Part shown: piece after piece, positions 1-64,000 of the stretch
How positions within the stretch are numbered: the stretch's first letter is position 1
Layout of the letters: each line of letters starts with the position of its first letter
Assembly (NCBI GenBank): GCA_030683605.1
Contig: JAUXPL010000026.1
Span: 1 to 64,000, forward strand
Direction: 5' to 3'
DNA from: Candidatus Altimarinota bacterium
Lineage (GTDB): Bacteria; Patescibacteriota; Gracilibacteria; BD1-5; UBA6164
DNA: 64,000 bases
Notes under the pieces: model-generated
Seen by the model: the letters and a program-made list of their open reading frames with translations, nothing else
Told to the model about the DNA's origin: nothing
Databases searched by the model: none
Position numbers and translations under genes: made by a program

Positions 1-617
1 TAATCTATCAAAATCAGATTCATATAATTTATCTTGAATAATTCTATATTTTTCAAACTCACTTTCAGCAAAAGATTTAGCTATTTCAGAAGTTACTTTT
101 CAGTTTCATTCTAATATATCTCTTTCATTAAATTGTAAAAATGCATTCAATTTATTATTCCAATCTTGCATTGTAAAAAGTATTCTTCTCATAAATAATT
201 TCAATTTTTTAATCTATCTTTATCTAATACATATCACTTTATTGAAAAATTCTTTAATACTCAGATAGCCCAATTTCTAAACTCTATTGCTCTGTACGAA
301 TTTACTTTAAATCAAATAGATATTACACATTCTAAATTATAAAACTTAGTATTATATTTTTTTCAGTCACTTGCAGTTATTAGGAATTTCCTAATAACTG
401 AATTTTCTTGTAATTCTCAACTGGTAAATAAATTTTTTAAATGTTCATTAATAGTTGGCACAGAAACTCCAAATAAAACTCACATCATTTTTTGTGTAAG
501 CCAAACATTTTCATCAAAAAATTTTACCTCTATAGAATTTTCTCAATTAGCAGAAGAAAAAATCAAAAATTCAGCAGTAGAATTTCTTATTTGTAAATCA
601 CTTTCTCAATCATTCAT
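1..617 (-). CDS. RhuM-family protein (3' end outside window)
   Basis: Partial gene on the minus strand, running off the left edge. Read with TGA as Gly it starts ATG AAT GAT TGA at 617 and gives a protein with the RhuM hallmarks: an N-terminal region near residues 20-45 ending in VWLTQKMM, a winged-helix-like segment with VPTINEHLKNLF, the stretch NSVIRKFLI, and YNLECVISIGFKVNSYRAIEFR followed by WAI. In the known family this is a putative DNA-binding domain often found beside Fic or toxin-antitoxin genes; the biochemical role is not established. It is divergent from a MazF-like gene, with mirror-image promoters between them. At least 205 residues are visible. Family assignment is firm, function is not. 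Confidence 0.8.
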
Positions 618-676
618 ATATTTAAATTAATATTATTTATTTTATTATAACAATTATATAATATTTGCAAATCTTT

Positions 677-711
677 TATATACTTATTATATACATTAAT
701 TTTATTGTAGA
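677..711 (-). promoter_or_regulatory. Promoter of the RhuM-like gene, mirror of the one at 807-843
   Basis: On the minus strand a TATAAT lies at 691-686, inside the 19-base block 677-695. The reverse complement of that block recurs exactly at 825-843. A weak TCTACA upstream (711-706) is only 14 bases away, so the -35 assignment is uncertain. Confidence 0.5.
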
Positions 712-739
712 ATATAGGCCTAGACTTTTAGGTTTTTAC

Positions 740-792
740 ACAAGACAAATCCACCAGCTTTCAGCTACCCCTTAATATGGGGGGGCTTTTTT
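740..792. repeat. G+C-rich intergenic hairpin repeat (family A')
   Basis: A short G+C-rich unit in an otherwise AT-rich spacer. It reads roughly CAAATCC-CC-AGCTTTCAGC-ACCCC-TTAATAT-GGGGGG-CTTTTTT. Related copies occur at 9732-9788, 11166-11215 and 12381-12435, always with CCCC/GGGG arms and a T-tract after the stem. It could serve as a terminator. No coding content. Confidence 0.7.
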
Positions 793-806
793 ATATAATA
801 TTTTTC

Positions 807-843
807 TTTACAATTAATTTAATTTGTATATAATAAGTATATA
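807..843 (+). promoter_or_regulatory. Promoter of the MazF-like gene
   Basis: TTTACA at 807-812 and TATAAT at 829-834 with a 16-base spacer, about 27 bases before the ATG at 861. The -10 lies within 825-843, the reverse complement of 677-695, so the two divergent genes carry mirrored promoter cores. A shared operator for both is an inference. Confidence 0.6.
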
Positions 844-860
844 TAATTAAATAATTCGAT

Positions 861-1346
861 ATGTACAAGACGAAATTAAACAGAATACTGAATCTAATAG
901 AGAATATAAAAAATGATATTAATTTGCCTATTATTACAGAATTTTTAGAATGGTTTTTAGAAAAAATTGATATTCATTTTAATAAAAATACTCCTGATCT
1001 AAAATTAAATAAATGAGATATTTATTTTGTAAATTTATGAAAAAATATTTGATGAGAATTAAATAAAATAAGACCTTGTGTAATTTATAGTTGATTTATG
1101 TATAATAATTGAAATACAACTTTAATTATTCCTTTAAAATCATATAAGTGAAAAATAAATAATAATTTTAATACATTTATTAATCACTCAAAAATAAATC
1201 ATTTAAAAATGGATTCTATATCTGATTTATGTTGATTAAAACAAATTTCTAAAAAACGTATAAAATGATTTATTTGAAATCTAGAAATAGAACAGATGAA
1301 GAAAATTGATACTAAATTATCTAAAATACTAGATATAAAAAAATAA
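861..1346 (+). CDS. PemK/MazF-like toxin domain protein
   Basis: 161 residues with TGA as Gly. Residues 1-50 form an alpha-helical extension. The MazF/PemK core follows: KGDIYFVNLG, then RPCVIYSG, then TTLIIPLKS, and a C-terminal LKQISKKRIKGFIGNLE matching the usual 'D.R.i....G.l' end of the fold. Known members are ribosome-independent mRNA interferases whose toxicity is held by a small antitoxin. No antitoxin gene precedes it; the N-terminal extension or the divergent RhuM-like gene could act as partner, which is inference. It has its own promoter upstream and a good intrinsic terminator just after the TAA. There is no visible Shine-Dalgarno. Family call is good; toxin activity is untested. 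Confidence 0.75.
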
Positions 1347-1374
1347 TAGCATATTAAAATGCTATTATTTTTTT
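1345..1374 (+). terminator. Intrinsic terminator of the MazF-like gene
   Basis: Arms AATAGCAT and ATGCTATT around a short AT loop, followed by a run of T. It begins at the stop codon. Confidence 0.8.
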
Positions 1375-1502
1375 AGTGCGTTTCCTGTTATTTAATAATA
1401 AAAGGAATCTAATTGAGTCTCATTTGACTCCAGTAAATACATTATATCAAATAATTGAGAAATTACAAAAGATTTTCACTCATTTCCTTTTCACTTTTCA
1501 TG

Positions 1503-1543
1503 AAAAATGATTATAATTTATTTATAAATTATAATCATTTTTT
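1503..1543 (+). terminator. Long AT hairpin upstream of the flippase gene
   Basis: A near-perfect inverted repeat of about 17 bases (AAAAATGATTATAATTT and its complement) with a 6-base loop and a T run, ending about 9 bases before the ATG at 1552. It could be a terminator, or a structure in the leader of the next gene. The rest of 1375-1551 holds nothing I recognise. Confidence 0.5.
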
Positions 1544-1551
1544 GTAAATAT

Positions 1552-2832
1552 ATGATAAAAAGAGTTAAATCGTTTCTATTTGAGAACAAGAGTGATAAGC
1601 AGACTATAATGAAAAATACTTTTTGGATGGTATTGGCAGAAGGTATTTCTAAATGAAGTACATTTTTTATAACATTTTTAATTGCTAAAACTCTTTGAGC
1701 AGAGCAATTTGGAATATATAGCTTTGTAATGAGTTTTGTAGCATTATTTGTAGTATTTACTGATTTTGGATTAACTACTATAATGGTAAGAGATGTAAGC
1801 AGAGACCATTCAAAAATAAATGACTACCTAGTAAATCTGAGTTTTTTAAAAATAATACTATGAATTATTACATTTCTATTAGTATGGATTGTATCACAAT
1901 TTATATGAAAAAATGATATATATATTACATTAATTTTAATCTATACTTTATATTCAATTATAAATAATTTTTGAGAATTCATCAGAGCATTTTTTAGACC
2001 TAGTGAAAAAATGGAATTTGAAGCTATATTAAAAGTAATAAATTGAATATCTGTTTTACTAATTGTATGACTTGCTATGTATTTTTTATGAGATTTGGTT
2101 AGTATATCATATGCATTTTTAATATCTTGAATTTTAAGTTTAATAATTAGTTTAATATCAGTATACAATAAAATATCAACAAAAAAATTTAAATTACTTT
2201 GAAAAGATTTTTACAACCAGGTATTAAAAAATTGATTATTATTAATGAGTGGAACATTATTTATTACTATTTATATCTCAAGTGATCAATTAATAATGTG
2301 ATTAAATAATCAGATTAAAGATTTATGAGTATATTCACTTGCTTATAAAATAACCTTAATGTATTGTTTATTTTCTTGAATATTCTTCCAAGTATTACTT
2401 CCTAAAATATCATGAAGTAATTATGTAGATAATATAAAAGAGAACTATAGTAAGTACCTGAAAAAAATATTTAAATTTAATTTATCTATATTTATACTAG
2501 TTGAACTTATTACTTATTTTATATGATTTTATTTAAAATTTGATTTATGAGAATATAATAAATTATATATTATACTTATGTATTTATTTATATATTGTTT
2601 GATTGAACCACTTTGAAATTGGTCATATATAAACCTCATATCTATAAAAAAAGAAAAAGTTTACTTGATATTCGTACTAATTACTGCTATAATAAATTTA
2701 TGATGAAATTTAATATTAATACCAAAATACTCATATAATTGAGCAATTTTTACAACTATATTATCTTATTTAGTAATTTTCTTACTTTGTTATATTTATT
2801 TAAAAATTAATCTTAAAAAAATTAAAATATAA
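1552..2832 (+). CDS. Polysaccharide flippase (Wzx/MATE-like, oligosaccharide translocase)
   Basis: 426 residues, about 12 hydrophobic segments. N-terminal TFWMVLAEGISKGSTFF, AKTLGAEQFGIYSF and FTDFGLTTIMVRDVSR are typical of the polysaccharide-biosynthesis flippase family that moves lipid-linked sugar repeats across the membrane. A central cytoplasmic loop near residue 200 and the segment PKYSYNGAIFTTILSYL near the end also fit. It is followed 21 bases later by a GT4 glycosyltransferase, as expected in a surface-polysaccharide cluster. Many in-frame TGA codons fall at family glycines (for example the G of GAEQFG). The start was chosen as the first ATG after the hairpin. Substrate unknown. Confidence 0.85.
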
Positions 2833-2853
2833 TATATATTTATTAATAAAAAA

Positions 2854-3948
2854 ATGAACATTGTATATACTTGACTTTCATATTACCCTCCAGAAATATG
2901 AAGAACTGACATTTTAAAAATCTCAAATGAAGCACAAAAAAGTAACAATGTAATTGTTATTACAAAAAGACTAAAATGAGAAAAAAAAGTAGAAAAAATA
3001 TCTGATAATTTAACTATTTATAGACTTTTTTCATTTTGACTAAATTCTATACTAGATGATATTTTCTACTCTTTTTATGTGCCATTTTTTATATTTTTTA
3101 AAAATATAAAAGTCGATATTTTCCATATATACAACCCTTTTTATTTTTGATTTATTATTAATATATTATTAAAACTTTTGTTTATTAAATCAAAAATAAT
3201 ATTTGATATAAGAACTTGACCGCTAAAAAAATGATATAAAAAAGTACTAAATTATATATTAATAAATTTAGCACATATAACTTCAACAAAAACTATAATA
3301 ATTAGCAATAATTTATTAAAACATTTTTTTTACGTTCAAAAATCTAAAGTACATGAAATATCTTTATGATTTGATAATAATTATGAAAATATAACAAAAG
3401 AAATAAATAATGAAGAATGAAAAAAATATATATATATTTGAAGTATTTATAAAAGAAGAAATATAGATTTGATGCTAAAAATATTCACTAAATATTTTAA
3501 TGAATATAATAAAGATTTATTATATATTTTATGATGATGAGATGAAGAATATGTAAATAATTTAAAAACAGAATATAAATTAAAAAATATAATATTTTTA
3601 TGACAAGTTAATCAAGATAATGTATGAGATTATCTATTAAAATCTGACTATTGAGTAGCATATATACCTCAAGTTGAATATTTCATGGATCAACCACCAC
3701 TAAAAACTATAGAATATCTATGATATTGATTACCAACTATTTGAACTAATACAAATTGAAATAAAGTATTTATAAATGAATCAAATTGAGTATTAAGTGA
3801 TGACTGAATAGATAGTTTTTATGATTGACTATTGAAATTTAGAAAAAAATTTGAAAAATGATATTCTAGTAAACAAATAACAGAGACAATAAAAAAATAT
3901 TCTTGGGAGAATATTTTTAATGAAATCTATAATAATATATATAATTAA
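2854..3948 (+). CDS. Glycosyltransferase, family 4 (GT-B fold)
   Basis: 364 residues. The N-terminus has the donor-loop pattern of GT4 enzymes (TGLSYYPPEIGRTDIL). The second domain has YIGSIYKRRNIDLMLKIF, then LYILGGGDEEY, IIFLGQVNQDNV, and the nucleotide-sugar site PPLKTIEYLGYGLPTIGT, where the usual E-x7-E is partly kept. It should add a sugar to a lipid-linked or surface glycan at the cytoplasmic face. It lies 21 bases after the flippase and ends with a 3-base overlap of stop codons with the convergent gene 3945-5357. Donor and acceptor cannot be told. Confidence 0.85.
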
Positions 3949-5357
3949 TAATTATAATATATATAGTTTTTATCATCTAATAATGTAAGTTTATTATTAG
4001 TCTTTAAATAATTAGCTGTATAATTATTAATTAATCTTTGATTAAAAGTAAAATCAGATATAAAAAGTATAAATTTATTATCTACTAAAAATTTTTCTAT
4101 TTCAATATCATTTTGTAGATTAAAAAATGTATCTGATAATTCATCATCAATTTTTATCATTGGATTAATTTGATACAATACATTTCTATCAAATCAATAT
4201 ATAATTGCATTTTTAGCATTATTAACAATTCAATAATTATTAAAATTAGTATTTTCAAAAGGTACCCAAATTCAAAAATCTATTAACTTGGTAAATGTTA
4301 TAATAAAATATGTTATTAAAACCATAAATACAAAACTATTTTTAACTATACTTAATTTTGATAATGTGTATCAAATAAATAATATTCAAAAAACTCATAA
4401 ATATAATATTATTCTATCTTGATATAATCATGATGATGGTATTAATCATATAATATATAACAAGGATAATAATAAAAATAATGGATATATTAAATAATTT
4501 AAAGAATTATTATTTTTAATAATTTTTAGATTCTTTAAAATAAATATGAATGCTATAGATATTAATATAAAGAATACATAATTGATTTTCTTAAAATCTA
4601 TCATAAAATATGAAAAGTCATTATCATTCTTAATTACAACTTCCGTTAATGCATTATTATATTGCCAAAATAGACTTTTTATATATCAAATAAATCAGTT
4701 TATTCACACAATAAATGTTCATAATCAAACTAAAAATAGTTGCTTAATATTATCCCACTCTTTCTTAATTGTTAAAATAATTAATAAAAATAAATTATAC
4801 ATTAAAAATATTATACTAGCAATTGGATGAGATATAAATATTGCTCATGAAAAAATTGAAGAAACCTTTTTTTTAGTAAAATTAAAACTATATATCATAT
4901 ATATATATCACATTAACATAATTAATGCATAATTTTCTCTAAGTGTTACTATAAATCTTCTAAAAACATAACTATTAATAAACAATATAAATATACATAA
5001 AAAAAATATATTTATTCTATTTTTTGGTAAAATCTTTTTAAAAAAAAGATATATAAAAAGTATTAAGAAAAAATCAATTATTATAAAAAAATATTTAGTA
5101 ATATAAAAATAATTGATTCAAGTAATTAGTTTTATATTAACAATAAAATAATAAAATAATCTTTGTCACATTCAAGGATACTGTGCATTTTCATTCCAAT
5201 TTAAATTATTTTCTATTACATATGATAAAGGATAATTTGCCCAAGAATCAATATGAGAAAAAGTATTAGCACTATTTACCTTTAAAAAAAGTATTAATAA
5301 AACAAAAAATATTATTAATATGAATGTTACTTTTTTTATAAATGATATATTTTTCAT
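3945..5357 (-). CDS. Polytopic membrane protein of the glycan cluster, function unknown
   Basis: 470 residues read through many TGA codons. A cleavable-looking or anchor hydrophobic segment at residues 8-28 is followed by an extracytoplasmic motif SHIDSWANYPLSYVIE, then about ten further membrane segments and a hydrophilic C-terminal tail. The layout (first TM, Asp-containing first loop, many TMs) resembles GT-C membrane glycosyltransferases or O-antigen-polymerase-type proteins, but I see no decisive motif. It is convergent with the GT4 gene, their stop codons sharing TTA. A role in envelope polysaccharide assembly is inferred only from its neighbours. Confidence 0.75.
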
Positions 5358-5390
5358 AATATTTAATACTTTATATAATTATAACTAATA

Positions 5391-6236
5391 TTATAATTTT
5401 GATTTTTTTCACTTTAAAAATCAAAATGCATAAAATGGTAAAATAACAGGTAAAATAAAATAATTCCACATATTTCTTTTCCCTCATCAGTTACTAGCTT
5501 TTGGCTTACCACCAGCTAATCATCTATTATATCATCCCCAATACATTCTCTTCAAAATCCACATTATATTTATCCTCTCTGGTAACACTTGATGAATAAC
5601 TGATGACTTTCAATTATAATAAATTTTAAGTCATTTTTTTATTGCTCTTTCACACAAGTCAGACTCTTCCCCTCATAATAATTTACCTGGTTTTCTTCAT
5701 AGATTTTCATCAAAAAATGCTTCACTTCACAATCTAGCAATATTCAATCAAAAATTTGCTCATACTACTTTGCTATTCTCTTTTATTTCATCTCATAAAT
5801 CAAGCATAGAATACACATCATACACATAATCAGCCTTGGCTAAAATGCTTGGAGATTTATGCCATTTTGGAACTATTTTTCATCATACTATTCATATTTG
5901 ATTATCTATTTCAAAAGTTTTTAGCATATTAATAGTCCAATACTCATCGGCAATAGCATCAGAATCTATGTATAATAATACATCAGTTTTACATTCTTTT
6001 ATAGCATAGTTTCTAGCAAAAGATAGTCATTTTGCTTCTATGACTATGTACTTAATATTTATATTTTCATTACTTAATTTTTCACAATACTCTTTTGTTT
6101 CATTAGTTAAAAATTGATCCAAAATCAAAACATCTGCTACCACATCTTTTTGTCTAGATAATGATTCAATAGTTTCATGAAATAGCCAATTTGGCTCTTT
6201 ATATCTTGTTGCTGTTATAGTAACATTTTTTATCAT
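5391..6236 (-). CDS. Glycosyltransferase, family 2
   Basis: 281 residues. The GT-A fold is visible: ITATRYKEPNWLFHETIESL at the start, VLILDQF, LSFARNYAIKECKTDVLLYI followed by DSDAIAD (the DxD metal and donor site), and a later GEESDLCERAIKKG segment matching the family ED.dl..R motif that holds the catalytic base. The C-terminus is hydrophobic (FILPVILPFYAFGFLK) and may anchor it to the membrane. Its ATG follows the TAG of the upstream gene with no gap, so the two are one operon. It probably elongates a surface glycan; specificity unknown. Confidence 0.85.
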
Positions 6237-7442
6237 CTAATTACTATTTAATAAACTAAAATATTTTTCACTTATCTCATCCCAACCAAACTTTTTTGAT
6301 ATTATACTTCTAGCATTATCTTCATCAAAATCATCATTTTCTAATATATATTTTATTTTTTCCTCTATATCTTTTGAATCATTTGGTTTGATTAAATAAC
6401 CTGTTTTTCAATTCTCTATTATATCTGTTATTCAGTATAATTCACTTCAAAATGTAATACATCCAGATAAAATAGCTTCAACAAATACTAATCAAAATCA
6501 CTCACTATCCCCATCTTTTGCTATAATACTTGGTCATACGAAAATATCAGCTGTTGCATAATACTTTGGTAATTGATTATTTTGTATCCCTCATGTAAAT
6601 ATAATATTATTCTCCAATTTTAACTCTTTTACTTCATTTTTTAATTCTTGTTCTAGTGGTCAGTTTCATATAATCATCAATTTAGTATCACTATATTTAT
6701 CTACTATTCATCTCATAGCTTGTATCAAATATGTAACTCATTTCTTTTCTGCTAATCTACCTACAAAAAGTAAAAATTTACCATTAATATTATATTGTTT
6801 TTTTATATTTTCATCATAATTATTAGGTGAAAATAATTCTGTATCTACTCACATAGATATAACATCTATTTTGTTTTCTGCTATTCATAGCTTCACACAT
6901 TCAGTTTTAATTGCATTACTTACTACTGTTAATTTATCAATATTTTTAAGTGTAAATTTTTTTATCATTGTACCTATTTTTCATCTAAGTCAAAATATAT
7001 CTCAACCATGTGTAGTACAAAGTATCTTTATATTTTTATTAAATAATTTTTTATAAAGCACTGATAAAAATCATTGTGGTATAATCCAATGTGAATGTAT
7101 TGTATCTATTTTTTCATTTTTTACTATTTTTATTAGATAAAAAAATCCAGCTAAAAGTAAAAATGGTACTTGAAATAGTAATAGTTTATTTTTCTTGATA
7201 TTTGGTAATATTGCTCAATCATTTAGAGTTTCCCACTGCGACCTAAAAAAATACGGAAATCTATATATTCTCATTCCGTCTTTTTCTTCATATTTTTTAC
7301 TTCATGGAACTCTAGGAGTCAAAACTATGATTTGTAATCATAATTTTTGTAATCTCTTCGATAAATCATAAACAAATCCAGGAGTTGTATCTCAAGGCAA
7401 AAAACTAGGAAATGTAGTAGCGAAAACTAGGATTTTTTTCAT
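6237..7442 (-). CDS. Glycosyltransferase, family 4
   Basis: 401 residues. N-terminal VFATTFPSFLPGDTTPGFVYDLS is interrupted at family glycines by TGA. Then come LTPRVPGS, HSHWIIPQGF, TTHGGDIFGL, VSNAIK, FVGRLAEKKGVTYLI, MIIGNGPLEQEL and GDSEGFGLVFVEAIL, the last being the E-x7-E nucleotide-sugar site. These are standard for GT4 retaining transferases (for example exopolysaccharide mannosyl- or glucosyltransferases). The gene is first in the operon with the GT2 gene at 5391-6236, and the spacer upstream carries a repeat and the small hairpin element. Sugar specificity cannot be read from sequence. Confidence 0.88.
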
Positions 7443-7456
7443 ATTTTTTATTTTAT

Positions 7457-7528
7457 TTTGTAGCTATTCCCTCCCTAATTTTAGGGAGGGTTAGTGTGTG
7501 GTGTGTTTCAGGGGTTAGGGTGGGTTAA
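7457..7528. repeat. Intergenic palindromic repeat (family A)
   Basis: Starts TGTAGCTATTCCCTCCCTAA, then TTTTAGGGAGGG as the second arm, followed by a degenerate tail ending GGGTTAGGGTGGGTTAAG. The core palindrome CCCTCCCTAA(A/T)TTAGGGAGGG recurs at 8343, 9789, 11214, 11310, 12441, 22353 and 42160. Confidence 0.8.
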
Positions 7529-7589
7529 GTATATATCACTCTTAAATATCTATAAAAATATTAAAAAAGTTTTGATTTCTTAATTTTTC

Positions 7590-7659
7590 TGATATAATAC
7601 TCATGTATCAATACAAAAGGGTTCTGAAAAGTTTTCGTACTTTAGGATCCCCTTTTTTT
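7590..7659 (+). ncRNA. Promoter plus hairpin: candidate small RNA, copy 1
   Basis: An extended -10 (TG at 7590-7591, TATAAT 7593-7598) is followed by TGTATCAATACA at the likely start and then a hairpin: AAAAGGG-TTCT, inner stem AAAGT-loop TTTCGT-ACTTT, then AGGA and CCCCTTTTTTT. The predicted transcript is about 55 nt and ends in a U-tract. A near-identical copy is at 11412-11482. It lies opposite the 3' end of the NYN gene, whose stop codon is inside the hairpin. Existence as a transcript is inference. Confidence 0.5.
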
Positions 7660-8154
7660 GTGCTCAAGTTTTTCCTTAGCATCATTTAGATAATACAAAT
7701 ACTTAAATGTTAAGTCTTTATATAATGAAGAGGCATATTTTTTATTTGGAAAAATAACTTTTAAAAATTTCTCTTTTTCTTTAAAAAAATCTACCATAAC
7801 CTTGAAATCTCAATCTCAAGATACTAATACAATTTTATCAAATTTATCTTCTTCTCAAATAACTGATTCATATAATTTTCTCATTGCATGAAATACTAAA
7901 TTTACATCTATATTTCATTTTTTATCACTTTTTAAGTGTTGAGGTTTTTCATTAAAAATCAATATAAATCATGCTTCTTGTAATTTTTCATATAATAAAT
8001 TCTCTTTTTCTCTAAATCAAAGAAAATAGTAAGCCTTTTTTATTTTAAATTTATCAGTCAAAAATACTCTAAATTTATTATAATTTATTTGCCAATCAAG
8101 TCATTGATACAAATTTTGTCAGTCTATAAAAGCAATATTATTATTAATTAACAT
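7642..8154 (-). CDS. NYN-domain (LabA/DUF88-like) putative ribonuclease
   Basis: 170 residues. Motifs of the PIN-like NYN fold: an N-terminal FIDGQNLYQG with the first metal-binding Asp, a middle KGNIDVNLVFHAM with the second Asp, and VLVSGDGDFKVMVDFF with the last Asp pair. Known members are Mg-dependent RNA-cleaving or RNA-processing proteins; the target is unknown. C-terminal residues about 150-170 are lysine- and glutamate-rich. The final codons and the TAA lie inside the hairpin of the convergent small-RNA element, which may have supplied a new 3' end to the gene. ATG chosen at 8154 because the conserved domain starts a few residues later. Confidence 0.8.
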
Positions 8155-8273
8155 TTTTCATTTATTTTATATATTATAATTTCATATAGTTTAATTTTCT
8201 ATGATATTTTTGCAAGTTTATATATAAATTCCTATTCAGTGATTGGGAATTTCAAAAATCTAAATTTGGAAAA

Positions 8274-8302
8274 ATTATCTCATATTTACTTTATGAGATA
8301 AT
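8274..8302. promoter_or_regulatory. Perfect 11-base inverted repeat
   Basis: ATTATCTCATA, a 6-base loop, and TATGAGATAAT in the spacer upstream of the NYN gene and downstream of the DUF4143 ATPase. There is no T-tract, so an operator is as likely as an RNA hairpin. The rest of 8155-8342 shows nothing I recognise. Confidence 0.4.
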
Positions 8303-8342
8303 CATAATTATAATCTAATATATTTTTCATGCTTTTAATTTA

Positions 8343-8394
8343 TTTTGTAGCTATTCCCTCCCTAATTTTAGGGAGGGTTAGGGTGGGTTAGGGG
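8343..8394. repeat. Intergenic palindromic repeat (family A)
   Basis: TTTTGTAGCTATTCCCTCCC, TAATTTTAGGGAGGG, then TTAGGGTGGGTTAGGGG. It ends 5 bases before the stop codon of the ATPase gene. Confidence 0.8.
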
Positions 8395-8399
8395 CTATC

Positions 8400-9647
8400 T
8401 TAAATAATCTTTCATATATACCAATTTGGTATTATCAATAACTTTTTTTCAGAAATATTTTCTTCAAAAGCTATATTTGAAGAAGTCATAATATAGTATG
8501 AAGTCAATTTTCAATAGTCATTTTCAAATGACTCAAATATTTTTGGAATACTTTTTTTATTTCATGACTTTACTTCTATCGGTATTAGTAAATCCATACC
8601 ATCATAAATAAAATCTATCTCACTTTTTGTAATTTTTTTATAAACTTTAATTTCATCACTATTAAAATGCTTATTTTTTAATAATTCAGTATAAACAAAA
8701 TTTTCAACTACTTTTCAATTATTTTCTCTGAAATCAAATCACTTCTCTAAAAAATTCAGTATTCACACATCTGAAAAATAAAATTTTGGTAAACTTGAAT
8801 ACTCTTTTGATTTATCTTTGAAATATGGATAAACTCTGGAAATAAACATAGTTTTTTCCATAACTAATAAGTATTTTTCTATATATTTTAACTTGATTCA
8901 TAAATATTCTGAGATTGATTCTTTTTTTATCAAATTACCTATCTGAGTATTTAGATACAAGAAGAACTTTTTAAAATTTATTAATTCATCTTTACTTAAA
9001 AAGAAACTTATATCTCTTTCTATATATCTATTTATTATTTTTTCTAATTCTCTTATTTTTTCATCTTTTGTTACTGCATTTAATACAGCTGGATATCAAC
9101 CAAAAGTAATAAACTCATCAAAATATGGCTGAACAAGTGAAATAATACTGTTACTTAGTTGTTCAATAGAAATATCTACTACATTTAATCATTTATAATC
9201 TAAAAATTCAAAAAAATCAAAACTATAAACAAATATTTCTGTTCATCTTCAAACTAAAGTTCATTTATTTTCTTCATTATATGTCCATAATCATGATCAT
9301 GTAACTATAAATTTAAGTTTAATATTTTTATCATCATAAAGTGACTTCAATATCTGTTCTCAATTTTTTATATATTGAAACTCATCAATCAAAAAATATC
9401 AATCCTCATAAAAATTAACTCATAATAATATCCTGAAATAATTTATAAAATCATCCTTAGAATTAAATTCTTGTTTAGAAAAATCGTCTTCAAAAGAATA
9501 AAAAAATATCTTTCATTTTAATTCATCTTTCAATATTTCTAGAATCGTAGTTTTTCAAACTTGTCTAGTTCCAAGTAATAAAACTAATTTTTCATTTTCT
9601 AATGATTTATATATCTTATCTAAATATTTTTTTCTTCTATATATCAT
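8400..9647 (-). CDS. AAA ATPase with DUF4143 C-terminal domain, paralogue 1
   Basis: 415 residues. Walker A is LGTRQVGKTT at about residue 25 (the Gly before KTT is TGA-coded). Walker B is YFLIDEFQY near residue 90, then sensor FIVTGSG near residue 120. The C-terminal half has the DUF4143 pattern, with LPKFYFSDVGILNFL and ENFVYTELLK, and then a nuclease-like core EIDFIYDGMDLLIPIEVKSG resembling an archaeal Holliday-junction-resolvase-type domain. Such ATPases are common in bacteria and archaea, often near mobile or toxin loci; their role is not settled. Two further paralogues are in the window (9831-11072 and 22458-23687). No Shine-Dalgarno is visible. Confidence 0.85.
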
Positions 9648-9731
9648 ATTTTTGGGTTTTTAGTACTAAAAATCTTTAATATTATAATTAATTGGTACTA
9701 AAAAGCAAATATATCTATTAATTTTTCATTT

Positions 9732-9832
9732 TACACAATCGCAAATCCCCCGGCTTTCAGCCACCCCCTTGATAAGGGGGACTTTTTTTGTAGCTATTCC
9801 CTCCCTAATTTTAGGGAGGGTTAGGGTGGATT
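9732..9832. repeat. Composite repeat: family A' plus family A
   Basis: An A' unit (ACACAATCGCAAATCCCCC, GGCTTTCAGCCACCCCC, GATAAGGGGG) is joined to an A unit (GTAGCTATTCCCTCCC, TAATTTTAGGGAGGG, TTAGGGTGGATTA). The last bases include the stop codon of the next ATPase gene, so the repeat abuts the coding end exactly. Confidence 0.8.
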
Positions 9833-11072
9833 AATATATTTCAAAGTTAAATACAAACTCACTAAAATCGATAAAATTTATATTTATATCTAAGTGTATA
9901 TCAGTTTCTATATCATGATATATAATTATTTTATTTCAATCTAATTTCAATAAATTTTGTGTTTCTCTTTCAATATTTTCTTGATTTAAATTGTATACTA
10001 CTTGAATGTATGTATTGTAATATGGTAAATAAAAATCTATCTCATATGTTTTATTCAAAAAAAATATTTCATAATTTTTCTTTATTAACTCTATATAAAC
10101 AAAATTTTCAAATCTCTTTCATAAATCATCATTTCATACAAAATTAGCAAATGCAACATCTATTAAATAAGTTTTTTTGAGTCATTTTATTTGAGCCCAA
10201 TAATTATTTAATCATGAAATCAGATATATATCATCTAAATATTCATAGAGATTATATAAACTATCTTTTCAGATTTTTATATTATTCCCTTTCAATTCAT
10301 TGTAGATTTTATTTATATTTAGTTCTTTTGAAAAAGTGGATAAAACTCTTTTTATAAAAAATTTCAAAACATAATCATTTTTTATACTATATCTATCTTG
10401 CAAATCTTTATAAATCATCACATCTAGATATGTTTTCAAAATATTTTCTTTTACTATTTCATTTTCTGTCAAAACAATTTCAGGAAATCATCACCATTTT
10501 AAAAAATTATTAAATTCATACTTATATCTAGATTTATTTAGTATTAAATCATTTTTTTCATATTTAATATTATTAAAAATTAAATATTCTTTGAAATCTA
10601 AAGGAAATATTTCTTTTGTGTATACCTTTCATCTCAATAAAGTAGATATTTCTTTACTTAATAAATGTGCATTTGATCAAGTAATAATAATTTTATATCA
10701 TTTATTTAATAATCATATCAATTTACTAGGAAAATCATCTAATTCTTGAATTTCATCAAATACAAAAAATGGCTTTTTATCCGGAAATAATGATAAATAA
10801 TCCTCTTCCAAACTACTGAAATCAATATTTTTACTTAATAATCCAGAAAAATCTACATAAACTATATTTTCTATTTCAATTATATTTTTGCTAATTAATT
10901 TTTGAATAATTTGAAATGTCAAAAATGTCTTTCAAGCTCTTCTAGAACCAATTAAAGCAATTATTTTATTTAAATCAAAAATACTTAATATTTCTTCTAT
11001 ATCAAAATTTCTATCTATCAATTTTAAATCCAAAATTTTCTTTTGATTCAGCAATATTTCTTTTTTTATCAT
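9831..11072 (-). CDS. AAA ATPase with DUF4143-like C-terminal domain, paralogue 2
   Basis: 413 residues. Walker A IGSRRAGKTFLTFQII near residue 45 and Walker B FFVFDEIQELDDF near residue 100, then the sensor segment IIITGSNAHLLS and the following STLLRGKVYTKEIFPL, standard for this ATPase clade. The C-terminal half has ENILKTYLDVMIYKDLQDRY, GKRFENFVYIELIKKNY and EIDFYLPYYNTYIQVVYNL. It is closer to paralogue 3 (22458-23687) than to paralogue 1. Function is unknown; known relatives are thought to be DNA- or toxin-related accessory ATPases. Flanked on both sides by G+C-rich repeats. Confidence 0.85.
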
Positions 11073-11165
11073 ATTTAAAGGAATTATTTATATATTATTT
11101 CCTTTATTATAAGGAATATATTTCAAAATCAATATTTTTTATTTTTTGAATCTATTTCACCCAAA

Positions 11166-11350
11166 ACAAATTCTCAGTCCTACGGACATCCCCCTTAATA
11201 AGGGGGACTTATTTTGTAGCTATTCCCTCCCTAATATTAGGGAGGGTTAGGGTGGGTTAAGTAGCTATTCCCCCGCCTTACTAAGGAGGGGGTTAGGGGG
11301 TGGTCTGCAACTATCCCCTCCCTAATTTTAGGGAGGGTTAGGGTTGGTTA
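11166..11350. repeat. Array of four G+C-rich palindromes (A', A, A variant, A)
   Basis: In order: an A' unit (CAGTCCTACGGACATCCCCC, TTAATAAGGGGGACTT), an A unit (CTATTCCCTCCCTAATATTA, GGGAGGGTTAGGGTGGG), a variant with arms CCGCCTTACTAAGG and tail GGGGGTTAGGGGGTGG, and another A unit. Units are joined head to tail with shared linker GTAGCTATTCC or similar. They are not spaced like a CRISPR array. Confidence 0.8.
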
Positions 11351-11411
11351 AGTATATATCACTCTTAAATATCTATAAAAAAATTAAAAAAGTTTTGATT
11401 TTTTTTTATTA

Positions 11412-11482
11412 TGATATAATGCATATGTATCAATACAAAAGGGTTCTCTAAAAGTTTTCGTACTTTAGTATCCCCTTTTTTT
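11412..11482 (+). ncRNA. Promoter plus hairpin: candidate small RNA, copy 2
   Basis: TG at 11412-11413 and TATAAT 11415-11420, then TGTATCAATACAAAAGGG, TTCTCTAAAAGTTTTCGTAC, TTTAGTATCCCC and a T run. Compared with copy 1 the loop region TTTTCGTACTTTAG and both outer arms are unchanged, and the differences lie in the middle of the stem. About 60 bases upstream of the -10 are also shared with copy 1, so the duplicated block is about 130 bases. Confidence 0.5.
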
Positions 11483-11516
11483 GTTCTTTAATTTCTATCC
11501 TATATTCAAATATATA

Positions 11517-12062
11517 TTAAAATAATTTAATAATATCATCAAAAATATATTCATCTGTTGCTTTTTTCATAGCACTTATAAAATTATTTCTACTAGTTCA
11601 TTCAAATGTAGTCAAATTCATATTATTCTTTAACAAAAATAATTCTCAAAACAATCTTGTTACTCTTCCGTTATAATCAAAAAACGGATGTATCCATAAA
11701 ATCTTCCACATAACATAAGCTAAAAATTCCTTTTTATCTTGCATACTTTTTATATATTTTTGTCTTTCTAGAATATCTTCTTCCAAATTTTTTAACTCTA
11801 TAGGAACTTTAAAAAAATCAATTGGTTCAAAACTTCATATAGTTACATTGTGTCTTCTATGTATTCAAGCATCATTATAAATATTTTCACATAGCATTTT
11901 ATGTAGCAAAAAAAGAGTATCTATATTAAAATCTAGATTATTATAATTTTCAAAAATATACGATTTTACAAGTATAATATTATCAAAAATAATATTTTCT
12001 ATCATTTCAATTGGTAATACTCAAAGTTTTGTCTCTCTAAATGTTGGTTCTGTTTTTGACAT
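11517..12062 (-). CDS. Fic-domain protein (putative AMP transferase)
   Basis: 181 residues. The Fic core is clear: ENIYNDAGIHRRHNVTIGSF with the flap region, and the active-site helix WIHPFFDYNGRVTRLF. In the canonical HPFx(D/E)GN(G/K)R the fifth core position is Gly; here it is Tyr (HPFFDYNGR), a variant also seen in other Fic proteins. The catalytic His and the phosphate-binding Asn and Arg are kept. Known Fic enzymes transfer AMP or other phosphate groups to proteins; the target is unknown. Length fits a single-domain Fic/Doc protein. It starts one base after the stop of the small gene 12064-12264, so the pair is probably a toxin-antitoxin-like operon. Confidence 0.85.
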
Positions 12063-12063
12063 A

Positions 12064-12264
12064 TTATTTATAATTTAATCATTTATAAACTCATTTCTGA
12101 ATTAAATTATCCAACACAAACCTATATCTAGTATATAGTTCATTTTTATCAAATACAGCTTCATCTTCTATATCCATATTTACATATGCAGAAGTCAAAA
12201 AATACTCAATAAAATCATGTATTTCTTTATCTTTGTACTTTGTTTTATAATCTATTAGATTCAT
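12064..12264 (-). CDS. Small protein, possible antitoxin-like partner of the Fic protein
   Basis: 66 residues, acidic in the middle (NMDIEDEAVFDKNE) and rich in tyrosine. It ends IQKGVYKGLNYK with two TGA-coded glycines and then TAA, one base before the Fic ATG. Known FicA-type antitoxins are about this length and carry an (S/T)xxxE(G/N) inhibitory helix; I do not see that motif clearly. The Fic partnership is therefore inferred from operon position only. It could also be an unrelated small helix-forming protein. Confidence 0.6.
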
Positions 12265-12380
12265 AAATATGATTTATAATTTAAATTATTTATATTATAT
12301 AATTTTTTAAAAAATTGTACACTTTATTTTCATATCCTAAAATATCTATATTTCAAATATTTTTTTTATTTTGTAAATAT

Positions 12381-12536
12381 TTTACACAATCGCAAATCCC
12401 CCTGTCCTGCGGACATCCCCCTTGGTAAGGGGGACTTTTTTGGTAACTATCCCCTCCCTAATATTAGGGAGGGTTAGGGTGGGTTAAGTGCTATTCCCCC
12501 GCCTTACTAAGGAGGGGGGTAGTGTGTGGTCTGTTG
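12381..12536. repeat. Composite repeat: A', A and A-variant units
   Basis: CACAATCGCAAATCCCCC, TGTCCTGCGGACATCCCCC, GGTAAGGGGGACTTTTTT, then an A unit with CCCTCCCTAATATTAGGG, then the CCGCCTTACTAAGGAGG variant. It lies between the ugd 3' end and the small Fic-linked gene. Apart from AT-rich filler, 12265-12544 holds nothing else. Confidence 0.8.
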
Positions 12537-12544
12537 CTATGTAC

Positions 12545-13948
12545 TTACTTCCCTATTCATTCATAATTAAATCCTCTTTCTATTAAATCATCTTTATTCC
12601 ATATATTTCTACCATCTATAATAATATTTCCTCTCATTAATTCTACTATTTTATCAAAATCAGCATTTCTGAACTCATCCCATTCAGTAAGTACTAATAA
12701 TGCATCTGCTCATTTAAGTGCTTCATAGTTGGTATATGTTAGAGTCAATTTTGATTCTCATCATAATACTCTAGATACATTTTCCATAGCTACTGGATCA
12801 AATGCTTGGATTTTTGATACTCATAAACCTATAAGTCTATCTATTACATCTAGACTTGGAGCATCTCTGATATCATCTGTTTTTGGTTTGAATGCCAATC
12901 ACCATATCGCTATAGTTTTGTTTGCTAATGGAAAATAATTAATTTCTTCACTTTTCAAGGGAAGTCCTTCGGAATTTAATTGAGAATGGATGTGTTTGAT
13001 TTTTTCTAATAACATATCTACTATTTTTACTTTTTGTAGTTTGTTTACTTCTTCTGTTGCTTTGATTATTTTGAAATCATATCAGAAATCTTTACCTGTT
13101 TCAATAAGTGCTTGTACATCTTTTGGGAAACAACTACCACCATAACCAATACCTGCATGTAAGAATTTTGACCCGATTCTAGGATCTAGACCAATTCATT
13201 TACTGATATCAGATATATTTGCTCAAACTATTTCTGCGAAATTTGCTATTTCATTGATGAAGCTTATTTTTGTAGCTAGAAATGAATTAGCTGCGTATTT
13301 GATAATCTCACTAGATTTCAAATCTGTAAAAACTAGAGGTTTATCAGCTCTAATAAATGATTTATAAATGTCATTCATCACTTTTTTTGCTTGTTCACTT
13401 TCTACACCACATACTATTCTATCAGGAGTCATGAAATCCTTAACTGCTGCTCATTCTTTTAAAAATTCTGGATTACTTACTACATCGAAGCCCCCCTCTA
13501 AATCTCCCCCTAGCAGGGGAGACTTTCTCTTTTTAAGTTCTTCTTTTATAATATTTTTACACATTTCACCTGTACCTACTGGAACAGTAGATTTATTTAT
13601 AAATACTTTGTAATTATCCATATTTTGACCTAGAGTCTGAGCTACTATTTTTACGAATCTCAAATCTGCTCTATGATTTTCATCTGGAGGTGTTCAAACA
13701 GCAGAAAAAATAGCAGTAGCGAAATCGATACCTTGTTTTGCATCTGTAGAGAATTGTAATCTACCTTCTTTGTAGTTTCTCTTTACCAATTCTTCTAATC
13801 ATGGTTCATATATAGGAATTATTCATTCTTTTAATTTATCAATTTTGTTTTGATCTATATCTATACACATTACTTCATGTCATACTTCAGCCAAACAAGT
13901 CCCTGTAACCAATCATACATATCATGTACCAAATATTGTGATTTTCAT
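12545..13948 (-). CDS. ugd: UDP-glucose 6-dehydrogenase
   Basis: 467 residues. Oxidises UDP-glucose to UDP-glucuronate with two NAD, supplying uronic acid for envelope glycans. N-terminal Rossmann loop GTGYVGLVTGTC (two of its glycines are TGA), [25 protein letters not shown], then [17 protein letters not shown] with the catalytic Lys, [12 protein letters not shown] with the catalytic Cys, and [14 protein letters not shown] in the C-terminal NAD-binding domain. About 12 residues ([12 protein letters not shown], encoded at 13490-13524) sit between KEELKKR and FDVVSNPEF where the family normally has a few residues; they are encoded by a G+C-rich palindrome. The reading frame is kept. Neighbours are glycosyltransferases, consistent with the role. 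Confidence 0.95.
13490..13524. repeat. Palindromic repeat inside ugd, in frame
   Basis: CCCCCCTCTAAATCTCCCCC, TAGCAGGGGAGAC: the arms TCTCCCC and GGGGAGA pair around a short loop. The glycines here are GGG or GGA, unlike the TGA used nearby. It encodes [11 protein letters not shown] in ugd. Confidence 0.75.
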
Positions 13949-14010
13949 ATTTATTATTTAAGTTTTAATTATTCTGGAGTTTTTATTGAATTTATTATAT
14001 TCTACACAAA

Positions 14011-14220
14011 CCAAACTCACCTCAATCCTCTCCTATTTCCACACAAACCAACCTCACCCTATACCTCTCCTATTCGCACATAAACCAACCTCACATCAGT
14101 CCTCTTATACTCAAACCAACCTAACCTCAATCCTCTCCTACAGGAGAGGACGCATAAGGAATAATTATATAATAATCCTTTTATCCCCTCTCCTGTAGGA
14201 GAGGGTTAGGGTGAGGTTGG
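14011..14220. repeat. MITE-like inverted repeat (family B) with degenerate partial copies
   Basis: The complete unit spans 14112-14220: AACCTCAATCCTCTCCTACA, GGAGAGGA, an AT-rich centre that is itself palindromic (AAGGAATAATTAT, AATAATCCTTTT), then CCCCTCTCCTGTAGGAGAGG and TTAGGGTGAGGTTGG. Its ends are inverted copies of each other. Before it, at 14011-14111, are three decayed repeats of ACCAACCTCACCTCAATCCT. This fills the gap 13949-14259; I see no gene there. Confidence 0.8.
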
Positions 14221-14259
14221 TCCTTTTTGGCTATAGTGAATTATTTTTCAATCAATTCC

Positions 14260-15234
14260 CTACCTATCTACTCATTTTTCTAATTCATAGTTAGTTGCAC
14301 CGTATTTTGCGACTTTTAAATTATACATTATATCGTCTTGTATCATTCTACTTTTTGAAATCAAATCTCATATAATTCACATAGAAATAAGAGAGATAGA
14401 AATAGTCATAGATATTCATGATAATACTAATGATTGTATCATTCATGCTCAAAAACCTCAGAAATAATAAAACATAAATCTGATAATACCAATAGTTCAA
14501 ATAACAAAAAATGGAGCAGCTAATACTAGAAATATTTTAAGTGGTTCGTACATAGCATATATTCTGATCATATCTGCTGTTGACTTCTTGATATGTTGCC
14601 ATATATTTTTGAATAATCTACTATTTCTAGTAGGTGGGTTAGTTTCCATAAGTACATCTACTATTACAAATCATTTTTTACCTGCTTGAATAATAGTATC
14701 TAGTACATAACTAAATCTAGAAACGATATTCAATCTAAGTAATGATTCTCTAGAATAAGCTCTAAATCAACTAACACTATCAGTTACTTTTGTATCAGAA
14801 AGAAATCTCACCAAAGAGCTTCAAATAAATTGAAGTACTTTTTTCAATGGTGAGAAATGTTTGATTTTTGCTGTTTGTCTATTTCAGATAACTATATCAG
14901 CTTTTTTATCTATGATTGGTTTCACTAAATCTGCTATATATTTACCTGGATATTGATTGTCTCAATCTGTGTTTACGACTATATCTGCTCAATGTTTCAA
15001 AGCATTTTCTATACCAGTTTTGAAAGCATATCATAATCACTTGTTTCATATGTATGAAACAATATGATCTACTCACAAATTTTTGGCTACTTGTACAGTA
15101 TTATCTGTAGATCAATCATCTATAATTTGAGTTTCTATTACAGTAATCCCCTCTATTGTTTTTGGTAATTCAGCCAAAACTTGTGGCAAAGTGTGTTCTT
15201 CATTGTAACACGGTATTTGTATAATTAATTTCAT
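14260..15234 (-). CDS. Glycosyltransferase family 2, DPM1-like with C-terminal membrane anchor
   Basis: 324 residues. GT-A motifs: [42 protein letters not shown] (DxD site), then [17 protein letters not shown]. Two C-terminal hydrophobic hairpins lie near residues 230-295. The layout matches polyprenyl-phosphate sugar synthases (dolichol-phosphate mannose synthase type), which load a sugar onto a lipid carrier at the membrane. A GT-C-like protein at 16554-18068 could use such a donor. The stop TAG is at 14260; the region beyond is the family B repeat. Sugar specificity is not visible. Confidence 0.88.
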
Positions 15235-15351
15235 AAATGCGTAATAATATAAAATAATGTTTTTGGCTTGTTTTAAAATAATCCACCACTGAATCTCATA
15301 AATGCCATCACCTAACCTCTATTTCTCAGACCACCATTTTTTACTCAGCCC

Positions 15352-15453
15352 AACCTCACCTCAGTCCTCTCCTACAGGAGAGGAAGCATATGGAATAATT
15401 ATTTAATAATTCTATTATCCCCCTCTCCTGTAGGAGAGGGTTAGGGTGAGGTT
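15352..15453. repeat. MITE-like inverted repeat (family B), complete copy
   Basis: AACCTCACCTCAGTCCTCTC, CTACAGGAGAGGA, centre GGAATAATTATTTAATAATTC, then CCCCTCTCCTGTAGGAGAGG and TTAGGGTGAGGTT. Same structure as 14112-14220, so the two copies bracket the GT2 gene. The rest of 15235-15508 has no gene. Confidence 0.8.
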
Positions 15454-15508
15454 ATTTTATGTGAGGACTGAGGGCGATGTTGGTCTGTTAGGCTATGGTA
15501 ATGATATT

Positions 15509-16150
15509 TTACAGCTCCTCCTCCTCCATAATACTCACTCCTACTAGAAATATCAGTATACCAGATATTAATCATATTAGATTTGATAATAATCATAAAT
15601 CTACTGTTTGCATAAGTATTACTAATGCTCAGATAATAGATAACAATGTATTTATTATAAGATTTTTATATAGTCATTCGTATGACTTAACTTTTCTCTG
15701 ATATTTTTTATCTACAAGCTCTCTAAATGTAGTCATTACTCAACTAACAACTACTAATCAAAGAAAATTAGTATTCATCAATGTATACAAACTATCTCAA
15801 ATAAAATCTAGTAAATCAATTTGACGAAGTAATATAAATACTAGATAAAATATTAATAATCATGGAAAATAATAATTCCTATTCATAAATATATAATAAT
15901 CTCAAAATGATAAATCTCAAGATGTATAATCTTTATTCAATTTAGTCATTGTATTCTTGATAGTAGTTACTTTTTCAAAGTCTATAAAAAATAACATAAT
16001 ATCTTTTATAATAATCATAAGTAATCATATAGTGATAAAATCAGAATATTTAAATAGACTTCAAATACGATAAAAATAAATTGATATTAATAATAATACT
16101 AGATACATAGATAAACTTGTGATAATTTTATCTTTTATTTTAAGATTCAT
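15509..16150 (-). CDS. Membrane protein, function unknown
   Basis: 213 residues with about five or six membrane segments: residues 10-30, 35-55, 90-112, 125-145, and a paired set near 165-205. The centre carries a charged loop with KNTMTKLNKDYTSGDLSFGD. The C-terminus ends in four glutamates and a leucine. I recognise no family. The ATG overlaps the upstream DUF1616-like gene by 16 bases, so translation is probably coupled. Context suggests an envelope role, not more. Confidence 0.7.
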
Positions 16151-16509
16151 AGTTTTTTATCTTTAAAAAATGTAATGTAAACTAAGTTTATAACAATTAC
16201 AAAAAGAGTAATCAAAAATACTGATACCTCATTTATTCTGATTCAAATAAGATTGAAATAAAAGCTAAGAAGAGGTACAACTGATATAGATAAAGCAAAA
16301 CTAAGTGCAAATCTCTCCAAAAAATCTATTTCTTTTTCATCAAAAAAAGTCATAGTCAAAATATAACCAGGTAAAAAAAGTATGAATATACTACCAAATA
16401 CTATTCTAAGTAATTTAATTATAGATAAATCTTGGTAAGGTATAAATAATGTAATAGCTGTTATTAGTGTTATTACAGAAGTATATATTATTAAGTTTTT
16501 ATTTTTCAT
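16135..16509 (-). CDS. DUF1616-like small membrane protein
   Basis: 124 residues with four hydrophobic segments. The signature FLPGYILTMTFFDEKEIDFLERFALSFALSISVVPLLSF matches the DUF1616 pattern in which 'FlPGY.l...lFP...eld..ErlalS.glSlal.Pl' precedes the last helices. Known members are often fused to or beside membrane glycosyltransferases. Because TGA is Gly here, the frame continues past the CTATGA at the next gene's start and stops at TAA, giving a 16-base overlap. It sits 44 bases after the GT-C-like gene on the same strand. Confidence 0.75.
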
Positions 16510-16553
16510 TTTTTTTAAATTATTATTAGATTATCCTGTGTAAAGATTGTGTT

Positions 16554-18068
16554 TTAATTTTTCACTCTCAATACTTTATTTTCTCAGCTTTCATATATTA
16601 TCTCAAAACAATCTGCTCAATCTAGATTTTCCTTTATCTGATCTACTCATAGCCATATATAAATATCTTTATTATATATTTTGTAATCATTTATCATCTT
16701 GCACTTTTCTATTCAATCACTAGCTAACCAATTATTCCAGTCAGATTTTTCCCACAAATCATATTCAAACATTGATGGAGCTATGACTGGTAAATCTGTA
16801 TATCAAAATAACCGAGGAGTATAATGTCTATGTGTAACCATAATCATAGAATCATTTGGAAGCATTGTATCCAATTTTTGCATTAATTCAAATTCACTTT
16901 TTGGAATAAATGGTATTCAATTCTCGTTCAAATAATCAATATATATATAAGACTGTATTCAAAAAAATAAAACAAAAATAAATAAAAATAGCTTTTTTTT
17001 ACTATATAGGTGTCATAATCAATATGCAGCTATTAATATAATATATATATCAAATGTAATTAAAAATCTATTGTAAAAAAATAATCTGAATATTATCCAT
17101 AATAATCATACTAAATATCATATAGTAGTGAAATCAAAATCTCTTTTTTGTATTTTGACATAAATGCCATAAATACTCAAAATAATAATAAAAAAATTAT
17201 ATCAAACAAAATCTTCCAAAGAAAAGAATGTACCACTAGTTCAACTAACTAAAAAAGTAGTAGTAAGAGGTTTAATAAGAGATAGAATCTGTTCATCTAT
17301 CAATGGAAGATACATAAACAAAGCTATAATACCTGAAAATAATACTGTAAGAAGAATATATAAAATATTTCTGTTGTACAATGATGCAAATCCACACAAT
17401 TTTTGTACTATAGTCTTATCAGTCTTGATAAATGTACAGTCTTTTGCTAGAAGAATGGATTTTTTGCTTTTAAATATTCATACTAAAATGTCATACAAAA
17501 CATAAAACACTAACATAATAACAAAAAATACTCCTGCAGGTCTATTTACAGTAAACATACTTATTATTATTGGTATTGATAATAGGTATTTTTTCTTTTC
17601 AAGTAAATATAATCAAACAAGCATAAATATAATTCATAATATTTGCTTATAATAATTTAAATAAAAAGACTCATACTGAATAATTGATATAAAAAATATA
17701 ATTATTCATATTATTGCTGTTGTTTGTGAATATTTTTTTAGATACAAATATATATAAATAGATGTAATAGAGCCAAAAATAGCTAACATATATGTTATCA
17801 GAAAATCTACATTGTATCATATTATATGAAATGTATTTCACATCAATCCAATATATGGTGGATAAGCTTCCCTAGTCCGTGGTCTAAAACTAGCAAAATC
17901 TACATACGGCAAAGAACTGAAGTAATCAATAAACATTCTCCTATACAATCAAGGATCATATCATAGCGGTACATCAGAAAAAAAATAAGGATAAAATCTA
18001 TACAATCAAAAAATAATAGATAAAACTAGAATAATAATGAATATATAGTCATAAATTTTTGATTTCAT
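16554..18068 (-). CDS. Polytopic membrane protein, probable GT-C glycosyltransferase
   Basis: 504 residues. One N-terminal TM (residues 8-24) is followed by an extracytoplasmic loop with DVPLGYDPGLYRRMF, where acidic residues after TM1 are typical of the GT-C catalytic site. About nine more TM segments fill residues 85-375, and a soluble C-terminal domain of about 120 residues follows with MVTHRHYTPRLFGYTDLPV and a Trp-rich stretch. This fits the PMT/ArnT superfamily that transfers sugars from polyprenyl-phosphate donors on the outer face. The donor could come from the DPM1-like enzyme at 14260-15234. No precise subfamily is claimed. Confidence 0.75.
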
Positions 18069-18182
18069 ATGTTTATTGATTTAATACACAAAGGGCTGAA
18101 GCCATCTGTTGAAAAATAGAAATTTATTAGCTTATCAACAGAATGCTTTAGCTTTCTGTTCAACAATCTACCCATCTCTTCA

Positions 18183-18227
18183 AAAAAAATGAAAAAGAGA
18201 AATTATGATATTCCTCTTTTTCATTTA
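18183..18227 (-). terminator. Terminator of the secreted repeat protein gene
   Basis: Arms AATGAAAAAGAG and CTCTTTTTCATT; on the minus strand a run of eight T follows. The spacer 18069-18182 to the left also has a G+C-rich inverted segment near 18095-18160 (CATCTGTTGA, TCAACAGA) that I cannot assign. A related CTAAAGCCATCTGTTGA occurs near 35480. Confidence 0.7.
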
Positions 18228-18240
18228 TAAGTAATTTATA

Positions 18241-18753
18241 TTACCATTTTTTCCACCAAGCTTTTCAACTATCTTTATTACCATTCTTTTTACCTTTATC
18301 ATGTCCATATCCACTATTATCACATTCTTTATCTAATTTTTTAATTAGCTTTTCTAATTTTTTAATTTCAGCTTTGTACCATTTCAATGATCATTCAGCA
18401 CTCCATAATTTTTGTTGTACAACTTTAGCTTCTTTCTCAAATTTAGATAATTGGTTTTGTAGTTTAATTTTATTTTTACCACTAGCCTTTTTTATATCTT
18501 TTTTAAGCTGTTTAATTTGAGCTTTGTACCATTTCAAAGATCATTCAGCACTCCATAATTGTTGTTGAACAACTTTAGATTCTTTCTCAAATTGTTTCAA
18601 TTCTTTTCTTTCCAATATAGAACATTGAGTAGAACCACCATTTTTAACATTGTTAGATCAATGAGCTACCATTGGACTAGAAGTCAATAGAAACACAGTC
18701 ATTATCACTGCTGATAATAGCTTTGATTTCAATCCTTTCATATATTTATGCAT
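18241..18753 (-). CDS. Secreted protein with two coiled-coil repeats
   Basis: 170 residues. N-terminal signal peptide: basic MHKYMKGLKSK, then hydrophobic LLSAVIMTVFLLTSSPMVAHG. The mature part has two copies of a 35-residue heptad-rich unit, at about residues 54-88 and 105-139, each with FEKE(S/A)KVVQQ followed by LWSAEGSLKWYKA and a lysine-rich end. The C-terminus is basic with Gly and ends KAWWKKW. The repeats differ at a few residues. I recognise no family. It is probably exported and could bind another surface component; that is inference. The internal start at 18741 is also possible. The promoter -10 (TATAAT, 18778-18773) leaves a leader of only about 13 bases. Confidence 0.75.
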
Positions 18754-19064
18754 AATAATATAAAATAAGCGATTATAGTATATCCTAAAAAAATCAAATT
18801 GCAAATTTTTTTTAACTAATTATTGGCTCTAGGGCTTATTTTTTTATGTAGAAAGTGTTTTATCACTACTATAGTGAATTAAAAGTTAGTTTTTAACAAA
18901 AAAATTGTGTACTATTATTTTTTCCATAATACTCTATAACATAGAGTTAAGGAAACACTGAAAATATTTAGAGCTTTTTAACATCAAAAATAAATAATCT
19001 TTGAAAAAAAATACAAAACTCATATAATTTTATTATAAATTTTTTAATAATTCATTTTAAAATT
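18754..19064. promoter_or_regulatory. Intergenic region with divergent promoters
   Basis: No gene. Minus strand: TATAAT at 18778-18773 for the secreted protein. Plus strand: TTGAAA 19001-19006, 16-base spacer, TATAAT 19023-19028 for the gene at 19065. Between them are small palindromes, TCACTA-CTATAGTGA near 18860 and ACTCTAT-AAC-ATAGAGT at 18931-18947; either could be an operator. Confidence 0.55.
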
Positions 19065-20729
19065 ATGATTCTTAATTTTGTAAAATACTTTTACAGTCTA
19101 CTATTTAGTATTTTTATATTTTTATTAATTTCTAGTTATTTTTTTGAAAATATTAGTTTGAATAACAACTACATATATCTGTTTTCATTACTAGTTATTC
19201 CTGCTGCTGATATAATAATAGAAAAAGTAAAAATTAATATTAAACTATTAATATATATAGCAATACTATTGTTTGGATATACTTATATTTTTTCTATAAC
19301 AGGAAATGAAGATATAATAGAATCTTCACTTATATATTCATATATATTTTTGATAACTTGAGCTATTACTCAATATGTATGATTTATATTAGAAAGTAAG
19401 CATAAAAAAGTATCATTATTAAAACTATGAAAAAAATCAAAAAAATGACTAGATGATTATTTTTATATGCTATATATATTTATATGAATAATTTTTTTGA
19501 TATGATTCTCTATTGAAGTGATGAGATTTGTATTTACTGATTATAGTTTGTGGAAATTAGCTTGAGTATTTTTAGCTTTTACACTCATTCTTATAATTAC
19601 TAGAAAAATAAATATAAATATAAAAAAATCACTACATAATAATCTAAAAGATTTAAACTGAGAAAATTTTACCAAATTTAGAAAAAAAATAAATGATAAC
19701 AAATTATTCAAAGTATTATCAGGACTAGAAATACAAAATGATATAGTATTTTACTTAATATTTATATTTTTCACTATTTTATTTTCTATATGATATATTT
19801 ATAATATAGAAGAATTATTGATATTATCATATGTAATTATATTTTTATCATATATCACTTTCAAAATATATTGATTCAAAATAGAAACAATAATAGTGAA
19901 AAAAGATTTCAACAGTAATAATTACTTGTTAAATCTAATAGTATTTACAATAATATTTACATTATCTACAAATAAAATACTAGAATGATATACATTAAAT
20001 GATTATAAAAACTTTATTATATCTATATTTACTCTTATTTACATATACTTTTTTTCACTAATATTTTCAGATTTCAAACTTAATTCTATTACTCAAAAAC
20101 ATATAACATTACAAAAAATAAAATACTTAAAAATACCCAGATTTCATAAAAAAATATTGATAATATCTATATGACTATCAATTATAATCATGAGTATCAT
20201 TAATAAATATGAATTACTTATATCACCCCCAGATGATAAATACATAAGCCAAATAAATATAAGCGAAAATCTAGATGATAAAGACTTTGAAATATCAGAA
20301 GAAATAAATAATGATACAAAACAAGAAAATAATATAGAAATAACAAATGAAGATATTTCAGAAAATGAACAAAACAATAGTGAAGATAATTCTAATAATC
20401 AAGAATTAACAATAAATGATGAATATAGCACTGAACAAGAATCAATCGAAGAAACAAGTACTGGTAATATGGTTAAAATATGAGAATTATACAAATTTAA
20501 TAATTACTTATGAGTAGAAAATGAATCAGAAGATACACTGAAACTAGAAGAATTTATCAAAAAACTATGATACGCAGTGTGAGAAGTAGATGGTAAATTT
20601 GATATAAGAACTAAAATATGACTTAGAAATGTATTAATGTATGAATGTAATTGGCCAACTACTGCAATATGAGTACTATGAAAAAATGCGGCTGAATGTA
20701 TAGAATGATTGGAAGTGGAAAGAGAGTAA
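19065..20729 (+). CDS. Membrane protein with acidic linker and C-terminal peptidoglycan-binding-like domain
   Basis: 554 residues. About 9-10 TM segments lie in residues 1-385 with short charged loops. After the last TM (LIISIGLSIIIMSII) comes a strongly acidic, Asn/Glu-rich linker of about 65 residues (residues 400-465). The last 80 residues contain LKLEEFIKKLGYAVGEVDGKF and DIRTKIGLRNVL, matching the PG_binding_1 pattern of 'L...L..lGy..g..dG.fg..T..Av..fQ', with CNWPTTAIGVLG completing it. So the protein probably spans the membrane and contacts the wall. The membrane part is not recognised. It stands alone on the plus strand; a family D repeat separates it from the pilin-like gene. Confidence 0.8.
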
Positions 20730-20795
20730 GTAGTAAAGGCTATTCTGTATAAGGAATTGTGTACTATGGTTTTAATCCCTTTATATTGTGTACTC

Positions 20796-20952
20796 AGGTT
20801 CTACCCCTACCCCCCTGCTGGGTACTTCACCTGCTCTAAAGGATACACCTTCGGATAAAAGGGGCAGAAAATTTTTCTTCCATTTCCAAGGGGGCGCCCC
20901 GAAGGAAGTACTCTTGGGGTATCCCGAGCTACGAGGGGATTGCTTAGAACCT
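20796..20952. repeat. MITE-like G+C-rich repeat (family D)
   Basis: Terminal inverted AGGTTCTA and TTAGAACCT. Inside are CTAAAGGATACACCTTCGG, AAAAGGGG, and TATCCCGAGCTACGAGGGG. Related copies are at 40549-40687, 42301-42345, 49545-49605 and 58877-59058. Short ORFs inside it have no resemblance to proteins and are rejected. Confidence 0.8.
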
Positions 20953-20993
20953 GAGTCAGATAAAAAATAGAAATTATATATAATAATAAAAAA

Positions 20994-22286
20994 ATGCAAA
21001 ACAAAAAGGCATTCTCAATACTAGAAATAGTTGTAATAATATGAATTAGCTTGTTAATAATTAACATAGCCTTTTCTTATTATAAAATTCAATTAAAAAA
21101 TAGTAGAGATAGTCAAAGAATGACTAGCATAAATGGTTTAGGATTTGAATTAGAAGAATTATTAACAAAAGATTCAATTCTGCCTATACCAGATTGAGCA
21201 ATCAACATAACTGCTGATGAAGAAATAATAAACATACAATGATATATATCTGATAATATTTTTGATTTATCTAGTAGCAATTTTATTGATCCTTTAGATA
21301 ATAAATATTATACTTATGTAGTGAACAAAGATAGAGATAGATATCAATTAATGTCTCTACAAGAAAATAACTGGTATGAACAAGGCAGTATTTATTATCA
21401 AAAAAGATTAGCATTTACTTCATGAAATGATTTATGAATATTTTTGGATAAAGATAGCTATTTACCTGCTCAATATTATGTAAAAGAAGATATAGAAACA
21501 AATGAAAATATGGATGATTTCATAGTTTATATAAACAATTATACTTCTGCCATATGAACAGATATCAAAAAAGAAATGGCTTTTAGAATAAATCCTATAG
21601 CAAATTGTCTACATATTTTGAAAAATGGTGATGGTATTGATAATTGAATATATACTATTAGTCCAGATAAGTTAAATAATTTCAATGTTTACTGTGATAT
21701 GACTACTAACTGAGGTGGATGGACACTATTTTATGCTAATAACTGAATAAAAGATTCTCCCAATGCTGAAAGTTATGTAGAAATGAGACAAAATGTATAT
21801 GATTGAAAAGTATATGACCTAACAAATTATACCTGAGCTACACTATCATGATTAAAAGACTATAGATTATTTACTAGTAATGGAGCTAAAGAAGTATTAA
21901 TGAAGAACAATGCAACAACTGAAGATAAATGGTGAAAAATATTCTTTGATTCTAGTTCTACTCTAGATTGGGCATTATCAGATAAAGTATTATGAAGCTG
22001 AGTAGAAAAATGTATTGAACTTCCTGAATGAGCTACTTGGTGAATAATAGATGATAAATGAACAAATAATTATAGTAATCTAAGTCAAATGATGGCTCAC
22101 TGAGGAACAAACTGGTGAATATCACATGAACAATATGATTGTAACTGATATACAGAAACTAGTATATTACCTCATGTAGCATTTTATTGAGCAAATACTA
22201 GTACATCTGATTGAAGAGCTAGAAGTAATACTTTAGTTTGATGAACTTGGTGATGAGAGAATCAATATAGATATTACATAAGATAG
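20994..22286 (+). CDS. Pilin-like protein with C-terminal fibrinogen-like domain
   Basis: 430 residues. The N-terminus is type IV pilin-like: short basic leader MQNKKA, then FSILEIVVIIGISLLIINI with the conserved Phe and Glu at +1 and +5. A helical stalk and a domain with DPLDNKYYTYVVNKD follow, as in pseudopilins. From about residue 200 is a fibrinogen-related domain: NCLHILKNG, GIYTISP, NVYCDMTTNGGGWTLFYAN, later LDYRLF-like and a C-terminal SHEQYDCNGY and GGTWGGENQYRYYIR. Fibrinogen-like domains usually bind sugars or proteins; here it would sit at the filament tip or cell surface. Most Gly codons in the domain are TGA. An intrinsic terminator follows directly. Confident for both domains; ligand unknown. 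Confidence 0.88.
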
Positions 22287-22287
22287 A

Positions 22288-22317
22288 AAAAAACGATTTT
22301 TAAAAAAATCGTTTTTT
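22288..22317 (+). terminator. Terminator of the pilin-like gene
   Basis: AAAAACGATTTT and AAAATCGTTTTTTT, directly after the TAG. Confidence 0.9.
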
Positions 22318-22319
22318 TG

Positions 22320-22440
22320 CTGCAGACCACCTCTCAACTCTTAACCCACCCTAACCCTCCCTAATATTAGGGAGGAAATAGCTGCAGACCACCCCCTAGC
22401 CCCCTCCTTACTAAGGAGGGAGAATAGCTACAAAAAAGCA
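22320..22440. repeat. Family A repeat pair, inverted orientation
   Basis: CTGCAGACCACC then AACCCACCCTAACCCTCCC, TAATATTAGGGAGG, then a second unit with CCCCTAGCCCCCTCCTTA, CTAAGGAGGG and AATAGCTACAAAAAA. Orientation is opposite to the copies at 7-12 kb, which places the same end beside the 3' end of the next minus-strand gene. Confidence 0.8.
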
Positions 22441-22457
22441 GGGAGATTTGTTTTATG

Positions 22458-23687
22458 TTATGTTTTTTTTTGAATAAAATCAAATATACTAATAATTGTG
22501 TAATTTGGACTATTTTGTATTTCTACTTTTTTTTCATAGTATATCAATATATTATTCTCATTATTTTTATCAAATATTGATGTCTCTCTTTTTATATTAT
22601 CATTATTCAGTTCATAACAAACTTGGATATTTGTATCTATTTCTGGTACATAAAAATCTATTTCTCATATATTTTTTTTGAAATACACTTTATCGTATTT
22701 TTTCACTAGTTCCAGTAATACAATATTTTCAAATGATTGTCATATATTTTCTTTATGTCACAATATTTTATTAAATCATATATTATATAAAAAAGGTTTT
22801 TTAGCAGCTTTAGGATTATAATAATTATCTATTTCATATATATAAAAAATATTTTTTATATATTCATAATATTCATATAATGTTGTTTTTCATATTTTTA
22901 TATTTAATGATTTTAATTCATTGTAAATTTTACTTATATTTAATGTTTTCGTATATGAATTAGTAATATTTTTTAACAAATATTTAAGTGAATATTCATT
23001 TTCTATACTATATCTCTCTATTAAGTCTTTGTATATAAGTACATCTAAATATGTCTTTAAATTATCAATTTTAAACAAATTATTAGTAGATAATAATATT
23101 TCCGGAAATGTTCAAAATTCTAATATTTCATTAAATAGACTTTTTATATTTGCCATTTCTATTGTAGAATAATATTTTTTTTGCTCTATATTTCTAAATC
23201 TCATTGCTTCAATAAAAGTAAGTGGAAATACTTTGTATTCAAAAACCCTTCATCTAAAATGAGTACTGAGCTCAGAAGATAATAATTTTGAATTACTTCA
23301 GCTCAAAAAAATCTTATATCATAAATTATATATAGATAATACAAATTCCTTAAAATTTAAAATATCTTGTATTTCATCAAAAATAAAAAATGGTTCTAAA
23401 TCAGTATAAATCTCTTTGAAATCAGATAATAATATTTTATAATCAATTACTTCTCATGAATTCAATGAAAAATCTATAAAAACTACTTGTTCTATTTTTA
23501 TTTTTTCCAATTGAATTAACTCTTTAATGAAATCAATCATCAAAAAAGTTTTTCAAACTCTTCTAGGTCCTATGAAACTAACAATTTTATTTAATGTTAA
23601 TAAATCCTCGAAAAAAACATAATCTCTTTTTATTGTTTTTATATTAGATATTAGTTTTTGATTATCTAGTATTAATTGCTTAAACAT
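22458..23687 (-). CDS. AAA ATPase with DUF4143-like C-terminal domain, paralogue 3
   Basis: 409 residues. Walker A FIGPRRVGKTFLMIDFI at about residue 40, Walker B FFIFDEIQDILNF near residue 100, sensor IFLSGSNSKLLS, then STHFRGRVFEYKVFPL. C-terminal half: DNLKTYLDVLIYKDLIERYS, GQSFENIVLLELVKKYDKV, and EIDFYVPEIDTNIQVCYEL. It matches paralogue 2 (9831-11072) closely along its length, with many shared phrases such as KTYLDV.IYKDL. Function is unknown as for the others. Flanked by a family A repeat at its 3' end. Confidence 0.85.
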
Positions 23688-23766
23688 ACTTGTATGTAGA
23701 TAAATAATAATTAAATATGTACTTATATATAAGTATATATTAATATTTTAAATATGCAAATATTAA

Positions 23767-24581
23767 TTATGTATTTTTTTTACTATTTCTTCTCAAATAT
23801 CATAAATAAAATATACATAATAATATAGTGATAAATGATATTAGTAATCATATTTGGAAGTATTTTTGTGGTTTGAAATATAGTTTTAGTTCCAATTCTA
23901 TACTTCAATCATCATTTAATAAAAAATATTTGAAATCTTTTTTTCAGTTTGATAATATTTTAGGATATCAATCTGACTTGAGTTGGTTTGAATAATTTTG
24001 CTTTATTTGAGTATATACTGCTTGTTTAGTTATAAGCCATGAATTAGTATAACTATCTGTTTTATTATGATTAAAATCTATTTTATTATTATTCTTATCA
24101 TAGATTTCCCAGTATTTATTATATGTATCATTAAATACTATTTCTCAAGTTCCAGATATATTTACATTTATATCATATCTAGATTTAGATATTTGTTTAT
24201 CTATTAATTTAATAGATCAGTTTGTATTATAAAATATTGCCTTTTTCAAATATCTAATAAAGAAATTCTATTATCATCATATATAGAATTATAATATTTT
24301 GACATTTCCTTTATTAAGTCTTGAGTATTTTTTTCATAACTTGTTCCTGATATCACATATTTATAATCTTTTAATATTACTACTTTGTTTATTCATTTTC
24401 TCTTTATTGTATACATTACGTTGTCTCAATTCGATGGTAGTACTATAAATCTGTCTGATTTATCTATATCTATTTTTTTCTGATGATTTATATAATTGCT
24501 GTCTATAAAATTGGTAGAATATCTATTTTTGAATGAAATTGAAAATATATACATATCAAATATTACCCATAAAAATAACAT
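23767..24581 (-). pseudogene. Fragment of a large membrane glycosyltransferase-like protein, frameshifted
   Basis: The 5' part reads from an ATG at 24581 (WVIFDMYIFSISFKNRYSTN) to SLLDIGKR near 24270 and then stops. The continuation, in another frame, reads KKAIFYNTNGSIKLIDK and on to a TAA at 23767. Adding one A to the A5 run near the junction joins the two parts as LLDIGKKAIFYN. The second part has GEIVFNDTYNKYWEIYD and TNSWLITKQ, a pattern seen in the C-terminal extracytoplasmic domain of large membrane glycosyltransferases ('.lvFsesy...W.l.'), followed by a single TM and a basic tail. Total 815 bases, one short of a multiple of three. It is either a decayed 3' remnant or a sequencing error in a small gene. 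Confidence 0.6.
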
Positions 24582-24601
24582 ATATTATAATATACAAAAA
24601 A

Positions 24602-24705
24602 AATCCATTTTGAATAAAAATGGATTCGCAAGACCTAACATGGGCAATGCACTTCATCTTTGATAAAATAAAGGTAAATTAAAAAGAACGATAAATCGTT
24701 CTTTT
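24602..24705 (-). terminator. Two successive hairpins after the VirB4-like ATPase gene
   Basis: First AAAAAGAACGAT / ATCGTTCTTTTT at 24681-24705, overlapping the gene's stop codon. Then AATCCATTTT / AAAATGGATT at 24602-24626, followed on the minus strand by eight T. Confidence 0.75.
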
Positions 24706-26960
24706 TATATTATCGGTTCTGCAAAATCACTTACTTTTTGAATTACATCTTTGTGTTCTGCAAATACTTCTTTTTTGGCTTCTTCCATACTTCTAGAGTA
24801 TTTTTGTCTAGAACTATCATAAAGTCTATTAATATAATCATGTGGAGTATTTGAATCTGCTACATATATACTTTTTAGTGAAAATGGGTCTTTTACTTGT
24901 CATTTTACTAGTAATTTACAATAGAATTCTCTTTGATTCAAGTTTGCTAAATCATAAGCTCACAAAAATGGGTCGAAATGTTTTTGCATATACAAAGCAT
25001 CTTCAGACGATATTCTGAAACTCACAAGTGTACCTACATTACCAAATAGTGCATCAGATATATTATCTGGAATTTGTTTTATAAATTGGTGAGCAACTGC
25101 TAAACTTAGTCAATATTTTCTTGCTTCTGATAATATTTCGTTGAATGTTTCTGTAGCGAAGTTTTGAAACTCATCTACATATAAAAAGAAAGGTGTTCTA
25201 GCTTCTTTTGTAGTTCATTGTCTTCACATTGCTGCTTGGAAAATCTTGGTTACAAACATAGCTCATAGAAATCACATTATTTCTTCTTGTAGTTTTCATT
25301 TAGGAAGTTTTACTAGAAGTATTTTTGATTCATCCATCATTTCTCTGAAATCTAGTTTGTTTTCATGACTTGCAAATATATTTTTTAATATATCTATACT
25401 TAATATTTGTCATACTTTGTTAAGTATAGGCATTATAGCTTCAGTATTGAATTGTTGACTCCATCCTGCAAATTCATTTGTCCAGAAATTTCTAACTACA
25501 TCATCGTTTATAGCATCTATCATATCATATCTGAAATCCTTGTCTGTTAAGGCTCTGATAATATCAAAAAGTGTAGAATTTGGTTTATCTAGCAATGCTA
25601 AAAAAATCATTCTCAGTACATGTTCTAACTTCGGATTCCAGTTACTTCAGAAAAATTTCTTAAAAATATCTATAAATCATTTCGCTAGTACTTGTTTTGA
25701 TTCATTTGATTTAATATCTAGTGGATTGAAACAAAATGGGAATTTTTCATCTGTTGGGTCAAAAATAATAATATCATTTATTCTATTTTCAGGAATATGA
25801 GCCATTATATCCTCTATCAAATCACCATGAGGATCTATTACTCAGATTCATTTTCATTGTTTCAAATCATCTATCATCAAACTAGTCAAAAATCTAGATT
25901 TACCTGTACCTGTTTTACCAACTACATACAGATGTCTCAGTCTATCTTCATCATGAATTCATACTGGGATTTTTGTAGATCTATAATCACTAGTACCTAC
26001 AATATTTACATCTCGAGGATAATTAATAGCTACTCTTTCACCATTTTGCAATACTTTGTAATCAAAAATAGGAGCTCATATAGGTAATGCAAGTTTTTTT
26101 GAAGTTACTTTAAGTAATGATGTTTCATTTTTTGGTTTATTTGGAAAATGAAATACACTAGATAATTCTTCAGAAGAATACATATATTTAGTGAAATTTA
26201 CACCTGATATTTTACCATTTTTTACTGAATCTATATTTTCATGAATTTTTAGACTGAATTCATTTAATGGATAATTTTTAAATACTGTAAAATTATTAAA
26301 AAATGCTTTCAATTTTCAAATTGCCAATTGTTTATTTTCTCATTGAACTACTATAAATATCTTAGTTTCAAATAAATCTTGTTCTAATTTGTGTTTGAAA
26401 TATTTATCTCATAAATTTTTCCATCATTTTGATATTTTATTATTGAATAAATATTTAAAAAAATTAAATGATAATTTAATTTTGAACCATCTATATGATA
26501 ATTTTGATTTAATAAAAAATTTAAAACTTTCTCATACTATTGGCTTCATTTCTATAAAAACTCATATCTTATCTTTAATTATTCAAAAATTTTCAAAACT
26601 TCTAAATATATTGAATATGAATTCAGTCTGATCAGTTGTAGAATATTTAAATGGATAAAACCAGCTATTTTCTAAGATTAATTCTCAAATAATTGTATTA
26701 TTCAAATTATAGTTCCATACTCATTTGTCATCAGGAATAATTTGAAATTCATTAAAATAACTATAGAATTGTGATTCAAAAGCTGAATAAGTTGCATCAT
26801 CTGAAGTAAGACTATAAAAAATCTCTCAACCAGAGTAATTAACACCTAGAGTTACTTCTCTATTTTCTAGTGTTTTACCTATGTCTTGAAAGAATTCTTT
26901 TACATACTGTTTACCATTTGCATAAGAATGGTAAACCTTGATTAAATAAGTGCTTTTCAT
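24705..26960 (-). CDS. VirB4/TraC-like conjugative-type ATPase (DUF87), paralogue 1
   Basis: 751 residues. N-terminal 330 residues form a cytoplasmic domain with KSTYLIKVYHSYANGKQYV and SLTSDDATYSAFESQFYSY. The ATPase core has VGKTGTGKSRFLTSLMI (Walker A), GIGVIDPHGDLIEDIMAHI (with IIIFDPTDEKFPFCFNPLD after it), PFFLYVDEFQNFATETFNEI (Walker B with the VDEFQNF motif of this clade) and LAVAHQFIKQIPDNI (sensor). This is the DUF87/TrwB-like family common in CPR genomes, where it is thought to drive DNA or type IV pilus-like transfer. It has a TATAAT promoter divergent from the coiled-coil gene. A close paralogue is at 32549-34783. Confidence 0.9.
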
Positions 26961-26994
26961 CGATTTAATACTCTAAATTAATATATATATTTTT

Positions 26995-27056
26995 ATTATA
27001 TGTTTTTTTTTATTAATTACAAATTTAATTGACATTTTATTTTTTTAATGTAATAT
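26995..27056. promoter_or_regulatory. Divergent promoters for the VirB4-like and glycine-free genes
   Basis: Minus strand: TTGTAA at 27022-27017 and TATAAT at 27000-26995, spacer 16. Plus strand: TTGACA 27029-27034 and TAATAT 27051-27056, spacer 16, with a GGAG Shine-Dalgarno at 27092-27095 before the ATG at 27101. Confidence 0.6.
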
Positions 27057-27100
27057 ATAAGTATCAAAACAAAAATCAAAATTAAATAATTGGAGTTTTT

Positions 27101-27715
27101 ATGTATAATAAATTAGAAGTAATTATAACAATTCTTGAATCACAAATAGAAAAGCTGAAACAAGAATTAGAAAAACTACAACAAGAATTGATGAAAAACA
27201 AAAGAAAAAGTATTGATAATCAAGAAGCTATATTAAATAAATTGGTTCCTGATAAAAAAATAAGCACTGTTAAGGTGCTAAAAATATTTTTTCCTAAGTT
27301 GCTTGTAGAAACTAAAAAAAAATTATGGTTTATTAATGTAGCTAATATAACTTTGGAAAAACTTAGAAATGACCTAAGAATATTAGTTAATGAGAATATC
27401 TATTATAATAATTATATGCATTTTGAATTAAAAGAATGGCATAATTTTGATAATAAGATAAAACAATTAGAGGAATTGATAAATAATAACAAGCAAGAAA
27501 CTAAAATAGTTGAAAATAGTCTAATATCAGCTAAAAAGTTACTAGAAATAGAAAAAAACAAAATAAACAAATATAAAACAGTTAAAATAAAGGAGAGACT
27601 TAATGATTTAATAGAACCAAATAATAATCCTATAGATGTATTTCCATTATGGAATGATTTATTCAAGAATACTCAATTATCAAGAGAAATCTTAGAAATT
27701 GAACACGTAATGTAA
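27101..27715 (+). CDS. Glycine-free coiled-coil protein
   Basis: 204 residues containing no glycine at all, and therefore no TGA and no GGN codon. Residues 10-45 and 115-170 are predicted coiled coil by eye (IEKLKQELEKLQQELMKN, and KQLEELINNNKQETKIVEN). The middle has a short globular segment with LWFINVANI. Unlike most genes here it has a clear GGAG Shine-Dalgarno and a TTGACA -35. No family is recognised. It ends NTQLSREILEIEHVM. A shared bidirectional hairpin follows. It may be phage-derived or imported, which is inference from codon and signal differences. Confidence 0.75.
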   Translation: MYNKLEVIITILESQIEKLKQELEKLQQELMKNKRKSIDNQEAILNKLVPDKKISTVKVLKIFFPKLLVETKKKLWFINVANITLEKLRNDLRILVNENIYYNNYMHFELKEWHNFDNKIKQLEELINNNKQETKIVENSLISAKKLLEIEKNKINKYKTVKIKERLNDLIEPNNNPIDVFPLWNDLFKNTQLSREILEIEHVM

Positions 27716-27730
27716 TAATTATCAAAACAA

Positions 27731-27761
27731 AAAAACCTATTTACAATAAATAGGTTTTTTT
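27731..27761. terminator. Bidirectional terminator between convergent genes
   Basis: AAAAACCTATTTA and TAAATAGGTTTTT, with A and T runs on the two sides, ending the coiled-coil gene and the cysteine-rich gene 27796-29703. Confidence 0.85.
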
Positions 27762-27795
27762 ATTATAATATTATAAAAAAAGGAAGTAAAAAGCA

Positions 27796-29703
27796 CTAAT
27801 ATATTTCATTATCATAACACCTCTCACAATACACTTTTTCTAGTCTATCTGGACTATATGTAGTTTGAATATCTACTCCACATTTATCACACTTTCTATC
27901 AAAAAGTTTTCTAGGATTTCTTAAACTCATTCTATCCATATGTCTTTGGTCTGGATGTCTTCTTGGTATTGGGAGATTATGCTTTCTATAAAAATCTAGT
28001 TCTTGCTTGATTATTCTAAATGGCTTCTTTGTAACTTCGCATTCTATTGCCCAATTCAATATATCATCTGGTATTTCTGTTATATTTTCTGGTAACATAT
28101 TTGCTTTTATTACCTTTTCTACTTTTGGAAATGGTGATTCATATGTTGACCAGTTGAATGTCTTTCTCATTTCATATTCTAAAAGCCCTCACTCAGTCTC
28201 TCCCAAAGGGAGAGAAGAAGATACAGACAATTGGTCTATTCCCTCTCCCTTTGGGAGAGAGCTAGGGTGAGGGCTATTCTGAATATTATTAGGAGCATTT
28301 ATCGGAAAATACTCCATAGCAACTGTTTCATTATAGCCAAATGGTGATATAGAACTAGGGAAAAATTCTCACCATTCAGACTCCCCCTCAATCCCCCTCA
28401 TTTGAGGGGGAAGTGGCTTCATCATATGTTCTATGATTTTTGGAACTAGTTGCTCATATTCTTCTTTTGTGTATTGTTTGTTTAGGATGCAATATTGTTT
28501 TCATTCTAGATTTACACATAGAAAACAATTTTTACTCTTTTTAACTTCTATACAATAAATAAGATTTTCTCATTTTCATACTATACTAGAAAACAATATA
28601 TTGTTTGAATATCTTCATACTGATACTGATTCATACATTCTATTTGATTCTTCTCAATACGATGAAATATCAAATAAATCGCTAGAATAATTTATATTTG
28701 TACAATATTTACTATCACTACATTCTAGTACATCATATGAATTGTTACAATTTTTTGAATTTATAATATTGTCTCATAAGCAATTTTCTGATCATACTAT
28801 ATTTAATGCTTTGACTATTCTATTTTTTAATAATTCTTTAAATTGTTCTCTGAAATTAATAATAAATGAGTGATTTCAAAGTTTGTTCAAATATTCTTCA
28901 TACTCTCATTTAGATACCGGTTTATTGAATATATGATATGATATATTATTCAAATTACTACATCAAATACAATAACTACAATTGTAACAATTATCTAAAA
29001 AATAACTAAATTTACATCCAAATGATTTATTAGTATAAAAACAATTATACATATCATAACTATCTGTGCATTCATATACATATTGTGAATTTCATACGAA
29101 ATTACAATCTACTGCATATTTAGAATTTTTTATACCAAAACAAAAAAGTGAGTTTTCTATAGTATTTGCTTCAAATACGAAATATGAATCTTTTATCTCA
29201 GAAGTATGACTTGTATAGACAGCATTATTAGTAACATTTGATGATGATCAGATCAAATTTTGAAAAACTGTTTTTTTCACTAGTTCTCAAAACTGACTAA
29301 ACATACTTCTAGTAAAATCTGGATTAATTCATTGTTCTAATTGATTCCAATCTTCACTTGACCAGCATTCATTACAATAATTTGTGATTCAACTTTCTAT
29401 ATGAAATCTAGATATAATATCTTTGTTACATTTAAGACATACATTTTTATACAAATTTCTTTGGTTCAAAAAACTAAGTCTTCTTTGATGTCTGCATACT
29501 GGACAGAGAGTTGGAGATGGTATTAGATATTTAACTTTTCAGTTTCATAAATGTTTTATTCCCTCTCCCTTTGGGAGAGGGCTAGGGTGAGGGCTGAAAA
29601 CTGTACTTACTTTTTCATAAAATGCTAAGTCCTTATCAGTGATATCAAAAGAAATATCACAATATTTACAGTTTTTTGTTTCTATTGTTTTATCTGAAAT
29701 CAT
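27796..29703 (-). CDS. Cysteine-rich repeat protein with zinc ribbons, paralogue 1
   Basis: 635 residues. N-terminal zinc ribbon NCKYCDISFDIT plus LCPVCRHQRRLSF, and a further VCLKCNKDIISRF with NYCNECW. The middle is built of short irregular repeats rich in Ser, Asn, Tyr and Cys, with two copies of a CxxCxxCxx[NG]L motif followed by K.YCI.NKQYTKEEYE (or FNKPVSKGEYEEY). The C-terminus has a second ribbon CDKCGVDIQTTYS and YCERCYD. I know this family from many CPR genomes where it is often left as hypothetical; function unknown. Three palindromic repeats lie in frame within it (29560-29595, 28380-28412, 28184-28275). A beta-helix-like middle is inferred. Three paralogues are at 35528-40470. 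Confidence 0.8.
28184..28275. repeat. Family C palindrome inside the cysteine-rich gene
   Basis: AGCCCTCACTCAGTCTCTCC, CAAAGGGAGAGA, then the inverse CCCTCTCCCTTTGGGAGAGA, GCTAGGGTGAGGGCT. Within the gene it encodes SPHPSSLPKGEGID and SSSLPLGETEGGL. The frame is open throughout because the copy contains no TAA or TAG in this phase. Confidence 0.8.
28380..28412. repeat. Short palindrome inside the cysteine-rich gene
   Basis: ACTCCCCCTCAATCCCCCTC, ATTTGAGGGGGAA. It encodes PLPPQMRGIEGES in the gene, directly before SEWGEFFP, a region conserved in the paralogues. Confidence 0.75.
29560..29595. repeat. Family C half-palindrome inside the cysteine-rich gene
   Basis: TCCCTCTCCCTTTGGGAGAG, GGCTAGGGTGAGGGCT. 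It encodes SPHPSPLPKGEGI between EKVSTVF and KHLGN, near residue 37. The same peptide phase as at 28240-28275. Confidence 0.75.
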
Positions 29704-29835
29704 AATTATAATAATATAATAAATTATTAAATTTTATTATACATTTATTTGTTATTTATCAAAAGTAGAATTTAAGATTTGTTATTATCATAATTTTACT
29801 ATAATAAGACATTATATAATATAACTAATAAAAAA

Positions 29836-31035
29836 ATGAATTTCATAAGCTTTATCCTACTGATTAAAAATATTTTCAGTAAAAAACCTGATATAAAAAA
29901 AATACAAAAACAATGATTATTAGCTGTAAAAATTGCTCAAGTATTTGCACTTAGAATAGATTTTTTATCAGAAGAAAGTTGTATAGAATTATCAAAATTA
30001 TTTTCTCAAAATTTTAATTCAAATGATTTATTGTTTGACGAAATAATAGAAAAATATGTAGACAAACAATGGATAAATAATTTTAAAAGTATTGAAAAAA
30101 CACCTATAGCAAGCGCTTCTATATGACAAGTACATAAAGCAGTATTATTGAACTGAGAAATAGTGGCTATCAAAATAGTAAAAAAAGATTTCTCAGAAAT
30201 ATTTCTAAAAGATATTATAAAAATAGAAAAATTCTTAAAAATAATTATTTTTTTCTACCCTAAGCTTGAAAAAGTAGCAAATCCTTTAGCAGTGCTAGAA
30301 GCTATTAAAAAAACTACAATTTCCGAACTAAATCTCTTAAATGAAATATCTAATGCTGAAATATTGAACATTGTATATGAAAAATACAAATGAGATATTG
30401 ATATATCTAGATTCGCATTACCTAAATACTATAAAGAATTATCAAATGAAAATATACTTGTTTCAGAATTTATAAAGTGAGATAATTTTGATACTCTTCT
30501 TGAAAATAAAAAAATGAGTTATGATTTATTGTTAGATTTTTTTCGAATTCATTGATTATTTATGTTTGGAGAATGAGTTTTTCATTGAGATGTACACCCT
30601 GGAAATATAATTTTGAGAAATGAAAAGATTTATTTAATAGATAATTGAGCTATAAGTGAAACTCTTAAATCAACTAGAAATTGACTTTTTGAATTTTTTG
30701 AAAATTTAGTAATATATGATTACAAAAAATGTGCAGATGCTATTGTAAATATGTCTACTTCTCCTATAAAAAATAGAGAAAAATATTCTAAAGAATTTGA
30801 ATTATTATATCAAGATTTTAGGTGAAAAAATGTATCACAAGTAAGTTTAACAAAACAAATGATGGATACAATCAAGCTAGCTGTGCATAATTGAGCTACT
30901 TTTAATGATGATATGTATCCTATAATTAAGAGTTTGATGTACCTTGATTGAATGGTTATAAAATGCAAAAGTGATGCTAATTTGATAAAAGATTTAGCAC
31001 CATTTATAAAAGATTTTAAAAAATTTATTAATTAA
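29836..31035 (+). CDS. ABC1/AarF/UbiB-family atypical kinase
   Basis: 399 residues. The KxGQ segment normally near the start appears as QKQGLLAVKIAQVFALR. Then ASASIGQVHKAVL (A-rich loop in place of a G-loop), VAIKIVKK (ATP-binding Lys), E in TISELNLLNEI, VSEFIKGDNF, HGDVHPGNIILRN (catalytic loop) and YLIDNGAIS, with N in place of F of the usual DFG. Known members act in ubiquinone or isoprenoid lipid metabolism. There is no quinone pathway visible here. It is 9 bases before a CrtI-like oxidoreductase gene, so the two form an operon. Family call is firm; substrate unknown. Confidence 0.88.
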
Positions 31036-31044
31036 TAATATATA

Positions 31045-32532
31045 ATGAAAAAAGTTTTAATAGTATGAGCTGGCCCTGGTTGACTATGAGCATGAATGAT
31101 TTTGAGTAATAATTGATATGATGTAAATATCTATGAAAGATTTAATGAAGTATGATGAAGAAATAATAATATTAGTTTATGAGAATATAAATTTGATATT
31201 GGACCTACTTTTTTGATTTATATGAAAGCTTTGAAAGATATATTTGAACTAAGCTGAAAAAAAGTAGAAGATTATTTGGATTTGATAAATATTGATCCAC
31301 TTTATAAATTAAGTTTTGAGAATGGTAAAGAATTTTATCCAAGAGCAAAAATTGAAGATACTTATAAAGAAATAGAAAAAGTATTTCCTTGAGAACAAGA
31401 TAATTATCTAAGATATATAGATAAAGAGTGAAAGAAATTTGATGCTATGATGCCCTGTCTAGAGGTTCCATATTCACATTTTAGTGATTTTTTAAAAAAG
31501 AGATTTTTGAAAGCATTACCAAAACTTGATTTATTTAATACTCTCCATTCTAGATTAAGTAGTTATTTCAAGGATGAAGATCTAAAAATATCAATGGCAT
31601 TTCAAGCAAAATATATATGAATGTCTCCTTGGACTTGTCCTGCTGCATTTACTATTTTGTCATACTTTGAACACAAAATGTGAATACATCATGTAAAATG
31701 ATGATTGAATGAAATATCTAAAGCAATGGCAAAAGTAGTAAAACAAAATGGATGAAATATAAACTTGAATACTACAGTAAAACAAATAATAGTAGAAAAT
31801 TGAATAGCAAAATGAGTAGAATTAGAAAATTGAGAGAAAATTTTTTGAGATTATGTAATAGTAAATGCGGATTTTGCATATGCAATGACTAATTTAATAG
31901 ATAATAAAAGCAGAAAAAAATATAGTGATGAAAAACTAAAAGAAAAAGAATATTCTTGTAGTACTTTTATGCTATACTTGTGATTAGATAAAATCTATAC
32001 TAATTTAAATCATCATAATATTATTTTCAACAAAGAGTATAAAAGATTTGTGGATAATATATCAGAGAACAAAGATATTAGTGATGACTTTAGTTTTTAT
32101 ATTCATAATCCAAGTTTAATAGATGATTCTTTGGCTCCTAAATGATCAAGTTCATTGTATATATTAATACCTACTTCTAATAATCTATGCTGAATAGATT
32201 GGGAAACAAAAAAAGATAAAATAGAACAAAAAATATATGAAATAATAGAAAAAAGATTCTGAATAAATGATATAAAAGAACATACAATTGAAAAATTGAT
32301 AATTACACCTAATGATTGGGAAAATAAATATAATATATATAACTGAGCAACGTTTAATTTATCTCATAAGATATCTCAAATGCTATATTTTCGTCCACAT
32401 AATGAATTTGAAGAAATTAAAAATATGTATTTAGTTTGAGGATGAACTCATCCATGAAGTTGACTTCCAACTATTTATGAATCAGCTAAAATATCAACAA
32501 GCATGATATTAAAAAAAGATAAAAAGAATTAA
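31045..32532 (+). CDS. CrtI-like FAD-dependent oxidoreductase (phytoene desaturase family)
   Basis: 495 residues. N-terminal FAD-binding loop KVLIVGAGPGGLGAGMIL (glycines by TGA) and VYERFNEVGGR type continuation ([14 protein letters not shown]). Middle: [30 protein letters not shown]-terminus: MYLVGGGTHPGSGLPTIYES, the bacterial phytoene-desaturase signature. The family desaturates or isomerises carotenoid-type polyenes, but related enzymes act on other lipids. No phytoene synthase or other terpenoid gene is in the window. It follows the ABC1 kinase by 9 bases. A hairpin with T runs on both strands ends it. Confidence 0.87.
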
Positions 32533-32550
32533 TTCTTTTTATCTTTTTTT
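32513..32550. terminator. Bidirectional terminator between CrtI-like and VirB4-like genes
   Basis: AAAAAAGATAAAAAGAA and TTCTTTTTATCTTTTTT around TTAA. The left arm encodes the last residues of the CrtI-like protein. Confidence 0.85.
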
Positions 32551-34783
32551 ATCTATTTACCAAATCACAAACTTTATCTATCACATCTTTGTATTCAGTT
32601 ATTATTTCATCTTGTGCCTCTTGTAAATTTCTAGAATAATTTGTTCTAGATAAATTATATATTTCATTTAAATGTGATTCATTCAATTTTCTATCTGGAA
32701 CATAAACAGATTTCATAGATAATGGATCTTTTACTTGTCATTCTACCAATAATTTACAATAAAATTCTCTCTTATTTAAATGTGAAAAATCATAATTAGA
32801 TAAAAAAGGATCAAAATATTTTGATAAAAACTGAGCATCTTCGCTTGATACTCTAAAAATTACTAATGAACTTACATTACCAAATATTGCATCTGTAATA
32901 TTTGGTGGGATTTGTTTAATAAATTGATGTGCCAAAATTAATCACAATCAATATTTTCTAGCTTCTGATAATATTTCACAAAATGTATCTGTGGTAAAAT
33001 TTTGAAATTCATCTGCATACAAGAAAAAACGCTTCCTTTCATGCTTTGTTAGTCATTGTCTTCACATAGCTGCTTGAAATATTTTGGTAACAAACATGGC
33101 TCATAAAAATCATATTATTTCTTGATTATATTTTCATTTTGGTAATTTAACCAATAATATTTTTCATTCATCCATCATTTTTCTGAAATCCAATTTATTT
33201 TCATGACTAGAAAATATATTTTTTAAACTTTCTATAGAAAGTAATTGAGATACTTTGTTTAATATAGGAAACACTGCTTCAGACACAAACATAGGTGACA
33301 AATTTGGATACTCATTTATCCAAAAATTTTTAACTACATTATCATTTACATAATTCAAAACTTCATCTTTATAATCTTTATCCGTTAAAATTTTTACAAT
33401 ATCAAATAATGTTGAATTTGGTTTATCTAATAATGCTAATAATATCATTCTAAGCATATGTTCCATCCTAAAATTCCGATTAGATCAAAACATTTTTTTG
33501 AATACATCTGTAAATCATTTAATTAATACTTGCTTTGATTCGTTTTCATTCGTCTCCAATGGATTAAAACAAAATGGGAAATTAACATCACTAGGGTCAA
33601 AAATAATAACATCCTTTATTCTACTTTCAGGTATATGAGACATAATATCATCAATTAAATCACCATGAGGATCTATTACTCAGATTCATTTTCATTGATT
33701 TATATCTGTTATCATCATACTAGTTAAAAATCTAGATTTTCAAGTACCTGTTTTTCATATTACATACATATGCTTAGTTCTATCTTCATCATATATTCAT
33801 ATTGGAAGTCTAGTAGAACGGTAATCACTTATTCATATAATATTAGCTCTTTCAGGATAATCAACTGCATATCTTTCTCAATTTTCTGCTACTTTGTATT
33901 TAAAAATAGGTACTCAAATAGGAAGTGATAATTTCTTTGATGTTACTTTTAATAATGATAATTCATTTTTTGGAATACTAGGAAAATGAAATATACTAGG
34001 TAATTCTTCTGCTGACAATAAAAAATCAGAGTATTTTGATATTTTATTCAAATCAAATACTTTATGAATTTTTAAATTAAATTCATTTAATGGATAATTT
34101 CTAAATACAGTAAAATTATTAAAAAATGAACTCAGTTTTCAAATTGCATTTGATTTTGTTTCTCATTGAATTACAATGTAAATCTTTGTTTCAAATAAAT
34201 CTTGTCATAATTTATTTTTAAAATATTTATCTCATATTTTTTTCCATCATTTAGTTATTTTATGATTAAAAATATATCTAAAAAATTGAAAAAATAATTT
34301 TATTTTAAATATCTTGTATAAAATATTTGATTTAATAAAAAAGCTAAAACTGTTTCATAAAATAGGTTTTAAATCTATAAATAATCATATTTTATCTTCT
34401 AATATTCATAAATTTTCAAAACTCCTAAACAAATTAAATATAAACTCAGTATTATCAGAAGTAGAATGATTAAAAGGATAAAACCGGTTGTTGTCTAAAC
34501 TTAATTCTCAAACAATTGTTCTATCTAAATCATATTCCCATACTCATTTATAATCAGGTACAATTTGAAAGTCATTAAAATAACTATAAAAATGAGTTTC
34601 AAATACAGGATAAATATACTCACTAGTAGTCACACTATAAAAAATTTCTCATCACGATGAATTTATTCAAAGTGTAAATTTTTTATCCTTTAGAGTTTTA
34701 TTAATATCTTTAAAAAACTCTTTTATATACTGTTTACCGTTAGAATAAGAATGGAAAACTTTTATTAAATAAGTTTTTTTCAT
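32549..34783 (-). CDS. VirB4/TraC-like conjugative-type ATPase (DUF87), paralogue 2
   Basis: 744 residues. Colinear with paralogue 1 along the whole length: KKTYLIKVFHSYSNGKQYI at the start, VIGKTGTGKSRFLTS (Walker A), IDPHGDLIDDIMSHI, FFLYADEFQNF (with Ala for Val at one position), LAHQFIKQIPPNITDAIF and a matching C-terminus. Differences are spread evenly, so this is an old duplication and not a recent copy. The same role as paralogue 1 is expected: powering transfer of DNA or assembly of a pilus-like machine. No VirB-type channel genes are nearby. Confidence 0.9.
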
Positions 34784-34871
34784 TATATTTTGTATAAGAA
34801 TAAAATACTAATCAATTTAAACAGTATCATTATACATTTTTTTATAATAAAACAAATAATTTGACTTTTTG

Positions 34872-35423
34872 TTATGATATTTTATCAATTAATAATTCAA
34901 AAACTCTCACATCTAATAATTTCTCTAATAAATCTAAATCTTTATTAAGTAAAGATTGTCTAACTAAAGTACTTGAAATATAAACTTTTTCTCATTTATG
35001 TATAGTGAAAATACTATTTCTACTTATTTCTCTGAAATTTATATCATCAAAATTCAAAATATCTTCATATTCTTTTAATACTTTTATAGCATAATCATTT
35101 TTGAAATCTCATCAGTAAAATGTTAAATTTTTTATCTCATTTTCTATATTATTTTTTATTATATTTTCTATATTTTTTACCCATTTTTCATCTGAATCAG
35201 AATCTTGCAAATTAATTATTTTGTATTTATTTCTATATTCTTTAAATATATTTTCAATAAAATTCTTCCTTTCTAAATCTGAAAATGGATTATACTCATT
35301 TATTATTCAGCTACTTCATAACATAATAAAAGTAAAATCATTATTTGATATACTTTCTGTTATTATTTTTTGATGTCATAAGTGTAAAGGTTGCATTCTA
35401 CCTATAAATATTCAGATTTTCAT
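34872..35423 (-). CDS. Nucleotidyltransferase, NMN adenylyltransferase-like
   Basis: 183 residues. HxGH-type motif in IGIFIGRMQPLHLGHQKII (MKIGIFIGR start, GxFIGRxQPxHxGH) and C-terminal ISSTLVRQSLLNKD, the ISSTxxR motif of the superfamily. The length and motif spacing resemble NadM-type NMN adenylyltransferases that make NAD, but other cytidylyltransferase-like enzymes share them. An ATG four codons upstream (35435) is also in frame; 35423 was chosen because the fold begins immediately. Alone on the minus strand between the VirB4-like gene and the cysteine-rich operon. Confidence 0.8.
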
Positions 35424-35527
35424 TTTTTTATGCATTTATTAGATAATAATTATTTTGGAAATGTGATATTTCAAATGGCTAAAGCCATCTGTTGACTAAC
35501 TATATTGCTCAAATTATTAGTTATTTA

Positions 35528-37021
35528 CTATTTAAACTTAAATCACATTTTTATCCTATCTAGCCAATGCATCTCTGGTAATGGAAGTCAATGTTTCATC
35601 AAAAAATCGTATTCCATTTGTACTATTCTATAATAGTTTCACTTTTCATCCTTTATTACTTTTTTTAGTATTTCTGGATTTATTTGCCAGTTTCAGTTTG
35701 AGTCAAAGCCTTGATAATTATTTAAATCTTTTGTTGTTATTACTTCCACTCATTCTGGTATATCTACTTTTATTTCTTCTTCTCTCCATAAATATCATTT
35801 ATTTAAAATATCTTCTCTGGAAAATTCTCATAATAGTCCAGCAACTGTATCATTGAAATAACTCGGATTTAAAGCTCATGGGAAAAAATCTCATAAAATT
35901 CAATCCGCTTCCATTTGTGCAAATATTTTACACACTTCATTTTCCCATTCTACTTTTTCAAATTGTTTGTTAAATATACAATAACTTTTATTTTTTAATC
36001 ATATACATCAAAATAAATATGAACATGATTCTATATTGCTTGAATAATAAATGTTTGTACATGATGATGAAATAGATCTAGATAAATAAATTTTTGAGCA
36101 TCAAAATCAAGATGAACATACTCAATATATATCTAAATTTCATTCTCAACCAAATGCAAAATCATACCAATTTTCTCCACCTGTTATCGATCATGTATAC
36201 ATTAAATTTTTTGAATTTTTTGTATTGAATACAAAATATCAATTTTCAATATTATCTGATTCAATTATATTGTTTCATCTTACATTTGTGCTATTATGAT
36301 TAATTCAATTATTATTTAAATTATTGTAATATTCTAAAAATTTACTTTTATCTCTTAATATTATTTCTTTAGTTTTGAAATATTCTTCTTTTTCATATTT
36401 TTTGTTATTTACATAATATGATACATTCTCTAAATTGTCACAAAATAAACAATTACTACATCATGTTAAATTCGTAGAAAACCATATATCTGAACTATTT
36501 TTTATAAAAGAACTATAAAAGATTTTGAATGATTTATTAATTCACTTTGAAAAATAAACTATTTCTGAATTATCTACTACAAATAAACTATTAAATATAT
36601 TTTTAGAATTTATTCTAACTAGTACACTATAATAAACATTTTCTGATCAAATTGTCACAGTATTACTTAAATAAACATTTTTAACATTTACTGCAGTATC
36701 AGCATATTTTGTATTATAATTTAATCAAGCTTGAAATAAACATTCATGATTTATACTCAGAAAAAGTTTTTTATAATTTGAAAAAAAATCTTTTGTATAA
36801 TCATAATAAAATCATTTTAGTAACAAATTATCTCTATTGTTTTGATATTCTTCAATAGAACATATATTAATTCTATCTGATTTATGATACTTAGAAATAT
36901 TTCAATTATTTTTATAAAATGATATTGGTAACCAACTAGTTATTTCTAATAAAAACTTTAAAAATGGAGTATTTTTTCTCTTTTGCTTGATTTTATCCTC
37001 CCAGTATTTTAGTTTTTCCAT
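35528..37021 (-). CDS. Cysteine-rich repeat protein, paralogue 2 (no zinc ribbons)
   Basis: 497 residues. Starts MEKLKYWEDKIKQKRKNTPF. The irregular Ser/Asn/Tyr-rich middle contains two cysteine motifs, GCSNCLFCDNLENVSYYVNN followed by KKYEKEEY, and LFGCIGLKNKSYCIFNKQF followed by EKVEW. It lacks both N-terminal and C-terminal ribbons of paralogues 1 and 4. The C-terminal part (DIPEGVEVITTKDLNNYQ, then GFDSNGNWQINPEI, YRIVQMEYDFLMKHGLPLP and HWLDR) matches the C-terminal region of the others up to the ribbon. Third gene of an operon with 37037-38602 and 38626-40470, 15 bases after the preceding gene. Compared with paralogue 3 it lacks the palindrome-coded insert. Function unknown. Confidence 0.8.
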
Positions 37022-37036
37022 ATTTTTAAATTATTT

Positions 37037-38602
37037 TTATATTCAAAAATTTAATTTCATTCTATCCATCCAATGTAATTCAGGAATTGGTAATCAATAT
37101 TTAATCAAAAATTCATATTCCATTTTTACTATTCTATAATAATTTCATTTTTCTCATTTTATAACTACGTTTTGTATATCAGGATTTATATGCCAATTTC
37201 AATTTGAGTCATATCATTGATAATTAGATACCTCACCCCTAGCCCCTCTCCTTTGGAGTAGAGGTGAACTTTTTTGTTCTTGCTCCTTCTCCTCCAAAGG
37301 AGAAGGTTGGGATGAGGTAAAAATTACTTCTAATCATTCTGGTATATCTACTTTTACTTCTTCATTTCTCCACATAAATCACTCTTTTTCTACTTCCTCT
37401 TTTTTGAAATTTCATAATAATCAAGCCATAGTATCATTGAAATAAAATGGATTAATTCTTCAGGGGAAAAATTTTCACAAGCTTCAATCATTTTCCATAC
37501 TAGATAATATTTTGTCTGCTAACTCTTCCCAATCTTCTTTTGTATATTGTTTATTAAAAATACAATAACTTCTATTTTTTATTCAAATACATCAAATACA
37601 ATATGAACAATCTGTCACGAAATATGAATAATAAATATTTGAACTATTAGTTACATTCATACAAATATATAGATTTTCACCATTTGCTCACATAATACCA
37701 TACAAATCAGATGCTTTAGGTGCTCATGCTGTAATTATATCATACATATTTTCGTTACCATTTATTCATCATACAAATATTAGATTGTTTCCATTTTTTA
37801 CATTGTATCAATAATATCAATTTTTTACATCTATAGAATTATGAAATCCACTTCCTGATACATTTGTTGAATTGTAGTTTTTACCTACTTTTTGTACTTT
37901 TTTATAATAATCTAGAAATTTATGCTTATCTTTTAATATTTCTTCTTTTTTCTTTAAATATTCTTCTTTTTCATATTTTATATTCTCTATATAATAACTA
38001 CAATTATCCAATTCATTACAAAACAAACACTCACTACATCAAGTCAGATTCGAAGAAAACCAAATATTATTAGAATTATTTATAAATCTAGAATAAAATA
38101 TTTTATAACTTTCATTTACTCAACTACTAGAAAAAACTATACTTGAATTTTGATAAACTGATACTGAGTGATATACATCTTTACAATTATCTTTTACAGA
38201 AAATGAATAAAAAACATTTTCGCAATTGTTAATTATAGTAAATCATAAATACACATTTCTAGAGTTTAAAGCCATATCAGAGAAAAATACATTTTCAACT
38301 GCTCAATAAACTATAAAATCAAAAATATTTATAGTCCTTAATAAATCAGAAAAATTATCAAAGAAATTCTTAGAAAAATCATAATCTATTCAATGATTTA
38401 TCAAATCATCTCTAGAATTTTCGAAATCTTTATTTGGTATTACAGTCTTTATTCTATCTGTTTCAGGAAATTTTGATATTATTCAATTGTTTCTATATAG
38501 TACAACTGTAGACCAAGAAACCACTTCTTTTAAGAAATCTCTAAAAGCAGTATTTTTTCTATTATTTTTTATTATGTCTTGAAAATATTTAAGTTTTTCC
38601 AT
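37037..38602 (-). CDS. Cysteine-rich repeat protein, paralogue 3 (palindrome insert)
   Basis: 521 residues. Starts MEKLKYFQDIIKNNRKNTAF, very like paralogue 2. Cysteine motifs are GCSECLFCNELDNCSYYIEN with KYEKEEY, and CSYCIGCIGIKNRSYCIF with NKQYTKEDW. In the region DIPEGLEVIFTSS to VSNYQGYDSNGNW there are about 29 extra residues (QPSPLEEKEQEQKSSPLLQ and RRGARGE) compared with paralogue 2; these are encoded by the palindrome 37231-37318. The flanking sequence on both sides matches, so this is an insertion that kept the frame. No ribbons. Middle gene of the three-gene operon. Function unknown. Confidence 0.82.
37231..37318. repeat. Family C palindromic repeat inserted in a cysteine-rich gene
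   Basis: CCTCACCCCTAGCCCCTCTC, CTTTGGAGTAGAGG, centre TGAACTTTTTTGTTCTTGC, then CCTTCTCCTCCAAAGGAGAA, GGTTGGGATGAGG. The outer ends are inverted copies (CCTCA... and ...TGAGG). About 88 bases; the host gene remains in frame with no TAA or TAG. Confidence 0.85.
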
Positions 38603-38625
38603 ATTTTTGCATTAATATTTAATAA

Positions 38626-40470
38626 CTAAGCATACATAAAATGTTTATAACACGCTGGACAAAAGACTTTGTATTTTGGTTTATTTTTGAAAACTGTTAA
38701 TGTTTCTTGTTTACAATTATCACATATTCATATATGCATTTGTCATTTTGGTCTATCTGAATGTATTTTATCTATTCTATTTTCTTGATGTATTCTAGGT
38801 ACTGGAAATCATTTTTTCTTCAAAAAATCAAATTCTTGTTTTATTATTCTAAATGGTCTAGCAGATTCTTCGCATATTATAGCTTTATCTAATATATCTT
38901 TTCAGACTTGATTGATACTAGCAATATTCTCAGTTTTTAGGATTTCCATATTTTCTGGAATATTTATTTCCTTGTTTTTTGTTCTCCATTTTATCTTTAT
39001 CTTTTCTTTTCATCACATATCATATATCGCATCACTTATGAAACTATCTCATAATAATTGTACAGTTCATATAGCATTTTCATCTATTATTTCTTCTTTT
39101 CCATCAATATATATTACTTTATTTACTTTGAATATGTCATATGCTAATGTATCATTGTATGGAAATGGACTAGAACTAAATGGTATATTTTCTCACCATT
39201 TTCAAGTTGATTTCAAATGATTTACTATTTCTTCTCTTAGCTTGAAATATTCTTGTTTTGTATATTGTTTATTTAATATACAATATTTTTTATTTCTAAG
39301 TCACACACAAAACAAACAATCTTCACATCACTCTAATTCTATACAATAGTCTATGTTTGTACATTCAGATATAAATCAACAATAATTTACATTGTAAGTA
39401 TTATATCAAAAACAAAAACTTCATATATTATTTTCATTATTTAAACCGAATTCAACAGAATTTAATATTTTTTCTGATTTATCATTGCTTGAATCTCATC
39501 AAGTCATGATATTGATACTATTTGACAATCAATTACAATTATAAGAGTTTATAGAGTTTGATGAATAAAAAGTAGCTTCTCCTTTAACTTTTTCGCAATT
39601 ATTTATATTTATAGTAGCATCTACCAAATTTTGGTCTAGAAATTCTTGAAATTTATTTTTAAAAAAATTGAATTGATTATAATCTCATAATTTTTCATAT
39701 ATTCATTTTTTTATTCATTCATATTCTTCTTTTGTATATTGTTTGTTATAAATCATATATGATTTGTTTACTTTATTACAGCAAAAAATACACTCTTTAC
39801 AGTTATTCATATCACTACAAAAAAGTAGTCCACTACAATCTACACTATTTCTAGAAAAACTCACATCATGCGAAGTACCAATAGTATGACTACTATAAAC
39901 ATTTGAAGAATCCAATATATAATAAGAGTCAAATACATTTTTTGATTTATTTATATTTAATGAATAATATATATCTTCACATTCTGCAAATATACAATAA
40001 CTTAGATATAGATTTTTTGAAGTACCTACATGACTAGAATAGTCTCAATTTTCTATTCAATGAAAAACTAGTCTGGAAGGTTTAGGAAAATCATTATATA
40101 GTTTAAAAAAATCAGCAAAAATGTCTGGTCAGATTTCTTTAGAATATTTGAATCACAAATCATCTACCAAGCTATTTCTATAATTATTCGCCTCTATTAC
40201 TTCTCAACTAAAATCTTCTGATAATATTGATATAATATTGTTCCCTGTTTTTGAGTATTTTCTATTATATAAATGCTTATCATTTATATAACTATATAGC
40301 GACTTGAAATTACAAGTAGGACAAATATCTGTATATTTGAAGCCATATTTATCATACTGTTCTTTTTCAATTGAATAAAGTGGATATTTAGAACTACAAT
40401 ATTTACATTCTGACATATTTAACACTGAAATATCAGTACCATTAGTCATTAGCTCAAAAAATTTGTCCAT
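38626..40470 (-). CDS. Cysteine-rich repeat protein with zinc ribbons, paralogue 4
   Basis: 614 residues. N-terminal ribbon ECKYCSSKYPLYS with DICPTCNFKSLYS; C-terminal ribbon ICDNCKQETLTVF with VFCPACYKHF. Between them are the repeat middle and two cysteine motifs, NCKECIFCCNKVNKSYMIYN with KQYTKEEYE, and GCEDCLFCVGLRNKKYCIL with NKQYTKQEY. A conserved block ENIPFSSSPFPYNDTLAYD precedes the C-terminal KPFRIIKQE-like segment (ARPFRIIKQEFDFLKKKG). It is first in the operon with paralogues 3 and 2. The family is known from CPR genomes without an assigned role. Metal binding is inferred from paired CxxC motifs. Confidence 0.8.
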
Positions 40471-40548
40471 AAAAAAAAGTAAAATATTAATTTGAAATAG
40501 TTTACTTTATTTATTTATATTTTCAAATAAAAAAATTTTGTAAAAAAT

Positions 40549-40687
40549 AACCCATCGGCCTAAAGGCCACTTCCCTTGAAAAGGGAAGATTTATTGATTT
40601 TATTGTAGTATACATTTCTTCCCTTTTTATTGAAATGTATCCTTTAGGACAAGGGAAGTCCCGAGCTACGAGGGGATGGGTTGGTCT
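40549..40687. repeat. MITE-like repeat (family D)
   Basis: Terminal inverted AACCCATC and GATGGGTT. Inside: GGCCTAAAGGCC, CTTCCCTTGAAAAGGGAAG, an AT centre, and GAAATGTATCCTTTAGGACA, AGGGAAGTCCCGAGCTACGA. It ends 4 bases before the mutS stop codon. The rest of 40471-40690 is AT-rich with nothing recognised. Confidence 0.8.
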
Positions 40688-40690
40688 AAT

Positions 40691-42076
40691 CTAAAGATAT
40701 TTTTTCAATTCACTTAGCTTGTTCAATGCCTCTATAGGTGTGAGATTGTTGATATCTATTTTTTGTAATTCCTTTTCTACTTTACTTTCTTGTTTTACTA
40801 TTTTTTCTATTATTTTTTCTTCTGTGTCAATTCATCATAAAAGCATTTGAGTTCATGATATTTTATTATGTTCTAATTCTAACATTTTTAACATTTTTCT
40901 AGCTTCTTTTATAGTTTCACTTGATATTCAAGCTATTCTTGCTACTTCTAATCAAAATGATTTTTTTATTCATCCTGGTATTATTTTTCTCAAAAATATT
41001 AGATTATCTTCATTTTCTCATACTGCTACTGAGAAATTTTCTACTCCTGATAGTTTTTTTGATTCGTCTATCAATTCATGATAATGTGTTGCAAATAGAG
41101 TTTTTGCTTTTATCTTGTCATGATTTTCTCTGAGAATAGCCCAAGCTAGACTCATACCATCATAAGTAGAAGTACCTCTACCTACTTCATCTATTATCAC
41201 GAAACTATTTTTAGTAGAATTATTCAATATATTTGCTACTTCTTGCATCTCTACCATAAAAGTAGATTGTCATAAATACAAGTTATCATTGGCTCAGATT
41301 CTAGAAAAAATCTTGTCAGTAAGTGGAATAACTGCTTTTCTAGCTGGGACGAAACTACCTATATGTGCCATCAATAATATCAGAGCATTTTGTCTCAAAA
41401 ATGTAGATTTTCATCACATATTTGGTCATGTGATTATATGTACATATTTTTTTTCTGTAAGTGTTAAATCATTACTTATAAAATCTTTTTCAGTTTGTTC
41501 TATTACTGGATGCCTAGCTCATAATACTTGAAAATCATATTTTTCATGTATTTCTGGTTTCGTGTAATTACTAGTATATGCTACTTCAGACAATGAAGCC
41601 AAGAAGTCTATATATGATGTTTGTTCTCCTACTTTTTTTATTCATTCGAAATTATCAAGTATTTTTTCTCTCAAATCTAGAAATATTTCATACTCTCTTG
41701 CTGATTTATTTCACTCTGCTTCAAGTACTTCTTCTTCATATTGTTTCAATTCTACTGTTATATATCTAGAAGCATTTACCAGTGTTTGCTTATGAATAAA
41801 TATATCTGGTACATTTTTTGACTGACTTTTTGGTAATTCTATAAAATACCCAGAAGCTCAAGTATATTTGATCTTCAAATTACTCAAATTATATTTCTGT
41901 GATAATTCTGATTGATAATTAGTTAACCAATCCATAGAATTCGCAACCAATCATCTATAATAATCTACCTTTGAGTCATAACCATCTGCAATTATCTCTC
42001 ATCACATGATATTCATTTGAGCATCTGGCTTGATTGCGGCATCTATTAATTCTATTATTTGTTTTATATTTTCCAT
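40691..42076 (-). CDS. mutS: MutS, N-terminally truncated
   Basis: 461 residues against about 850 in complete MutS. Present: the end of the core and clamp region ([45 protein letters not shown]) and the ATPase domain ([76 protein letters not shown]). Missing: the mismatch-recognition domain I with its Phe-x-Glu, domain II and most of domain III. The open frame runs some 20 codons further up to a TAG inside a family A repeat at about 42140, so the gene appears cut by that repeat. The ATG at 42076 is the first internal start. Either a pseudogene or a shortened ATPase. Confidence 0.85.
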
Positions 42077-42094
42077 GAAAAATGTGTTGGTATT

Positions 42095-42203
42095 TAAAAC
42101 CTCTCACTTGAATTCTCTCCCCTTATCAGGGGAAAGAGGCTACAAATTTTTATGAGCCTTCCTCCCTAATATTAGGGAGGAAATTCAAAGGTGGGTTAAG
42201 TTG
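42095..42203. repeat. Repeat cluster at the broken 5' end of mutS
   Basis: TTGAATTCTCTCCCCTTATC, AGGGGAAAGAGGC (arms CTCTCCCCTT and AGGGGAAAGAG), then CCTCCCTAATATTAGGGAGG and AATTCAAAGGTGGGTTAAG. The ATTCTC/GAATT flanks recur at both ends of the pair. Confidence 0.75.
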
Positions 42204-42300
42204 ATAAGTTTTTTTCTATCATATTCTATCAATTAGATTTTTTTTGTAAAGAAATATTGAAATTTATTATTATTTAGATATTCTAATAATAGTAAAAAAA

Positions 42301-42345
42301 GTAACCCATCCCCCTTTGGGGACTTCCCTTGAAAAGGGAAGATTA
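42301..42345. repeat. Partial family D repeat
   Basis: AACCCATCCCCCTTTGGGGA, CTTCCCTTGAAAAGGGAAG: the left end of a family D element without its right half. The spacer 42204-42300 contains AT-rich sequence only. Confidence 0.7.
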
Positions 42346-42368
42346 AAAAGGAGATAATTAAAAAAATA

Positions 42369-43975
42369 TGATAAAAATAAATAAAAGTGATTCAATAATT
42401 GATATCATAATTAAAATAAATAACTGTAAACAAAAGGAAGTCGTTCTTGATTTCCCTTTTTGACATCCTATTTTGCACAATTATACATCTCTTAAAATAT
42501 TGAGAAATAAAGCATGAGCAAAAGATTTGATATTGATTACAAAGGATAAAACAGCAATAAATATTGGAAAAAGCTTGTGAATAAAATACTCTGAAATGTG
42601 AGATATTGATTTATTGGAGTATAATTATACATTTTTAGAATATTTCAAATATTTAGTAAAGAGATATATAACAGAATTCAAACAGATATTCTGAAATAAA
42701 ACTCCTAATATAATATTTGAATATCAAAAAAAATATTCAGCAAATAATTCAAAAATAGGTTTTTTCTTATTATGATTAATTATATCATTATTAATGTTTA
42801 TATTTATATTTTATTTCGCAGTAAATAAAACTTATATTTATATTACTCCTGAAATATCTATAAAAACTAAATCAGAGAATTTCGTATTTAGAGAAGCTGA
42901 TAGCCTAGAACTAGTTAATAATGAAGTTATAAAATTAACAAAAATATCAAAAATAGTTTATTTAACAGAACAATTTTGAACAACTTGAATAAAAGAAGAC
43001 AATCTAAAAAGAAGTAAATGAAAAGTAACTTTTTATAATGAATTAGAAGAACCTGTTTTATTAATAAAAAATACAAGATTAGAAAATGATGATGCAATAT
43101 TATTTACAACTGATAGTGATGTAAGTATTCCTGAAGCAAAAATAACAGCAACATGATGAATAATCCCAGGTAAAGTAGATATAAATATCACTTCTCAAAT
43201 TAAAGATTCAAAATGAAAAATAGTATGAAGTAATGCTAATATATGAGCTTGAGTTCATCTAAAATTACCTGGATTAAAAGAAAATAAAGATAAAATATAT
43301 GCTAAAACTATTCAAGAAATAAAATGATGAGATGATAATGTACAAAAAATACTATCAAAAGAAGATATTAATAATGCAAAAAAAATACTAGAATGAAAAT
43401 TGAAACAACTTGCATTAAATGAAATAAAGATTGAAATACAAAATAAAAACATTACAAATAATATTACACATGAAATATTATGAATTGATGATATGTTGAT
43501 TTATAGCGATTTTAAAGTTATGTGAGAAGATAAATTAAAAGAATGAACTATTTTAGATAATTTTGAATTATCATGAACAATAAATATTACTAGTTATATT
43601 TATAACACTGAAAAAGTATTAAGTAAATTATCAAATACAATAAAAGATAGTATGATTGTAGATATAGAAAAATTAAATCTAATCAACAATAAATCTCTTA
43701 GGATATCAGATATAATATATAAAAAAAATAAACCCCTAGAAATAAAAGCAACAGCTCAAGTAGAAGCGTTTTTTTCACTTAATTTTTTGAATGAAAAAAA
43801 TAATTATATAGAAAAATTAAAAACAACTATATCATGAATGGATGAAGAAGAAGCTAAGAAAATCCTTCTAAATAGCCCAAAAATAAGTGATGTAGAAATT
43901 GTAATAAGACCATTTTTTATAACAAAGATTTCAAAAATATTAGATAATATTGAGATAAAAGTGGTGGAAAAATAA
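42369..43975 (+). CDS. Baseplate-J-like membrane protein, with an apparent one-base frameshift
   Basis: About 535 residues when one base is restored. The first 17 codons (MIKINKSDSIIDIIIKI) are in one frame. From 42419 the rest is in another: NNCKQKEVVLDFPFGHPIL, LKILRNKAGAKDLILITKD, a single TM (FFLLGLIISLLMFIFIFYF), and an outer domain with KVTFYNELEEPVLLIKNTRL, PEAKITATGGIIPGKVDINI, NIGAGVHLKLPGL, and a beta-rich tail. The outer domain matches the baseplate-J-like fold reported in CPR proteins. Length 1607 is not a multiple of three; a lost A in TTAAAATAATAAC explains it. The frameshift may be an assembly error or real. A bidirectional hairpin ends it. Confidence 0.78.
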
Positions 43976-44008
43976 AAAAATACTTTACAAAATTGTAAAG
44001 TATTTTTT
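43976..44008. terminator. Bidirectional terminator between baseplate-J-like gene and deaD
   Basis: AAAAATACTTTACAA and TTGTAAAGTATTTTT around AA, with A and T runs on the two sides. Confidence 0.9.
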
Positions 44009-44009
44009 G

Positions 44010-45842
<1,833 letters not shown>

Positions 45843-46116
45843 TTAATATATGTTTAATGATAAAAATCAAAAAAAGAACTTGGCATAATAATATTGCAAG
45901 CTCTTTTTCTATATATTAAATAGATGTGAACTTCCAAACAAAACAATTATAATGTAATTAATTTATTACGCTACCAGATATAATTACAATAAAAATATTG
46001 TAAATATATCAACTAGTTTCATTAACCCAAATTAATTAAATCCCATTATATTGAGTCATTTGAAACTTCTTATTTTTTCGACACGGTGATTATATAAAAT
46101 TATTTTTAAAATGCAA
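45843..46116 (-). promoter_or_regulatory. Promoter and long structured leader of deaD with a terminator before the ATG
   Basis: Minus strand: TTGCAT at 46116-46111, 16-base spacer, TATAAT at 46094-46089, giving a start near 46082. The leader then contains AGTTTCA/TGAAACT, the perfect hairpin TTACAATA-TTTT-TATTGTAA, and finally AGAGCTTG...CAAGTTCT plus T7 (45908-45869), an intrinsic terminator about 26 bases before the start codon. This suggests attenuation or antitermination control of deaD. It could instead be only the end of a short separate transcript. It fills the gap 45843-46180 with the purC terminator. Confidence 0.55.
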
Positions 46117-46131
46117 ATCTTTTTTGTCAAG

Positions 46132-46166
46132 AAAAAAAGATAATACCTAAAATACAGTATTACCTT
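46132..46166 (-). terminator. Terminator of purC
   Basis: AGGTAATAC and GTATTATCT (one G-U pair) followed by T7 on the minus strand, 15 bases after the purC stop. Confidence 0.85.
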
Positions 46167-46180
46167 TTCATTTTTTGCCT

Positions 46181-47143
46181 TTAAGCAAGTCTTTTCAATG
46201 TTTTGTATACATCAATATATCCTTTCAAGATTCTATCTTGTATTTCTTTTGGCACTTCAACATGAAGCTTTTGTCCTTTTTCTAATGTTTTAGCTTGCTC
46301 TTTCCAACCAGCTTGTTCACCATAGTTTCTCAGGATTTGTTTATCCATAGATATGTAATCATTTTTTGTGAAATCTTCCAGATCAATATAACGGCTACTT
46401 TCAGGAGTCAATACTTCATCACCTAGTACCCAATTACCATTACTGTTATAAAAAACTTCAAATTTTGTGTCCACCACTACGATACCATTAATTAAACATT
46501 CCTCATAGAATTGATTGAAAAGTCTTAATAAATTCTCAACGATATCAAAAAAGTCGATGTTTACTCTCAACCCACTCATTGGTATATCTTTCTCACCCTT
46601 TGTAGTGGGAGTAAAAATAACAGATTGAAATTTATCCCATTCATTCATACCTTCCGGTAAAAACAACTCGTAAGGATCAAGACCTTGTTTGTAAATCTTG
46701 AACAAACTACCAGTTAAATATTTACGGAAAATCAATTCCATACCTACAGTTTCATTGTTATGCAAAGTATAAACAGGTTTGCATAATTCAAACAACTGAG
46801 AACGTTCTTTTACAGACTCCGGCAAATTTACAGGTAATTTTTTACGAGCTGTTTTAATGCCCATGGATTCAGCGAAATCAAAACCCAAATCAGAAATCTG
46901 AGATTGAACAATCCCCTTACCAACTATTTGCAAGTCGAGAGGAATATCAAACACAGAAGTACGATCACTACGAACCAAAAGTACATGTGGAACATCACCA
47001 GCAACAAAGTACAAATCAGCATTTTTGCCAATATAGAAAAGATTGTAACCCAATTCTTCCAGTTCTGGCAAGCCATTTTCGCTTGTCAATACTTTAGACT
47101 CAGGCCATAAACCTAATTTTACAGCATCAGAAATATTTTGCAT
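46181..47143 (-). CDS. purC: SAICAR synthetase (phosphoribosylaminoimidazole-succinocarboxamide synthase)
   Basis: 320 residues from the ATG at 47143, which follows a clear AAGGAG Shine-Dalgarno; an upstream in-frame ATG at 47161 would add six residues that span that signal. Catalyses ATP-dependent joining of aspartate to CAIR in de novo purine synthesis. Motifs: LVRSDRTSVFD, ELIFRKYLTGSLFKIYK, VVDTKFEVF, GDEVLTPESSRYID, SMDKQILRNY. It holds 22 glycines, all GGN; not one TGA. Neighbouring genes of similar size hold many TGA. G+C is also higher than around. This points to recent import from a standard-code bacterium. No other purine-synthesis gene is adjacent; guaB is 15 kb away. Confidence 0.93.
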   Translation of the reverse strand: MQNISDAVKLGLWPESKVLTSENGLPELEELGYNLFYIGKNADLYFVAGDVPHVLLVRSDRTSVFDIPLDLQIVGKGIVQSQISDLGFDFAESMGIKTARKKLPVNLPESVKERSQLFELCKPVYTLHNNETVGMELIFRKYLTGSLFKIYKQGLDPYELFLPEGMNEWDKFQSVIFTPTTKGEKDIPMSGLRVNIDFFDIVENLLRLFNQFYEECLINGIVVVDTKFEVFYNSNGNWVLGDEVLTPESSRYIDLEDFTKNDYISMDKQILRNYGEQAGWKEQAKTLEKGQKLHVEVPKEIQDRILKGYIDVYKTLKRLA

Positions 47144-47221
47144 ATTATTCTCCTTTTTCAAAATTAATGCACCAGTAATATAAGTATTTTTTATAAATAG
47201 TCAATATATGTATTAATCAAT

Positions 47222-47256
47222 AAAATAATCCTAGCATTGCTAAGATTATTTTATAT
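47222..47256 (-). terminator. Terminator of the large coiled-coil gene
   Basis: AATAATCTTAGC-AAT-GCTAGGATTATT followed by TTTATTG on the minus strand; it overlaps the last codons of the gene 47246-49375. Confidence 0.75.
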
Positions 47257-49375
47257 CTTTTAATTTATCTTTTATATTTCTTATATCTATCATAGTTTTA
47301 GTTACTTTTTCCAACCATCTATATACTTTATCAGAATGTTCATAATTTACTACTAGATAATCTTTTGAAAACATAAATTCATTTGCTCACTTATATTTAT
47401 AATGCACTTTTAGTCTAGCAGGAAAATCTACTTCACTACTATTCTTATAGTTTATCTCAAAATAATACTCAGATCAATTATATAGTTTTGTATTAGTTAA
47501 TTGTATTTTTGTAAGAGAAAGAGAATTATATGTATCTATATTTTCTCACTTTATTTCCACTTTATTATTCTGTAGATTTACTAATTCTTGCTCTAATATT
47601 TTTAGTTTTCATGACAATAATTTTATTTCTTTATCGTATTTATAATTCTTTGAATCAGTATAAAGTGAATCTTTAAATAATAGTAATTTCAAATTATAAT
47701 CGTTTTCTAATTCCCTCAATTTTACAGACCGCATTATCTTATCAGATTGTTTTAATGATAAAGAAATTTTTTTCTTATATAATTTTATATTATCATTTAG
47801 TATTTTTAAATCATTTTTAGAATTATAAAATTTATCTTTATTATTTATATCATTAATATTAGATAATATTAATGATATTTCATTATCTAACTGTAAATTT
47901 TTATTAAATAATTCTTTACTTATTCTCTTTAATTCCTTAATTGATTTTTCTAAATCTTCTTTATTTATTTGTAACTCTCTTATAAATCATTTTCATATTA
48001 AATCATATCACTCATATGGTAATAAAAATTTTCATTTAGATTTCAAAAATTCTAATAATTTCTTCTCATTTGTAATTATAAATTCATGATTTTGTTTTAT
48101 TCTTTGATTATTTAATTCCTTTTCTATTTCTAGTTTTTCTAACTTATCTAATAATTTATCTTTTGTAATATTAGTGTATCAAACTATATTATTAACAGTT
48201 TGGTTTAATGAAACATTATCATTGATTTCATAATTTTCTATATAATCTACATTATTTATATTTTCAAATGTATTTATATCTATTACTCAACAAAATTTAT
48301 TTTTATAAACAATCCATTTACTATCTTTTAATGCTTTTATCTTTGAGATAGGATCCAAATTATTTTTGAATTCAAAATTAAAATCTGACTTAACATGATT
48401 AAAAAATAATAAGTACTCTGCTATATTTCAAAAAGTCAGTTCAAATCTAGCTCCAGAGTTAAAGCTCAGATTCAATATAGGAGCTATTTCTTCATCTTTT
48501 GGGAAATTTATTTCAATATTATCCAATTCTCATAAATTACTTGATTTTGTTAGGTAGAAATTTGTAACTCTTGAGTTATTTATTTCTTCTTTTATATATC
48601 ATTTTCAAATCAATAATTTTTTATCAATTGATTTTTTGTGAAATTCTCCTGTTTTTTTATCTTGAAAAGTATATAATTCGCTATTTGATGTAAATATTTT
48701 ACTTATTTGATTATCAGAATTAACAAAATTCAAATATTCATTAGTATTAATTTCCTTCAATCAAGTTTCTCAATATCTAAATTTGTAGATATTATTTTTA
48801 TTAGATAATATATAAATATTGTTATCCATTCTAAAAACATTCTTTGAAATTATTTCATTTCAATATTCATCTTTTAAAAAATATTTTTTATTTCTATCAC
48901 TATTATAGTCTAATAAATAGTAAAAATTTTGTCAAAATGCTAAATTGTATTTTCCAAATGAGATTGTAGATGTTATATTTTCTTCTATAATATTTTCAAA
49001 TTCATAATTCGCATTACAAGTATCACTTATTTGTTCAAATGATCTATTGAACATATAACTTTTTCAGTTTATTGATTTAACTATTATAGATGCTACAGGA
49101 TTTCATTCTAATAATTGAATATCATCCATATTTGTTATTTTTATTCACTTAGAATCTCTGATTTCTATTAATTCTTTTTGTCAGTTTTCAATTTTGAACA
49201 ATTTTCCATTTTCTAGTATATACTCAATATTATCGAAGTATATAGTTTTTGATTTAAATTCTTTTTTATCTAAAATATTGCTAATTTTAGACCCAAAAAA
49301 ATGAGTATAGGATTTTACTAGCTTTTCTTTTAATGAATTTATGATACCTCAATTATGTTTATTTAGCTTAAACAT
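47246..49375 (-). CDS. Large protein with C-terminal coiled coil, function unknown
   Basis: 709 residues, no signal peptide or TM. Residues 1-440 are beta-rich by eye, with many short strands such as TIYFDNIEYILENGKLFKI and YRFRYGETGLKEINT-like turns. Residues 445-640 form long coiled coil (DKLLDKLEKLEIEKELNN, and KRISKELFNKNLQLDNEIS). The last 70 residues are a compact end with VDFPARLKVHYKYKGANEF. I recognise no family. The repeated strand-turn units could be a propeller; this is a guess. It lies alone on the minus strand, with purC downstream and a family D repeat upstream. Numerous TGA codons show it is native to this genome. Confidence 0.75.
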
Positions 49376-49695
49376 TGGATTAACGATTAGTATTTACAAT
49401 TATATTTTGTATATTTTAAAATATTTTCTTAAATTGTCAAATATCTTTTTAAATATTTTTATTAATTGTCAAGAGTTTAGTAAAATCTATTCATATTTGT
49501 AGAATAACTTTTTAAAAGGGAGAAAATGTGGACTTTTTTTCTAATCCCTCCCCCTGCGGGGACTCCCTTTGTCCTAAAGGATACATTTCAATAAAAAAGG
49601 GAGAAATTTATATAGGTAAAAATCTAAAAAAAAATAGACTTTATCAAATAATATATATAATGATAGTCCTATTTAACAATAAATATTAAAAATTA
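49376..49695. other. Gene-free spacer with a family D repeat at 49545-49605
   Basis: AT-rich sequence with TGTCAAATATC/TGTCAAGAG-like short repeats near 49435-49475, then a G+C-rich block ATCCCTCCCCCTGCGGGGAC, TCCCTTTGTCCTAAAGGATA, CATTTCAATAAAAAAGGGAG, a shortened family D unit. No ORF I accept. The MscS-like gene starts at its right end. Confidence 0.75.
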
Positions 49696-50610
49696 ATGGA
49701 AGAGATTAACATAGCAAAAATAATTGAATTTATAAACTTTAACCTGGATACAGTTATATGAATAATGTTTTTATTATGATTTTTTATCACAGAAATAATA
49801 ATAAGAAAAAATCTTAAAAAAGTAAAAAATGACATAAGTAAAAAATACATGGATATGTGAAAAGAAGAAATAGATCATTTAGAAAACTTGGACCAAGACT
49901 TGTATATAGAATACTATAAATGAAAAAATATTCTTAATTTACTGAGATTTGTAATTATATTTACTATATGAGCATTTCTTATACTTTTTAGAGCTCCTAG
50001 TATTTTCAATTTTCTTGCAATTGCTGTGTGAGCTATAATAATAACTTTCAAAGAAGTTATATTGTCTTTTATATGATTCTTTTATGTATCTACTCAATAC
50101 AAAATATGAGAAAATATAGTGATATGAGACCATAATAATACAATTAGATGAGAAATAATATACTTGAATGTTTTGAATGTCTGAATAATTTGAAAAAGTG
50201 AGAATTGAGAGCATAATTGACAATTCTATATTGTACCAAATTTTAAACTTATAGTAGAAAATGTTAGAAAAGAAGAACTAGGTATAAATAATTATAGAAA
50301 AGAAGAAATAGAAATCTACTTCAAAAATGATTTATTCCAAGTAAATTTTGATGAATTTTTAATACAATTAAAAGAGTATTTAGACAAAGAATTAACTAGA
50401 AAAAATATTAATAATATATGAAACTATAAAACTTACATAGGATATAAATATAAAATAAGATTTAAATATGATAAAGATTTTTTAATATTAAAAGTATATA
50501 TTATAGAAAAACACAGAAATATATTAAATATTCAATTAAAAATAGTTTCATTTGTAGAAAAATTAAAAATAGATAATTCGAAAAAAGAAGTAGAAGAAAA
50601 AAACATCTAA
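49696..50610 (+). CDS. MscS-family small mechanosensitive channel-like protein
   Basis: 304 residues. Two or three N-terminal TM segments (TVIGIMFLLGFFITEIII, then LNLLRFVIIFTIGAFLILF), and the pore-lining region FLAIAVGAIIITFKEVILSF followed by IGFFYVSTQYKIGENIVIGD, matching MscS TM3 and the beta domain start. GEIIYLNVLNVGI and FYIVPNFKLIVE correspond to the beta domain with the 'vpNs.l' end. The C-terminal alpha-beta domain follows, with a basic-acidic tail. Known channels release solutes on hypo-osmotic shock. Only one hydrophobic stretch precedes the core, so it is a short member. It ends in KNI coded by the shared terminator. Confidence 0.83.
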
Positions 50611-50634
50611 AACCGTAGGTTTTAGATGTTTTTT
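50598..50634. terminator. Shared terminator that encodes both convergent gene ends
   Basis: AAAACATCTAAAACC-GTA-GGTTTTAGATGTTTT. Plus-strand codons AAA AAC ATC TAA end the MscS-like gene (stop 50608-50610); the mirror codons AAA AAC ATC TAA end rdgB on the minus strand (stop 50624-50622). Both proteins therefore end in Lys-Asn-Ile. Confidence 0.9.
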
Positions 50635-51221
50635 AACAACTTCAATAATCAATCTTTTTTTCTTTGTTCATTATATATTGAATCATCACTAGCTACATCT
50701 AACTGATGTCTACCATCTGGGAATAAGCATATAGAACTTACAGGAAAACCAGAAATAAATGGTTTTCTAGGTGATTTAGTAACAAAAATATCTATTTTAT
50801 CTGATTGAAAAAAGTATTTTCAATCTGGTAAGTATAGACATCTAGCAAATGGAAAACTAGCTTGTAATTTCTCATTTTCTATATGTTTTACTTTTTCTAG
50901 GAAAAATTCTATCCAATCATCATCAGAAATAGAATCAGGCAATTCACCTGCCCATCTACGAGCTTTGACTCATGGTAATCAACTAAGCTCAGTAATTTCA
51001 AATCATGAATCATCTCACAATGTAGGTAATCCTGTCAATTCACAGAAAAATTTTGCTTTTATAAAAGCATTATCTTCAACAGTATGTCAGTCTTCTATTG
51101 GATTTTCAAATTCATAATCCAAATCTGACAAAAATACTAAATCATATCATTGCGAGTTTAGTAATTCTCTAAACATTTCCTCTTTTCAAGGATTTCATGT
51201 TGCTATTAATAATTTTTTCAT
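50622..51221 (-). CDS. rdgB: XTP/dITP pyrophosphatase (Ham1/RdgB family)
   Basis: 199 residues. Hydrolyses non-canonical purine NTPs such as ITP and XTP to the monophosphate, keeping them out of DNA and RNA. Motifs: KLLIATGNPGKEEMFRELL (substrate loop; both glycines TGA), GHTVEDNAFIKAKFFCE, LPTLGDDSGFEI (catalytic Asp region), and a C-terminal FPVSSICLFPDGRHQLDVA. The usual SHR motif near the end appears as a GRHQ-type variant. Length is normal. It is the first gene after the second helicase gene on this strand and ends in the shared terminator. Confidence 0.88.
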
Positions 51222-51242
51222 AAAGATTATTTCTCATTTGTA

Positions 51243-51283
51243 GCCTCTTGCCCTTCGTATGAAGGGAAGGAATTCAAGGTAGG
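51243..51283. repeat. Small palindromic repeat
   Basis: CCTCTTGCCCTTCGTATGAA, GGGAAGGAATTCAAGGTAGG: CCCTTC and GAAGGG arms around GTAT. The GGAATTCAAGGT tail resembles the end of the mutS repeat at 42170-42200. Confidence 0.6.
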
Positions 51284-51290
51284 GTTATTT

Positions 51291-52559
51291 CTATTTTTTC
51301 TTTCAATAATGTTTTTTCTTCCCTGGTTTTGCTTTGTTTTTTATTTTGTCTTTTTTAAATCATTCTTCGAAATTCACATATCATAGTATTTTTCATTTTG
51401 GTACTAGTTCATTTTTATATGCTTCATCTTCTATTACTTCTAGTTTTTTTCATATCAATTTTTCTATATTAGCTAGACTTTCTTTATCTTGTTCTATACA
51501 AAATGTAATAGATACTCATTTCTTACCTGCTCTAGCTGTTCTACCTATACGGTGAACATATGTTTCAGGATCACCTGGAACATTATAATTTATTACACAT
51601 GATAAATCATTTACATCCAATCATCTAGAAGCAATATCTGTTGCAACTAGTACTTTTATTTCTCAGTCTTTAAGTGATTTCAATGCTCTTTGTCTAGCAT
51701 TTTGTGACCTGTTTCTATGAATATTATCACATTTTATTTTAGCTGATTGTATATATTCCATAACATATTCTGTATCATCTTTTGTTTTTACAAATACTAG
51801 TATAGAATCATACTCTGCTTTTTTTACCAAGTATTGTAATAATTGTCTTCTATGACTTGCTTTTACATGATACACTTGTTGTTTGATAGTTGATGTAGTT
51901 GAAGCCACTTTGTGAACTGTGATTTCTTCAGGACAATGTAGTAGACTAGATGCTAATTCTTTTATAGCTTTTGGCATTGTAGCTGAGAAAAACAGAGTTT
52001 GTCTCTCTTTTGGGATTCTCTTCATCACTTTTTTGATATCTCACAAAAATCATAAATCAAGCATTCTATCTGCTTCATCTAGTACTAGTATTTCTACATA
52101 AGACAACTTAATAATTCATTGACTAATCAAATCCTCCAATCTACCAGGTGTTGCAATCAAAATATCTACTCATTTTTCTATTGCTTTTACTTGATGGAAC
52201 TGGTTTACTCCACCATAAATAACTGTATGCTTAAAATTAGTATTTGTACAATATGGAGAAAATGTTTCTCATATCTGAATAGCCAATTCCCTAGTTGGTG
52301 CTATTATTAATGCTTTGATTTTTCTTTTTATTTTACCTTCTACCAATCATTCTTCCAATCTTCTATTATAAAGCGTATGCAAAATAGGCAGAGCAAAAGC
52401 AAAAGTCTTACCACTACCAGTTTGTGCACATCATAAAATATCTTTTCACTTTATTACTAAAGGAATCACTTTTTCTTGTATCTCAGTTGGAGCAGTAAAT
52501 CATAGTTTATCAAGAGCTTTAAGTATTGGTGGGATTATATTTAGTTCACTGAAATTCAT
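51291..52559 (-). CDS. DEAD-box RNA helicase, RhlE-like
   Basis: 422 residues. Motifs in order: [13 protein letters not shown] (Q), [107 protein letters not shown]. The C-terminus is short and very basic (GKKKHYGKKK), in place of the RNA-binding domain of DeaD. Known RhlE-type helicases act in ribosome assembly and RNA decay. Its 5' flank is shared with corA, which is divergent. It is more distant from deaD at 44010 than a recent duplicate would be. Confidence 0.9.
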
Positions 52560-52697
52560 TTTTGAAATGTTATTTATTATAAGTTGACATAGTATATATT
52601 AATTATGTAATTTAACAAATAAAATTATTTAGAAAAGTTTTTATAATGAATAATAATAGATATAATAAAAACAATTATAATTTAAATATAAATAAAT

Positions 52698-53825
52698 ATG
52701 AAAATATCTATTCCAAAAACTGATAAAATAACAAAATTTATAAAAAATCCTTTTACATTCAGTTTATCTAGATTGATTCCAAAAACTGATAAAATAGCTA
52801 GCTCTCCTTGAACTATAAAATATATATGAAAAAAAAGAAATTCAAAAATAAAAATAAGCTTAATAAATTATAATGAAAATGAAGCAAATGAAATTCAAAT
52901 AAAATCAACAAAAGAATTGAATAATTATGATACTCAAAAAACTATTAAATGGATTAATATAAAATGAGTTCACAACGAAAAAATTATTCATGAAATATGA
53001 GAAATATATAAAATTCATCCATTAGTACTTGAAGATATAGCTAATACTACTCAAAGACCCAAAATAGAAGAATATAATGATTATACTTTTATAGTTTTGA
53101 AAATTATAAATTTTTCAAAAGACAATCATGAAGTATTAATTGAACAATTTAGTATTTTAGTATGAAAGAATTATGTAATTACTTTTGATGAAAATGAATA
53201 TGATGATTTTTCTTGAGTAAAAGCTAGAATTTTAAGTAAAAAATGAAAAATAACGAAATTATGATCAGATTACTTAATGTATGCAATAATAGATGCTGTT
53301 GTTGACCAATACTTTACAGTTCTAGAAGAAATAAGTGAAAAAATGGAAGAATTGGAAGATGAGCTAATGTTTTCTGCAAATCAAAATTTGTTAAACAAAA
53401 TATATAGTCTAAAAAAAGAGATTGTATATCTGAAAAAATCAATATGGCCTCTTCGTGAAGTAATAAATAGTCTACAACGTAGTGAAAACAAATTAATTAC
53501 TAAAAATACTTTAATATATTTAAGAGATGTATATGATCATACAATTCATGCAATAGAAACAGTAGAGACATTTAGAGATTTAACATCTGGTATGCTTGAT
53601 TTATATTTATCTACTGTTAGCAATAAAACAAATGAAATAATGAAAGTACTTACAATATTTTCAGCTATATTTATCCCTCTTACATTTTTAGCTTGAGTAT
53701 ATGGTATGAATTTCCAATTTATGCCAGAATTAGCTATGAAATGGACTTATCCTGCTTGGTGGATATTTTGTATTATAGTAACAATAATTTTGATTATTGT
53801 ATTCAAAAAAAAGAAATGGTTATAG
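52698..53825 (+). CDS. corA: CorA-family divalent metal ion transporter
   Basis: 375 residues. Long N-terminal cytoplasmic domain with IHEIGEIYKIHPLVLEDIAN and QRPKIEEYNDYTFIVLK, the stalk helix with EELEDELMFSANQNLLNKIY and LKKSIWPLREVINSLQRSE, then TM1 (FSAIFIPLTFLAGVYGMNF with the YGMNF signature), the acidic loop with MPELAMKW, and TM2 (WWIFCIIVTIILIIV) plus a basic end. Moves Mg2+ or Co2+ across the inner membrane as a pentamer. The first 40 residues carry a duplicated phrase IPKTDKI, encoded by a 21-base direct repeat. The stop TAG overlaps the stop of the convergent exoribonuclease gene. Confidence 0.92.
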
Positions 53826-55352
53826 GCTAATGAAATAATCAAATATTTTTTCTATTATTTTAAGTCTAACTTTTCATTTTATTTGATTCATATCTCATAA
53901 TTTTCAAGTATTACTTGAACAATATGAGATTCTATTTCAGTGTAATAGTATTTCTAAACTATAAGTATTACTGTTTTCTATTTCACGAGATTCAAATATA
54001 CTTTGTTCTCATCTAAGTATTTGAGTTTGTACTATCATATTCAATATTCTTCCGGGTCTCAGTTCTCTATTTGTTAATAACTTATCTCTTAGATATTCTT
54101 TTAAATCCTTATCTTTTCCAAATAATATTACTCCGACAACCCATCACCATTTTCAAATTGATGTAGTATCTATTTTATGTTTGATTGCTTCTTTCATGCA
54201 ATTAGGCATTTTTTTGTGTTTTGAAACACTAATTCTTATATAATCTTTTATATCATATACTTCTGGATCTTGTCCTAATCTATTTTTTGTTTTTTCTAAA
54301 TATTGCTCTGCTTTCATTTCGCGACATGCTTCTGATCACAATACTTCAATTTTTAATCTAGTATTATTTGAGTGATCTGATATTAATTCTAAATCATTTT
54401 TTTTATAAGGTAATTCTTCTTTTCTTTCTATTGATTTTATTATTCTATGTACAATTATATCTATATATCTACGAATAGGTGAAGTAAAATGAGTATAATT
54501 ATTTACTCATAATCAAATATGATATCAATTTGATGATGTATAAAAACCCCTCTCTCATAAACTTTCATGTTTTTTATATATAGCATCTACTCATTGTTCA
54601 GACAAATATCTACCTGTCGTAGTATTAGCTAAAACCATTAGTGATTCTATAATACTATGAGATATTTTTTCACTATAACTTATTATTGGTTTTTCTAATT
54701 TTTCTCATAAAAACAATCTCCTATCTTCATCCTCATATCATATTATTGATCAACTTTTAAGTCTATTAATAAGTAATTTATTTGATATTTCATGTAATAA
54801 ATGAATTTGACTATTATAATTTGAATCCCTGTTTTCAAAATCTTCTCAAAAACTTGAATAATCATATCTCATCAAATTTGTTAAATGTGATTCATAGTAT
54901 TTATAATTTTGAACTATAGCTTGTTCATCCAAGTCAATTTGAAGTGATAATACTTTTTTTGGTCAATTTTGATTTAGTGAAATAACATCATCTGCTAATT
55001 CATCTGGTATCATATTGATAATACTGTTTTTTCTATATATACTTGTAGTTCTTTTAAATGCCTCTATATCAAGAGGTGAATAAATAGGAATAAATTCAGA
55101 AACATCTGCTATATGTATCCATACACAATATCAATTTTGAGTTTTTTCTGCCCAAATAGCATCATCCAAATCCATAGATTCTACTCAATCTATTGTTATA
55201 GCTTCAACATTTTGTCTATTTATAGCTTGGTCATTTATTCCATTTTTTAAAATATTTTTTACTTGATTTTTGGCATATAATGAAAAATCTGTTGGAATAT
55301 AATCATTATCTATATTATCAGTAACTAAATGTTCAGCTAATCTTGATTTCAT
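53820..55352 (-). CDS. RNase II/RNB-family exoribonuclease, RNB domain only
   Basis: 510 residues. Catalytic core: ITIGGVESMDLDDAIW (the acidic metal site DLDDA), CVWIHIADVSEFIP, YRKNSIINMIPDELADDVIS, LKIEVLGSEACREM and HFTSPIRRYIDIIVHRII (the 'yThfTSPIRRy.D...hr' motif). It lacks the N-terminal cold-shock domains of RNase R and RNase II; only about 45 residues precede the core. A short beta-rich C-terminus may be a reduced S1 domain. It degrades RNA 3' to 5' in known members. Its stop TAA overlaps the corA stop (TTATAG). Confidence 0.88.
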
Positions 55353-55490
55353 ATATGAAAAAGTTTAAAATTATAAGTAAATTTAATAATATAATTTATA
55401 ATTATTAATAAGTGTATGTCAATATTTAATATAATCATATGTGCTAATTAATAAAAAGAATATTAAAACAAAAGTAAAAAAACTAAATAT

Positions 55491-55535
55491 TTGACAAAAC
55501 ATAAAATATGATTAATCTACCTATCGTTTGGTAGA
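55491..55535 (+). promoter_or_regulatory. Promoter of the RND pump gene with an inverted repeat
   Basis: TTGACA 55491-55496, 16-base spacer, weak -10 TAATCT 55513-55518. TCTACC-TATCGTTT-GGTAGA at 55516-55535 overlaps the -10 and could be the operator of the TetR regulator encoded at 59085. This link is inference; the repeat is not present beside the tetR gene itself. Confidence 0.5.
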
Positions 55536-55554
55536 ATAATATTAATTAATTTAT

Positions 55555-58500
55555 ATGATAGAAAAATTTGCTAAGTTTTTTTTGGAAAATGAAAAAATTA
55601 CACTTGTAATAATAAGTATAATTGTATTTTTTGGTATTTGATCATACATAATGCTTCCAAAACAATACAACCCTTCTATAGTTGCACCAGCATTTAATAT
55701 ACAAATACCTGTAAATGGTTATTCTAGTATTGATGCTAGTCAATTTGTAGCCAAAAATCTAGAAAATAAAGTAAAAGAATTAGAATGAGTAGACAAAATA
55801 ATGTCATATTCTAGTGATAATTTCACTTCTGTAATGGTGAGTTTCAAAGTATGAATATCTCAAGAAATAGCCAAAACTAGACTATATGACAAAATGTATT
55901 CAAACTATGATTTAAAACCATTTGAAGTACAAGATATAAATATCAAATCAATAGATCCTGAAGAGTTACCACAAGTAAGTTTGGCTATTACTTATAAATG
56001 AAATGACTTAACTGAAAAAGAAACATGAATATATCTGAGAAGTATAGCTAACAACTTAAAAGAAGAGATAAAACAAGTAGAAAATACAACAGTAATAGAC
56101 ATAATAGGATGATATGAAGATAATATAAGTATAAAACTAAATAAATCAAAGATAGAAAGTTTTGGTTTAGATATATGACAAGTATTATCTACTATAAAAT
56201 CTAGCTCAATATATAAATCAGTTTGAAATATAGTAACAGATACTAAAACTAGTATAATAATAAATACAAATCATAACACAAAAAAAGAATTAGAATGACT
56301 AATAATCTCAAATATTTCTGGTACTAAGATATATCTCAGAGATATTTCTGAAATATCCTCTTGACCTATAGATATAGCTAGTTATTACACTTACTCAGAT
56401 AAAAATACAAGTAAAAATTCAATATTTTTATGAGTAGCAAAAATGAAGTGAACAAATGCCGTTTTAGTAGTAGAAAATATTCTGAATAAAGTAGAAGAAA
56501 TAAAGGAAAAATTACCTAAAAACATAGATATAAAAGTAATTCAAAACGAATGAGAAACTGCAAAAGATGCAACGAATGAACTAATTATGAATTTATTTGT
56601 TAGTATTGCTATAGTATTTATTTTATTAATAATATTTTTATGATACAAAAACGCCTTAAATGCTGCATTTTGTATACCTATGGTATTATGAATAGTATTT
56701 ATAGTAGCTCTAATTTTTTGACTAGATATTAATAGAATTACTCTTTTTGCATTGATATTATCACTATGAATACTTGTAGATGATTCTATTGTAGTAATAG
56801 AAAATAATTCTAGGCATCTAGCTAATATGCATAAAAATGGTAAAACAAAAAATGAAGCAATACTTGATAGTATAAGAGAAGTATGAAATAGCGTAATATT
56901 ATCTACAATCACAAGAGTAATTTCATTTTTTGCAATGTTTGCAGTAACAGGTATGATGTGAGATTATATGAAACCTATACCTATTTTTGCATCTACTGCA
57001 CTAGTTGCTTCAACATTTATCGCATTGAGTATAAACCCATTTTTAGCATCAAAATTTTGTAAAGCAGATAACTGTTCAAATACTGAAAACACAAATAAAG
57101 AATCAAAAACAATAACTAAATATGGAAAAATTATCACTAAATATATAAGTGATTCAAAGGCAACAATGAAATCTAGGAAAATACTGAAATATATGTTTTG
57201 GATATCACTTTTTGTAATTATTCTAAGTCCTATAATGCTATGAATATTCAAAGCTAGGATGTTACCAAAAGCTGATAAAAATCAAGTATATGTATGGATA
57301 GATGCACCTCGTGATTATAGTATAGAACAAACAAAAAAAATAGAAAAAGATTTATCTAACTTTTTATTATGAAAAGCTCAAAAATTACCAGAAGATTTAA
57401 ATATAGTAGAAAATGTGAGTTCAACTATTTGAGATAAATTTTTATGAGATTTTGCTAATTTATTTAGATGATGAAATAATCGTGTAATGTCTAACCAGAT
57501 AAGTACTAGAATAAACTTGATTGATAGTAATGTTAGAGATATAAAATCAGAAGAATATACTATAAAAATACGTAGTTTATTAAAAAATTATCTACATAAT
57601 AAATATCCAGATATCAAGCTAAGACTTATGGAAGATCCTCCAGGACCTCCTACTATGGCTACTTTTCACATAAAAGTGAAATGACAAGAAGACTTAAATA
57701 TGGATGAATTAACTCAATTCAGTGAAGCCATTGAATCAACAGTAAAACAAATACAAAAACAAGAAAAAATAGTTGACTTAACAAATACTATTTCTAGTCC
57801 ATATAAAAAAATAGAAATAACATTAAACGATGACTATATAAATGAAAAATGACTAACTATAGAACAAGTATATCAAACTCTTTGATGAATATACAATAAT
57901 TTACAAGTATCATTTGTTCGCTCAAAAGATAAAAAAATAGAAGCATCGAAAATACTAGTATGATTTAGTAAAACTGATACTTGAGATATAGCATTTTTAA
58001 AAAATATATATTTCACGAATACTAAATGAGAAAAAGTAAAACTAGATGAAATAGCTGAACTAAAAAATGATTTTACAAGTCCAGAAATATATACAGATTC
58101 TAGAACTAATACTATACATATATTCGCTGAAATATGAGAAAATTCTGTAGTATATCCTGTACTAGAAATGTATGATTTATTAGGAAAAGAACAATTTGAA
58201 ATAAAATGATACAAAAAAATATCTAGCTCACCATACAAAATAGAATTTGAATGAATTAAAGATGGGAAAAAATATAGGATAGAATGGTGATGAGAATGGG
58301 AAATCACTATGGATACATTTAGAGATTTATGAACTGCTATGATTATGTCACTACTTGCAATATTTTTCTTGATAGTTGCACAATTTAAAAGTTTCAGAGT
58401 AGGATGAATAGTTATGACTACATTTTTATTATCTTTCTTTTGAATATTCCCTGGTTTTTCAATACTTTATTTGATTTGATGAGAATATTTTACAGCTACA

Positions 58501-58866
58501 GCTATGATTTGAGCTATAGCACTTGGATGAATTGTAGTATGAAATGCAATATTGCTTATAGACTATATAAACCAATTAATCAAAGAATGAAAATGATTAG
58601 CATATGCAGTCATAGAATGATCTAAAAAAAGATTTATACCAGTAGTTTTAACAAGTATAACAGGAGTATTTTGAAGTCTTACAATAACTTCTGATCCTGT
58701 ATGGAGCTGACTTGCTCGGTCTATTATATGGTGATTATCAGCATCAGCAGTATTAACATTATTCTTTATACCTATATTTTACTATGATTATTTAATAAAA
58801 TATCATAAAGATGATGCAAAAGATAATCAGTTAAAAAATATAATAAAACATAGTAAGGAAATATAG
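55555..58866 (+). CDS. RND-family efflux transporter
   Basis: 1103 residues. Proton-driven pump topology: TM1 after MIEKFAKFFLENEKITLVII, large periplasmic-type domain (residues 35-340), TM2-6 including GILVDDSIVVIEN with the proton-relay Asp pair, a second outer loop with MEDPPGPPTMATFHIKVKG, and a last TM set with LGTAMIMSLLAIFFLIVAQF and TAMIGAIALGGIVVGNAILL. DxxVSxxS-type continuations and Lys/Thr relay residues appear in place (the family T/K near TM10 is not clear). It is followed by TetR and an adaptor lipoprotein, so the three form a regulated unit. CPR cells generally lack an outer membrane, so a TolC partner is not expected. Substrate unknown. Confidence 0.9.
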
Positions 58867-58876
58867 GAATTATTTT

Positions 58877-59058
58877 AACCCATCCCCTCGTACCTCGGTA
58901 CTTCCTTTTGGCCCTAAAGGATACACCTTCGGCTAAAAAGGAAGAAATTTCTCCCTTTTCCAAAGGGAGTCCCCGCAGGGGGAGGGATTAGAACCTAAGT
59001 AGAAAACTTCTTAACTTAATGGAAGTACCCCAAAGGGGGGATGGGTTAGAACCAGTGT
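58877..59058. repeat. MITE-like repeat (family D), longest copy
   Basis: AACCCATCCCCTCGTACCTC at the left and GGGGGGATGGGTTAGAACC at the right are inverted copies. Inside: GGCCCTAAAGGATACACCTT, CGGCTAAAAAGGAAG, TCCCTTTTCCAAAGGGAG and TCCCCGCAGGGGGAGGGATT. It separates the RND gene from tetR, so those two are likely not one simple transcript. Confidence 0.8.
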
Positions 59059-59084
59059 ACACAAATAACATATAAAACAAAAAG

Positions 59085-59600
59085 ATGAAAACAAAATTAT
59101 TAGAAAAAATTGAGACTCTGTTTTGGGAAAATTCCTTTGCAGATGTAACAATGGATGAAATAGCTCGTGAACTAGGTATGAAAAAAGCTTCTGTTTATTA
59201 TCATTTCCCATCTAAAGAAGAAATGTTTATTGAAGTATTAGAATATTCTTTCAACAGATACAAGTTATTTATTGAAGCCTTAATAAGTGGTAATAACTTG
59301 GATGAAATACTTAGATGAATAATAAAATATCCTTTAGAATCTAAAAATCTATTCGCAGTAGTTTCTCAAAAATGATATTGTAAAATCTGAATTATAAGGG
59401 ATTTAATAAGTATAAAAAACAGAGAATTATTCAATTTATTTTTTGATTATTTAGCTGGAAAATATTCTTTCAATCAAGAAAAAACAATATTGCTACAATC
59501 AATATTATCTGATTTATCAAAAAAATATTGTATATTTGATTGTTCTGAAAACCTTGATATTGAAAAACTAATAAACGAAATCAAAAAAATATTCTTTTAA
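59085..59600 (+). CDS. TetR-family transcriptional regulator
   Basis: 171 residues. N-terminal HTH: LFWENSFADVTMDEIARELG followed by MKKASVYYHFPSKEEMFIEV, the classic TetR DNA-binding domain with YYHF in the recognition helix. The rest is all-helical, with an effector domain that is short for the family. By position it should control the adjacent RND pump and adaptor, possibly in response to a pumped compound. A candidate operator is before the RND gene. An in-frame TGA gives Gly after DEILR. The start is clear from the domain. 15 bases separate it from the adaptor gene. Confidence 0.9.
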
Positions 59601-59614
59601 ATATTAATACAATT

Positions 59615-61612
59615 ATGAAAAAAATATTATCAATTATAATTATTTCTACTATTTTACTTACTAGCTGTACAAAAGAAGAAGTAATAGAAAAAAAATACTT
59701 TCAAACTCATACAGTTTGAGAATGATTTATCTCGTCAAAAGATTCCATATTATCAACAGTAGTAGGAATGAATGTATCTGATTTATCATTTAAAGTACCA
59801 GGTAGAATAAAAGAAATATATGTAAACAAATGAGATAAAATTAAAGCTGGTCAGGTTTTAGCTATTCTCTCAAACGAAGAATGAAGTATACACTATGCTT
59901 GAGCTCAAGCTATTTTAGGTGAATTAAGAAATATGTGAATAGATACTTCGAATATGTTAAATGATACAGCAAATATAAAATCCGCAATAGAGAAAGTATA
60001 TGATGGTAAAATAAATCTAATAGAAAATAATTATAAAAAATCAAGTATAAATATTGAAACTGCAAAAAAAGACTTAGAATTATCACAATCAAACTACAAA
60101 TATACAAATCAAATGTATACTGATACAAGTATGTCAAATGAGCAAAAAATAAAACAAGCTGAAAATGCTTTAAATATGGCTAAAAATAATTTAGAAAATA
60201 GTACAAAATTACTTCAAAATGACAAGATAAATATTCAAATAAATGCAGTAAGTTCTCTAACTAATGCATATATTATTGCTAGAAATGCTAGAGATTATAT
60301 AGATACTATTATATGAGTAACTGAAGCAAACAAAAATAAAAATGATGCATATGAAGTATATTTGTGAGCTAAAAAAAGTAGTACTAAAAACAAAGCTGAA
60401 AATTCATTTATTGAGTTTAGTAATAGTTATGATGAAACATATAAACTGTATGCAAATAATGTAGTATGAAAATCTGAAATAGAAAAAGATACATTATTAA
60501 CAGTTTTAAATAAAGCATTATCTACTTTAGAAAGTCTGAGAATAAATCTACATGATACAAAAGATGTTTTGGATAACAGTATAGAATCTTATAATTTAAG
60601 TTGAAATACTATTACAAATATGCAAAATCAAGTTTCTAATATGTTATGAGATTTAGAATTAGCTATTTTGAGTCCTAGTTGAGCTTGAATAAAATGAGCA
60701 ATAGAATCAATAAATTCATTCGATAAAAATTATGATTTAAAAATAAAACAATTAGAAGATGCAGTAACTATTTCAAATGAAGATTTAAATATGGCTAAAA
60801 CAGGTAAAAGTATAAGTGCATCTGATATATCAAAGAATCTAGAAAATCTAAAAACAGCAATAAATATAAAACAAGATAGTTTGGATATTGCAAAAATATG
60901 AGCAGAAGAAGCTATTAAAAATATAGAATTAACAAAACTAGAAAAAGTATCAAAATTAGCTGAAATAGATGCTAATCTATCACAAATCAAATCAAAATTA
61001 TCAGAAGTATGAAGTAAAAAATCTGAAATACAAATGAATGCAAATTTAGCAATAAATAGTATAGAATCTGGTATAATAAAGGCACCTTTTGATTGAATAA
61101 TAATAGATAAATATTTCAGTATTGGAGAAGTAATAGGAGCTGGAATACCAATAATAAAAGTATCATCTACTGACTGAAAATATATAAAAACATATATAGA
61201 TAATGTAAATTATTGACTAGCAAACTCTAATATAGTAAATCTAAAAAATGAAAAAATAGATAATACATTTAGCTGAACAATAACAAAAATAGATAATACT
61301 CTAGATATAAACTCAAAGAAAAATTATATAGAAATACTAATAAATGATGATAAAACAAATATTTGAGATAGACTTACGTTATTACTATGAAAAGAAAACA
61401 AGGAAAAACAAATCATCATTCCTATTAATTCAGTAATTACTAAATATAGTCAAGCATGAGTATATGTGATAGAAAACAAAAAAGCTATTTTTAAAATGAT
61501 TAATATAATTGATAGTGATAGTAGTTTTGTAGCAATAAGTTGACTAAAAGCATGAGATAAAATTATTACTGAGTGAAAAGATAATATTCTAGATTGAGAA
61601 GAAGTTGAGTAA
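59615..61612 (+). CDS. Membrane-fusion/adaptor lipoprotein (HlyD/MFP type)
   Basis: 665 residues. Lipoprotein signal: KKILSIIIISTILLTSCTKE, with Cys in the LTSC lipobox. Then the lipoyl-like first half (KVPGRIKEIYVNKGDKIKAG, QVLAILSNEE), a very long coiled-coil region of about 400 residues, the second lipoyl half (ESGIIKAPFDGIIIDKYFSI, GEVIGAGIPIIKV) and beta-barrel plus membrane-proximal end (QIIIPINSVITKYSQAGVYV, GLKAGDKIITEG). It would link the RND pump to the cell surface. The coiled-coil part is much longer than in E. coli AcrA (total about 400 residues). A terminator follows. Confidence 0.88.
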
Positions 61613-61632
61613 AAAACTCTCAATTTTTTGCA
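61604..61632 (+). terminator. Terminator of the adaptor gene
   Basis: TTGAG-TAAAAAACT-CTCAA then TTTTTT; the stop TAA lies in the loop. Confidence 0.75.
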
Positions 61633-61686
61633 TCTAAAAAAAAATATGTTAATATTATAATACATTATTAATTTAAATCTCGTATT

Positions 61687-62088
61687 ATGAACATTACAGT
61701 ATTAACATCTAGTGTATTAGGACCTATATTATTATTACTTTGAATTGGTTTATTTATCAATAGTAAATATTATAAAAATATTCTAGAACACGTAACAGAT
61801 AAAAGTCATACACTTATATTTGTCTGAATCATCGGAATGATATTATGAGCCTATATGGTTTCAAATAATAATATTTTAGAATGAACTCCTGAGTTAATTA
61901 TTTCTATTATTGGTTGGGCTGTATTATTAGATTCATCATTAATATTAGCTTTACCTGATTCTTTTACAAAATGGGCAAGATCTATGAAATATGAAATTAA
62001 CACAATTAAATCTATATGATTAATATTTATAGTTTTAGGATTATATTTATTAAATTTTGCATATTACGGTGTAGCTCAAGGTATGTAA
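61687..62088 (+). CDS. Small four-TM membrane protein, function unknown
   Basis: 133 residues with four hydrophobic segments: residues 5-24, 44-62, 72-92 and 108-128. The loop between TM1 and TM2 has NSKYYKNILEHVTDKSH, and between TM3 and TM4 LPDSFTKWARSMKYE. I recognise no family. It follows the adaptor gene after a terminator and has its own terminator, so it is probably a separate unit. Its start lacks a visible Shine-Dalgarno, like most genes here. Confidence 0.75.
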
Positions 62089-62095
62089 AAAGAAC

Positions 62096-62126
62096 AAAAA
62101 AATTGGATAATATCCAATTTTTTTGT
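62096..62126 (+). terminator. Terminator of the four-TM protein gene
   Basis: AAAAATTGGATA and TATCCAATTTTTTT, shortly after the TAA. Confidence 0.9.
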
Positions 62127-62221
62127 TAATTAAAATATCTTTTGATTTAAATTTCATTTATTATATAATTAGTAATTATATTTACATTGTTTGTTCAGTA
62201 TTTATTTTTTAAAATAATGCT

Positions 62222-62641
62222 ATGAAAAAAATAATTAAAATAAGTTTTATTGCTCTCATTTCAGTTATTTTAATATGATGTAACAATCAACAAAATAATG
62301 AAACTACAAATAATATAACATACCAAGATATAATTAATTATGTAGAAATAAATATTACAGATATAATTAATGATTTTTCAGAAAAAAAACCAGTAAATGG
62401 CAAATGGTTTGCTGATTGATATGGTTTTACTTCTACAAGTGATGTTTATGTAGATTTTGAAGATGGCCATTATTTATATAGAGCATTATTAAAATGTAAT
62501 AATGAAAAAAATATAATTTCATGCAAAACTTGAGCAATTTTTGAAAAAGATAAAAATTGGAAACTTATAGAATGAGAAGATATAGTAAAAAATTCTCCAA
62601 TTATTTATAAATGGGCAAAAGATTATGAATGGGAAAGATAA
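62222..62641 (+). CDS. Small lipoprotein, function unknown
   Basis: 139 residues. Signal peptide MKKIIKISFIALISVILIGC with the lipobox Cys at 20 (the Gly is TGA). The mature part is Asn-rich at the start (NNQQNNETTNNI) and then a compact domain with GKWFADGYGFTSTSDVYVDF, LLKCNNEKNIISC (two Cys that could pair) and KDKNWKLIEGED. It would be anchored on the outer face of the membrane. I recognise no family. A terminator follows. Confidence 0.8.
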
Positions 62642-62649
62642 ATATTTAA

Positions 62650-62692
62650 TTAAAAAACAAACTCAAAATGACTTTTGAGTTGTTTTTTAAAC
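62650..62692. terminator. Bidirectional terminator between lipoprotein gene and guaB
   Basis: AAAAAACAAACTCAAAA and TTTTGAGTTGTTTTTT around TGAC. Confidence 0.85.
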
Positions 62693-64000
62693 TATTTTTT
62701 TAATCTTCCATGTGGAGTTCATTCAGCAAATCATGCTTGAGTTTGTACTCAAATAATAGCTTTATCATGAAAATGTTCTATATTTTCTGCTCAAGAATAT
62801 GAAATAGATGATTCTAATCCTGTTCTAAATTTATCAACTATATCTCATAATGGTTTTATATTATATATTTTTGATTTAGAGATTCATTCTTTGTATCTTT
62901 CCCTTTTTGCTTGTTCAAATTTAGATAATTTATTTGTTCTACCTGATACTGCTTTTCCTGATGCCATTCAATAATTCTCTTTATATAAATCTCAATCATT
63001 ATCTGTTTTTATATCACCTGGAGATTCATATGTACCTGATAATATAGTTCACAGCATAGCATGAGTAGCTCAAGCAGCTAATGATAATGCTAAATCTCTA
63101 GGGTACCTGATTCATCAATCTGCAATTGCAAATCACCCATTTTCTCTAGCTGCAACTGCTGATTCATGAACAGCTGAAAATTGCGGTCTTCATACTCCTG
63201 TCATCATTCTGGTAGTACACATTGCTCCTGGTCATATTCATACTTTAACTCAATTAGCTCATGCTTTTATCAAGTCTCTAGCTCATTCGCCACTCATGAT
63301 ATTTCATGCAACAATTATTATATCATTATAACTATCTCTTACTTCTTTTATTGCTTCTAGCATTTTCTGAGTATATCAGTGTGCAGTATCCAAAAATATA
63401 GTATTAACTCATGCATTTATTAGCTCATCTATATAGTTTTTGTAGCCATTTACAGATAAAGCTACAGCTACATCTAGTTGTCAGTTTTTGTTCAAACTAG
63501 GAGAATATATATCATTTCTAACTGTATCATTTTTTGATAATATTCATATTAATTCTCAATCACTATTTACTATTGGTAAACTAGAAATACCATTGTCTTC
63601 CATGATATTAAAAGCTTCTTCATCACTGATATTTTCATTTCAAGTTATTAATTTTCTTGATTTTACTAAGTCTTTCAATTTCGTATATTCGTCTTTATCT
63701 ATTAGATCTTGTTCTTTGAAAATTGAAATTGGTATATTTAGAACATCTACCATTATAACAGTTTGATATGATCTTTTATTAATAATTCCTATTGCATCTC
63801 TGATATTATTATTTTCATTTACAGTTAATGGAGTATCTAGTCTCAAATCAGCATTGTGTACATAATTGATAATATTTAACATTCTATCCAATTCCATATC
63901 TTGTGGTAATACTCAGATTCATCACAATCTAGCTAATTTTTCGGCCATTCTTTTACCTGTTACTGCATTCATATTTGATGATATGATTGGTAATGTAGTT
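62692..64000 (-). CDS. guaB: IMP dehydrogenase (5' end outside window)
   Basis: About 435 residues visible; the first 40-45 lie to the right of the window. Oxidises IMP to XMP with NAD, the committed step to GMP. Visible: TTLPIISSNMNAVTGKRMAE, two CBS units (VNENNNIRDAIGIINKRSYQ and GNENISDEEAFNIMED), then the catalytic barrel with [56 protein letters not shown] with the active-site Cys, IADGGIRYPRDLALSLAAGA and the flap end. It ends TPHGRLKK. Most glycines are TGA-coded, unlike purC. The terminator before it is shared with the lipoprotein gene. Confidence 0.93.

Follow-up and report, generated by a model that had tools for sequence, protein, structure and literature searches.

In genetic code 25 the codon UGA is decoded as glycine (PMC4032931). 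The stretch of 64,000 nucleotides analysed here (the window) comes from a code-25 genome of the Gracilibacteria and carries a gene, purC, that spells each of its glycines in the standard way. A first, sequence-only reading of the window took this gene as an import from a standard-code donor. The locus thus raises the question whether purC is a newcomer that has had too little time to take up TGA, or a long-standing resident from which TGA is kept out.

The purC gene and its protein

Encoded on the minus strand, purC starts with ATG at 47143 and stops with TAA at 46181-46183 (Table 1). Its glycine codons are GGT (15), GGC (3), GGA (2) and GGG (2), without any TGA. The other tallied ORFs of the window contain 795 TGA and 290 GGN glycines (1085 in total), i.e. 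73% TGA, and at this rate the binomial chance of no TGA among the 22 glycines of purC is 2.5e-13. Only one other tallied ORF of the window lacks TGA (27101-27715), and glycine is absent from it altogether. With a GC of 0.337 and a GC3 of 0.265, purC stands above the other window ORFs (roughly 0.16-0.31 and 0.08-0.18), and it is preceded by AAGGAG, a motif that is rare in the genome. The uniform GGN glycines, the strong AAGGAG and the raised G+C content described by the sequence-only reading are hereby confirmed. Even with Gly left out, purC ranks within the bottom 1.3% of the genome by codon usage; 6 of its 11 Arg codons are CGT.

PurC matches the Pfam family SAICAR_synt (PF01259) over its full length (129.8 bits, profile positions 2-232 of 233) and retains the motifs FRKYLTGS, DTKFEVF, DEVLTPESSR and MDKQILR, in line with constraint on conserved motifs. 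The family match to known SAICAR synthases (PF01259; PRK13961 / TIGR00081; yeast Ade1 1A48/1OBG; PDB 3R9R/6YVQ) extends over the whole length, but PurC of the window carries an N-terminal GLWP...GYNLFYIGKNADLY segment, and the yeast GKVRD stretch reads GKNAD. NCBIfam scores (113-145 bits) remain below every purC equivalog cut-off (190-251 bits), namely 144.8 versus 251 for PRK13961 and 113 versus 189.9 for TIGR00081. We claim family membership, not equivalog status, and regard the protein as a putative divergent subfamily of SAICAR synthases. The equivalog models are probably too narrow, because Arcobacteraceae with this PurC type, which is the sole PurC in each of four genomes checked, have no other PurC.

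Profile searches for PurE (PF00731) and PurB (PF00206) gave no match in the genome of the window (G000) or in the two congeners that carry purC (G070 and G069). PurC is an orphan without PurE and PurB, which, for these two steps, bears out the earlier remark on a lone enzyme of de novo purine synthesis. With neither partner matched, these genomes encode none of the usual enzymes that would consume SAICAR; service as a pathway fragment shared with another cell would be the most likely use of the enzyme. For one gracilibacterium, the majority of purine and pyrimidine genes has been reported (PMC6851277). The single-contig code-25 genome G065 encodes a PurC-PurE fusion resembling animal PAICS, likewise TGA-free (L228 8833-10149; 21 Gly).

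Relatives of PurC and age of the gene in the genus

A scan of 84,980 species with PurC returned the two congeners first (84% for G070, 72% for G069), then Arcobacteraceae/Campylobacterales at 53-58% and, besides these, two weak Clostridium fragments; in alignment, one Arcobacter PurC reaches 59%. In 200 genomes sampled from Campylobacterota, the phylum of the Arcobacteraceae, there were seven strong matches (528-577 bits) and one of 125 bits, the remainder being weak and mostly to proteins of ~240 aa. The viral scan gave no match, and plasmid and phage collections gave PurC matches at 26-34% identity only, none of them close.

In a tree of 59 PurC sequences the proteins of G000, G070 and G069 form a clade (support 99), in which G000 and G070 join first and G069 follows. 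PurC of G006, a member of another family of the order, joins them with an SH-aLRT of 87 (47% identity), and its ORF combines 8 TGA with 18 GGN codons. This code-25 clade is sister to the Arcobacteraceae (81), with no nesting, and the joint branch of both groups (support 100) measures 3.39 changes per column. Arcobacteraceae PurC are 53-59% identical to that of the window over the whole length; their genes are poorer in GC (about 0.30) than the purC of the window and often use AGA for Arg. Other Patescibacteria PurC lie far from it in the tree. PurC of any kind occurs in 17/77 genomes of the order, in several unrelated forms, some TGA-rich and some TGA-free.

The nearest PurC relatives outside the lineage's own phylum are what an import of any age would leave, and the AAGGAG leader, the atypical codons and the Arcobacteraceae as closest standard-code relatives support a foreign origin of purC. 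Two observations had been named in advance as speaking against import, namely grouping with other code-25 sequences and TGA in close orthologues. The former is what the tree gives. As to the latter, purC of G070 and G069 has none; the more distant G006 has eight. The phylogeny that had been proposed for finding the donor yields the Arcobacteraceae as nearest standard-code kin; being sister rather than nesting group, they do not appear as the source, and the tree fixes neither donor nor direction. A TGA-free gene could also travel outward from a code-25 host. One sample, Sandtown_C, yielded both the G069 bin and two abundant Aliarcobacter bins (L002, L005 and L007 records), a hint of co-occurrence.

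In G000, G070 and G069 purC adjoins an orthologous DEAD-box helicase gene and thus occupies the same chromosomal slot, with TGA counts of 0/22, 0/22 and 0/23. A fourth congener, G068, has a different PurC. The stretch from promoter to ATG can be aligned with both G070 and G069; promoter scans of the AT-rich upstream region performed no better than on shuffles. Downstream of purC no terminator was reported by the scanner, for which the hairpin listed in Table 1 is too A+T-rich, and G069 has a different hairpin at this place. The leader of the helicase gene may be a regulatory RNA leader; Rfam gave no match in the window, this leader included. PADLOC returned nothing for purC. In G067 the helicase match starts 329 bases into the contig, so this congener could not serve as an example of an empty site. 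The DEAD-box helicase beside PurC of G006 was considered as an inherited adjacency and dropped, because it resembles other DEAD-box proteins of G000 to a similar degree (40% vs 36%).

Table 1. Features of the purC locus (window positions)
Feature	Position	Strand	Remarks
purC, SAICAR synthase, 320 aa	46181..47143	minus	22 GGN / 0 TGA glycine codons
AAGGAG, Shine-Dalgarno-like, 6 nt before ATG	47150..47155	minus	also before purC of G070 and G069 and before the different PurC of G068
sigma-70-like promoter TTGACT-16-TATATT	47177..47204	minus	supported by conservation
hairpin GGTAATAC..GTATTAT then T run, terminator-like by eye	46131..46164	minus	sequence inspection
leader of downstream DEAD-box helicase gene, ~280 nt	45843..46130	minus	anchor of the purC slot, with strong conservation in G070 and G069 and partial conservation in G068
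DEAD-box helicase, 38 GGN / 22 TGA	44010..45842	minus	orthologue located after purC in G070 and G069 and, in G068, after the different PurC
709-aa ORF, family not assigned, upstream of purC, 23 TGA	47246..49375	minus	orthologue upstream of purC in G070, 70% identity

The identities of PurC (84 and 72%) are within the range of the flanking orthologues (mostly 70-96 and 65-94%), and its tree order agrees with their pattern of identity. At aligned sites of the orthologues flanking purC, TGA stands opposite GGT in 14% (G070) and 30% (G069) of cases, and opposite GGA in 30% and 46%. Retention of GGN was counted at sites that are GGN in G000 and require glycine in all three species, in the genes flanking purC or pyrEF and in purC, PyrE and PyrF, these three having been chosen as TGA-free in G000 with no regard to their state in the other species. 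GGN is kept in all three species at 98/159 flank sites, compared to 20/20 in purC, 9/9 in PyrE and 13/13 in PyrF. For purC the probability is 6e-5 on pooled sites, 0.0024 with the four slowest flank genes and 0.019 on resampling whole genes; for the three genes together it is 1.5e-9 pooled and 4.7e-5 resampled. At the same time 6/16 conserved Arg sites of the three show a synonymous first-position change (Fisher p = 2e-4), and 43-62% of the fourfold sites of purC differ between species. Lack of time is therefore an unlikely reason for the missing TGA. Of the import from a standard-code donor proposed by the sequence-only reading, the foreign style stands (0 TGA, AAGGAG, atypical codons, Arcobacteraceae kin), but the recency does not, given a TGA-free gene in the same slot of two congeners.

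A set of TGA-free genes

In a genome sample of 843 kb including the window (about 55% of 1.54 Mb), TGA is missing from 15 of the 561 ORFs that have 8 or more Gly, and the search for such genes as a transfer signature, suggested beforehand, found them sharing Shine-Dalgarno motifs and foreign codons with purC. The named set comprises PurC, a PyrE-like protein, PyrF, a DHODH-like (PyrD-like) protein, IlvC, ThrC, SpeE, AlaX, a HaeIII-type restriction enzyme and a PEP-CTERM-like secreted protein; one TGA-free ORF we take, from its sequence only, to be ribosomal L7/L12. A Shine-Dalgarno match of at least five bases precedes 6/14 TGA-free ORFs versus 5/524 others (p = 4e-8), the latter being those sampled ORFs in which Gly occurs 8 times or more and the TGA share exceeds 25%. 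The codon fit of purC, pyrE, pyrF, speE and ilvC is in the lowest 1.5% of the genome, and worse under the highly expressed pattern. GC content was rejected as an explanation of the set: TGA share declines as gene GC rises (median 0.46 at GC 0.31-0.34), but thrC (GC 0.27) and the pyrD-like gene (GC 0.29) are TGA-free as well.

Five genes of the set were followed in the congeners, purC, pyrE, pyrF and thrC in three species and ilvC in two. They sit in the same slots, each beside orthologous neighbours, and together have 1 TGA in 328 glycine codons, the sole TGA being in thrC of G070. A search of five congeners for the 16S rRNA, which would show the anti-Shine-Dalgarno sequence, detected none. 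PyrE and PyrF would convert orotate to UMP, an ordinary salvage use, and TGA-free pyrE-pyrF pairs with TGA-bearing neighbours were also seen in other genera of the family (L231 5656-7042 in G057; L232 2605-4011 in G058). IlvC is of the plant-like long type (575 bits to spinach 1QMG); at two loci (L179 12333-13820; L225 9587-11074) this long ketol-acid reductoisomerase is TGA-free with 38 and 47 glycines. The thrC gene keeps its slot in three species, 55-68% identical between highly similar flanks (L188 2161-3618; L225 15460-16917; L248 1495-2958). The HaeIII-type restriction endonuclease gene (L143 18351-19337) is TGA-free and scores 330 bits in Pfam.

The literature collection searched contained no description of a resident, TGA-free and Shine-Dalgarno-led gene set. 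Gracilibacteria phages that are TGA-free and compatible with code 11 (PMC10746230) are a parallel, in that a code-25 host contains genes legible in either code; those cases are phages, whereas the set described here consists of single chromosomal enzyme genes in conserved slots. Foreign composition as a mark of transfer, and its amelioration, are treated in PMC12455944, which cites Lawrence and Ochman 1997. Measured against the amelioration described in that text, the expected shift to the host's TGA glycine codon failed in the set, although other synonymous sites changed meanwhile.

What keeps TGA out of purC

The reading that we favour, tentatively and with a belief just short of even, is that purC is a long-resident gene of standard-code origin, inherited in one slot, in which TGA is selected against and whose enzyme is active. 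PurC would be an orphan SAICAR synthase subfamily common to Arcobacteraceae and Gracilibacteria. Together with its own promoter and Shine-Dalgarno leader, its gene would have come into the genus from a standard-code lineage, earlier than the common ancestor of G000, G070 and G069, and the slot would have been inherited since. In the resident foreign-style enzyme genes (PurC, PyrE, PyrF, ThrC, IlvC and others) glycines seem not to drift to TGA like those of their neighbours, and selection keeping TGA out is the leading reading. The CAIR on which the enzyme may act would be supplied by a partner or by the cell's surroundings. For purC itself inheritance is favoured because its tree is concordant and its leader homologous; the cause of the codon constraint is what we infer. 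A point against selection is that the retention in purC alone is moderately significant (0.019) when gene-to-gene variation is allowed for, and we know of no reason why a code-25 cell should avoid TGA in a metabolic gene.

It is possible, but rather unlikely, that the slot alone was inherited and the coding sequence was repeatedly overwritten by standard-code homologues, in which TGA is a stop. Replacement in place does seem to happen, as follows from the discordance of thrC (56% between G000 and G070 with flanks at 98% and 91%; tree against species order, AU p = 0.018) and from G068, where a different TGA-free, AAGGAG-led PurC (286 aa; L229 916-1776, G068:C36) lies directly upstream of the orthologous helicase. 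Moreover, pyrF and pyrE are 52-59% identical between G000 and G069 amid flanks of 71-90%, and the foreign codon usage was not lost. The non-Gly codons of purC keep their foreign character in each of the three species, a state at least as compatible with divergence within a standard-code genome. Against replacement, the identities of purC, pyrE and pyrF track the species order, and promoter and leader of purC are homologous among the three species. Without shared flanks, sequences of 70-80% identity recombine inefficiently, and one scan of 84,980 species contained no standard-code PurC closer than 59%.

Plain recent import, leaving too little time for TGA, was how the sequence-only reading explained the missing codon, and it would suit the AAGGAG, the high GC3 and the Arcobacteraceae kin of purC. 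We consider it improbable and largely refuted. A recent import should be absent from close relatives or placed elsewhere, but purC lies TGA-free in the same slot at 72-84% identity in two congeners, and over the same time the flanks exchanged GGN and TGA and the set genes changed Arg first positions. Slightly less probable still, the genus may keep bilingual genes, that is genes for nucleotide and amino-acid synthesis enzymes selected to be legible under code 25 as well as under the standard code, with a Shine-Dalgarno leader and without TGA; exchange with standard-code partner cells, or expression in them, would be one possible cause.

High expression, with TGA as a poor codon avoided by highly expressed genes, is very unlikely to account for purC. 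Translation genes are indeed TGA-poor (L7/L12 with 0 TGA and 11 GGN, EF-Ts 2/16, L10 2/13, L1 3/20), but most still hold some TGA, and they keep a low GC3 (0.07-0.13) and no CGT, as opposed to a GC3 of 0.27 and CGT at 6/11 Arg in purC. The non-Gly codons of purC fit the highly expressed (ribosomal) model worse than the genome average (-1.150 vs -1.014 per codon), and expression-driven codon choice was rejected for this gene, its codon usage being unlike that of ribosomal genes. In L7/L12 and other translation proteins the scarcity of TGA has a different cause, since the rest of their codons conform to the highly expressed pattern. An assembly or binning artefact that joined the purC of another organism to the contig, as its foreign look and the congener bin from a sample with abundant Aliarcobacter might suggest, is refuted for practical purposes by three separate assemblies, each of which has its own purC sequence in this context, flanked by TGA-rich neighbours to either side.

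Recoding is often described as an obstacle to the exchange of genes. The code-25 genome analysed here contains enzyme genes of standard-code style that have remained so while several species diverged. The absence of TGA together with a Shine-Dalgarno motif provides a two-part signature for finding such genes, and a missing recoded codon is an unsafe guide for dating transfer in a recoded genome. It thereby becomes testable whether foreign genes of long residence take up a reassigned codon, and what excludes it where they do not.
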